Origin: Planctomycetota bacterium
GTDB lineage: Bacteria; Planctomycetota; Phycisphaerae; SM23-33
DNA: 40,781 nucleotides
Assembly (NCBI GenBank): GCA_024275995.1
Contig: JAJRYB010000064.1
Span: 1 to 40,781 of the forward strand
Direction of reading: 5' to 3'
In this document: positions 1 through 40,781 of the stretch, piece by piece
Position numbering within the stretch: the stretch's first letter is position 1
Layout of the letters: each line of letters begins with the position of its first letter
The notes under the pieces: model-generated
Databases searched by the model: none
Told to the model about the DNA's origin: nothing
What the model saw: only the letters and a program-made list of their open reading frames with translations
Position numbers and translations under genes: made by a program

Positions 1-1338
1 CATGCCCGCGCCGATGCGGCGCATCGCTTCGACTACCTGGTGCTCGGTGATCTTCTCGCCGGTGATGTTTGCGGTGTGATGCCCGCGAGAGAGGAACTCG
101 AAAACCGGACTTTGATCCATCCAGCCCACGACACGGACCCGGTCTCTCAGGTCGTAGCGCCACAGGCCCGTCCAGTTGCTGAATACCAGGTAATATTCCC
201 CACCCGTCTCCAGTTCGTGAGGCCTGAGCACTTCGGCGTTATCCGATCCGTGCTCGTCGGCCGGGATGAACTCCAGCACGTTCGCGGTGATCTCGGCGAC
301 GCCGGCGGGAGTACCGTCGTCCATCGGAATTGAAAAACGCCCCTCGCTGGCGAGCAGCCCTATATCGCGCACCGGGACGACGCCGAACAGTTCACGAAGC
401 CTCGGCAGGTAAAGACCGAGCGTCCCGCCCGTCCAGTTGTTCAGGCACGCGACGTCCCAGAAGTGCCTCGGTAGCAGCTCGCCGTCACGACGGATACCTT
501 CCGCCATGCGCGCCGCCAGCGCACGATCGGGTTTGAATCGCAGGCGCGCCGCAAGGTGCGGGTCGATCCCGCCCGGCGGCTTGAGCGTTCCGTCCGCGAC
601 GTCGCGGATCAACTGTTCCGCCATCGCCTGGCCGGTCTCGATCATCTTGATCGTGCTGGAAGGATTCGCCGTGGTGATAATCCCGACGTTCCTGCCAAGC
701 CCGCAGCGCAGTGTGGTGTAATACTTCGTCGGCGCATCCGATACCGCCGAGACACCCGGAGGGATCACGTACATCCTCCGGACGATCCGTTTCTGAGTCG
801 CCGAGAGCAGGCCGCTGATCGCCCCGCAGGGCTTGCCTCTCGCCGTGAACTGCTCGTCCATCGGAGAAGAAATCGCCAGGATTGGTCGCAGCCACCCCTT
901 CGGATGATCGCGCAGCATCTTCAGGCCGAATATGTTCCATCCGCGGCGCATGTTGCGCAGGAACGTCGGCGTAACCGGAATGTGCTTGGGCCTTCCGGTC
1001 GTGCCGCTCGTCAGCGAGAACATCAGAACATCCTGTCCTTCCGGAAGCAGCGCCGTCGTGTCCCCGGCGATCACGCGATCGATGTACGTGCGGAAGCCTT
1101 CGTATCCCTGGATAGGCACCGCAGCCTTGAAATCCTCGTAAGAGTGGATGGAGGCGAAGTTGTGGTCCCGTCCGAAGGCGGTATTTTCATGGCTGCGCAG
1201 AAGCTTATCGAGCAGCTTGTCCTGCGTCGCCCGCGTACTCCTGTGCGCCTTGAAGAACGCCCGGATCTGCCTGGCGGCATGCCGACCGGCGATATACGCC
1301 ACGGGTCTCAGAATGGTTCGTGCGATGTCCACGCCCAC
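1..1338 (-). CDS. GH3-family acyl-adenylating enzyme (3' partial)
   Basis: Probable ATP-dependent acyl/carboxylate adenylating or amide-forming ligase of the GH3 superfamily, known from plant auxin-conjugating enzymes and with bacterial members of mostly unknown substrate. 446 codons are visible before the window edge cuts the C-terminus. The AMP-binding P-loop is clear at about residue 107 (FSLTSGTTGRPKHIPVT). Further on are a GH3-like GLLASEG segment and FSNWTGLWRYDLRDRVRVV, which resembles the GH3 tyrosine/aspartate nucleotide-contact region. I chose GTG at 1338 because GGAGG lies 10 bases upstream and the gene begins 2 bases after the hydrolase stop, so translation is probably coupled. 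GTG at 1332 is an alternative. The substrate is unknown; proximity to an acyl carrier protein cluster suggests an acyl chain, by inference only. Confidence 0.8.
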   Translation of the reverse strand, partial: MGVDIARTILRPVAYIAGRHAARQIRAFFKAHRSTRATQDKLLDKLLRSHENTAFGRDHNFASIHSYEDFKAAVPIQGYEGFRTYIDRVIAGDTTALLPEGQDVLMFSLTSGTTGRPKHIPVTPTFLRNMRRGWNIFGLKMLRDHPKGWLRPILAISSPMDEQFTARGKPCGAISGLLSATQKRIVRRMYVIPPGVSAVSDAPTKYYTTLRCGLGRNVGIITTANPSSTIKMIETGQAMAEQLIRDVADGTLKPPGGIDPHLAARLRFKPDRALAARMAEGIRRDGELLPRHFWDVACLNNWTGGTLGLYLPRLRELFGVVPVRDIGLLASEGRFSIPMDDGTPAGVAEITANVLEFIPADEHGSDNAEVLRPHELETGGEYYLVFSNWTGLWRYDLRDRVRVVGWMDQSPVFEFLSRGHHTANITGEKITEHQVVEAMRRIGAGM

Positions 1339-1340
1339 TG

Positions 1341-2369
1341 TCAGGCGACCTCCATCCTGTCCGGCGAGATGATCTCCGATTCTTCGATCGGTTCGTCGGC
1401 GAGGTTCCGACGGAAAAATGCGATAGTCCTCCGGGCGTACTGTCCCGGCTGGATTATCACCGACTGGTTGTGCTTGGCCTTTTCAACGATCCAGAGGTAT
1501 TTCGGACAAGGCGCCTGAGCGTACAGTATCTTCGTCTGGTCCGTTCGGATGTAGCTGTCCCTTTCCCCGTGGATGAAAAACACGGGTCTTGCCTGCATGT
1601 CCCGCAGCGCCTTGCGGACCGAGGGAAAACGGCAGGCGAGTTTTGGTTGCGCGAATCGCATCATCAGCCACAGCAAAAATCTCCAGAACGCGTCGGGATG
1701 GTTCTTATAGACGAGTTTTACGCGTGCGAAAATATACGCCCAGCGTTTCATCAGCGCCACGAGGGTCGTTTCCGTACTGAACGCCCCGTCGCAGATGATC
1801 GCCTTGATATTCGGATTACTGGACGCCGCCAGGATCGCCGCGCCCGCTCCGCGGGAAATACCGAACACCCCGATATCCGTCGACCTTCCTTCGCTGATCA
1901 GCGTACTTTCGACGTATGCGCACGCGCCGAGCACGTCGCCCAGATCCTTATCGCTGGGCCATTGCAGCGGACGGTACCTGCCCGGGCAACTGCTTTCGCC
2001 GTGGCCGCGAAAATCAAAGGTGAACACGTCGAAACCGGCGTCGATAAGAGGACGCGCATACCGGGCGCAACTGTGCATGTCCGAACCGTATTCGTGGCAA
2101 AAGACGACCGTGCCTTTGCGAACGATCTGGTTGGGCGTGCGAATGAACATACCGCGCAGGCTCGTGCCGTCGAAACCGCGGAACCGGACAACTTCGCCCG
2201 ATAGCGGTTGAAAGTCCAGCGGGCCCATCGACAGGGGCGGTGGCGTGTCCATGAAGATGTTAAGGCATATCCGCACGTACTTCGCCAGCAGGAGAACCAC
2301 GAACGTCAAAAGCGAGATGCACGTAATGGCAATGGCGGCCAGCGCCCAATGCCGTGTCAGCCAATCCAT
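1341..2369 (-). CDS. membrane-anchored alpha/beta hydrolase
   Basis: Predicted serine hydrolase of the alpha/beta fold, 342 residues. One hydrophobic segment (about residues 8-30) should anchor it in the membrane. The nucleophile elbow GISRG places Ser172; the acid is probably Asp271 in HGERDS and the base His300 in EKAKHNQS. HEYGSD at about 92-97 fits the oxyanion-hole strand turn. I chose ATG at 2369 since it gives a conventional N-terminus; the frame stays open to 2477 without further conserved sequence. It lies directly upstream of the GH3 gene, 2 bases apart, so the two probably form an operon. The pairing suggests making and cleaving of ester, thioester or amide bonds on a shared substrate, which is inference. 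Esterase, lipase and peptidase activities cannot be told apart from sequence. Confidence 0.8.
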   Translation of the reverse strand: MDWLTRHWALAAIAITCISLLTFVVLLLAKYVRICLNIFMDTPPPLSMGPLDFQPLSGEVVRFRGFDGTSLRGMFIRTPNQIVRKGTVVFCHEYGSDMHSCARYARPLIDAGFDVFTFDFRGHGESSCPGRYRPLQWPSDKDLGDVLGACAYVESTLISEGRSTDIGVFGISRGAGAAILAASSNPNIKAIICDGAFSTETTLVALMKRWAYIFARVKLVYKNHPDAFWRFLLWLMMRFAQPKLACRFPSVRKALRDMQARPVFFIHGERDSYIRTDQTKILYAQAPCPKYLWIVEKAKHNQSVIIQPGQYARRTIAFFRRNLADEPIEESEIISPDRMEVA

Positions 2370-2574
2370 GACCGCCAGGACGTGCAGGTGTTGTGCGGCT
2401 GGAATGATCAAGGTTGACGTTCTCCGGAACTCTAGGACGCTCCCGCTCAATGCGGAGAAGGTCCGCACGATTGACATTCATCGGATGGCGAAAGGATACG
2501 TCGATCACTGCCCGCAAATCAAGGGAAACGTGATTCGCCGCCTCCGCGCCACGAGGCGCCGTTGCGTGCGGTTC

Positions 2575-2603
2575 TTGACGGGGCTTTCGCGTGGACCTAG
2601 ACT
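2575..2603 (+). promoter_or_regulatory. sigma70-type promoter for the TPR gene
   Basis: The -35 box TTGACG (2575-2580) and -10 box TAGACT (2598-2603) are separated by exactly 17 bases. Transcription would begin near 2610, leaving a leader of about 37 bases before the ATG at 2647. A perfect palindrome overlaps the predicted start point. Confidence 0.55.
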
Positions 2604-2615
2604 TGTCCGGACAAG
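2602..2615. promoter_or_regulatory. 14-bp palindrome at the predicted start site (possible operator)
   Basis: CTTGTCCGGACAAG is a perfect palindrome that overlaps the end of the -10 box and the predicted transcription start. That is a typical repressor-binding position. No regulator is evident nearby. Confidence 0.4.
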
Positions 2616-2646
2616 GGTGCCGGACCCACGGAAAGGACCGATCGCA

Positions 2647-3903
2647 ATGAAGCACCGTCTGCGAACGGATACCGCGCGCATCGGCGCGTGTGTTATTGCC
2701 GTACTCGTTGCAGTAGCGGTCCCTGCCGATTTTGCCGCGGGGGCTGAACCGCCCCGTCACCCGTCCGCCTCGTCCGGACCGGCTACCAGCGCCCCGGCGC
2801 CGACAATAGTGGCAAAACCTCCCGACCAGTGGTTTCGCGATGAACTCGTCCAGGCCGTCGTCGCCGTCAACAAAAGGCAGTGGTCCCGCGCCAGGGCGAT
2901 ACTCGACAAGCTCAGGTCGCCCGAGAAGAATAATCCCCTGTATTTCCTTGTGACGGGATACTTTTACGCGATGTCGAACCGGGATGGTATCGCAACGGGC
3001 GCGTATCGCTACGCGCTGCACCTCGAAGAGAGACTTGCGGACGCTCATCTGCAATTGGCGCTGTCGTATCTGCGAACCCGTCGCAGCCGGGAGTCTCTGG
3101 CGTCGCTGGCGCTCGGTGCGCGCCTGGCGCCGGACGATCCTCGATTCACACTTGCCGAAGGTCTGGTCCACTGCGCCTTGGGAAACTGGGAGTTGGGCTT
3201 TGGGCGCCTGGAGCGTGCGAGCAAGGCGACCGGTCCTATCGGAAAGCAGGCGCGCGACGTTCTCAGAAGGCTCAAGGCGAGCGCTGAAACTCTGCAAGCG
3301 ATTGCCGCCCGCAAGGCTCCGCTGCAAGCCCAGCTCGCAAAACTAGCCGGACAAACGGAGGTCGCCAAGCGGGACGGGAAGGCCGCCCTCGATAAAAAAG
3401 AAAAACTGCGAGAGAGTTACGACGAGGATCGCGATGACGCCAAGCGGGATTTCCGCATCGAATATCGGCGCATCGAAGAAATCTACGTTCTGGAACTTCC
3501 ACCGGAATCCCTCAAGAGCACGAACCTCGGGGAATACGAACGCCGCGTAGGCGTCGCTCGGGGCAGGCGCAACGCCAGAATTCGCGAGGCGAAGCGCGGC
3601 TACGATCGAAGTCTCGCGGATATCGACGCCAAATATCGCGATCTCGTCAGCGATATTGATGCTCAAATCTCACTGCGAAAGCGTGAACTGAAGCGATATT
3701 CCACCGGTAAACTGCGATTGAGCGGGCAGATTCAACGGCTGGAACGAACCGAAAAACAGCGCCTCCGGATCGTGCTGCGCGATATCTACGTGGATTACAT
3801 GGAGATGCTTTCAGACCTGCCGAACCGGTTGGCCGATATTCGACCGAGGTCCTACCCGCCCGCAATACGCCCGACGACGATGCCTGCAACCATGCCCGGA
3901 TAA
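2647..3903 (+). CDS. exported TPR and coiled-coil protein
   Basis: 418-residue protein of unknown specific role. It has a signal peptide (residues 1 to about 32, hydrophobic core ACVIAVLVAVAVPADFAAGA), then a Pro/Ser/Ala-rich linker. About 70-200 is helical with TPR character (LYFLVTGYFYAMSNRDG, LADAHLQLALSYLRTRRSRE, FTLAEGLVHCALGNWELG). A long, highly charged helical part rich in Arg, Lys, Glu and Asp runs from about 220 to 400 and probably forms a coiled coil. The frame is open upstream to 2245, but the signal peptide, the promoter at 2575-2603 and an AGGA-containing leader favour ATG 2647. TPRs suggest a periplasmic scaffold. It converges on the ketosynthase gene with 7 bases between stops. 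Confidence 0.75.
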   Translation: MKHRLRTDTARIGACVIAVLVAVAVPADFAAGAEPPRHPSASSGPATSAPAPTIVAKPPDQWFRDELVQAVVAVNKRQWSRARAILDKLRSPEKNNPLYFLVTGYFYAMSNRDGIATGAYRYALHLEERLADAHLQLALSYLRTRRSRESLASLALGARLAPDDPRFTLAEGLVHCALGNWELGFGRLERASKATGPIGKQARDVLRRLKASAETLQAIAARKAPLQAQLAKLAGQTEVAKRDGKAALDKKEKLRESYDEDRDDAKRDFRIEYRRIEEIYVLELPPESLKSTNLGEYERRVGVARGRRNARIREAKRGYDRSLADIDAKYRDLVSDIDAQISLRKRELKRYSTGKLRLSGQIQRLERTEKQRLRIVLRDIYVDYMEMLSDLPNRLADIRPRSYPPAIRPTTMPATMPG

Positions 3904-3910
3904 AGTGCGA

Positions 3911-5197
3911 TTACTCGCAGGCGGTGACGATCAACGTGTCATTCTGGCCGCCGAAACCAAAACTGTTGGACATGCACACCTTGACGTCGGTTTTGCGTGG
4001 CTCATTGGGAATGTAGTCCAGGTCGCAGTCCGGATCGGGGTGATGGTAGTTCGTCGTCGGTGGAAGAATCTGATCGCGAATCGCCAGTACGCACGTGATC
4101 AGTTCCGTTGCGCCCGCGGCTGCGATCAGGTGCCCGATCATACTCTTGATGCTGGAGACGGGGACCTTCCCGGCAAGTGCGCCGAAGACCGCCTTGAGAG
4201 CCCGCGTCTCGACCTGGTCGTTCTGCTTCGTACCGGTCCCATGTGCGGATATGTAATCAATATCCGCCGGCGAAAGGGCGGCGTCCTGAAGGGCGACCGT
4301 CATGCTGCCGGAGGCGCCCTGCCCTCCAGGGTCCTGGTCCGTGATGCGGAACGCGTCGGCAGACGATCCGTACCCGACGATCTCGGCGAGTATTTTCGCG
4401 CCTCGCGCCTTTGCGAACTCGTACTCCTCGATAATCAGGATGCTTGCGCCTTCGCCCAGAACGAACCCGTCCCGCGTCAGATCGAACGGGCGGGAAGCGC
4501 CGGCGATCTCGTCGTTCCGCGTTGACAGGGCGGTCAGGCGATTGAAGCCTGTCACCCCGAAGGGATGGATCATGCTGTGAGCCCCACCGGAAATCATTAC
4601 GTCGGCGTCGCCGCGGCGAATCTGTAATGCCGCCTCGCCTATCGCCTGCGTGCTGGCGGCGCAGGCGGTCAACACGTTGAACGCCGGTCCCCGCACGCCG
4701 AACTCCGACGCCAGGTGCGCGAGCACCATGTTGGATTCCTGCTCGGTCTCGCGGTGCAGGTCCATTCGATCTTTCGCCAGAGCGGCCCACTTGCGGGTGT
4801 TGATCTTTCCGTCTTCCCACGCGTCGATCATCAGTGACGTAAAATTGTCGAAATCCAGGCTGCCCTCGCCCGATCCAAGGTATATCCCCAGACTTCTCGG
4901 GTCCAGTGCGTCACATTCAGCCAGGACGGACTGTTTCCATGCCTGCAACGCCGCGCCGAGGGCGAACTTGCAATGCCTACCGGCGTGACGGTGCTTCGTC
5001 GTATCGGGCATATCCTGCGACAGGTCGTAACCCTTGACCTGGGCTGAGAAGGTGGACGGAAACGTACTCGCGTCAAACAACTCCGTTTTACTGACCCCGC
5101 TCCTGCCCGCAAGCAGCGCCGACCACGTGTCTTGGACGTTGTGGCCAAGCGGGTTGACCGTGCCCATACCGGTGATGACGACTCGTCTTCTGTTCAT
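3911..5197 (-). CDS. beta-ketoacyl-ACP synthase, FabF-like, complete catalytic set
   Basis: Condensing enzyme that would extend an ACP-bound acyl chain with malonyl-ACP in the cytoplasm; 428 residues, a usual KAS II length. The nucleophile is Cys179 in VLTACAASTQ, with His319 in ISAHGTGTKQND and Lys351/His356 in SIKSMIGHLIAAAGA. The C-terminal NSFGFGGQN loop is also present. The start is ATG 5197, which overlaps the TGA of the preceding ketosynthase-like gene in an ATGA arrangement, so the two are translationally coupled. It is the last gene of the ACP-FabZ-KS-KS operon. Substrate length or identity cannot be read; a primary fatty-acid role and a specialised acyl product are both possible. 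Confidence 0.9.
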   Translation of the reverse strand: MNRRRVVITGMGTVNPLGHNVQDTWSALLAGRSGVSKTELFDASTFPSTFSAQVKGYDLSQDMPDTTKHRHAGRHCKFALGAALQAWKQSVLAECDALDPRSLGIYLGSGEGSLDFDNFTSLMIDAWEDGKINTRKWAALAKDRMDLHRETEQESNMVLAHLASEFGVRGPAFNVLTACAASTQAIGEAALQIRRGDADVMISGGAHSMIHPFGVTGFNRLTALSTRNDEIAGASRPFDLTRDGFVLGEGASILIIEEYEFAKARGAKILAEIVGYGSSADAFRITDQDPGGQGASGSMTVALQDAALSPADIDYISAHGTGTKQNDQVETRALKAVFGALAGKVPVSSIKSMIGHLIAAAGATELITCVLAIRDQILPPTTNYHHPDPDCDLDYIPNEPRKTDVKVCMSNSFGFGGQNDTLIVTACE

Positions 5198-6507
5198 GAC
5201 TGGTATCGTTTCAGAACACACGCCCCACTCTGTCCGCCGACGCTGAATGCGCAGGATACGGCGTAGGTAAGCTGCTTCTCTCTCGCCTGGTCGGACAAAC
5301 CCAGTTCGCAATCTCCGGCGGGCGCCGAAAAGTTCACCGTCGGGGGAACCGTCTGGTGATACATCGCCAATGCGCCGGCGGCCAGCTCGACCGCACCGGC
5401 GCCGGCGAACATGCTTCCCATCGCACCGGTGATGGCGAAAGCGGGAATCTCCGCAGCCCGATCGCCGAGCGCGTCGCGCCAGCCCTGCGCTTCGCAGGCG
5501 TCCTCTGCCGGTACGCCCGTTCCATGGCAGATGATCAGGTCGATATCGTCCGGCGTGATACCGGCGTCACGGATAGCGCCTTCGACTGCAAGGTCCAGCG
5601 ATCCGCAGGTCGGACGGGTCACGTCGAACCCTTCCGGATCGCAGGCGCCTGCGAAGCCCACCAGTTCCGCGTATATTTTCGCGCCGCGTTTCTCGGCGCA
5701 TTGAAGGTTTTCGAGGATCAGCAGCCCGCCGCCTTCTCCGATCACCGTTCCGTCGTGCTCGGCGTCGAAGGGTCTGCACGCCTCGGCCGGCGTGTCGTTC
5801 CTGCTGTTACAAAGGCGTTTAAGAAGCCCCTGGCGAAGCAGGCCCATCGGGTTCAACTTGCTTTCGGCGCCTCCGGCGATGACCGCCTCCGCCCCGCCGC
5901 GAGCGATCAGTCGCGTCGCTTCGCCGACCGCGAGATGGCTGGAAGCGGCGTCGCATGTAATCGTATTGCTGGGGCCTTCGGCGCCGTGAATGATTGTAAC
6001 GTGGCAGGCGAGCATGTTAGGCAGATACTTGAGCAGCCAGAGAGGCGTCAGGTTGTCCATCCCGTGCGAACCCCAGAGCTTGAAATCGAATTTCCCGTCC
6101 ACGACGGCAGTGTTGACGGCAGAGCCCAATTCGTCCAGGTCCGAGCAGATCAACCCCGCTCCGATATTGCATCCGAGCCGGGAGGCCTGGATCGTCGTGT
6201 TCTCCGGATCGATGCCCTTCGTGATGATACCCGAATCGCGAAACGCAAGGTCGGCGGCGGCGACGGCGATCTCGATGTCCCTGGCCATCACCTTCACCGC
6301 TTTACGGTAATCGCGAGGGACGAACTTCCTTGCGGAGAAATCATCGAGTTCGCCGGCGACCTGGCTGTCGAACTCGCCGGCGTCGAATCGGGAAACGTTC
6401 CGCGTGCACGCCGCGGCGCCGACGAGGGCGTTCCAGAAGGCCTCGACACCCATTCCGACGGGCGTCACCGTTCCGATCCCGGTTATGGCGACGCGCTTCT
6501 CAGGCAT
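5194..6507 (-). CDS. ketosynthase-like protein lacking the second catalytic His and Lys
   Basis: Thiolase-fold beta-ketoacyl synthase homologue of 437 residues. It keeps the nucleophile Cys185 (TITCDAASSH) and the first His328 (IICHGTGVPAED). Where active enzymes have KxxxxH, seen as KSMIGH in the neighbouring KS, it reads TGAMGS, so Lys is replaced by Thr360 and His by Ser365. It still has GGQSG near the C-terminus. This is neither a normal KAS I/II set (Cys-His-His) nor a classical chain-length factor, which usually loses the Cys. It may prime, set chain length, or form a heterodimer with the complete KS downstream (inference). ATG 6507 overlaps the end of the FabZ-like gene by 8 bases, and its stop overlaps the next KS start. 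Confidence 0.85.
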   Translation of the reverse strand: MPEKRVAITGIGTVTPVGMGVEAFWNALVGAAACTRNVSRFDAGEFDSQVAGELDDFSARKFVPRDYRKAVKVMARDIEIAVAAADLAFRDSGIITKGIDPENTTIQASRLGCNIGAGLICSDLDELGSAVNTAVVDGKFDFKLWGSHGMDNLTPLWLLKYLPNMLACHVTIIHGAEGPSNTITCDAASSHLAVGEATRLIARGGAEAVIAGGAESKLNPMGLLRQGLLKRLCNSRNDTPAEACRPFDAEHDGTVIGEGGGLLILENLQCAEKRGAKIYAELVGFAGACDPEGFDVTRPTCGSLDLAVEGAIRDAGITPDDIDLIICHGTGVPAEDACEAQGWRDALGDRAAEIPAFAITGAMGSMFAGAGAVELAAGALAMYHQTVPPTVNFSAPAGDCELGLSDQAREKQLTYAVSCAFSVGGQSGACVLKRYQS

Positions 6508-6976
6508 CCGCCTTCTCCAGAAGAGGCGCAACCAGGCGCTCGAACTGGCCGGTGAAGACGAAATTCTCCTCGGGGAATTTCAGGCCCGCGAGGTTCTGAT
6601 CGACGTGGCTGAACATCAGGTTGACCTGCCCGATGACCTGTCCGTTCTTGCGGACGGTTCCGCTTGTCGCGGCGGCTTCGGGGGCAAGGTTCGTGATTTC
6701 CACTTCATAGGTGAGCTGGTCGCCGGGCCTGACGATATCGGTGAAGACGGCCTTGGATATCTTCGCCAACACGACTTTCTCTTTGAAGTCGCCCGCCTGT
6801 CCTACCAGGATTCCACCGGTCTGCGCGACACCCTCGATTATGAGCGACGCGGGCATGATGGGCTGCGCCGCCCAGTGATCGTGAAGATGTTCTTCAGCGA
6901 GGGAGACGTTCTTGATCGCCACCGCCCTTTTGCGAGGCTCGAACTCGATGAATTTGTCGATCCAGATCCAACGCAT
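6500..6976 (-). CDS. FabZ-like 3-hydroxyacyl-ACP dehydratase
   Basis: Hot-dog-fold dehydratase expected to convert 3-hydroxyacyl-ACP to enoyl-ACP; 158 residues. The catalytic pair is His34 in HLHDHWAAQPIMP and Glu48 in LIIEGVAQTGG. The canonical DHFPGxPxMPG segment is altered to DHWAAQPIMPA, so the substrate tunnel lip may differ. I chose ATG 6976 (MRWIWIDKF) since dehydratases of this type commonly begin this way; ATG 6997 and a TTG at 7048 are possible, and none has a strong Shine-Dalgarno sequence. It follows the ACP gene after 85 bases that include a hairpin, and overlaps the next gene by 8 bases. A second dehydratase lies at 7581-8075. Confidence 0.85.
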   Translation of the reverse strand: MRWIWIDKFIEFEPRKRAVAIKNVSLAEEHLHDHWAAQPIMPASLIIEGVAQTGGILVGQAGDFKEKVVLAKISKAVFTDIVRPGDQLTYEVEITNLAPEAAATSGTVRKNGQVIGQVNLMFSHVDQNLAGLKFPEENFVFTGQFERLVAPLLEKADA

Positions 6977-7011
6977 GGCGTTAATAATCCAACACATGGT
7001 GCCCGGCCGAA

Positions 7012-7043
7012 CGGAGCGGGCTTGCAAGGCCCCCGCAACTCCG
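7012..7043 (-). other. intercistronic hairpin between ACP and FabZ-like genes
   Basis: Two stacked stems: CGGA/TCCG outside and GCGGG/CCCGC inside, with a short AAC bulge and an 11-base loop. There is no T tract, so it is not a classical terminator. It could adjust relative expression of the abundant ACP and the enzymes downstream, for example through RNA stability (inference). Confidence 0.3.
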
Positions 7044-7061
7044 CTCAAAGGTTCGTCGGCG

Positions 7062-7448
7062 TTATCCGAGCTTGCTCTGGACGTATTTGACGATCGTCTC
7101 GACCGTAAAGAGGTCCATCATCTTGCTGATGTCCGGATCCTTGTCGAAATCGCCGAATTCCACGTGCGGCATGCGCGCCTTGACTTCGGCGAGACCGGCC
7201 TCGGTAAGCCTGCCGTCCTGCACGAACTCGGGGTTGTTCAGGACATTGTCCGGAACCAGCTCGCCACGCGGAATCTTGATATCGAAAGCCTTTTCCAGCT
7301 GAAAGGTGATATCCAGGAAGTCGATGGACTCGGCGCCAAGATCCGACGAAAGCTTCGCTTCCGGAGAGACCTCCTCGTCGTCCACGCCAAGGGCTTCCAC
7401 CAGCACCTCGCGCACCTTGTCGAATACTTCCCCTTCGGTCATTGCCAT
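7062..7448 (-). CDS. long acyl carrier protein
   Basis: Carrier protein with the 4'-phosphopantetheine attachment serine at Ser41 in LGAESIDFLD, which corresponds to the usual DSL motif. The first half is a conventional ACP (VREVLVEALGVDDEEVSPEA, FQLEKAFDIKIPRGEL). At 128 residues it is about 50 longer than housekeeping ACPs, because an insertion of roughly 45 residues (about 70-112, including VEFGDFDKDPDISKM) precedes the final helix (FTVETIVKYVQSKLG). ATG 7448 is preceded by AGGAG at 10 bases. It is first in the operon, about 70 bases after a good promoter. The following genes (FabZ, KS-like, KS) would act on its acyl cargo. The insertion may be a partner-recognition element (inference). 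Confidence 0.9.
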   Translation of the reverse strand: MAMTEGEVFDKVREVLVEALGVDDEEVSPEAKLSSDLGAESIDFLDITFQLEKAFDIKIPRGELVPDNVLNNPEFVQDGRLTEAGLAEVKARMPHVEFGDFDKDPDISKMMDLFTVETIVKYVQSKLG

Positions 7449-7523
7449 TCGGTCCTGTCTCCTCTGCTGCCTCTGCCTGGGAGCAGGGCGCAATTTCTGT
7501 TACAATTAGCCATAAGACCCTTC

Positions 7524-7552
7524 TATATAGGAATTACCTTAACCAAAGTCAA
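7524..7552 (-). promoter_or_regulatory. promoter of the ACP-FabZ-KS-KS operon
   Basis: Read on the minus strand, TTGACT (7552-7547) is followed after exactly 17 bases by TATATA (7529-7524). Transcription would start near 7517, giving a leader of about 70 bases before the ACP start at 7448. The AT-rich stretch stands out against its GC-rich surroundings. Confidence 0.6.
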
Positions 7553-7580
7553 CTCTTACCTGACCACGATAGTACGCGAA

Positions 7581-8075
7581 CTACGAACCCTGCGCCGCCA
7601 GCGCCGCCGGGCCTCCGATAAGACTGAAATCCCGCTTCAAGCTCTCGATGATATCCCGATCGGAACCGGCCAGATACGCCTTGTCGTCCGCCAGGTTGAA
7701 ACTGCGCAGCTCCAGCCGTCCGGACACCGTCTGCCGCTCGCCCACGAAACCGACGCCCTTCACTTTTGCGCCGTTTCCGTCGATATTCATCGACTCGATC
7801 TCGCAACGGAGCACGTCGCCGGGCTGGACGAAACTGGCATATCGAACGTTGCGCACTGCAGAAAGGACGATAATACTCTTGCTGAAATCCTGTTGAACGC
7901 GGATCAGCCACGCCGCCGCCTGAACCATCGCCTCGATCATCAAAACACCCGGAAGGACCGGAAACGTCGGAAAATGGTCCGCAAGGTACTCCTCCGCCAG
8001 AGACAGCGCTTTGGTGGTGACGATGCGTTTGCCCAGTTCAATGGCCTTGATTTTGTCAACCAACTGGAATTTCAT
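7581..8075 (-). CDS. FabZ-like 3-hydroxyacyl-ACP dehydratase (second copy)
   Basis: Hot-dog dehydratase of 164 residues, closer to canonical FabZ than the copy at 6500-6976. The active site is His34 in LADHFPTFPVLPG and Glu48 in MIEAMVQAAAW. The C-terminal 30 residues are an extra helical tail (RDIIESLKRDFSLIGGPAAL). ATG 8075 is preceded closely by GGAG; a TTG at 8099 is less likely. It lies just upstream of the ACP operon promoter and so is probably a separate transcript. Two different dehydratases beside one ACP suggest either division of labour by chain length or separate pathways. The product may be a standard or specialised fatty acid. Confidence 0.87.
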   Translation of the reverse strand: MKFQLVDKIKAIELGKRIVTTKALSLAEEYLADHFPTFPVLPGVLMIEAMVQAAAWLIRVQQDFSKSIIVLSAVRNVRYASFVQPGDVLRCEIESMNIDGNGAKVKGVGFVGERQTVSGRLELRSFNLADDKAYLAGSDRDIIESLKRDFSLIGGPAALAAQGS

Positions 8076-8103
8076 AAGCTCCGCGCGTTCCCATTTCAAG
8101 TGG

Positions 8104-8118
8104 GGGACTTTTAGTCCC
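8104..8118. other. perfect hairpin in the leader of the second FabZ gene
   Basis: GGGACT-TTT-AGTCCC (plus strand) forms a 6-bp perfect stem with a 3-base loop, about 30 bases upstream of the FabZ start on the minus strand. A second short stem, GCGGG-TATT-CCCGC (on the plus strand at about 8158-8171), lies near the aminotransferase stop. Neither is followed by a T tract on the minus strand. Confidence 0.3.
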
Positions 8119-8183
8119 TCAGGGGTTTTTATGCAAGATTTTTTTCGTTGCGACGCAAGCGGGTATTCCCGCCCGAACGATTT

Positions 8184-9296
8184 TCACGCAAGCGATTTGA
8201 GAATGTCCAGCCCCTGGCGGAGTTTTTCGTCACTTGCGGCGTAGGAAATGCGGAAATGCGTATCCCGGCCCGAAAAGACGTTGCCCGGGATGATCAGCAC
8301 GTTGTTGGCGATCGCCTTTTCAACGAAAGCGGTTGCGTTTCCTCCCGGCGCCGGCACGAAGGCATAGAACGCCCCGCACGGTTTGATCAGCCCGAACGCT
8401 TCTTCCAGGGCGTCGAACACCATGTCCCGCTTGCGACGGTAGTCGCTGACGTGGTCGGATACCTCCGCGTCCATCGCCGATATCGACGCAGCCTGGGCCA
8501 TGCTCGGAGCGCATACGAACGTGTATTGCTGGAGCATGGTCATTTTCTCGATGATGGATTTTGGGCCGACGCAGAAACCCATCCGCCAGCCCGTCATTGC
8601 GTAGCTCTTGGAGAACCCGCGCATCAGGAGCGTATTTTCGTAGATCGACGCCATCGACACGAAAGGCTCGTCGTAGCAGAACAGGTTGTATATCTCGTCG
8701 GATACGATCAACAGATCGCGTTTCGACGCCACTTGAGCAATATCGCGCAGCTCGCCGGCGGTATAGACCGCCCCGGTTGGATTACACGGCGAGTTGATAA
8801 TGACCATGCGCGTCCTGTCGGTTACCGCATCGGCGATTTTCTGCGGGTCAGGACGGAAGTTCGGATACGTATCCACCGGTACGGGTACGCCGCCGGAGAG
8901 GTTCACCAGGTGCGAGTACATCACGAAGTACGGGTCCGTGAAGATAACCTCGTCGCCCGGATTCACCAACGTCAGAATCGCCAGCAGCAGCGCACCGCTC
9001 ACGCCGGAGGTTACCAGGTACCCCTTCTCGTCGCCCCATCCGAACTCCTCGGCGCACCCGGCCGATATCCGATCGCGCAGCTCAACCATTCCCTGGGTAG
9101 GGGTATACCTGTTAAGCCCCCGGCGAATCGCGTCGATCGCGGCGTCCTTGATCTGATCGGGAACGTCGAAGTCGGGTTGGCCGATCGACAGGTTGATCGG
9201 ATCGTCGAGGCTTCCGGCAAGGTCGAAAACCTTCCTGATTCCGGAGGCGTCAAGCAGGCGCATCCGATCCGCGATCCGATGGCTTTCCCGTGTCAT
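8184..9296 (-). CDS. PLP-dependent aminotransferase, class I (fold type I)
   Basis: Cytoplasmic aminotransferase of 370 residues that would move an amino group between an amino acid and a 2-oxo acid. The PLP lysine is Lys230 in GFSKSYAMTGWRMG. NPTG (172-175), SDEIY (199-203) and the C-terminal FRISYA arginine give the standard cofactor and carboxylate contacts. The sequence resembles AspAT subgroup Ib, to which many aspartate, aromatic and LL-DAP-like transaminases belong, so the substrate is not assignable. ATG 9296 was chosen; ATG 9263 (MRLLDASGI) is possible. It starts 11 bases after the small basic protein gene, so the two are probably co-transcribed. Its relation to the acyl-chain genes downstream is unclear. 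Confidence 0.88.
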   Translation of the reverse strand: MTRESHRIADRMRLLDASGIRKVFDLAGSLDDPINLSIGQPDFDVPDQIKDAAIDAIRRGLNRYTPTQGMVELRDRISAGCAEEFGWGDEKGYLVTSGVSGALLLAILTLVNPGDEVIFTDPYFVMYSHLVNLSGGVPVPVDTYPNFRPDPQKIADAVTDRTRMVIINSPCNPTGAVYTAGELRDIAQVASKRDLLIVSDEIYNLFCYDEPFVSMASIYENTLLMRGFSKSYAMTGWRMGFCVGPKSIIEKMTMLQQYTFVCAPSMAQAASISAMDAEVSDHVSDYRRKRDMVFDALEEAFGLIKPCGAFYAFVPAPGGNATAFVEKAIANNVLIIPGNVFSGRDTHFRISYAASDEKLRQGLDILKSLA

Positions 9297-9307
9297 ATCG
9301 AAAGCCG

Positions 9308-9577
9308 CTACTTGCTCTTCGTCTCGTCGGCGGATTCCGTTGCGGCGCTTCCTGTCCCCTCGGCGCCCTCGACGGCGGTCTCTTCAGCGACTTCTTTCTT
9401 CTTCTTCTTGCCCGCCTGAGAGTGCCTTACGCGCACCTTCGGCAGTCCGAAGGGGCTGTCCTGATCGGGATCGAAACGATCTTCCTCAACGAGATTTTTA
9501 ATACGCTCCGCACGCGTAAGAACGCTGCGAGACCGCATCAAACCGCCGTGAACTTTCAATGTCCTGTCTACTGACAT
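9308..9577 (-). CDS. PVC-type small basic protein with acidic tail
   Basis: 89-residue protein. Residues 1-52 match the small basic protein family that I recall from Chlamydiae, Verrucomicrobia and Planctomycetes (TIGR04137-like): [29 protein letters not shown] and the diagnostic [11 protein letters not shown]. Its function is not established; association with ribosomes or rRNA has been suggested by the family name. Residues 55-89 form an added low-complexity tail, KKKKK followed by a Glu/Ala/Gly/Ser-rich stretch. ATG 9577 has GGAG at 8 bases. It sits 17 bases after the SPOR-like gene and 11 before the aminotransferase. It is the best single taxonomic marker in the window. Confidence 0.75.
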
Positions 9578-9594
9578 AAAAACGACTCCATTTT

Positions 9595-10374
9595 CTACTG
9601 TCCACCGCCCGATCCGCGATACTTGATGTACATCGGATCCAGCCGGCCGGACCTGTCTCTCTGGCGAAAATCATACGTTCTGTACATCTGAAAATACGTT
9701 TTACCGAGTGCCTCGATCTTCCTGGCATACTCCATAGCCGTTTCGGACGTCGGCGAATCCATCGGTTCCTGCGCCGACCAGACGATGTAATTCCCGCGAT
9801 ACATGCACACCGTCGCCGACTGTCCCTTATCAATGCAGAACTTCGCGATCCGGAAAGCCTCCGCCTTGTGCGAGTCCGTCTTGCCCATCAGGTTCTGGAT
9901 TACCAGGTAATACTTCTCCGCCTTGCGCCCGGCCGGAACCAGCGGAAGCGTCAGGCCGTCATTGTTCGTACCGCCCGGCGGAACAACGTCGCGATTCAAC
10001 GGCGGCATGGTACCGAGACCCGCTTTTGTCGGACCGCCTCCACCGGCGGTGCCCCTGCCAAGCAGGAACGCTCCGATAAGCAGAACGATAAACGCCGCGC
10101 CTACCACCCCGCAGGTCAGGTAGTTGACCGACAGGTGGATTCGCCCGCCTTCCACTACCGCCCTGTGCGGGGAAACCACGCGCCGCTCGGGAGGCCGAAC
10201 CCCTTGCGGAGGCTGTACGCCCTGCGCTACCGGCGAGGGCGATCCGCTCGCCTGCATCCCGTCGGGACTTTCCGCACCCATCCACTTGGGCACGCCAAGG
10301 CCCGATTCGCGGGACTTCTCCTTCGATTTCGAGATAACCTCGAAAAGTGCGACCGAGTTCTTTTTTCTTCCCAC
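9595..10374 (-). CDS. single-pass membrane protein with SPOR-like C-terminal domain
   Basis: 259-residue protein. The cytoplasmic N-terminus begins [17 protein letters not shown], a start often seen in Planctomycete membrane proteins. A Pro/Gly-rich linker follows, then one transmembrane helix (about 83-106, ending [11 protein letters not shown]), a Gly/Pro linker, and a C-terminal domain (about 150-240) with [23 protein letters not shown] and [15 protein letters not shown]. That pattern resembles SPOR-like peptidoglycan-binding folds, though it is too divergent to be sure. GTG 10374 is supported by AAGGAG at 7 bases; the frame is open to 10431 but without conserved sequence. It probably leads the operon with the small basic protein. 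A role in the cell envelope is inferred. Confidence 0.7.
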
Positions 10375-10459
10375 CGCTGCGCTCCTTCGCCGGTTGAGAG
10401 CCGGCAAGGCCTGCTGGAGTCGGCAGACCAAAAGATGCTAATTCACCCGCCCGCTCCTG

Positions 10460-11779
10460 TCAAGAAGCATCTTCGGCGGGTTGGGACCTGCCCGTAAGCA
10501 GCATTCCCACGGCGATGGCGATTCCCAGCAGCCCCACCGGAAGGTAGCTCAGCGTGCTGTCGGCGCCGACCCACATGCCCATCGCGCCGACCGACAGCCA
10601 GAGCAGCGGCGCGAGGACGGCTGCGAAAAGCGATTTCGCCTGTGACTCGATACTGAGGATCGTCGCCATCTGCGCCGGCGAGGCGTGGTCCGCGACCCGG
10701 CTGATGAGGATGGGACGCCAGAAATTCTGGATGATCGAGAGCACCACGAACGCCGAGACGGATATCGCCAGCCCGACCTTGCCCGCAAGCAGACCGGCCG
10801 TCAGAACCACGAACGCGCCGAGGTACATCGCCCATAAACGACGCGCGCCTTGCCGCTCGGAGCCTGCGCGCCTGGCGAAGGCGTCGGCGTGGCGCGACGC
10901 GATCGAACTGAGCAGGTAAAGAACGAAGTAGACCGCTCCGACCAGAAGGGCTGTCATCTGAACGTTGTCCATCTCGCCAAGGGCGGGGATCGGACGCACC
11001 AGTGGTATCAGCACGACGATGGCGGTGAGCTGCAGGACCGGTTGCAGAAAATCCTTGCTCACCTTGAAGGCGCCCTCGAAACCCATCGACTCGGCGAAAA
11101 GCCTTCGCAGCGGCTGGTGGCGAATGGCCCGTCGCAGCGACGCCCATAACGTTCCGACGATCTGCCGCATCCCGGCGTGCTTGTCCGATGTGCCGTCGAG
11201 ATAGGCCGGGTAGGTCAGGAAGTTCACGATGTTCAGCGCGTAGGGGATCACACAGGCGAGAAACACAACCGAGTAATCGCGAAAGACGATAACGAGGATC
11301 GGCGCGATAACGGCACTGACGGCGGAGCCCATCTTGCTCCATGATCGCGTGAACCCGTACACGCGGATTTTTTCGTCGCGGCGGCCCTGCCGCGAGAGCC
11401 AATCGAAGATAATCGCCTTGTGGGTGCCGGTGCGAAACGCCTCGCCGATGCTGAAGAAGAACATCGCGGCGAAAAGCATCGCGAGCATGGGCGTGTACTC
11501 GAATACCGACGGGGTCGCGAATGCGAAGATTACAAACGCGACGATGTAGGCAAGGAACGACGCCACCATCGACCGCCTTCTGCCCAGCACGTCCGCCACC
11601 GCGCCGGTAGGAATTTCCATGAAGTTGACGCATATTTCCCGGAAGCCCACCAGAAGCCCGATCGTCCATGGCTCCATGCCCTTCGCGAGGAAAGAGAGGA
11701 TCAGGAACGGATCGTAATACTGCTGGTTCTTCAGGAACCCGTACAGTGAAAATCGAAACAGCATGCGCGCCTCTCTCAT
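10460..11779 (-). CDS. MFS transporter
   Basis: Twelve-helix major facilitator superfamily permease of 439 residues in the inner membrane. The loop 2-3 signature is present as [13 protein letters not shown] after helix 2, and a second conserved segment follows in [15 protein letters not shown]. Substrate is not predictable; overall it resembles MFS members annotated as sugar or drug permeases. ATG 11779 has AGGAG at 9 bases; ATG 11764 (MLFRFSLYG) is the alternative. It is divergent from xylose isomerase with 143 bases between starts. A sugar-uptake role for it is a guess based only on that neighbour. Confidence 0.85.
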
Positions 11780-11833
11780 TCTTCAATGCTCCTGTGGACG
11801 CAGAGAGATGTCAAGTATCAGCGCCGCTGCGTG

Positions 11834-11861
11834 TTGCCCCGCTACGGCAGCGCGGTACAAT
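11834..11861 (+). promoter_or_regulatory. promoter of xylA
   Basis: TTGCCC (11834-11839) and TACAAT (11856-11861) are 16 bases apart. The predicted start is near 11868, about 55 bases before the xylA ATG. The -35 match is moderate, the -10 match good. Confidence 0.45.
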
Positions 11862-11922
11862 GCCTCACCGCCGAACCCGGAAATCACAGAATAACTATGT
11901 TCAGAAAATTGGAGATGCAACC

Positions 11923-13239
11923 ATGACGGAATTCTTCGCGGGCGTGGGAAAAATCCAGTACGAAGGTCCGGACTCGAAGAACCCCCTGGCGTTCAAACAC
12001 TACAACGCCGAGGAAGTAGTCGCCGGCGAGACCATGGCCAGGCACATGCGGTTCTCCATAGCTTACTGGCACAGCTTCTGCAACGGGGGGGCGGACCCGT
12101 TCGGGCTTCCGACGCGACACATGCCGTGGCTCGACGCGCCGGACGCGATGGCTACGGCGCGGAACAAGGCGCGGGCGTGCTTCGAGTTCTGCGAGAAGCT
12201 CGGCGTGGACTTCTACTGCTTCCACGATCGCGACGTAGCCCCGGAGGGCGAAACGCTCGCCGAGAGCAACAGCAACCTGGACGAGATCGCCAAAGTTCTC
12301 AAGGGTGAGCAGGAACGGACCGGGATCAGGCCGCTGTGGGGCACGGCGTGCCTGTTCGCTCATCCGCGATTCATGCATGGAGCCGCCACGAGCTGCAACG
12401 CGGACGTGTTCGACTACGCCGCCGCACAGGTCGCCAAGGCGATGGAAGTTACCTGCGAACTTGGCGGGAGCGGATACGTCTTCTGGGGCGGGCGCGAGGG
12501 ATACAAGAGCATCCTGAATACCGATATGGGCAGGGAGATGGACCACCTTGCGAAGTTCCTTCACCTTGCCGTGGAGTACAAAAAGCAGATCGGCTTCAAG
12601 GGGCAGTTCTATATCGAGCCGAAGCCCAAGGAGCCCACGAAGCATCAATACGATTTCGACGCAGCCGCCTGCTACGCCTTCCTCCAGAAATACGGGTTGG
12701 TGGAGCATTTCAAGCTGAACATCGAGGCAAACCACGCGACGCTCGCCGGACACGAGTTCGCGCACGAGCTGCAATTCGCCGCGGCGAACGGAATCCTCGG
12801 CTCGGTCGACGCCAATCGCGGCGACACGCTGCTGGGATGGGATACGGACCAGTTCCCGACCAATCTCTACGACGCGGTGTTCGCGATGCTGGCGATACTC
12901 GATGCGGGCGGGTTCACGACCGGAGGGTTGAACTTCGACGCGCACGTCGCACGCGAGAGTATCGAGCCGGTCGACCTGTTCCACGCCCACATCGGCGCGA
13001 TGGACGTTTTCGCCCGCGGGTTGAAAATCGCAGCCGCCATTCGCGAAGACGGCGCGCTCGCCGACCACCTCGCCAGACGCTACGCCAGTTGGAATTCCGG
13101 CCTCGGCGCGGACATCGAGGCGGGGAAGGTCGGTTTCGCGGAACTGGGCAAGTACATGCTCGATAAGGGCAACGCGGCGCCGAACGAGTCGGGGCGGGTC
13201 GAAATGCTCGAAAATATCCTGAACGACTATATTCGGTAA
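11923..13239 (+). CDS. xylA: xylose isomerase
   Basis: Converts D-xylose to D-xylulose (and glucose to fructose) in the cytoplasm with two divalent metal ions. It has 438 residues, the length of the larger class II enzymes. Catalytic His101 and Asp104 lie in [11 protein letters not shown]. Other signatures are VFWGGREGY, the metal-binding [27 protein letters not shown] and [21 protein letters not shown] 11923 has GGAG at 8 bases; the frame is open much further upstream (to 11668) but overlaps the divergent MFS gene and promoter. No xylulokinase or xylose regulator is in the window. It converges on a lipoprotein gene with only 4 bases between stops. Confidence 0.97.
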
Positions 13240-13243
13240 ACGG

Positions 13244-14212
13244 CTATTCGCGAGTACCGGCCGAAGAGTCCGTTGGTGGGAGCGGGCCGGTTACTATCAC
13301 CAGTCTCCCGGACCTCATGGCGATAAGCGCATCGGGCCGGTCCGAGAGAATCCCGACGCTCTCCGGCGTGAGAACCACCGCGCCGGGGGAGTTTTTCGCC
13401 GCGACAGCCTTCAGCAGGATGGGCCTTGCGAGCAGGTCGCCTACCGGCCTGGTCGCAGGTGAGTCCAGAAGCGCTCCCGGTGCGGATCGGCGAGTGTAAA
13501 TAGCCAACCCGCGGTCCTTCACGTCGGCTATTTCGGCGTCGGTTGCGTCGAACACGCCGGCGCCGTCGGGCGCCTGGATGCGGGGATACATGCACGGTGA
13601 AAAGGGCGTTCCGCGAGCGTCGATAATCACGATCGTTCCGATGGGCGCGGATGCGTCGATTTTCCCCCATCGCCACTTGCGGCCCGTCTTGCGGAGGACC
13701 ATCCCGGTCATGTTGACCACGCCGCGACGACCGCAGAGAGGCATGGACAGCGTGACCGTCGCCGTGCGCGTTGCCGGGTCGAACCGGCTGGATTTTTCCT
13801 CCATGCCCCTGAGAGTTGCGCTGATAAGAACCTGCCCGCTCCTGACGTTGGAAAACTTTCCGCCGGGACCGGTCCGGATTCCGCCCATCAGCAGCACGGC
13901 GTTGCGCGCGGCGAGAAGGCGGGCGGCCCTTTTGGCCATGAGAACGTCCTGCCCGCGGAGGCTTTTCGCCCTGGCGGAACCGACCGCGAAAACCCGCCCG
14001 CTCGTCCAGTCGATCTTTCCACCCGGAACGTTCTCGACGGCAGGCGTGAACTTTTCGCCCAAGGCTGTGACAATATGCGACGGAGCGATCGTCGGCAGGT
14101 TCTTCACCGCGGGAGGGAGCGTTTCGCCGCCGGCTGCCTGCGTTTTGTCTTCCTGATCGCACGCCGCAAAGGCAGCAAGAAGCAATAACGCCGGAAAAAT
14201 CGCTCGTCGCAT
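13244..14212 (-). CDS. lipoprotein with LPP20/FlgT-like N-terminal region
   Basis: 322-residue predicted lipoprotein with signal MRRAIFPALLLLAAFAAC, lipobox Cys18. Residues 70-125 (GRVFAVGSARAKSL, MAKRAARLLAARNAVLLMGG) resemble the repeat of alpha-helical segments in LPP20 and FlgT-type envelope proteins. About 200-230 (GTIVIIDARGTPFSPCMYPR, FDATDAEIADVKDRG) is another conserved-looking part. The last 70 residues have VVLTPESVGILSDRPDALIAMRSG. Function unknown; a flagellar or outer-membrane role is possible but no flagellar genes are near. ATG 14212 is preceded by GAGAGG at 6 bases; the open frame extends to 14278. It is divergent from ribD, 105 bases apart. Confidence 0.65.
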   Translation of the reverse strand: MRRAIFPALLLLAAFAACDQEDKTQAAGGETLPPAVKNLPTIAPSHIVTALGEKFTPAVENVPGGKIDWTSGRVFAVGSARAKSLRGQDVLMAKRAARLLAARNAVLLMGGIRTGPGGKFSNVRSGQVLISATLRGMEEKSSRFDPATRTATVTLSMPLCGRRGVVNMTGMVLRKTGRKWRWGKIDASAPIGTIVIIDARGTPFSPCMYPRIQAPDGAGVFDATDAEIADVKDRGLAIYTRRSAPGALLDSPATRPVGDLLARPILLKAVAAKNSPGAVVLTPESVGILSDRPDALIAMRSGRLVIVTGPLPPTDSSAGTRE

Positions 14213-14304
14213 GTGGCACCTCTCAATCGATCGTAATGATATACCCACCGGCGCGGAAAAATGAGTAAAACTTTGCATGGGTCCATGCCTTACGGACTCC
14301 GGTG

Positions 14305-14310
14305 TATAAT
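14305..14310 (+). promoter_or_regulatory. -10 element of ribD, possibly leaderless transcript
   Basis: A perfect TATAAT sits 7 bases before the chosen ribD start codon, with no good -35 box at the right distance. If it is used, transcription starts at about 14317 and the mRNA begins at the ATG itself. Confidence 0.35.
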
Positions 14311-14317
14311 GTCCGCG

Positions 14318-15424
14318 ATGAAAAGACAGGATGAAACGTTCATGTCAATCGCGCTGGACTGCGCCGCGATGGGGCGCGGCGAGGTCGAACCGAATCCCAT
14401 GGTCGGCGCTCTCATCGTGCGCGACGGCGTGGAAATAGCACGCGGCTTCCATCGCAGTTTCGGCCGCCCGCACGCCGAGCGCGAAGCGCTTGCAACGGCG
14501 CGCGACGCGGGTGAAAACGTTCGCGGCGCCACCATGTACGTCACGCTTGAACCGTGCTGCCACCACGGAAAAACGCCACCCTGCACGGACGCGATTATCG
14601 AGGCGAAGATAGCGCGCGTCGTTATCGCCATGGAGGACCCGGACGAAAACGTCGCCGGCCGCGGCGTCGATGTGCTTCGAGGCGCCGGTATCGACGTAGA
14701 CCTCGGTATCTGCGATCAGCGGGCGCGCGACCTGCTGGCGGCATACGTCAAACTTCGCACACGGCGCCGGCCCTGGGTTATATGCAAGTGGGCGCAGACG
14801 GTGGAAGGATATCTCGCCCTGCCGGCAGGCCAGGGACGCTGGATTTCCTGCGCAAAGTCGCGCCGCGAGGCGCATCGCCTGCGCAGCCTCTGCGACGGCG
14901 TGCTCGTGGGGTCCGAAACCGTCCTTGCGGACGATCCGGCGCTGACCAATCGCAGCGGGTCGGGAAAACAGCCTGTGCGCGTAGTTCTCGACTCGCGCCT
15001 GCGGACGCCGCCGGCCAGCAGGCTTGTCCGTACCGCGAACGAATCGCCGGTGATTATCGCGACTTCCCACCACGCCGTGGTCAACGAGATCGGCTGCGCC
15101 GATGCACTGCGGCGCAGCGGGGTCGAACTTCTGGAACTGCCTCGCGGGCAGGGAGGTATTGACCTTCCCGCCCTGCTGGACGAGCTTGGCGGGCGACAGT
15201 GGACCTACCTGCTCGTCGAGGGGGGCGCGAAGGTCCTGGACAGTTTTATCCAAGAGTCCCTCGCGGACGAGCTGGCTGTCTTCCGTTGCCCGAAGCTCGT
15301 CGGCCCGGATGCGCTCCTGCCGCGATTCGACGTGGCGGACCTTGCGCGAAAATTTCCGCTGCGGGAGACGGCGCGAACCGAGATCGGCCCGGACACGCTC
15401 CTGCGGTATCGCTTCGAATCCTGA
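14318..15424 (+). CDS. ribD: bifunctional riboflavin deaminase/reductase RibD
   Basis: Catalyses two steps of riboflavin synthesis: deamination of the GTP-derived pyrimidine phosphate and reduction of its ribosyl group. It has 368 residues, the usual RibD length. The N-terminal deaminase (1-145) has zinc ligands in PHAEREA and EPCCHHGKTPPC, with PNPMVGA upstream. The C-terminal reductase (about 150-368) has ICKWAQTVEGYLAL, GVLVGSETVLADDPALTNR and LVEGGAKVLDSF. ATG 14318 gives the conserved N-terminal helix (DETFMSIALD). ATG 14309 is 9 bases upstream; a start at 14342 would cut into that helix. A TATAAT lies 7 bases before. The other riboflavin gene, ribBA, is 23 kb away. Confidence 0.93.
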   Translation: MKRQDETFMSIALDCAAMGRGEVEPNPMVGALIVRDGVEIARGFHRSFGRPHAEREALATARDAGENVRGATMYVTLEPCCHHGKTPPCTDAIIEAKIARVVIAMEDPDENVAGRGVDVLRGAGIDVDLGICDQRARDLLAAYVKLRTRRRPWVICKWAQTVEGYLALPAGQGRWISCAKSRREAHRLRSLCDGVLVGSETVLADDPALTNRSGSGKQPVRVVLDSRLRTPPASRLVRTANESPVIIATSHHAVVNEIGCADALRRSGVELLELPRGQGGIDLPALLDELGGRQWTYLLVEGGAKVLDSFIQESLADELAVFRCPKLVGPDALLPRFDVADLARKFPLRETARTEIGPDTLLRYRFES

Positions 15425-15432
15425 CCTTGCAA

Positions 15433-15966
15433 TCAGGGCGCCGTCGCCGGCTGGCTTGTCGGCGGGAGCTTCAGCTTGCCCTGGCGGACAAGCTTGTCAC
15501 GCCGCTCGATGAGTTTGCGGGCGCGGTCTTCCGGGCTCATCTCGCGAAGCTTTCTGCGCTCGGGCCGGGAAAACGTCTGCACGACGACCTTCAGCCACGC
15601 AGCCCGTCGGCGGTACGCCTTCCGCTCACCCACAGAGAGCTTGATGAACTTCTCGTAGTCCAGCAGCATCTTCTCCTGCTGGGCGGGGTTCTTCTTGAGA
15701 AATGCGTAAGCCTTGCGGCGATACTGCTCCCGCTGGTCCGGCGAAAGGCTTTTCCACGCGTCGCGGTTGTGATCGAGCGACGCCACCAGCGAACCGATGG
15801 AACGCATTCGCAGACGGAACTTCAGCAGCTTCTGCCGGGCAATACTGCCGAACGGGGGCTTGTTCAAGTGGCGAGCCTTGGATTTGGAGGGCGCATCGGC
15901 GGCGATGGCGCAGGTCGCGGTCGCCGCGAGCGCTGCCGTCGTCAGGATGATCAGGAATCTGTGCAT
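15433..15966 (-). CDS. DUF3106-like exported protein of a sigma/anti-sigma module
   Basis: 177-residue protein with signal peptide (MHRFLIILTTAALAATATCA, cleavage near residue 23) and a charged helical body with the repeat WKSLSPDQREQYRRKA, KLSVGERKAYRRRA and EMSPEDRARKLIERRDK. This is the spacing of DUF3106-like proteins, which often lie next to ECF sigma factors and may sense envelope state. The function is not established. I chose ATG 15966 because GAGTGGAC directly before it also precedes the anti-sigma start. ATG 15984 is the alternative, and it overlaps the anti-sigma stop as ATGA. It is last in the module and converges on ribD with 8 bases between stops. Confidence 0.65.
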   Translation of the reverse strand: MHRFLIILTTAALAATATCAIAADAPSKSKARHLNKPPFGSIARQKLLKFRLRMRSIGSLVASLDHNRDAWKSLSPDQREQYRRKAYAFLKKNPAQQEKMLLDYEKFIKLSVGERKAYRRRAAWLKVVVQTFSRPERRKLREMSPEDRARKLIERRDKLVRQGKLKLPPTSQPATAP

Positions 15967-15980
15967 TGGTCCACTCATAA

Positions 15981-16502
15981 TCATAAAGTCCCGCCCCTTT
16001 CAAGGCGATCCAGGGCTTCGAGCGTTTCGTAATCGCTCAGCACGTCGTAGTCCTGGAAGAAATCCAGATTATCCGCAGCCAGGGCGTCAGCGACAAGGCT
16101 ATCCCCGGCAGGAACTTTCGGCAGGGGTTGGGCCTGAACCGCGACATTCCTGCCTTCCGGTTGCGACGTTTGCGGTGCGCGTGTAAGCATCACCGCCAGC
16201 AGCACAGCCGCCGCTGCCGCCAGAGGCGCCGCAATACGGACAACCCGCACCCACACCGGCGATCTGTGCCCGGAGAGTCGAACCTGCCTGCTTATCCGCC
16301 GGGCAAGATCCGCCGGGGGCGCCGGAGCACGCCAGAGGTCCAGCATTTCGTCGACCGCCTGGAGCTGCCGGCGCGCTTCCCGCCAGGCGGGATCGTCCAC
16401 CACGAGGCGCTCAACGCGCCGCGCAGTATCGTCCGGCAATTCGCCGTCGACGAAGGCGGAAAGATCCTCGAAATCGGATTGTCCAAGACGTTCGGCGCTC
16501 AT
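15981..16502 (-). CDS. membrane anti-sigma factor lacking zinc ligands
   Basis: 173-residue predicted anti-sigma factor. The N-terminal domain (DFEDLSAFVDGELPDDTARR) is the helical pattern of zf-HC2/ASD anti-sigma proteins but has no HxxxCxxC zinc motif. One transmembrane helix (about 104-120, APLAAAAAVLLAVMLT) is followed by a periplasmic tail ending in an acidic stretch (DNLDFFQDYDVLSDYETLEA). It would hold the ECF sigma factor encoded just upstream. ATG 16502 overlaps the stop of a possible 67-codon ORF as ATGA. The frame is open further, to 16748, but that region overlaps the sigma gene. Confidence 0.75.
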   Translation of the reverse strand: MSAERLGQSDFEDLSAFVDGELPDDTARRVERLVVDDPAWREARRQLQAVDEMLDLWRAPAPPADLARRISRQVRLSGHRSPVWVRVVRIAAPLAAAAAVLLAVMLTRAPQTSQPEGRNVAVQAQPLPKVPAGDSLVADALAADNLDFFQDYDVLSDYETLEALDRLERGGTL

Positions 16503-16702
16503 AGTCCACTCATTAACGCACGCCAAAGGGCCGGGTTTCCCGGAATCGGCGTTTTTTCGTGTTTTTTCTCGACAACTTTTTCCGACATACCCTTTCGCTC
16601 CGGCCCCTGCAAACCTGCCGCCGGATGCAGCCACCCAATATATCCAACACTTTTTCCCGTCAGGCGGACCGCAAATATCCTCAAGGTTTTTTTCGTTTTC
16701 AC
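16499..16702 (-). CDS. possible 67-residue protein between sigma and anti-sigma genes
   Basis: Small ORF that fills the 196-base gap exactly: GTG 16702 overlaps the sigma stop (GTGA) and its TGA overlaps the anti-sigma ATG (ATGA). The product is basic (MKTKKTLRIFAVRLTGKSVG, SEKVVEKKHEKTPIPG) with no domain I recognise and no signal peptide. The Shine-Dalgarno candidate AGGAC lies too close to the GTG, so it would rely on coupling. The gap is also open in the anti-sigma frame, so an open frame alone is weak evidence. It may be an mRNA spacer and not a gene. Confidence 0.3.
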   Translation of the reverse strand: MKTKKTLRIFAVRLTGKSVGYIGWLHPAAGLQGPERKGMSEKVVEKKHEKTPIPGNPALWRALMSGL

Positions 16703-17253
16703 GTCCTGATATAGCGAACCAGGGCGTTGCGCAGGTTGTTCCTGGCACGGCTGAGAAGGCTCTTCACCGCCATCGTCGTGCAGTTCAGCACCTCGGCGAT
16801 TTCTTCGTAGCTCTTTCCTTCGTATTTATTGAGGATGATCGCGACCCTCTGATTGTCCGGCAGGGAGGCGACGGCGTCCGAAACTTTCCGGCGCATTTCC
16901 CGTTCGTCCAGCCCGTCGCCGGGAGCGGCGCTGCGAGCGTCCGGAACGTCACGATGGTATCCGTCGCCGTCGTCGCTCTCGGCGACGTCCAGCGACAGCG
17001 GATGCATTCGCCGCCTTTTTCGCAACACGTTAAAACACAGATTCGCCGTGATGCGATACAGCCAGGTGCTGAACTTCGCCGCCGGTTCATATCGCTCTAC
17101 CGTCCGGTACACGCGGAGGAACACCTCCTGCGTCAGGTCTTCCAGCATTCCGGGATCGCCAAGGAAACGGTAGACCAGTGCGTGGACCTTTCCGGTGTTC
17201 CGTCCGACGAGTTTATCGAAGGCCGATTCGTCCCCCCGCTGGAATTGCAGCAT
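16699..17253 (-). CDS. ECF RNA polymerase sigma factor
   Basis: Extracytoplasmic-function sigma factor of 184 residues. Region 2 is about 13-85 (LVYRFLGDPGMLEDLTQEVF, KFSTWLYRITANLCFNVLRK); region 4 is about 125-180 (ASLPDNQRVAIILNKYEGKS, YEEIAEVLNCTTMAVKSLLSRAR). ATG 17253 is the first start codon of the frame, yet the frame continues upstream to the rlmN stop, and translation of the preceding part (EDPDVQLM then LQFQRGDES) looks like the family's normal N-terminus with no usual start codon. The true start may be a rare codon upstream. Anti-sigma and DUF3106-like genes follow. It belongs to the long minus-strand run starting at dksA. Confidence 0.9.
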   Translation of the reverse strand: MLQFQRGDESAFDKLVGRNTGKVHALVYRFLGDPGMLEDLTQEVFLRVYRTVERYEPAAKFSTWLYRITANLCFNVLRKRRRMHPLSLDVAESDDGDGYHRDVPDARSAAPGDGLDEREMRRKVSDAVASLPDNQRVAIILNKYEGKSYEEIAEVLNCTTMAVKSLLSRARNNLRNALVRYIRT

Positions 17254-17355
17254 GAGCTGAACGTCGGGATCTTCTCTCGCCCAGCGCGTTTTGCCAGCGG
17301 CTGGTTTGGATGTCTCGGCTGGGGATTTCCGGTTTTTCCTGGCGATGGCGTGTCC

Positions 17356-18384
17356 CTACCTCGGTTCTGTCCGTTGGCTGCGAAGCTGCCCGCAGGCGGC
17401 GTTCGCGCTGCACCCGCGCGGGCGTCGAACGTGGGCGTTGACGCCGCATTTGCGGAGGCGCTGGGCGAATGCTTTCGCCACGCCCTGGCTCGGCGCCTCG
17501 TACGGAAGCGACGGCACCGGATTGTACCGGATCAGGTTTACGTTGCAACGCAGTTGGGCTGCGATACGCGCAAGCCCGTCGGCGCACAGTTTCGTGTCGT
17601 TCACGCCTTTGAGCAGCACGTACTCCAGCGTGATCTCGCGTTTGCACGCCTGGTAGAATTCGCGAGCGGCGGCTACGATTTCCGCGATGGTCGTTTTCGC
17701 CGCGCCGGGAATCAACTGCCTGCGAAGCGCGTCGTTCGGCGCATGGAGCGAAATCGCCAGCGTGATCGGCAGGCCTTCTTTCCCAAGGCGACGGATTTGC
17801 TTCGCAAGTCCGATCGTCGATACGGTCACGTGCCTCGCAGAAATACCCAGGCGCTCCGGATCGATGATCGCCCGAACGGCCGAGACGGTATTGGCGTAGT
17901 TCGCCAGCGGTTCGCCGACGCCCATGAACACGACGTTCGTGATCCGGCTCTCCGCCACCGACCGCAAGTGCAGAAGTTGCTCGATAATCTCGCCGCACGA
18001 AAGGTTCCGCTGCATACCGTCCATGCCCGAAGCGCAAAATCCGCATGCCACGGCGCATCCGACCTGGGTGGACAGGCACGCAGTCACCCGGCTGGGTGAG
18101 GGTATCAGGACCGACTCGATGCATTGGGAGTCTCGCCATTCGATGAGGAGCTTTACGACGCCGTCCGGCGAATCGCTGCGCGCGACGATCCTGCCGGTGA
18201 GAATCTCCAATCTCTCCGCTAGGCGGTTGGCGAGGTCGGCGGGCAGGTCCGTCATCGCGGAGTAGTCGCACACGCCCTTGCGATAGACCCATTGCAGTAT
18301 CTGGGCGGCGCGGTATCCGGGCTCGCCTATCGCGGTAAGGGCTGCCTCCAGCTGGCGCGGCGTAATATCCGGAAAGTGGTTCAT
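17356..18384 (-). CDS. rlmN: 23S rRNA/tRNA adenine-C2 methyltransferase RlmN
   Basis: Radical-SAM enzyme that makes 2-methyladenosine at A2503 of 23S rRNA and A37 of some tRNAs. 342 residues. The 4Fe-4S cluster Cys are 110, 114 and 117 (CAVACGFCASG). Other motifs are VVFMGVGEPLANYANT, ISLHAPND, and RRPRGCSANAACGQL, which carries the second conserved Cys used for catalysis. ATG 18384 has GGAGG at 6 bases and overlaps the upstream stop as ATGA. The sigma frame opens right after its stop. The Cys-rich features are all intact, so the enzyme should be active. Confidence 0.96.
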   Translation of the reverse strand: MNHFPDITPRQLEAALTAIGEPGYRAAQILQWVYRKGVCDYSAMTDLPADLANRLAERLEILTGRIVARSDSPDGVVKLLIEWRDSQCIESVLIPSPSRVTACLSTQVGCAVACGFCASGMDGMQRNLSCGEIIEQLLHLRSVAESRITNVVFMGVGEPLANYANTVSAVRAIIDPERLGISARHVTVSTIGLAKQIRRLGKEGLPITLAISLHAPNDALRRQLIPGAAKTTIAEIVAAAREFYQACKREITLEYVLLKGVNDTKLCADGLARIAAQLRCNVNLIRYNPVPSLPYEAPSQGVAKAFAQRLRKCGVNAHVRRPRGCSANAACGQLRSQRTEPR

Positions 18385-18827
18385 CTCTTCCCTCCGAGGC
18401 GCTTGTCTTCCAGCATTTTGCGAACGTCATCGACGGCGAGAAACGCCTCGAACGCCGCGATGTCAGGGAATATCCGGTCGCTGTGAGCGCGGACGACCCA
18501 GTTTGCAGCCATTGGGCTGATCGTCAGTACGACCGCGCCGTTGTGTGCGGCGAGGTATATTTCTATCGCCGTGCCCATCGACGCGCTCGGGAGGTACGCC
18601 ACGAGCAGGTCGCAACCGGCCGCCCGTCGATTTCCGTCGGCGAGCGTCTCGCGAATCTGCGGCATCTTGTAGGCCATGCTCGTTGGGTGTTCGTCGAAGT
18701 GATCGTAGATCTCCGCCTCCGGAAGATGTTCCACCAGGGCGTGCTGGATCGAACGACGCCAGAGCTGATCGTGAATGTCGGGTTCCACCTTCGAACCCTG
18801 GATGATACCGGCTATGAATACTTTCAT
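18381..18827 (-). CDS. nucleoside 2-deoxyribosyltransferase-like protein
   Basis: 148-residue protein. The N-terminal MKVFIAGIIQGS strand-loop and GCDLLVAYLPSASMGTAIEI segment match the Rossmann-like fold of nucleoside 2-deoxyribosyltransferases, in which the conserved glutamate after MGTA is the nucleophile (here Glu in TAIEI). The tyrosine-rich DHFDEHPTSMAYKMP also recalls this family. Activity is uncertain; many members act on nucleotide sugars or have unknown substrates. GAGG lies 5 bases before ATG 18827; the frame reaches 18845. The stop overlaps the rlmN ATG by 4 bases (ATGA). Confidence 0.6.
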   Translation of the reverse strand: MKVFIAGIIQGSKVEPDIHDQLWRRSIQHALVEHLPEAEIYDHFDEHPTSMAYKMPQIRETLADGNRRAAGCDLLVAYLPSASMGTAIEIYLAAHNGAVVLTISPMAANWVVRAHSDRIFPDIAAFEAFLAVDDVRKMLEDKRLGGKR

Positions 18828-18860
18828 TGGTTCCTCGATACCCATTTTGACGACAGCATA

Positions 18861-19700
18861 TCAGCTTGCATCCCTGAGATGCGAATCGTTTCGTTTATCG
18901 GCGGCAAATAAGCGGCAAAGGTCGGATATCTCATCGAGCGACGGATGCGCATGGAAGAATATCCGGGTAATACCTCTCGCCGGTGATTCATTGGCGTTAC
19001 CGGCAGAAATCTTCCGCACTGCCGAGATGAACGCCTCGGGATCTCCCGTCGCGCGAAGCGCCCATTCGCTGGAAAGCCTTTCCTCGCGGCGAAGAAGGGC
19101 GTTGCGAATCGGAAGGAAAGCGAACAGCCACACCCACGCCGTCGCCGACGAGACGGTGAAGGCGGTAAGGAATTTCCCGACGGCGTCCGCCTTGTATTCT
19201 GGAAAGTCCGGAGCATTCAGTGCGAAATACAGCCCGGTAATCAGTCCGATCCGCCACAATGCTCCGATCGCCATCGTCAGCAGGCCTCCGGTAACAGCGT
19301 GCCCAAGCTCGTGCGCGAACGCAGCCAGAATCTCCCGCTGCGATAGCTGCTCCAGCGCGCCGTCAGAGAAATAGACGACGAGTCCGTCCCGGCTGCCCGC
19401 GATGGCGATGGCGCACCTGCGCGTCCGGTCGCGGCCGTGCAACCGGTACAGGCGCACCTGTACGTCCGCCTTCGCGCGGGCGAATTCCATCAGCCGCCCC
19501 GACAGGTCGATATCGGCGAGCGGTTCGGCGGGCGCCCCCTTGAGACTCGACGGGCTGCGAACCAGCCGGAGAATAACCCATCCGACGCCCCACCCGGCCG
19601 GGAGGATCAGCGGCCAGTATGTCGGTAGAAAAGTCCTGAGACCCACCACCGCCGAGGCAAGGCAGATCGCCTCGATCGTTATCGCGATTAATACAGCCAT
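18861..19700 (-). CDS. M48-family-like membrane metallopeptidase
   Basis: 279-residue membrane protein with two N-terminal hydrophobic segments (about 4-24 and 28-46), the zinc site H130ELGH134 (AAFAHELGHAVTG), and two further helices at about 140-195. The third zinc ligand of the family is a glutamate after the last helix; here RREERLSSEW offers Glu206 or Glu207, with the usual TGDPEAFISA following. The Ste24/HtpX-like order is right but the usual AD after the ligand is missing, so the alignment is loose. Expected role: quality control of membrane proteins. ATG 19700 has GAGGGAAG at 9 bases. The short repeat copy at 19772-19792 is just upstream. Confidence 0.75.
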   Translation of the reverse strand: MAVLIAITIEAICLASAVVGLRTFLPTYWPLILPAGWGVGWVILRLVRSPSSLKGAPAEPLADIDLSGRLMEFARAKADVQVRLYRLHGRDRTRRCAIAIAGSRDGLVVYFSDGALEQLSQREILAAFAHELGHAVTGGLLTMAIGALWRIGLITGLYFALNAPDFPEYKADAVGKFLTAFTVSSATAWVWLFAFLPIRNALLRREERLSSEWALRATGDPEAFISAVRKISAGNANESPARGITRIFFHAHPSLDEISDLCRLFAADKRNDSHLRDAS

Positions 19701-19771
19701 CGCACAAAACTTCCCTCGCCGACGCGCTAGGAGTTTTTTTAATGTTCTTCGTGTTGTGCGGTTATTCGGAC

Positions 19772-19792
19772 AGGCTCTAAAGAAAAACCGGA
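19772..19792 (+). repeat. copy 1 of a short dispersed motif
   Basis: AGGCTCT, three bases, then GAAAAACCGGA, lying between the M48-like gene and lspA. The same two blocks, separated by four bases, occur on the minus strand at 32506-32527, and a degenerate copy is at 32366-32387. 18 matched bases in two blocks are unlikely by chance in a window of this size. Confidence 0.45.
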
Positions 19793-19814
19793 GACTACAA
19801 TCACAATACGAATA

Positions 19815-20465
19815 TCAACAATGTTCCTTTCCGCTCTTGCTCGACAGGGCGAACCAGTGAATGACAAGAATGCCCGCCCCGACGACCAGTAATATGTCGG
19901 CGACGTTGAAGATCCACGGGTAATACAAATCGCCGCAATCGATGAAGTCGCGCACCTCGTATCGGATCGGTTCGAGATTACCGAGAGGCAGTGCGACCTC
20001 GCTGAACAACCGGTCGTAAAGGTTGCCCAGCGCGCCGGCAAGCACCAGCGCCAGGGCGGTGTGCATCGACCATGCCCTAGAGTCCGATGTGGCGAAGAAG
20101 AAGCATACCAGGACGATCGTAAGCCCCGTAGCAATCGCCACCGCCCATCGCGGCATGGGCAGCCCGAACACAACGCCGGGATTGGTAGAGAGCGTAAACT
20201 TTACGCCGGGTAGCGCCCCGCGTGAGGGAATTCGCAGCAGGACGCCCCGCGTCGAAGGGCTTGTTCCGACTGATTCGTCCAAAACGCGATTGACGATCTG
20301 AACGGTTTGGCTATCCGAGAGAATGGACCGAAAGACCCAATGCTTGGAGAGCAGGTCCCCCGCCAGGGACGCCACCATAACGATCACGAACATTGCTATC
20401 GCAGCGGGACGGCGAATCGCCGGACGCCTCGACGCAGCACGGCTGGATTCCTCGCCGCCTGGCAC
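19815..20465 (-). CDS. lspA: lipoprotein signal peptidase (signal peptidase II)
   Basis: Aspartyl protease in the inner membrane that cleaves signal peptides of diacylated prolipoproteins. The catalytic aspartates are Asp173 (VRDFIDCGD) and Asp190 (IFNVADILL), with STNPGVVFG and ALGNLYDRL also conserved. At 216 residues it is about 50 longer than usual, because of a hydrophilic N-terminus and a loop of about 40 residues between helix 1 and STNPG. GTG 20465 has AGAGG at 9 bases and lies 6 bases after the dksA-like stop, so the genes are cotranscribed. Lipoproteins predicted in this window (htrA, 13244-14212, 36224-36661) are likely substrates. Confidence 0.92.
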   Translation of the reverse strand: MPGGEESSRAASRRPAIRRPAAIAMFVIVMVASLAGDLLSKHWVFRSILSDSQTVQIVNRVLDESVGTSPSTRGVLLRIPSRGALPGVKFTLSTNPGVVFGLPMPRWAVAIATGLTIVLVCFFFATSDSRAWSMHTALALVLAGALGNLYDRLFSEVALPLGNLEPIRYEVRDFIDCGDLYYPWIFNVADILLVVGAGILVIHWFALSSKSGKEHC

Positions 20466-20471
20466 TGGAGC

Positions 20472-21068
20472 CTACCTCTCTCCGTTCTCGTCCGGCCCGA
20501 CCAGGCCTTTCTCGATCATGCGCGCGTACTCGATGCAGTATCGCGTCCACGGGCGCGCCTCGAGGCGTGCCTTGCCAATAGGCCGACCGGTCCCCAGGCA
20601 TATGCCGTACGTGCCCTTCTCGACCCGTTCCAGGGCGGCGTCGATCTTGGACAGGAGAATGCGTTCGCTCTCCAGCAAGCCGAGGGTGAACTCCTGCTCG
20701 TAGTTGTCGCTGGCGATATTTGCGGGATGGTCAGGCATCAGCGAAAGGTCGCCACCGTTACCGTTGGTGCGAAGGGCCTCCGCCTCCATGCCGGTCATGT
20801 CGCCGACAAGGCTGCGACGCTTCTCCAGGAGCATCTCACGGAACCGCTTCTGCTCGCGCTTGGTGAGCGGGCTTTTCTTGAGCCGCTTGGCGGGTTTCTC
20901 TCCGGGCGCCACCGTCTTTTTCGACGCCTTGCGCGCGGCGGCGCCGGCGGGCTTGCGAGAGGCCTTCTTCGTAAGCTTCTTGACGACTTTTTTCGAGGTT
21001 GTCTTCCCGGCGCGCCTGGCGGTTTTCTTGCCCTTGGCGGTGGTGCGGGAACTGGACTTCTTTGCCAC
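20472..21068 (-). CDS. DksA/TraR-like protein with lysine-rich tail
   Basis: 198-residue protein. The C-terminal half (about 95-198) has the DksA/TraR coiled coil (KSPLTKREQKRFREMLLEKR) and a zinc-finger-like segment (GTYGICLGTGRPIGKARLE, then TRYCIEYAR). Only one Cys of each CxxC pair remains (CLGT, CIEY), so a normal four-Cys zinc site is absent. Residues 1-90 are histone-like, rich in Lys, Arg and Ala (KKTARRAGKTTSKKVVKKL), and may bind nucleic acid. GTG 21068 is preceded by AGGGAGAG; the frame extends to 21134 without conserved sequence. It lies 68 bases after the strongest promoter in the window and leads the lspA operon. It may adjust RNA polymerase. Confidence 0.75.
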   Translation of the reverse strand: MAKKSSSRTTAKGKKTARRAGKTTSKKVVKKLTKKASRKPAGAAARKASKKTVAPGEKPAKRLKKSPLTKREQKRFREMLLEKRRSLVGDMTGMEAEALRTNGNGGDLSLMPDHPANIASDNYEQEFTLGLLESERILLSKIDAALERVEKGTYGICLGTGRPIGKARLEARPWTRYCIEYARMIEKGLVGPDENGER

Positions 21069-21142
21069 TGGTCTCTCCCTTGTCAAGGCAGCCGTATCGC
21101 TTCCTGTACCAATTTGCGGCTTGAGAGGAAACAAGTTGCGGG

Positions 21143-21171
21143 AGTATAGTAAGCGATCGTCGCGCTGTCAA
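21143..21171 (-). promoter_or_regulatory. consensus promoter of dksA-like-lspA operon
   Basis: Minus strand TTGACA (21171-21166), exactly 17 bases, then TATACT (21148-21143). Transcription would start near 21136, giving a leader of about 68 bases. This is the closest match to the sigma70 consensus seen here. Confidence 0.75.
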
Positions 21172-21246
21172 CCCATGTGGGCATTTTGACCTGTGCGCCT
21201 GGGCGACTTGACCATCGCGAGAAAGCCTTGCCCAAACGGTGAACCC

Positions 21247-22254
21247 ATGAACGATATCGACCAGCAAGCCGGTCGCAAGGACCGAAAACACAAATGGTTG
21301 CGATGGATCCTCGCCTGCGGGATCGCACTGGCCCTCTGCGCCGGTGGCGCCTATTACTACCTGCGTTTCGTCCGCGTGAATTTTCACGTCGTCATCGAGG
21401 GACAAGTCTACCGGTCCGCCCAACCCGGTGGGGAAACACTTCTCGGCTGGATTCGGAGCCGCGGTCTCAAGACGATTGTCAACCTTCGTGGAAGCGTAAG
21501 CGACGCCGAACGAGCCGCGACGAAAGAAGGCGGCGCCACCCTGGTGGTCATACGGTTCTCGGCGTATCGCCTTCCATCGCTCCCATCGCTGCGAAAGCTT
21601 ATCGAGGTGCTCGAAACCGCCGATCGCCCGATCCTCCTGCACTGCCGCGCCGGCGCCGATCGCACATCCATGGCGAGCGTGCTGGCGGCGATGGCGATAG
21701 GCGGGCAGGACTACCAGGCGGCGAGCAGCCAACTCTCCATGCGGTACCTGCGACTGGACGGCAGCCCGCAGCGCATCGCCGGTTTTCTCCAGCGATACGA
21801 GGCCTACTGCCGCAAGGAAAAGATCGATACCGGTGGCTGGAAACAATTCAGACGATGGGCGATGGAAACGTATCGGACTTACTATTACTACGTCCGCATC
21901 GACGCGCCGCGGAAGCTTTCCGCGCGACCGGGCGAGGTGCTCCGCGTTCGCCTGGTGATCCGCAACGACTCACACGAAACGATCCCCGCGTCCGATCCGG
22001 ACAAAACTTTCACCCTCGCCGCTTTCACCGGAAGCAGCGAGCAGGACGATCCGGACCGCGAATTCGGCCGGGTCATACTACCGAAGCGTGACATCCCGCC
22101 AGGTGGGAGCGTATCTCTCGATTACACCTTCGCCGCGCCGTCGCAAGCGGGCGTGTATCGTCTGCGATTCGATCTCATCGAGGAGAACCGCACGTGGTTC
22201 GCCCGCCAAGGTTCGCCGGTTCCTACCTGTGAGCTTGTCGTCTCCGGCGAGTAG
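21247..22254 (+). CDS. membrane-anchored dual-specificity/tyrosine phosphatase
   Basis: 335 residues. A transmembrane helix at about 17-38 is followed by a phosphatase domain (about 45-185) with signature HCRAGADRTS (Cys133 nucleophile, Arg139). IVNLRG and YRSAQP precede it as in tyrosine and dual-specificity phosphatases of the DSP/PTP family. The C-terminal part (about 215-335) looks like an Ig-like beta sandwich (RLVIRNDSHETIPAS, FDLIEENRTWFARQGSP), probably outside the membrane with the phosphatase. The combination suggests an exported or periplasmic phosphatase that may act on sugars or lipids instead of protein. ATG 21247 has only a weak Shine-Dalgarno sequence. It is convergent with the phosphohexomutase (17 bases between stops). 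Confidence 0.82.
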   Translation: MNDIDQQAGRKDRKHKWLRWILACGIALALCAGGAYYYLRFVRVNFHVVIEGQVYRSAQPGGETLLGWIRSRGLKTIVNLRGSVSDAERAATKEGGATLVVIRFSAYRLPSLPSLRKLIEVLETADRPILLHCRAGADRTSMASVLAAMAIGGQDYQAASSQLSMRYLRLDGSPQRIAGFLQRYEAYCRKEKIDTGGWKQFRRWAMETYRTYYYYVRIDAPRKLSARPGEVLRVRLVIRNDSHETIPASDPDKTFTLAAFTGSSEQDDPDREFGRVILPKRDIPPGGSVSLDYTFAAPSQAGVYRLRFDLIEENRTWFARQGSPVPTCELVVSGE

Positions 22255-22271
22255 CGTTGCGCCGGTGAGGC

Positions 22272-23645
22272 TCACGATTTCCCGATAATTTCCTCGGCTA
22301 TTTTCTGCACCTCGTCCGCCAGCGTCTCGGCGACTGAATTTTCTTTCGCCTCCGCGACGATGCGCATGATCGGCTCGGTGTTCGACCCGCGCACGGATAC
22401 CCATCCCTGGGAAAGGTCTATCCGAAGTCCGTCGGCGTCGTCGAACTTCGCGTCTCGGCGGTTGGCGAACGCCTTCCGCGCAGCGGCGACAACCTTCGGC
22501 GCGGCGTCCGCGGGACACGAGAACTTCCTCTTGAGCATCACGTATCGCGGAATGCCCGCCACGAGTTCACTGAGAGTTTTACCCGTCTCGGCCATGTATT
22601 GCAGGACATACGCCATTCCGACAAGGCTGTTGCGAACGAGCGTGACTCGCGGTTCGATCACCCCTCCACCGCCTTCGCCGCCCAGGATGCACCCTTCCCG
22701 CTGCATCGCAGAGACGACGTTCGCCTCGCCGGTCGGGGCCCGCACCACCTCGCATCCCGCGGCCGAGGCAACATCGTCTATCATCCTGCTGGTCGAAAGA
22801 TTCGTCGCCACCTTCCCCTTGCGATGAGTCAGCACAAACGCCGTCGCCAGGGCGAGCGTGTATTCCTCGCCGATGTACGTACCGTTTTCGTCGACGATTG
22901 CCAGGCGATCGGCATCCGGGTCCTGTGCAAAACCCACCTGCGCGCGATGCTTGCGGACCGCGTCGCACAGGCCCGATAGGTTTTCCCTGATGGGTTCGGG
23001 CATGTGCGCGAACCTGCCGGTCGCCTCGCCGTTGAGGTGCGCCACCTCGCAGCCCATCTCGCCCAGAAGTTGCGGCGTAACGACGCAGCCGGCACCGTTG
23101 ATGCTGTCCAGCACCACCTTGAACCGCTTCGAGGAAATCAGCGTCACGTCACAGATTCCGCAGACCGCATCGACGTGAATCCCGTGCGTCCTGCCGTTTG
23201 TCGATTCGGCTCCCTGCGCGTCGGCGTCGCCCAGGGTAAACCGCCGGTCGGACCAGAGGTCTTTCAGGGCGCCGGCGGATTCGGCGCTCAGGCCCATGCC
23301 GGACGGCTGGAAGAACTTGATACCGTTGTACTGCGGCGGGTTGTGCGAGGCGGTTATCATAACGCCGCCGTCGGCATCGAGCTTTCGCGTCATCAGCGAT
23401 ACGCCAGGCGTACTCACCACGCCCAGGTCGATAACGTTGACACCGGTGGCGAGCAGCCCCGCAGCCACCGCGCTGCGGACCATCGGGCCGCTCGTCCGCG
23501 TGTCGCGACCTGTAACCACCGTCTTGCCTGCGCCCAGCATTGCCCCGAACGCACAGCCGAAATCACACGCCACCTGCGGCGTCAGGGTCCCGCCGATCGT
23601 GCCGCGAATACCTGAAACGCCTACCATCAACCTGTCTTCCGCCAT
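22272..23645 (-). CDS. phosphohexomutase (GlmM/ManB type)
   Basis: Alpha-D-phosphohexomutase of 457 residues. The phosphoserine is Ser100 in TASHNPPQYNG; the metal loop is DPDADRL, the sugar-binding loop GGEGGGG and the phosphate-binding loop RGSNTEPIMRI. These motifs put it in the superfamily; GlmM (making glucosamine-1-phosphate for peptidoglycan) and phosphomannomutase cannot be separated with certainty. GEGGGGVI differs from the GEQSGH of typical GlmM, so the substrate assignment stays open. ATG 23645 has AAGGAG at 7 bases. A promoter (TTGCAA-16-GATAAT) lies 32 bases upstream. No hexosamine-pathway partner is adjacent. Confidence 0.9.
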   Translation of the reverse strand: MAEDRLMVGVSGIRGTIGGTLTPQVACDFGCAFGAMLGAGKTVVTGRDTRTSGPMVRSAVAAGLLATGVNVIDLGVVSTPGVSLMTRKLDADGGVMITASHNPPQYNGIKFFQPSGMGLSAESAGALKDLWSDRRFTLGDADAQGAESTNGRTHGIHVDAVCGICDVTLISSKRFKVVLDSINGAGCVVTPQLLGEMGCEVAHLNGEATGRFAHMPEPIRENLSGLCDAVRKHRAQVGFAQDPDADRLAIVDENGTYIGEEYTLALATAFVLTHRKGKVATNLSTSRMIDDVASAAGCEVVRAPTGEANVVSAMQREGCILGGEGGGGVIEPRVTLVRNSLVGMAYVLQYMAETGKTLSELVAGIPRYVMLKRKFSCPADAAPKVVAAARKAFANRRDAKFDDADGLRIDLSQGWVSVRGSNTEPIMRIVAEAKENSVAETLADEVQKIAEEIIGKS

Positions 23646-23683
23646 GCAGATACTCCTTACGTTACCGCGAATATGAACCGACC

Positions 23684-23711
23684 ATTATCGCCCCGCAGGA
23701 CGTTATTGCAA
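23684..23711 (-). promoter_or_regulatory. promoter of the phosphohexomutase gene
   Basis: On the minus strand TTGCAA (23711-23706), 16 bases, GATAAT (23689-23684). Predicted start near 23677, about 32 bases before the ATG at 23645. Confidence 0.5.
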
Positions 23712-23813
23712 CAATCGGCCTGCTCCATCCGTCAAACGCAATTTTACATGCCTAGAATTACGTGAAGAGACATTCACAAGGCGGCGATTTAAGTGCTCTC
23801 TCGTCGAGGGCGT

Positions 23814-23837
23814 GTCCCGCAGGTCACCCTGCGGGAC
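23814..23837. repeat. 10-bp perfect stem-loop upstream of sod
   Basis: GTCCCGCAGG-TCAC-CCTGCGGGAC: a perfect 10-bp stem with a 4-base loop. It lies 60 bases before the sod start. No T tract follows, so it is more likely an mRNA leader structure or REP-type unit than a terminator. Confidence 0.5.
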
Positions 23838-23896
23838 CTTCGTCGCGGCGATGACGGCTGGGTGTTAGTGTGGATGGCAATCGAGGATAAGTAATT

Positions 23897-24526
23897 ATGG
23901 TATACCAATTACCGAGGCTCCCTTTCAAAGTCGACGCGCTCGAGCCGTACATCGACGCCCGGACGATGACCATTCACCACTGCAAGCACCACGCCGGTTA
24001 CATCCGGAAACTGAATGATCTTCTCAAGGGGCGACCCCGCCTGCTGGCGATGACGCTCGAGGACATCATCGCCAATATCCGCAGCGTTCCGGAGGACATT
24101 CGCCAGCAGTTGCGCGATAACGGGGGAGGTCATCTGAACCACAGCCTGTTCTGGCAGGTGCTCGGAACGGGTGGGCAAGACGCTCCCGCCGGGCGGGTGA
24201 TGGAGGCTATAGGCGCGTCCTTCGGCGACTTCCCTGCGTTCCGGCAGAAGTTCACCACAGCTGCAATGACCCGTTTCGGAAGCGGATGGGCCTGGCTGTG
24301 CGTCGACGCCGACGGAAAGCTCGAGGTCTTCTCCACGCCCAACCAGGATTCTCCGATCATGTTGGGATATCGTCCCATTCTCGGGCTGGACGTGTGGGAA
24401 CACGCGTACTATCTGAAATACCGGAATAATCGTGCGGATTACGTCGAGGCGTTCTGGCACATGGTGAACTGGAACGGCGTAGCGGAAATATACTCGCATC
24501 TCCAGGAAACAGCCCGCGTACAATAA
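23897..24526 (+). CDS. sodA: superoxide dismutase, Mn/Fe family
   Basis: Converts superoxide to oxygen and hydrogen peroxide. 209 residues. The metal ligands are His27 (TIHHCKHHAGY), His82 (GGGHLNHSLFW), Asp165 and His169 (DVWEHAYYLKY). Gln150 in TPNQDSPIM occupies the position typical of Mn enzymes, so manganese or cambialistic metal use is more likely than iron alone. GSGWAWL is also present. ATG 23897 has GAGG at 10 bases. It lacks a signal peptide, so the enzyme is cytoplasmic. The leader contains the perfect stem-loop at 23814-23837. A hairpin with a short T run follows the gene, about 120 bases downstream. Confidence 0.96.
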   Translation: MVYQLPRLPFKVDALEPYIDARTMTIHHCKHHAGYIRKLNDLLKGRPRLLAMTLEDIIANIRSVPEDIRQQLRDNGGGHLNHSLFWQVLGTGGQDAPAGRVMEAIGASFGDFPAFRQKFTTAAMTRFGSGWAWLCVDADGKLEVFSTPNQDSPIMLGYRPILGLDVWEHAYYLKYRNNRADYVEAFWHMVNWNGVAEIYSHLQETARVQ

Positions 24527-24647
24527 GACAATCCGAGATCGCACCTGCCCGCTTATCTATCGGGTCGATGGACGGTCCTCGCCGCCTCACCGCTACCGTC
24601 AACAAACAGAAAAAAATCGCCTGCCGGTTCACCTGCTAACCCGTGTT

Positions 24648-24669
24648 CCCGTCCAGGCGGGACGGGTTT
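24648..24669 (+). terminator. terminator-like hairpin after sod
   Basis: CCCGTCC-AGGCG-GGACGGG is a 7-bp perfect stem followed by TTT. The T tract is short. It lies between sod and the htrA-like gene and could end the sod transcript. The rest of the 285-base gap (24527-24811) holds an AT-rich part with an imperfect dyad (AAATAA..TTATTT, inner CGCA/TGCG at about 24699-24720) and no clear gene. Confidence 0.35.
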
Positions 24670-24811
24670 CGAAGAAATCTTTGGAAAAATAACAAGAGAC
24701 GCAAGGCCCGTGCGTTATTTCTCTGGTAGAGTCGACCACCCGACGGCGGTCGGGGTGTATCCGCCCGGTCGGGCCCGGCGGAAAGAACCCGGCGAGAAAG
24801 GATTGGAGCGC

Positions 24812-26869
24812 ATGAGGACTCAATGGCGATTGGCGCTGATGCTGCTGTGCACGGCGGTCCTGGCGGGATGCGATCTGAACAGCAGGAACACCGGCGCCGA
24901 CGGTCTTTCGCTGCGCGATGAAATCGATCGTGCCGTTGCCGGCGTGTATCCGGCGCTGGTTCGTATCAGCGTGGTGATGGAAAAGCCCTCCGGTGGCAGG
25001 ATGCGTAAGTTTCGCGGGTCCGGCAGCGGGACGATTATATCGAAGGATGGATACGTCCTGACGAATTACCACGTCGCCGGCCGGGCGACGCGAATTGTCT
25101 GCCGCATGTCCAATCGCGAGGAGGTCGAGGCGCGCCTCGTCGGGCGCGATCCGATGACGGACCTCGCGCTGCTCAAGTTGGACCTGTCCACCCGGCGGAG
25201 CAAAACGCCGCTGCCCGTGGCGCGGTTCGGCGACTCGGACACGGTTCGCGTGGGAGACACCGTCCTTGCGATGGGAAGCCCCGCCGGTCTGAGCCAATCG
25301 GTAACGCTGGGCATCGTCGCCAACGCGGAAATGGTCCTTCCGGGCGGCAGGTTGCAACAGGCAGGCGAAAACGTCGGGGCGCTGGTTCGATGGATCGGAC
25401 ACGACGCGGTGATCTTCCCCGGTAACAGCGGCGGCCCGCTGGTGAACCTCGCCGGCGAAATTATCGGCGTCAACGAAATCGGCGTCGGAAGCCTTGGAGG
25501 CGCCATCCCCGGGAACCTCGCCAAGAGTGTCGCCGAGCAACTCATCAAAAACGACACCGTCAAGCGCGTCTGGACGGGGCTTCAGTGCCAGCCTCTGCTG
25601 AAGAACATGCCGGACGTAAAGGGCGTGCTCGTCGCGGGGGTCGCGAAAGAGTCCCCCGCCGCCAAGGCGGGCGTTCAGCCGGGCGACGTTATCACGCATT
25701 TTGACGGCGTAGCCGTACACAGCCGGACGCGCGAGGAAATGCCACTGTTCAACCGGGTGGTCCTCTCCACGCCAGTCGGAAAGAAAGTCGCTATCGACGT
25801 CCTGCGCGACGGGAAAAACAAGACGTTCTCACTCACGACGGTCGTCCGCGAACCGGCACAGGGTAAAAGTCGCGAATTGCGGCGTTGGGGGATCACCGCT
25901 GCGAACCTCACCCGCGCTTCGGCGCGTGCGCATCGTCGTCCGGACAAAAATGGCGTCCTGGTGGGAAGTATCCGCTCGGGTGGACCGGCGAGCGAGGCGA
26001 AACCCGCTCTCAAGGCGGGCGACGTTATCGTGAAGGTGGGCGATACGCCGGTGACCAATCTTGCGGATCTGATCGCGGTGACGGACAAGATCACCCGCGG
26101 GAAGGACCAGCCCCAGCCGACGCTGGTCGCCTTCGAGCGCAGAAAGTACAAGGCACTGACCGTGATTCGCATCGGTAGCCCCGCAGACGAAGATAAACCC
26201 GAGCGTGCGAAGAAGGCCTGGCTGGGCGTAAGCACGCAGGTGCTCACGCGCGAGCTGGGTAAGGCGCTGGGCCTTAAGGGCAAACACGGCGTTCGTGTGA
26301 CACGGGTCTATCCCGAGACCACCGCCGCCGAGGCGGACATCCAGGTTGGAGATATTCTTCTCAAACTGGACGGGCAGGTTATTTCCGCGCGCCAGCCCGA
26401 AGATACGGAAGTATTCGACTACCTTGTTCGCCAATACAAGATCGGCGCCGAAGTCGACCTGTCGATCGTGCGCGACGGAAAACCGAAAACGCTCACCGTC
26501 AGGCTCGAGGGACGTCCCAAGCCGCCCTCGGAACTCAAGCGGTACAAGCACGAGGACTTCGAGTTCGCCGCCCGCGACCTTGCCTTCGCCGATAAGGTGA
26601 ATCGCGAACCTTCCGAACGTAAAAACAAGGGCGTGCGGATTGCGAGCGTCCAGTCGGCTGGATGGGCGGCGCTGGCGGGACTGGCGACGGGTGACATTCT
26701 TCTGAAGGTCGACGGGCAGGAAGTCGCAGACATCGCCGGATTGAAAAAGATAATGAAAAAGATCCGCGAGACGAAACCCAGGCAGGTCGTTTTCTTCGTT
26801 CGCCGAGGCATCCATACCCGGTTTGTTGAACTCGAGCCGGACTGGAAAGCGGCAATCGGCGCGAAATGA
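24812..26869 (+). CDS. lipoprotein HtrA/DegP-like serine protease with four PDZ domains
   Basis: 685 residues. Lipobox signal MRTQWRLALMLLCTAVLAGC (Cys20) predicts anchoring to a membrane facing the periplasm. The trypsin-like domain (about 33-245) has His87 (NYHVAG), Asp117 (TDLALLKLD) and Ser206 (GNSGGPL). Four PDZ-like domains follow, about 254-345, 358-455, 468-566 and 585-675 (VQPGDVITHFDG, LKAGDVIVKVGD, IQVGDILLKLDG, LATGDILLKVDG). Typical HtrA/DegP have one or two PDZ, so this one is unusually long. Role: degrading or checking misfolded envelope proteins. The start has AAGGA at 9 bases; the frame is open to 24710. Its stop overlaps the first possible start (26866) of the next gene by 4 bases. 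Confidence 0.92.
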   Translation: MRTQWRLALMLLCTAVLAGCDLNSRNTGADGLSLRDEIDRAVAGVYPALVRISVVMEKPSGGRMRKFRGSGSGTIISKDGYVLTNYHVAGRATRIVCRMSNREEVEARLVGRDPMTDLALLKLDLSTRRSKTPLPVARFGDSDTVRVGDTVLAMGSPAGLSQSVTLGIVANAEMVLPGGRLQQAGENVGALVRWIGHDAVIFPGNSGGPLVNLAGEIIGVNEIGVGSLGGAIPGNLAKSVAEQLIKNDTVKRVWTGLQCQPLLKNMPDVKGVLVAGVAKESPAAKAGVQPGDVITHFDGVAVHSRTREEMPLFNRVVLSTPVGKKVAIDVLRDGKNKTFSLTTVVREPAQGKSRELRRWGITAANLTRASARAHRRPDKNGVLVGSIRSGGPASEAKPALKAGDVIVKVGDTPVTNLADLIAVTDKITRGKDQPQPTLVAFERRKYKALTVIRIGSPADEDKPERAKKAWLGVSTQVLTRELGKALGLKGKHGVRVTRVYPETTAAEADIQVGDILLKLDGQVISARQPEDTEVFDYLVRQYKIGAEVDLSIVRDGKPKTLTVRLEGRPKPPSELKRYKHEDFEFAARDLAFADKVNREPSERKNKGVRIASVQSAGWAALAGLATGDILLKVDGQEVADIAGLKKIMKKIRETKPRQVVFFVRRGIHTRFVELEPDWKAAIGAK

Positions 26870-26901
26870 AATCCGGAAAACCCCGAAACAGGAGAACGCG
26901 A

Positions 26902-27765
26902 GTGAAACGAACGCAACTTATCGTATTGGTCTTATCGGTGGTGGCGATTGCGGGTTTCGTCACCGCGGCCCAGCCGATATCCACGGCCGCACGAAAACTG
27001 TACGAAACGCACCAGGATTCCGTCGTTTTCGTATCCGCCGTCGCCAAGATGGAAATCTCCGCACGCGGAAAGACGGCGAACCGCGAACTCAAACGCGAAG
27101 CTATCGGCACGATCATAGACGCCAGCGGTTTGACGGTCCTGTCCTATTCCAACCTGGACCCGAGCGGCGCTTTAAGCTCGCAGTTTTCGGTCAAGGCCGA
27201 GTTCGCCGACGTCAAGATCCGCCTCGCCGACGGTACGGAAGTGCCGGCGAAGATCGTCCTGAAAGATACGGACCTGGACCTTGCCTTCGTCATGCCGGAC
27301 GCCGACAGCGACGAGGCCGAGGATGTAGAATTCAAGCCGTTGGACCTGGGCAACAACGTCCAGCCCAAGATACTGGACGAGGTTATCTCGCTTGGCCGGT
27401 TGGGCAACAACCTGAGCCGCCAACCCGTCGTCTTCATCGGGCGGATCGCCGCCATCGTCAAGAAACCGCGCGACTTCTACCTCACTACGAGAGCGGCGAT
27501 GGGCGGCCCGCTTTTCTCGTCCGACGGAAAACTTATCGGAATCGCGGTGCGAAGGATAACCAACGGGCGTCCCAGCGGGACGATCGTCGTTCTTCCTGCC
27601 GGTGACATTCAGGAAGTCGCCGCCCAGGCGCTGGACAAAACCAAGCCCGAACCCGCCACGCAGCCCGCAACGCAGCCCGCCAGCTTACCAGCGCCCAAAG
27701 ACAAGGCCGACGCGCAGGTAGATGATAAAACGCCGGCCGACAAAGTGGCCCCGATGGACGAATAG
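26902..27765 (+). CDS. catalytically inactive HtrA paralogue (pseudoprotease)
   Basis: 287 residues with signal peptide (about 1-23, MKRTQLIVLVLSVVAIAGFV) and a trypsin-like fold without PDZ. Aligned with the neighbour, the His is replaced by Ser83 (VLSYSNLD against VLTNYHVAG), the Asp127 remains (DLDLAFVMP) and the Ser is replaced by Met200 (AAMGGPLFS against GNSGGPL). So it cannot be a serine protease by the usual mechanism. The tail (about 248-287) is Pro/Ala/Gln/Asp-rich (ATQPATQPASLPAP). GTG 26902 has AGGAG at 7 bases; an ATG at 26866 that overlaps the htrA stop (ATGA) is possible. As the second gene of the operon it may regulate, recruit or scaffold the active protease (inference). Confidence 0.85.
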   Translation: MKRTQLIVLVLSVVAIAGFVTAAQPISTAARKLYETHQDSVVFVSAVAKMEISARGKTANRELKREAIGTIIDASGLTVLSYSNLDPSGALSSQFSVKAEFADVKIRLADGTEVPAKIVLKDTDLDLAFVMPDADSDEAEDVEFKPLDLGNNVQPKILDEVISLGRLGNNLSRQPVVFIGRIAAIVKKPRDFYLTTRAAMGGPLFSSDGKLIGIAVRRITNGRPSGTIVVLPAGDIQEVAAQALDKTKPEPATQPATQPASLPAPKDKADAQVDDKTPADKVAPMDE

Positions 27766-27784
27766 CGATATCCGAAAAACGAAG

Positions 27785-27903
27785 ACAGCCGAACGGCAAG
27801 CCCGGTCCAGACCAAGGCGCTTGGGGAACGCTGCGCCAGATATCTTAAGAAATCATGCCGGACATTCATCCGCAGCTTTCGATACGGCTTGCCGTTCGGC
27901 TGT
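27785..27903. repeat. 18-bp perfect inverted repeat enclosing 83 bases
   Basis: ACAGCCGAACGGCAAGCC (27785-27802) and its exact reverse complement (27886-27903) lie between the htrA-pair stop and the alr stop. The inside has a small hairpin CCAAG-GCG-CTTGG. It has no ORF and no obvious direct repeats flanking it. Possibilities are a long-stem bidirectional terminator, a small non-autonomous element, or a REP-type pair. Confidence 0.6.
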
Positions 27904-27947
27904 GTTGCCGTTGCTTTTTCTTCGAGAACACCGGCGCGGATTGTGCG

Positions 27948-29087
27948 TCAATCGACCGCCGTTCGGGTGATGCGCGGGCCCAGCCGGCATGTTACCTCGT
28001 ATGGAATAGTGCCGGCGAGCCTGGCCAAACTCTCCACGCTGTTGGGCGCGTCGGGTCGAGGCGAGATGATCTCGACTTCATCGCCGACCTCCGCGTCTGG
28101 AATGTCGGTCAGGTCGATTATGATCTGGTCCATCGAAACGCGCCCGCAAAGAGGCGAGTCACACCCCGCAACGCGAACGACAGAGCGGTTCGAGAGGCTC
28201 CGGAAATATCCGTCGGCGTAGCCGATCGGCACAAGTCCGATCCGCGAGGTGCGCGTGAATTCGTGCGTAAGCCCGTATCCGCACTTGCTCCCGGCCGGGA
28301 CCGTCTTGATCTGCATGATCGGCCCGGTCAGCCTTAGAGAAGGACGCAGCGGCAGGTGGTTGAGCATTTCGCCGGACGGCTGGTACCCGTAAACGCCGAT
28401 CCCCGCGCGGACCATGTCCAGGTGCGTCTCGGGCAGGTCGATAATGGCGGCTGTGTTTGCGGTATGCAGAGTGAGATTTTCCCTCGGACCGCATTTTTCG
28501 ACAGTCTCTTCGAACAGGTTGAACTGACGCCGGGCGAAGGTCTTGTCCGCTTCGTCGGCGGTGGCGAAGTGAGTGTATAAGCCTTCAAGTCGGATATCGC
28601 CCTGCTCGCGGATCAGCCGGACCAGCGCCGCCGCCTTCTCCGCGGGCACGCCGCTGCGGTTCATGCCGGTATCGATTTTAACATGGACGCGGGCGGGGGT
28701 TCCAACCGCGGCGGCTGCCTGCGAGATGGCTGGAACTTCCGATTCGCTCGCGACGGTAAACGTGACGTTGCGCGCGATCAGCGCCTCGATCGCTTCCGAT
28801 CCGCTGCAAGCTCCCGGCGTGGAGAACACCAGCACCTCGCCGCCGTACCCCATCCGGCGCAGCTCGATCGCCTCCGCCGGCGTGGCGACGGCAAGGGAAT
28901 CCGCCTCGCGCGCGATTACGTCCAGTAGCGTTGCCAGACCGTGGCCGTAACAATCAGCCTTGACGGCTGCGCAAAGTTTCGTGCCTTCTTTCAGGCATCC
29001 GCGAAGCTGCGAGATATTCTCGCCGACGGCAGAGGCGGAGACCTCCGCGGTGAGGCAACTTCCCACACTGTCACGATAATCGGCCAT
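27948..29087 (-). CDS. alr: alanine racemase
   Basis: PLP enzyme giving D-alanine for peptidoglycan; 379 residues. The cofactor lysine is Lys43 in AAVKADCYGHG, and the C-terminal tyrosine lies in KCGYGLTHEF. HVKIDTGMNRSG, YTHFATAD, and CGRVSMDQIIID are also conserved. The reading frame continues to 30236, but that extension lies wholly antisense to asd and is a shadow. I chose ATG 29087; ATG 29099 is 12 bases upstream. It is divergent from asd with 141 bases between starts. The 18-bp inverted repeat lies 45 bases past its stop. Confidence 0.95.
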   Translation of the reverse strand: MADYRDSVGSCLTAEVSASAVGENISQLRGCLKEGTKLCAAVKADCYGHGLATLLDVIAREADSLAVATPAEAIELRRMGYGGEVLVFSTPGACSGSEAIEALIARNVTFTVASESEVPAISQAAAAVGTPARVHVKIDTGMNRSGVPAEKAAALVRLIREQGDIRLEGLYTHFATADEADKTFARRQFNLFEETVEKCGPRENLTLHTANTAAIIDLPETHLDMVRAGIGVYGYQPSGEMLNHLPLRPSLRLTGPIMQIKTVPAGSKCGYGLTHEFTRTSRIGLVPIGYADGYFRSLSNRSVVRVAGCDSPLCGRVSMDQIIIDLTDIPDAEVGDEVEIISPRPDAPNSVESLARLAGTIPYEVTCRLGPRITRTAVD

Positions 29088-29228
29088 GGCGCACGGCATT
29101 TTCCCATGTTTGTCGTTGCGGTACAACGGTCGCCTGCGGCAAGCGCCTTTCGCAACCGGACGAAATGTGATATTTTCCGGGTCGTATTGTGTGTGTTCAC
29201 GATTCCAGGAATGATAGAAGGCGAACCG

Positions 29229-30227
29229 ATGAGATGGAACGTTGCGATAATGGGCGCTACCGGCGCCGTCGGGAACGAGCTGCTCAGGATACTCGATCAG
29301 CGCGGTTTCCCTCTCAAGAGTCTCAAGCTGCTGGCCAGTCACCGCTCGGCTGGGAAAAAACTCCCCTTCGCTGGCGAGCAGCTTCCCGTCGAGGAACTTA
29401 CCGAAAGCAGCTTCGAGGGCGTGGACCTTGTGCTCGCCTCTGCGGGCGGGAGCCTCTCGAAAAAGTTCAACCCCATCGCCGTCAAGGCCGGGGCCGTCGT
29501 GGTGGACAACACCTCCGCGTTCCGAATGGACCCGCAGGTCCCGCTGGTGATCCCGGAGGTGAACTCCGCCGATATAAAAACACACAAGGGCATTATCGCA
29601 AACCCGAATTGCAGCACGATAATCATGAACGTTCCGGTCTGGCCGCTGCATAAGGTCCACCCCGTCCGCAGGATCGTCGTGAGCACTTACCAGGCAGCCA
29701 GCGGCGCCGGCGCCGCGGCGATGGAAGAACTCAAGCAAGGCGCCTCTGCGATACTCGCGGGCGAGACGTTCGAACCGAAGGTGCTGCCGCACCCTGCCGC
29801 GTTCAACGTGTTCAGCCACAACAGCGCAGTCGGACCCGACGGGTACAACGAGGAAGAAACCAAGATGGTCCGCGAGACGCGGAAAATTTTCCACTGCCCG
29901 GAAATCCTCGTAGCCGCGACGTGCGTGCGCGTTCCCGTGATGCGGGCGCACAGCGAGTCGATCAACCTTCAATTCACCGATCCGGTAACCGAGGAACAGG
30001 TGCGGGAAATCCTCGCCGCTGCGCCGGGCGTGAAGATCGTCGACGATCGCGAGGGCAGCTACTTCCCCATGCCGCTGGACGCCTCGGACCGGGACGAGGT
30101 GCTGGTGGGGCGCATCCGCAGCGACATTTCCCAGCCCGACGGGTGCGGGATCGAAATGTTCGTTTCCGGCGACCAGATCCGCAAGGGCGCCGCGCTGAAC
30201 GCCGTGCAGATCGCGGAAATGCTCTGA
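29229..30227 (+). CDS. asd: aspartate-semialdehyde dehydrogenase
   Basis: Reduces aspartyl phosphate to aspartate semialdehyde with NADPH, feeding lysine/diaminopimelate, threonine and methionine synthesis. 332 residues. The nucleotide-binding start is VAIMGATGAVGNELL; the catalytic Cys is Cys128 (NPNCSTI); TYQAASGAGAAA, VRVPVMRAHSE (catalytic His) and DEVLVGRIRSD follow. ATG 29229 has AAGG at 7 bases; the open frame begins much earlier at 28941, antisense to alr. truA begins 7 bases after the stop, so they probably share a transcript. With alr on the other side it links D-Ala and diaminopimelate supply. Confidence 0.96.
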   Translation: MRWNVAIMGATGAVGNELLRILDQRGFPLKSLKLLASHRSAGKKLPFAGEQLPVEELTESSFEGVDLVLASAGGSLSKKFNPIAVKAGAVVVDNTSAFRMDPQVPLVIPEVNSADIKTHKGIIANPNCSTIIMNVPVWPLHKVHPVRRIVVSTYQAASGAGAAAMEELKQGASAILAGETFEPKVLPHPAAFNVFSHNSAVGPDGYNEEETKMVRETRKIFHCPEILVAATCVRVPVMRAHSESINLQFTDPVTEEQVREILAAAPGVKIVDDREGSYFPMPLDASDRDEVLVGRIRSDISQPDGCGIEMFVSGDQIRKGAALNAVQIAEML

Positions 30228-30234
30228 TTCGCAC

Positions 30235-30999
30235 ATGACAGATCACCCCGCAAGACGGAACATCAAGCTGGTAGTCGCCTACAACGGTTCGGCCTATCAC
30301 GGCTGGCAGAGGCAGGTACAAGGCCTGGCGACGGTCCAGCAGTGCGTCGAGGAGGCGGCGAGTGAGGTCGTAAGGCACAGGGTGATCGTTTTCGTAACGG
30401 GGCGCACCGACGCCGGCGTTCACGCAGCCGGGCAGGTAGCAAATTTCTACACGACAAACCTCGCCATTCCGACGATGGGGCTTCGGCGGGCGATGAACTC
30501 GCGCCTGCCGGGCGATATCGCGATTATCTCGGCTGAGGACGTGCCGGAAGACTTCCACGCATCCCGCTCCGCGACCGGTAAGACGTACCGCTACCGCATC
30601 CACGTTGGACCGTTGCGACCCGTCATGCACCACGAGCAGGTGTACCACTACTACCGCACGCTGGAGGTGGCAAAAATGCGCGACGCCGCCTGCCGACTTA
30701 TCGGAACGCACGATTTCCGCGGTTTCGCCACCACGTCCGACAAGCGAAAGACAACCGTGCGGACGATTTTCCGCTGCGATGTGACGGAGGTGGGCGAGGA
30801 AATTCGCGTTACCGTCCACGGCGACGGGTTCCTCTACAACATGGTCCGCAACATCGTCGGGACGCTTATCGAGATCGGGCGGGGAAGATGGCCGGCGGAT
30901 CGAATCGACAGGATTCTGGCGACCTGCGACCGCAGCGAGGCCGGGTTCACCGCTCCGGCGCAGGGGCTGAGCCTTCTGAGCGTGCATTTCGAGAAGTGA
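30235..30999 (+). CDS. truA: tRNA pseudouridine38-40 synthase TruA
   Basis: Converts uridines 38-40 in the tRNA anticodon stem-loop to pseudouridine. 254 residues, a normal length. The catalytic aspartate is Asp59 in VTGRTDAGVHA; YNGSAYHGWQRQ, DFHASRSATGKTYRYRI and GDGFLYNMVRNIVGTLIEIG are the other family motifs. ATG 30235 follows the asd stop by 7 bases; the Shine-Dalgarno sequence is not obvious, so coupling with asd is likely. The next gene, dnaN, has its own promoter. Confidence 0.96.
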   Translation: MTDHPARRNIKLVVAYNGSAYHGWQRQVQGLATVQQCVEEAASEVVRHRVIVFVTGRTDAGVHAAGQVANFYTTNLAIPTMGLRRAMNSRLPGDIAIISAEDVPEDFHASRSATGKTYRYRIHVGPLRPVMHHEQVYHYYRTLEVAKMRDAACRLIGTHDFRGFATTSDKRKTTVRTIFRCDVTEVGEEIRVTVHGDGFLYNMVRNIVGTLIEIGRGRWPADRIDRILATCDRSEAGFTAPAQGLSLLSVHFEK

Positions 31000-31082
31000 C
31001 GAGCCGGTCCTGGTGACGCGCCGGCAAGCTGGAACGACCCGGGGGACGGTCTTACCGAAGAGAAGTTTTCGTTCCGTACCCC

Positions 31083-31111
31083 TTGAAAGGCGAGCGGGCA
31101 GGACGTATAAG
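31083..31111 (+). promoter_or_regulatory. promoter of dnaN
   Basis: TTGAAA (31083-31088), 17 bases, TATAAG (31106-31111). Start expected near 31118 with about 84 bases of leader before the dnaN ATG. Both boxes match the consensus at five of six positions. Confidence 0.6.
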
Positions 31112-31201
31112 GGTCCGAGCCTGTCCGTCGATCGGCGGGCGGGTGTTCCGGGCTTCTTTGCACCGGCGGAAGATGAGAACATATCAGGGAAGGCGAGTGT
31201 T

Positions 31202-32302
31202 ATGAAGGTAATCGCGCAGACAGGAGCCCTTCAAGAGGCGCTGGCGCTGGTAGGCGGAATCGTCGCAACGCGCACACCCAAGCCGGTGCTGCAATGCGTA
31301 AAGCTGGTCGCGGCGGACAACGTGCTTACGCTGATGGCGACGGATCTTGAGGTCGCCTGCCGTTATCAGATCACGGCTGTGGAAATCGCCGAACCCGGCG
31401 AGGCGCTCGTGCCGGCCGATCGTCTTAACGGAATCGTTCGCGAATCGAGCGACGAGGACAGTCTGACGATCGAAACGGAAAAGCAGACGGTGCACGTCCG
31501 CGGTACTGGCAGCCACTTCACGATTTTCGGATACGATCCGGGCGAATACCCGGCCGTGGCGGAATTCGGCGACGAGGCGGACCTCCAGATTTCCTCGTCC
31601 GTCCTGTCCGGTATGATCGCAAAGACGCTGTTCGCCACGGCGAAAGTTCACAGCCATTACGCGATGAGCGGCGTGCTGTGGGAGGCATCCGGCAAGAAGC
31701 TGCAACTGGTCGCCACTGACGGACATCGACTCGCCCAGGCAAAGGGCGCCCTGTCCAAATCCGTCAAGAGCAGCGCGACCGCCATCGTTCCAACCAAGCT
31801 CATGAGCCTTATCCAGCGGGTCTCCAGCGACAGCGAAGAAACGCTGGAAGCGAAGTTCAGCGAGAACCAGATGCTGGTCCGCTCGGCGCGCGTGGTGCTG
31901 GTCAGCTCGCTGGTGCAGGGCAACTTCCCGAAATACGACGACGTGATCCCCAAGGATTCCACCCGTTCGGCGACCGTCAACACGACGCGGCTCGAGCATC
32001 GTCTGCGCCAGGCGGCCCTGCTGACCAACGAGGAGTCGCGCGGCGTGAAGTTGAGCTTCCAGGGCGAGCAGGTGACGCTTTCCAGCAGGGCGCCGGAAAC
32101 GGGCGAAGCGGAGGTCACCTGCCCCATCAGTTACCAGGGCGATCCGCTGGAAATCGCATTCAACCCCCAGTTTATGATCGACGCGCTGCGGGTCTGCGAA
32201 ACCGACGAGATAACGCTGGAAATGGGCGCGGCGAACAAGCCGGCGATCATCAGGTCCGGCGACGATTTTCTCTATGTCCTGATGCCCGTCGACCTGGGTT
32301 GA
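31202..32302 (+). CDS. dnaN: DNA polymerase III beta subunit (sliding clamp)
   Basis: Ring-shaped processivity clamp that holds replicative polymerase on DNA. 366 residues, exactly the standard length, with three repeated domains. Recognised segments include MKVIAQTGALQEALALVGGI, VATDGHRLAQAKG (the partner-binding region of domain 2), VLVSSLVQGNFPKYDDVIP, and the final FLYVLMPVDLG. ATG 31202 has AAGG and lies about 84 bases after the promoter. No dnaA, recF or gyrB is adjacent; a DUF721/DciA-type gene follows after 228 bases containing an inverted repeat. Confidence 0.97.
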   Translation: MKVIAQTGALQEALALVGGIVATRTPKPVLQCVKLVAADNVLTLMATDLEVACRYQITAVEIAEPGEALVPADRLNGIVRESSDEDSLTIETEKQTVHVRGTGSHFTIFGYDPGEYPAVAEFGDEADLQISSSVLSGMIAKTLFATAKVHSHYAMSGVLWEASGKKLQLVATDGHRLAQAKGALSKSVKSSATAIVPTKLMSLIQRVSSDSEETLEAKFSENQMLVRSARVVLVSSLVQGNFPKYDDVIPKDSTRSATVNTTRLEHRLRQAALLTNEESRGVKLSFQGEQVTLSSRAPETGEAEVTCPISYQGDPLEIAFNPQFMIDALRVCETDEITLEMGAANKPAIIRSGDDFLYVLMPVDLG

Positions 32303-32364
32303 CGGATGAAGGCGGGCGAACGTTTTCGCTGAAGTTTTCCAATTGATTCCGGCGATGGGAATGA

Positions 32365-32528
32365 TAGGCTCTGCCTGAAAATCCCGGCGTCGGCCCGAGA
32401 GCGAGCGGTTTTGTCTCTGACGAGGACGCCGAAGCAGGCGATTCCAAAACGAATCGTCGATGCAGGCGGACGAAATCAGAGGCGAAACAAGCCGCTAGAA
32501 GCCAGTCCGGTTTTTCAGGCAGAGCCTA
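32365..32528. repeat. 17-bp perfect inverted repeat enclosing 130 bases upstream of dciA-like gene
   Basis: TAGGCTCTGCCTGAAAA (32365-32381) and its exact reverse complement (32512-32528). Each arm itself forms a small AGGC/GCCT hairpin. Homology continues imperfectly outside the perfect part (CCGG). The right arm ends just before the possible GTG start at 32531. The arms match the motif at 19772-19792. The inside is open in frame with dciA, but starts with TTG and shows no DUF721 similarity. Confidence 0.55.
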
Positions 32529-32530
32529 AA

Positions 32531-32956
32531 GTGCCGGACGTTGTTGACGATATCTCCGCTGTAACGAGACCGGTCATGGATGACGCGCAACTACGTACGA
32601 TCTGGCAACAGCGGCAGCTTGACGATCGCGTCGCACACCTGTCCGGTCCGCTGACGGTCCTCATGAAACGAACGCTCGCCAAGCGCGTTCGCCAACTCGG
32701 CAAGCTCGGGGAAATCTGGGACGAGGTCATTCCGGAGTCCATCTGCCGGCACGCCGCACTGGAAAGCTTCAATAACGGGGTTCTCACCGTTCTGGTCGAT
32801 TCGGCGCCGCACCGCTTCGAATTGCAGACGCTGCTCGCCGGCGGAGCGACCACGGAAATCCGGGCGAGATTCCCCGGAACGATCCGCAAGATACGCCTCG
32901 TACCGGGGCAGTTCTGCTCCGTAGACCTTGCCGGCGAGCGACGATACACCTTCTGA
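32531..32956 (+). CDS. DUF721 protein, DciA-like helicase loader
   Basis: About 141 residues. The core (LMKRTLAKRVRQLGKLGEIW, ALESFNNGVLTVLVDSAPHR, FELQTLLAGG, IRKIRLVPGQF) is the DUF721 fold. That family includes DciA, which loads the replicative helicase in most bacteria without DnaC. The start is uncertain: GTG 32531 (chosen), ATG 32576, or the open frame from TTG 32411, which would cross the inverted repeat. None has a convincing Shine-Dalgarno sequence. The neighbour dnaN supports a replication role. No helicase gene is in the window. Confidence 0.75.
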   Translation: MPDVVDDISAVTRPVMDDAQLRTIWQQRQLDDRVAHLSGPLTVLMKRTLAKRVRQLGKLGEIWDEVIPESICRHAALESFNNGVLTVLVDSAPHRFELQTLLAGGATTEIRARFPGTIRKIRLVPGQFCSVDLAGERRYTF

Positions 32957-33105
32957 AAGAACGATCCGGCGAGGCTTGCGAAGTTACCGGGCGTTTCAGC
33001 TTGAAACCCAGCCGGCGTGTTTCCATAATTGACCTGTCCGGAGCAACGAGCGATTGAGATGCGGGATGTCTGCGTCGTTGAGGACGAGTCCGGCAAGGAA
33101 GGAGA

Positions 33106-33201
33106 ATGAGGCATATTCGCCGATATTCTGAAATTCTTCTGACGAAGCCGGGCGAAGCCACAAACAGCAGACGCCCGCAGGTCAAGTGTGAGTTGCTCTA
33201 A
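33106..33201 (+). CDS. possible 31-residue leader ORF upstream of the phosphorylase gene
   Basis: Starts MRHIRRYSEILLTKPG and ends 24 bases before the next ATG. AAGGAAGGAGA precedes its ATG; the spacing is tight. The product is basic with no known domain. It may be a regulatory leader peptide or chance. No other feature was seen in the 269-base gap 32957-33225. Confidence 0.2.
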   Translation: MRHIRRYSEILLTKPGEATNSRRPQVKCELL

Positions 33202-33225
33202 CGAACCCTTTCGAAGGAGGTATTG

Positions 33226-34116
33226 ATGTCGGCCATCGTAGCCTGTATCACCGGCGGCGAAGTCCATCGGCAATGGCAGGAAGGACGCCTCCTGGGCGAA
33301 CAGATCGGACCGAGGCGGACCCCCTTCGGAAACAGCGCGGATATCTTCCTCGTAGAGGGAGACGGAGAGCCATTTTACCTCCTGCCGCGTAACACCGGAG
33401 GGCAGGCAAAGCCCGCACCCTCGCGCGTTAACAGCAGGGCGAATATCTACGCCCTGAAAGACCTCGGCGTCCGGCACGTCCTTGCGTGGGGTCCCGGCGG
33501 AGCGGTAACGCACAACATCGCCGTCGGTGAACTGGTCATTTTCAACGATCTGCTGGACCTGACGTACCTTCGCGATCGCACGTTCTTCGAGGACTCGCCG
33601 CTGGGATACCTGCGTCAATTCCCGGTGTTCTGCCCGTCGCTGGCGTCTGTGGTCTGCGGCGTGCTCGATTCGATGAAGCTTATCTACCATTCGCGCGGCA
33701 CGGCTGCGGTCTCCGAAGGGCCCCGGCTGGAAACGCCCGCAGAAGTCCGTCGCCTGGCGACCGTCGGAGCGGAGGTGGCGACGCACCACTTCGTTCCGGA
33801 GGTGTTCCTGGCGAAAGAACTCCAGATGTGCTACGCCGGCGTCTGCTACGTGGTCAACTACGCCGAGACGGGCAGCCGCCACCGACCGTTCATGCCCGGC
33901 GACCTGTTTGGTGGACTTACGCAGAAATCCGAGCACGAACGGCTCGCCGGGGTGATCGCAACGATCAGCCGGATCGTCCACAAGGTCGCCACCACCATCC
34001 GCAAAGGACAAATGGACGCCTGCGATTGCCACAGCACCATGCAGGCGAACATAAACGAGTACGACCTGTCGAACGATTGGCGGGAATGGTTTACCGGGAA
34101 TAACGGGCAGGGCTGA
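33226..34116 (+). CDS. MTA/purine nucleoside phosphorylase-family protein
   Basis: 296 residues. Phosphorylase of the PNP/MTAP type, which would cleave 5'-methylthioadenosine or a purine nucleoside to base and ribose phosphate. Recognised motifs are RTPFGNSADIF, YLLPRNTG (phosphate contact), VLAWGPGGAVTHNI and SEGPRLETPAEVR (base pocket), VVNYAETGS. The C-terminus (about 245-296) is divergent. AAGGAGG sits 5 bases before ATG 33226. It lies in line with the amidohydrolase at 34990, whose family includes SAH/MTA and aminofutalosine deaminases, so a methionine-salvage or futalosine link is plausible. The exact substrate is not assignable. Confidence 0.82.
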   Translation: MSAIVACITGGEVHRQWQEGRLLGEQIGPRRTPFGNSADIFLVEGDGEPFYLLPRNTGGQAKPAPSRVNSRANIYALKDLGVRHVLAWGPGGAVTHNIAVGELVIFNDLLDLTYLRDRTFFEDSPLGYLRQFPVFCPSLASVVCGVLDSMKLIYHSRGTAAVSEGPRLETPAEVRRLATVGAEVATHHFVPEVFLAKELQMCYAGVCYVVNYAETGSRHRPFMPGDLFGGLTQKSEHERLAGVIATISRIVHKVATTIRKGQMDACDCHSTMQANINEYDLSNDWREWFTGNNGQG

Positions 34117-34190
34117 CGCTGCCGGTTAACTGTGCCCCGTTTATCGAGCGCTGTTTTCCAACTCCGCTTCCCGCACTGAAAGGAAACGCC

Positions 34191-34898
34191 ATGAAGAAGC
34201 TAACTATTCTGTTTGCGATCCTGGCATGTTCAGCGGTACTGGCCCCTGGCGCCGAAAAAAAAGACTTCGCCAAAATCGACACGGACGCCCTGACGAACGA
34301 AACACAGAAAAGCGCCGAGCCGACCGATGGCATGAACATAGTTTGGTGGGTGCCGTCTGAGTTCTGGAAAGCGTCCGCCGCACAGGACAAGACACTCACG
34401 CCTGACGAACGCAAGCAACTGGGCGAGGCGTTCGATCCGTACGTTGTGCTTGCGATTGTCCGCACGGACATAAACAGCCTCGGCGCGTTCCGCTTTCACA
34501 ACAAGGTGTCGGTCCAGCGTGATTTGCGAGTTACATATGTCGATGCCAAGGGTGTCGAAAAGGCGCTTGCGCATTCCGATAAGGTCAACGTCTCAGTAAA
34601 GAACATCTTCGGCTTCATGAGACCAATGCTGGGGGGCGCAATGGGCGAGATGGGGAAAAATTTTCACTTTTTCGTCTTCAGGAACAGCGACTCGAAAGGT
34701 AAACAGATCGTCTCGCCGTACCTGAAAGGCACGCTGGTCGTGGAGCTGAAGAAAACGCCCCGCGAGGCTGGCGGAATAATCCGGTTCGAATGCCCGCTCA
34801 ATTCGTTGCACGTCCCGCGAGAATGCGCCAAGTGTCGCAAGAAAGCGCATATTTCGTGGAACTTCTGCCCGTGGTGCGGACTCGCCCTGCCAAAATAG
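34191..34898 (+). CDS. exported protein with C-terminal zinc ribbon
   Basis: 235 residues with a signal peptide (about 1-20, MKKLTILFAILACSAVLAPG), a beta-rich body I do not recognise, and a C-terminal CAKCRKKAHISWNFCPWCG, which gives four zinc-binding Cys in a CxxC-x11-CxxC ribbon. About 50-160 includes WWVPSEFWKASA and FDPYVVLAIVRTD. A zinc ribbon on an exported protein is unusual. Its base composition looks lower in GC than its neighbours. AAAGGAAA precedes ATG 34191. Function unknown. Confidence 0.7.
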   Translation: MKKLTILFAILACSAVLAPGAEKKDFAKIDTDALTNETQKSAEPTDGMNIVWWVPSEFWKASAAQDKTLTPDERKQLGEAFDPYVVLAIVRTDINSLGAFRFHNKVSVQRDLRVTYVDAKGVEKALAHSDKVNVSVKNIFGFMRPMLGGAMGEMGKNFHFFVFRNSDSKGKQIVSPYLKGTLVVELKKTPREAGGIIRFECPLNSLHVPRECAKCRKKAHISWNFCPWCGLALPK

Positions 34899-34989
34899 CC
34901 CATCCGTGGGCAACGCGCCTTGGTCGATCCGGCGAGTCAAGGCAAGTTGCCTGCCTTACGATTGACATTACCCGGACTTGGAGACGTCA

Positions 34990-36222
34990 GTGGCGGCTGC
35001 GAAAAGCTGGAGCATCTCGGCCGAGTGGATCGTTCCGGTGGACGGAGAGCCGATTCGTCGCGGCGTCCTTCGCGGACGCGGCGGGGTAATCGAGGCGATC
35101 GGACCGGCCCGGAAGGTCCACCCGGCGGCGAAGCATCGCGCGCTGGGCGAAGTGGCGGTGCTGCCCGGGCTGATCAACGCGCACACGCACCTGGAGCTTT
35201 CGCACCTTCGACGCAAGCTCCCGCCCAAACGCCCGATGACGCAATGGCTTTTCGGCGTGTTTCGCGGGCAAGTCGTCGGTGCGGACCACTCCCGCAGCGT
35301 CGTCGCCGGAGCGGACGAGGCGCTGGCGCTGGGGACGACGACGATTGCGGACGTCTGCCACAATAACGGCGCGTGGCGGGAGCTGAAGGACCATAGCCTC
35401 CGCGCCCTGTGCCTTGCGGAGGTCGCGGGTATCGGCCCGCTCGCACACGGCGCGATGCGTCGCCTGCGGAAAAGCCTGCGCGGCACCCGTCGCACTACCT
35501 GCCTGCGATTCGGAATTTCCCTGCACGCGCCGTATTCGACCGCGGAGGAGGTCTACCGCGAAGCAATCGCCCTGGCGCGAAAACGTCGCATGATCGTCGC
35601 GACGCACCTTGCGGAAACCGAAGGCGAACGGCAGTTCCTGCTTCGCGGATCGGGAAAGTTCTTCGACTTCCTAGCCCAGATGGGAATGATCGATTCGTCC
35701 GTCCGCGTGCACGGCGTCAAGCCGATGGAGTTCGCCCGCCGGGTCGGCCTGCTGGACGGACCTGCCATTCTCGCGCACGTGAACTACATCGACAATGAGG
35801 AGATGCGCATCCTCGCCGACGGGAAGGCGTCCGTAGCCTACTGCCCGCGATGCTGCGATTACTTCGGGCATAGCGGGCATCGCTACGCCGAGATGATCCA
35901 GGCCGGGGTTAACGTGGCGCTGGGTACTGACAGCCTGGCGAGCAACGACTCTCTCAGCATGCTCGACGAGATGCGCCGCCTGCGGTCCGACGGAAAAGTG
36001 GACCGCGATACGATCCTCAGGATGGCTACGATCAACGGCGCCAAGGCGATGGGTTGGGACGAGACGATCGGAAGCCTCTCGCCGGGCAAGTCCGCCGACT
36101 GGATCGTCGTCGACCTGCCACGCGAAACGCATCATCCCCTGGAGGCGATCCTCACAAGCGACGGGCGGGTGACGGAAGTCGGCATAGCCGGGAAGGTCGT
36201 CCACGCCGTCGTCGGGAAATGA
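34990..36222 (+). CDS. amidohydrolase, SAH/aminofutalosine deaminase-like
   Basis: 410 residues in the metal-dependent TIM-barrel amidohydrolase superfamily. Metal ligands are His65/His67 (INAHTHLELSH), with later His residues in VATHLAETEGE and LAHVNYIDNEE, and Asp in LGTDSLASND. The order is that of the SAH/MTA/guanine/aminofutalosine deaminase group. GTG 34990 is supported by GGAG at 6 bases; the frame opens at TTG 34978. Neighbouring MTAP-like phosphorylase suggests a purine nucleoside substrate (inference). It converges on the lipoprotein gene with one base between stops. Confidence 0.85.
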   Translation: MAAAKSWSISAEWIVPVDGEPIRRGVLRGRGGVIEAIGPARKVHPAAKHRALGEVAVLPGLINAHTHLELSHLRRKLPPKRPMTQWLFGVFRGQVVGADHSRSVVAGADEALALGTTTIADVCHNNGAWRELKDHSLRALCLAEVAGIGPLAHGAMRRLRKSLRGTRRTTCLRFGISLHAPYSTAEEVYREAIALARKRRMIVATHLAETEGERQFLLRGSGKFFDFLAQMGMIDSSVRVHGVKPMEFARRVGLLDGPAILAHVNYIDNEEMRILADGKASVAYCPRCCDYFGHSGHRYAEMIQAGVNVALGTDSLASNDSLSMLDEMRRLRSDGKVDRDTILRMATINGAKAMGWDETIGSLSPGKSADWIVVDLPRETHHPLEAILTSDGRVTEVGIAGKVVHAVVGK

Positions 36223-36223
36223 T

Positions 36224-36661
36224 TCATATCTCACTGACAACCGTGCCGAGTCGCTCCCAACGGATGTCGTCTCTCACGGGAACGGTTCCGAACGTAACGA
36301 CCATTCGAAACCTGCGTCCCAGGTGGCGAACGGTCAGCTGCGCCTCGACGTTTTCGCTGTCGGGCGGGGCGTGGAAACGCACCACCTGGTGGTATCCCCA
36401 CCGGCTGCGTCCGCGCCGAATGTGGACGGCTGCGGGAACCTGCCCGGCGTCGCTGATAACGATGACATTTTCGATTTTCGGCTCGTGCCGCTTGCGACGG
36501 GCGAGCGTTTCGATGAGCACCTCCAGCTCGTCGCCGGCGAATGCCCATTTACCGCTGCACTCGGGGGCCTGGCGCGTCTGAGGCAGGCGAACCTTCTCGA
36601 AGCCGAGACAGCCCGACAACGCCGCAAGAAAAACGATGGAAAGAATCGACACTCGTCGCAT
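36224..36661 (-). CDS. small lipoprotein of unknown function
   Basis: 145 residues. The signal MRRVSILSIVFLAALSGC ends in lipobox LSGC (Cys18). The mature part is basic and beta-rich (WAFAGDELEVLIETLARRKR, WGYHQVVRFHAPPDSENVEA, MVVTFGTVPVRDDIRW). No domain recognised. The frame is open to 36871, but that extension overlaps the end of the ATPase gene. The gap 36662-36758 holds nothing evident. No clear Shine-Dalgarno sequence precedes ATG 36661. Confidence 0.6.
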   Translation of the reverse strand: MRRVSILSIVFLAALSGCLGFEKVRLPQTRQAPECSGKWAFAGDELEVLIETLARRKRHEPKIENVIVISDAGQVPAAVHIRRGRSRWGYHQVVRFHAPPDSENVEAQLTVRHLGRRFRMVVTFGTVPVRDDIRWERLGTVVSEI

Positions 36662-36758
36662 GAATGAAAGATCGGACCGTTTCCGTCCGAGCTTTAAAAA
36701 CCAATTCATCGGAACAATTCGCAAGCAACAGGCAAAAAAAACGAGGCACGACTCTTTT

Positions 36759-37976
36759 CTACGATGATTGGGGACGACTGCCTGTACGAGTGGACTCCAA
36801 AAAGAGGTAGAATGCCACAAGTTGGTTCGGGAATACCCATTCCCCGCGTACGTCTCCGGGACAAAGGGCATGAAGCTTCTTCATCCGCTGGAGGAAATTG
36901 TTCAGCTTTTTTTTCTCGCTATCAACGAGCCCCTTGGCAAGATCGGCCTTACGGAAACTGAGGGTGGAGCGAGCCAACCTGCCGAGCTTGCCCAGGATCG
37001 ACCGATAGTCTCTGCTCCGCAGTGCTTGTCGCACTGGCTCGAAATACTTTTCGCCGACTATATCTGCGGCCGCCAAGACACCCGTATTGGTATCGTGCAT
37101 ATCAACAACGCCATCGTGGTCTTGCCAGTAAACAGCATCCCCAATTTCATGCATAAGCTTCGGAAGTCCGCCGGACCATTTGGCCATTTCCTTCTCCACC
37201 CCGTCTTTCAGGGTCATGTTCACGGAGTCGAAGGCCTGCGAAAAAAACTCCTCAGTCTCCGGATCGCTGAGGGGATTCAGCCTGACGATATCGAAGACGC
37301 GTTCCACTGGACGGTGGCATTCGATCATTTCCCTACGCCGCTCGGGCACACCGCCCAGCACCAACAGCAACGGCAGACCGTTCCCGGAGGAAACAGAGAT
37401 CTCATCCACAAGGCTCTTGAGCATAGACGAGAACCGCGGCTCCCTGGCAATGCCGTTCAGATCGTCGAGGTACAAGGCTATCCCCTTGTACTCCTCCTGG
37501 AGGCTTGCCCAAACGCGCCGGAGAAACGGCAGAAAATCATGGCTAAGCTCGGCGGCATCATCCCGCAGCGCCCGAGTATCCAGGCGAACTCCAAAAAACT
37601 CCACGCCCTTTACGTACTTGCTCAGGAAGGACTTCACGCGGTCGTAAACCTTGCTGGCGTGGCTTTGCTGAATCACGCGGGAGACAACGTGTACCACCAT
37701 CTCCTCGATCGTGTTCACGCCACCCAGGAAAACGTGAAATCCGGCTACATGAAGCTCCTCTTCCGACTTTGATCGGACATAGGAGATAAGGGAGCTTTTG
37801 CCGATTCCGTATTCTCCGGTTACGAAAATGTTCTGCTGCTTTCCCAGAGTAACCTGTTGGGCTGAGCGCAGCATTCGCTCGACTTGCTCGCGGCGTCCAA
37901 TAAACATGTCCGGGGGTACGGGCTGTCCTGGGCTAAAAGGACTTCGGCCTTTTTCGAAGCTCGTAATCTCGCTCAT
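36759..37976 (-). CDS. orphan AAA-type ATPase, low GC
   Basis: 405 residues. P-loop ATPase with Walker A GEYGIGKSS (about 54-62), Walker B IALYLDD (Asp171/Asp172), a likely sensor region (LVLGGVPERRREM), and a helical C-terminal part (200-405) including a probable winged-helix or lid. The N-terminus contains GRREQVERM, as in Orc1/Cdc6-like and STAND/AAA ATPases. GGAGG is 8 bases before ATG 37976. Two 60-base lines counted here are 48-50% GC, well below neighbours near 60%, so transfer is likely. Partners and function are unknown; defence, replication-related and signalling roles are all open. Confidence 0.82.
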   Translation of the reverse strand: MSEITSFEKGRSPFSPGQPVPPDMFIGRREQVERMLRSAQQVTLGKQQNIFVTGEYGIGKSSLISYVRSKSEEELHVAGFHVFLGGVNTIEEMVVHVVSRVIQQSHASKVYDRVKSFLSKYVKGVEFFGVRLDTRALRDDAAELSHDFLPFLRRVWASLQEEYKGIALYLDDLNGIAREPRFSSMLKSLVDEISVSSGNGLPLLLVLGGVPERRREMIECHRPVERVFDIVRLNPLSDPETEEFFSQAFDSVNMTLKDGVEKEMAKWSGGLPKLMHEIGDAVYWQDHDGVVDMHDTNTGVLAAADIVGEKYFEPVRQALRSRDYRSILGKLGRLARSTLSFRKADLAKGLVDSEKKKLNNFLQRMKKLHALCPGDVRGEWVFPNQLVAFYLFLESTRTGSRPQSS

Positions 37977-38028
37977 TCTTGCTACCTCCATCGGCAAGCT
38001 TGCACACCCTATCCGTTTCCCACCAAAA

Positions 38029-39258
38029 CTACAAGTCCTCAAGCATGTGCCCCATCTTGTCCTTCTTGGTCCTGAGGTACTCGCGATTACCGTCGTGGGC
38101 GGGGATCTCCAGCGGCACCCGCTCGATGATGCGAAGCCCGAAACCTTCCAGCCCGTAAATCTTCCGTGGATTGTTCGTCATGATCCGCAGCTGCCGCAGG
38201 CCGAGGTCGCGCAGAATCTGGTTGCCGATCCCGTAATCGCGTTTATCCGCCTCGAAACCAAGGTGCAGGTTCGCCTCGACGGTGTCCATCCCCTGCTCTA
38301 TCTGGAGCTTGTATGCCCGCAGCTTGTTGATAAGTCCGATTCCGCGCCCCTCCTGGCGGACGTAGATCAGCGCGCCCTTGCCGACCTCGGCAATCCGCTT
38401 CAGGGCGGTCTGCAGCTGCTCGCCGCAATCGCACCGCAGCGAGCCGAACACGTCCCCGGTCAGACATTCGCTGTGCACGCGCACAAGGACCGGCTCCTCG
38501 TGCACGAGAGGCTTTCCGTCGGCGTCCGTATCGCCCACGCCGCCCAGACACAGCGCGATGTGCGGCTCGGGATCGACAATGGACGAGTACGCGATCAGGC
38601 GAAACGCGCCCATCTCCAGCGGCATGTCGATTTCGACTGCCCGTTCGATGAGGTTCTCCGAGCGCAGGCGGTAACGTATCAGCTCCGCCACCGAGCACAT
38701 CTTAAGGTCGTGAATACGGCAGAATTCTTCGAGGTCGTCGCGACGGGCCATGGTCCCGTCGTCTTTCATGATCTCGCAGATGACGGCGATGGGTTTGAGC
38801 TTCGCCAGCCTCGCCAGGTCCACCGCGCCTTCGGTCTGCCCGGCGCGGATGAGCACCCCTCCCTCGCGTGCGCGCAGCGGGAAAACATGTCCGGGACGCA
38901 CGAGGTCCGTGGGTTTCGCATCGTCGCGGCAGACGACCTCGATCGTCCTTGCCCGGTCCGCCGCCGAGATGCCCGTCGTCACGCCCGTCGCGGCGTCCAC
39001 CGTAACGGTGAACGCGGTCCCGTGCAGCGCGGTGTTGTCCGTTACCTGCGGATGCAGGGCGAGCTTGTCCGCAAGGGCGCCCGTCATTGGCAGGCAGATC
39101 ATTCCGCGCCCGAACCGGGCCATGAAGTTTATTATCTCCGGCGTGGCCATCTCGGCCGCACAGACCAGGTCGCCTTCGTTTTCGCGCGATTCGTCGTCGA
39201 CCAGGACGATCATCCGCCCGTCGCGCAGGTCTTTCAGGATATCTTCGATGGAATTCAT
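38029..39258 (-). CDS. ribBA: bifunctional DHBP synthase/GTP cyclohydrolase II
   Basis: 409 residues fusing two riboflavin enzymes. The N-terminal DHBP synthase (about 1-205) has [23 protein letters not shown] and [13 protein letters not shown], which turn ribulose-5-phosphate into dihydroxybutanone phosphate. The GTP cyclohydrolase II half (about 210-400) has [20 protein letters not shown] (the zinc Cys) and [12 protein letters not shown], opening GTP. ATG 39258 overlaps the pgsA stop as ATGA. The frame upstream, to 39588, is antisense or out-of-frame with pgsA. ribD lies at 14318. No FMN riboswitch pattern was recognised. Confidence 0.96.
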
Positions 39259-39947
39259 GTGTCGGTTCCGTCGCCGGGTCCGTTCATGGTCCGGCCGGTC
39301 GTTTTCGTCGCCGATTCGTCGAGCGGTTTCGCCTCCGAGAGGACGAACCGCAGGCCCAGCCTCGTATAACTGATCGTGGCGCAAATGGACAGCACGACCA
39401 CGCCGACGCCGGCGCCGAAGGCGGCCCAACGCCCCAGCCCGTCGATCAGCAGATCGAGGTCCGGCGCCAGCAGGACGCTGGCAAGCATGATCAACTGCCC
39501 GAACGTGCTCGCCTTGCCCGCCAGTGTCGGCTGCACCCGCAGGCGGTCCGTAACCAGATATACTACCACGAATCCGACGATGACCCACAGGTCCTTTCCG
39601 ACAATCGCGATGACGACCCAGTTTGGCACCTGTGCGCCGGGTATGCAGAATTCCGGTATCGAAAGCAGGATTACCGAGCTGATGATCAGCGCCTTATCGG
39701 CAAGGGGGTCCAATATCGCGCCGAGGCGCGTTTTTATGCCCAGCTTGCGCGCGAGCAGACCGTCGAGGTAATCGGACATCGCCATCAGGGCGAACGTGCC
39801 CATGGCTGCATACCTCGCCCACGAGAAACCAGGCTGGTGCTGATTCATCAACAGTAGAAGGAACGGCCAGATCAGCAGAAGGCGCAGCAGGGTGATGCGG
39901 TTAGGCCAGGATAACGCACGCCAGAGTTTATCGTGGTTGGATGGCAC
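39255..39947 (-). CDS. CDP-alcohol phosphatidyltransferase, PgsA-like
   Basis: 230-residue multi-pass membrane enzyme transferring a CDP-diacylglycerol-bound phosphatidyl group to an alcohol, most likely glycerol 3-phosphate. The signature is [15 protein letters not shown], then [11 protein letters not shown], giving Asp59, Asp62, Asp80 and Asp84 (DxxDGxxAR..GxxxDxxxD). About six transmembrane helices. The N-terminus [15 protein letters not shown] is typical. GTG 39947 is the start used, after a GGGA. It is followed by ribBA with a 4-base overlap and preceded by a membrane-protein gene (27 bases). Cardiolipin or phosphatidylinositol-type activity cannot be excluded. Confidence 0.9.
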
Positions 39948-39974
39948 CTGACTGTTCCCGTATTCTGGCCCGAT

Positions 39975-40514
39975 TCATGATTCCGGTTTCTGCACGTCCC
40001 GACGGAACAGCCAGGCCCCAAGAAGCAGAATCGCCGCCAGGGGGTAGGCTGCAAGAACCGCGTATAGCGCCCAGGGACGGTACAGCATGTTGCCTGTGTC
40101 CGGGTTCGTCGCCCTTTGCTCTGCCGTGGGAAGCTTCAGCAGCACCCACGTCCCAAGAATCAGCAACAGCGCAGCCGCCGCGATCAGAAGCGGAATCATC
40201 GTCTGCTTGAATTGTGCGGCGTGAGCGTGCTTGGCTTTCCTGGCTATGTTCGCAGCCCGTGCCTGACGCTGGGCCACTGTCTGCGGATCGACCTGCACCT
40301 CCGGAACCGCGACCTCGATCGCATCCGGAACGGGGAACTCCGCCAACGCCTCTGCGATCTCCTCGTCGTCCGGCGCGTCGAAAGGGGGCGGCGACTGATC
40401 ATCGCTGCCGCTATCGTGAATTCCATTGGCCATCGCAGCCAGCGCGTCGACACTGGCGGCGTGGTGGTCCTCGCCCTGTTCGTCGATATCTTGCTTATCC
40501 TGCTCTTCGGACAT
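39975..40514 (-). CDS. two-helix membrane protein with acidic N-terminus
   Basis: 179 residues. A long acidic, hydrophilic N-terminal part (MSEEQDKQDIDEQGEDHHAA; later ALAEFPVPDAIEV) is followed by two transmembrane helices (about 106-127 and 150-170) and a short basic end (RRDVQKPES). No domain recognised. ATG 40514 has GAAGG at 6 bases. It leads the run with pgsA and ribBA. The partial gene at 40666 is divergent. Confidence 0.65.
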   Translation of the reverse strand: MSEEQDKQDIDEQGEDHHAASVDALAAMANGIHDSGSDDQSPPPFDAPDDEEIAEALAEFPVPDAIEVAVPEVQVDPQTVAQRQARAANIARKAKHAHAAQFKQTMIPLLIAAAALLLILGTWVLLKLPTAEQRATNPDTGNMLYRPWALYAVLAAYPLAAILLLGAWLFRRDVQKPES

Positions 40515-40578
40515 TATTGACCTTCTTTCAGCGGTCAGCATTCAGGCTTTTGTTTTTGCTGATAGCTTCTTGCACCGA

Positions 40579-40596
40579 TGTCTGTCTTTTCAGACA
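40579..40596. other. stem-loop in the divergent promoter region
   Basis: TGTCTG-TCTTTT-CAGACA, a 6-bp perfect stem with a 6-base loop, between the divergent starts at 40514 and 40666. Possible operator or leader structure. Confidence 0.3.
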
Positions 40597-40620
40597 AGGC
40601 CTACTACAATATAAAGATGA

Positions 40621-40626
40621 TATAAT
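40621..40626 (+). promoter_or_regulatory. -10 element upstream of the 40666 gene
   Basis: Perfect TATAAT in an AT-rich stretch, with predicted start near 40633 and 33 bases of leader. No good -35 box is present, so confidence is limited. Confidence 0.35.
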
Positions 40627-40665
40627 ACGGTCCGCCTTCTGGCTAGATGGTTTTTGGGGACAACC

Positions 40666-40781
40666 ATGAACATACGACAACCTGCTTTCGCCGGACAATT
40701 CTACGACTCTTCGCCCAGTTCCTGCCGTCACCACGTGGAGAAGCTGCTGGAAAGCGTCACCCTTCCGGACGACCTGCCGAG
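40666..40781 (+). CDS. MEMO/AmmeMemoRadiSam B-like protein (5' end only)
   Basis: 38 codons visible before the window ends. The start MNIRQPAFAGQFYDSSPSSC then VEKLLESV matches the N-terminus of the MEMO family (commonly xRxPAVAGQFYP), which in bacteria often pairs with AMMECR1 and a radical SAM protein (AmmeMemoRadiSam system). GGGG precedes ATG 40666. Only the family can be suggested; partners, if any, lie beyond the window. Confidence 0.7.
   Translation, partial: MNIRQPAFAGQFYDSSPSSCRHHVEKLLESVTLPDDLP

Follow-up and report, generated by a model that had tools for sequence, protein, structure and literature searches.

The window, i.e. the whole stretch of 40,781 nucleotides that was analysed, carries two overlapping genes on the + strand, and the coordinates given for them earlier (24812-26869 and 26866-27765) were right. 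The first gene (24812..26869) encodes HtrA4 (P0001), an HtrA-type serine protease lipoprotein of 685 aa identified from its open reading frame and its Pfam domains. It starts with ATG at 24812 and shows, by eye, the lipobox LAGC. Pfam analysis revealed a Trypsin_2 domain (99.1 bits; cut-off 27.6) and four PDZ_2 stretches. The protease domain, with boundaries set by us, comprises residues 55-245 (24974..25546) and contains an intact triad of H87 (codon at 25070-25072), D117 (25160-25162) and S206 (25427-25429). It is followed by PDZ1-PDZ2 (residues 250-455; 25559..26176) and PDZ3-PDZ4 (residues 461-685; 26192..26866), and a trypsin-like domain with a His-Asp-Ser triad and subsequent PDZ domains is the arrangement of an HtrA-type protease. 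The protein scored 403.6 bits against TIGR02037 (degP_htrA_DO), which is under the cut-off of 416.2, and was therefore filed as HtrA-type and not as a TIGR02037 member. In 79 aligned HtrAs, that of the window included, Asp and Ser were present in 79/79 and His in 78/79, the single row without His being cut at that position. A hydrophobic N-terminus was found in 107 of 116 HtrA frames with a simple hydropathy test, which is not a signal-peptide predictor and was applied to overlapping class and named sets. In PADLOC, P0001 matched by its protease domain (best 41 bits) and P0002 gave no match, and a reading of the locus as a defence system was discarded.

The second gene (P0002; 26866..27765, + strand) encodes a dead HtrA paralogue with one degenerate trypsin-fold domain, a signal peptide and a Pro/Ala-rich tail. 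The stop codon of HtrA4 overlaps the ATG at 26866 (ATGA), from which P0002 is 299 aa long. An alternative start, GTG at 26902, has AGGAG at 26890-26894, seven bases upstream, and would give a simple signal peptide ending in VTAA-Q (both by eye); this is likely an equally good or better start than the ATG. Trypsin_2 (44.4 bits; cut-off 27.6) was the only Pfam domain of P0002 to pass its cut-off, and no PDZ domain passed. In the family alignments, the catalytic His position is occupied by Ser95 (27148..27150), the Asp position by Asp138 (27277..27279) and the Ser position by Met212 (27499..27501), i.e. the triad is incomplete. A separate profile alignment to HtrA chains of the PDB assigned the same family columns to the catalytic His and Ser. 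An AlphaFold2 model based on an 80-row alignment had a mean pLDDT of 88.9, with values mostly of 96-98 over residues 41-260, and its best structural matches were HtrA protease domains (DegQ, Z 20.5; DegP, 20.3; Deg5, 20.0; MamO, 19.4). Trypsin_2 score, model and structure comparison indicate a trypsin-like fold of the HtrA type. By the same hydropathy test, again with overlapping class and named sets and not as a signal-peptide predictor, 126 of 131 dead frames showed a hydrophobic N-terminus. The original prediction of a four-PDZ HtrA lipoprotein agreed with the lipobox, the intact triad and the four PDZ_2 stretches. Its description of the second protein, with Ser and Met where the catalytic His and Ser would be expected, also stood, while the proposed retention of the fold was borne out by the model (mean pLDDT 88.9; DegQ Z 20.5) as far as a predicted structure allows, and the predicted export by the signal peptide seen by eye and the frequency of hydrophobic N-termini.

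Neighbouring genes of the pair encode a phosphoglucomutase/phosphomannomutase, a Fe/Mn superoxide dismutase, an alanine racemase, a semialdehyde dehydrogenase, a tRNA pseudouridine synthase and a DNA polymerase III beta subunit. For the scan of flanking proteins, 19 upstream and 19 downstream proteins were picked, each being the longest nearby frame and some perhaps mis-chosen. No recurrent third gene was found among the 18 that were scanned (8 upstream, 10 downstream); their families varied between loci, and for two of the downstream proteins no match was obtained.

When 100 genomes were searched with P0002, 27 of them, including that of the window, gave matches at E<=1e-4. Nine further genomes matched at E<=1e-15, and eight of these nine had a P0001-like four-PDZ HtrA directly upstream; the weaker matches were other HtrA-like proteins. 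With a profile of eleven relatives, at least 51 matches (window included) in at least 47 of 397 genomes of the class were obtained down to E 1.2e-37, and the next match followed after a gap at 2.7e-20. Because the genome searches scored six or seven candidates per genome (six in the dead-family search of the class), the class and phylum counts are lower bounds. A second set of loci, the named loci, was drawn by HtrA PDZ3-PDZ4 alone with one peptide pattern, giving 109 relatives, of which 80 loci were kept. Class and named rows overlap in species (e.g. L146/G001, L148/G029 and L166/G002), and L228, L229, L234, L240 and L242 are most likely the same loci as L210, L177, L181, L204 and L178, respectively. 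By record label, the pair occurs in Planctomycetota, Verrucomicrobiota, Armatimonadota with Abditibacteriota, Acidobacteriota (Thermoanaerobaculia) and Hydrogenedentota, and in one further record labelled Bacillota that is perhaps misassigned; labels of metagenome-assembled genomes may be wrong. The pair thus spans at least four phyla, and the list is a minimum because the sampling used one peptide pattern. Within the phylum of the window, the dead family was counted by us in at least 50 of 392 genomes at E<=1e-30, and in at least 80 of 392 at E<=1e-15 when the type-B proteins described below are included. It was also detected in 12 of 194 genomes of the phylum of a Verrucomicrobiales record and in 34 of 101 of the phylum of a Fimbriimonadales record, the centre genome being included in all three of these phylum counts.

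Loss of the triad is a property of the whole dead family. Orthologues with a full triad, which would have pointed to a sequence error, were sought and found in 0/51 class rows and 0/82 named rows (window in each). His was absent from the catalytic His column in both sets (0/51 and 0/82), Ser stood at the catalytic Ser column in 0/51 and 1/82 rows, the one exception (L187) lacking His and Asp, and Asp was kept at its column in 44/51 and 59/82 rows. Other positions are strongly conserved across 80 rows: P201 and R202 are invariant and form, together with K200 (81%), the family signature K200-P201-R202 (27463..27471), and D134 (99%), R178 (95%), G213 (94%) and P215 (91%) follow. No conserved His or Cys column was present in these 80 rows, the best reaching 19% and 15%, respectively. 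Alignment A4 was made without L183, which is cut by a contig end, and without L185, a near copy of L184. Values of dN/dS were 0.05-0.24 for dead genes (15 computable of 18 hand-chosen pairs) and 0.03-0.10 for HtrA protease domains (14 of 18), three dead and four HtrA values being non-computable and several dS values exceeding 1. Both values were available for 14 pairs, and in 13 of these that of the dead gene was the higher. The low ratios show that the dead gene is constrained; dead genes are under purifying selection and less constrained than their HtrA partners. Chance is excluded by the conservation of the pair and of its residues.

Both genes travel together. Among the 397 class genomes, the dead family (E<=1.2e-37) was present in at least 47 and the four-PDZ HtrA (PDZ3-PDZ4 profile, E<=1e-60) in at least 47, with both in 46 and only one of them in two (Fisher p 5e-58, kinship ignored). 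In one of these two, G371, which has the HtrA only, the HtrA match is cut off at base 2 of its contig, at the end towards the expected position of the partner; the other, G003 (95% complete), has a dead gene without a four-PDZ HtrA. By our criterion, a four-PDZ HtrA lay directly upstream on the same strand of 40 of the 50 non-window dead frames of the class sample. As to the other ten, the HtrA of L110 is cut by a contig end, L094 comes second in a tandem of two copies, L042, L108 and L109 are each the second copy of a genome with a linked pair, G275, G310, G340 and G385 have a four-PDZ HtrA elsewhere and G003 has none. In the named loci, a dead gene followed downstream on the same strand in 70 of 78 loci with a usable HtrA, and downstream in 2/2 loci with a cut HtrA. 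For the remaining eight loci, the dead family was matched at another place in the assembly (8/8). Seven of these matches had E values of 2e-73 to 4e-46, the one of L151 starting at the first base of another contig; the eighth locus, L194, was recognised as G275, where a dead-family match is found too. Among these eight non-adjacent loci, one lies at a contig end and one is G275. Since the two genes are not seen side by side in G275, G310, G340, G385 and these eight named loci, a fixed operon is not necessary: linkage of the HtrA and the dead gene can break, co-occurrence does not. The proposed pairing of an active HtrA with a dead paralogue is strongly supported by these counts (46/397 with both, two with only one; 70/78 downstream), and conservation of the pair, which had been named as a check and whose failure would have counted against the proposal, proved near-obligate.

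The number of dead domains per HtrA varied. Several dead genes were found behind one HtrA at six named loci, four in L210, three in L177 and two each in L142, L149, L187 and L199, and three loci of the Verrucomicrobiota sample (L237, L238 and L243) had a gene with two dead domains. In 14 loci picked mostly for long frames at the dead match, three contigs of which were already among the named loci, an HtrA was directly upstream in 14/14, and a search of the 14 loci for fusions of HtrA and dead domain found none.

Sister arrangements of the pair were also observed. Type B consists of a dead protease domain followed by two PDZ domains; none has His at the catalytic column, and type B is therefore without a full triad. 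Out of 25 type-B frames, 11 adjoined a two-PDZ active HtrA and one adjoined a cut one, while 13 had no HtrA neighbour in the stretches fetched. The genome of the window also encodes a type-B protein (497 aa, contig C79), with no HtrA found near it in the 12.5 kb read. In type C, which occurs at four loci, the gene behind a two-PDZ HtrA codes for 715-836 aa and includes a PDZ3-PDZ4-like pair; the N-terminal part of this second protein matched the dead family with an hhalign probability of 95% and its middle weakly, with 72%. In a protease-domain tree of 111 rows, 69 pseudo rows were split from 42 active rows with an SH-aLRT support of 100; the single-domain dead family (43 rows, 83) and type B (26 rows, 92) came together. 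Both this tree and the PDZ tree were calculated from chosen subsets with a quick method, and the protease-domain tree is unrooted and carries a risk of long-branch effects. In the PDZ tree of 73 chosen pairs, a split with support 100 separated two groups, PDZ1-PDZ2 with the PDZ pairs of active two-PDZ HtrAs and PDZ3-PDZ4 with those of type C and of the dead proteins of type B. Similarly, the PDZ3-PDZ4 model outscored the PDZ1-PDZ2 model for 26/26 type-B and 4/4 type-C PDZ pairs, and the PDZ1-PDZ2 model was the better one for 15/15 active-borne pairs. As judged from these relationships, the two arrangements contain corresponding PDZ modules, PDZ3-PDZ4 being carried by the live protein in one and by the dead protein in the other.

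The closest known likeness is the magnetosome pair MamE-MamO, an active HtrA with a non-catalytic paralogue of HtrA fold. According to PMC4794232, proteolysis by MamE requires MamO, an interaction of the two was not detected by the authors, and the protease domain of MamO binds a metal through two histidines. MamO keeps His and Asp, has Thr for Ser, and carries a TauE-like transporter domain and the di-His metal site (PMC4794232). P0002, unlike MamO, has neither the catalytic His nor the Ser, no second Pfam domain and no conserved His in its family; a TauE-like domain gave no Pfam match up to E 1. Both proteins also fell under the NCBIfam cut-offs of 800, P0001 with 207.6 against MamE (NF040960) and P0002 with 13.5 against MamO (NF040961). 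A looser likeness is found in Deg5-Deg8 of Arabidopsis, where PDZ-less Deg5 has no detected protease activity and acts in synergy with PDZ-bearing Deg8 (PMC3640471); in the structure comparison, Deg5 also ranked among the best for P0002 (Z 20.0). The triad of Deg5 is intact, however, Deg8 has one PDZ domain as against four here, and that pair is located in the chloroplast (PMC3640471). In Clostridioides difficile, the pseudoprotease CspC activates the related active protease CspB, but these proteins have a subtilisin-like fold and act in spore germination (PMC4619724). Proteases of the DegP/DegQ/DegS type resemble P0001 in protease and PDZ domains and P0002 in predicted fold; P0001 differs from them in its four PDZ domains, the dead partner gene and a score just under the TIGR02037 cut-off. 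A survey from 2008 gives counts of inactive serine protease homologues for prokaryotes in general (PMC2605481), and a PDZ survey reports many PDZ proteins in planctomycetes (PMC6411480). The combination of an active HtrA with a non-catalytic HtrA paralogue is hence already known as a kind (MamE-MamO; more loosely Deg5-Deg8). The earlier statement that no such system had been described was too strong for the kind, in view of what PMC4794232 reports of MamE-MamO. Among the matches listed from the open-access literature, subscription journals lying mostly outside the scope, no title or opening lines dealt with an HtrA4-dead pair. The four-PDZ HtrA with its dead partner is a cross-phylum variant, apparently undescribed in the open-access literature searched.

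We consider it probable (roughly 0.6) that both gene products make up a single exported quality-control or processing protease, a heteromeric HtrA, with HtrA4 as its catalytic and P0002 as its non-catalytic subunit. P0002 is read as the non-catalytic subunit because it is dead, has kept its fold and an export signal, is under purifying selection, is in near-constant company of an HtrA and is linked to a PDZ module that changes sides. The occurrence of PDZ3-PDZ4 on the dead protein in the sister arrangement suggests that HtrA4 and P0002 may belong to one complex; exchange of the module could instead mean common substrates, and this was counted against the one-complex reading. Cutting would be performed by the lipoprotein HtrA4. 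HtrA protease domains form trimers, and mixed or stacked trimers are therefore the simplest geometry in which P0002, with the HtrA core fold kept, would most likely bind them. P0002 and PDZ3-PDZ4 might present substrates or set the active conformation of the catalytic subunit; alternatively, the dead subunit might serve as an access gate or keep the activation loops of its live partner in position. Physical contact, stoichiometry and a regulatory effect of P0002 are what we infer, and the original proposal of a protease and pseudoprotease regulator pair is to that extent partly supported. Activation of HtrA4 is a first guess by analogy, because MamE is activated by a MamO that is itself catalytically inert. 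Several observations were counted against a subunit: the lack of fusions, the unlinked loci, G003, multiple dead genes per HtrA and the higher dN/dS of dead genes, and also the 13/25 type-B dead genes without an HtrA neighbour and the MamE-MamO interaction that its authors did not detect (PMC4794232).

The dead paralogue might, alternatively, be a free-standing substrate adaptor or holdase, forming its own oligomer and delivering clients to the HtrA without a stable complex. A kept fold with a lost triad would fit such a protein, as would co-occurrence even without gene linkage, and the divergent tandem copies (four in L210, three in L177) would suit different specificities; a PDZ3-PDZ4 module found on either partner and a dead gene for 78/78 HtrA loci suit a subunit better, and we regard the adaptor as unlikely. 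It is more doubtful still that the dead domain serves as a ligand- or metal-binding scaffold, tied to the HtrA by a pathway only. The MamO protease domain, which binds its metal via two histidines (PMC4794232), is among the structural matches (Z 19.4), but P0002 scored far under the cut-off of the MamO model (13.5 bits against 800), and a metal site of the MamO type was rejected for the dead family on the absence of a conserved His or Cys column (best 19% and 15% of 80 rows). Catalysis through non-canonical residues, e.g. around R178, K200 and R202, is very improbable: the invariance of P201 and R202 and the conservation of D134 (99%) and R178 (95% of 80 rows) might hint at it, but these residues suit a structural or interaction role equally well, and the former nucleophile position has no conserved Ser, Thr or Cys. 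Gene decay, or a sequencing error in the catalytic residues, to which the lost triad and one or two stops within the matched stretch of 12/51 class matches might point, was rejected as next to impossible on the triad counts (0/82 and 0/51), dN/dS and the protease-domain tree, with purifying selection and one clade over several phyla, and the 12 matches lie in open frames of 263-319 aa, where the stops are most likely terminal because the domain match reaches close to the frame end.

HtrA proteases are familiar chiefly as homo-oligomers whose regulation works via PDZ domains and peptides. More tentatively, and at somewhat less than even odds, the heteromeric HtrA may be widespread and ancient, with dead domains as building blocks. 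One to four dead domains per catalytic subunit would then be supplied by separate or tandem genes or by dead-dead fusions, the four PDZ modules would be dealt differently by lineage, and a mixed or stacked ring would have its activity set by the dead subunits. The dead partner is hardly ever absent beside a four-PDZ HtrA in the sampled genomes of several phyla, and many natural pairs are thereby supplied on which control of a live domain by a dead one could be tested. Proteins that match a trypsin-like peptidase domain only may be non-catalytic subunits, which is a warning for their interpretation. If the heteromeric reading is true, control by pseudoproteases would be a general principle of bacterial envelope proteolysis, beyond magnetosomes.

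A second dead HtrA, i.e. an HtrA-fold paralogue without the catalytic triad, is encoded in the genome of the window, on contig C79 at 47813-49306 (locus L222, local positions 5814-7307). This protein of 497 aa is of type B, the dead domain being followed by two PDZ domains, and no HtrA was found near its gene within the 12.5 kb read. In the window itself, the protein encoded at 21193-22254 showed a DSP-PTPase-like phosphatase domain and an N-terminal segment that was hydrophobic as judged by eye.

A further arrangement, type C, was observed at L045 (7195-9561), L048 (2903-5050), L049 (528-2720) and L051 (2200-4710; all coordinates local to the fetched locus). Here, a two-PDZ HtrA is followed by a protein of 715-836 aa, which combines a cryptic dead HtrA-like N-terminal part with a pair of PDZ domains resembling the C-terminal pair of the four-PDZ HtrA; in L051 this protein also carries a LysM domain.

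Three loci from the Verrucomicrobiota sample (L237, 3213-5531; L238, 4055-5659; L243, 3953-5572) contained the four-PDZ HtrA, a dead gene and an additional gene with two dead domains. Divergent dead genes were also found in tandem behind a single four-PDZ HtrA, four in L210, whose contig is as long as that of L228, and three in L177, whose contig is as long as that of L229, and these arrays look as if dead subunits were diversifying.
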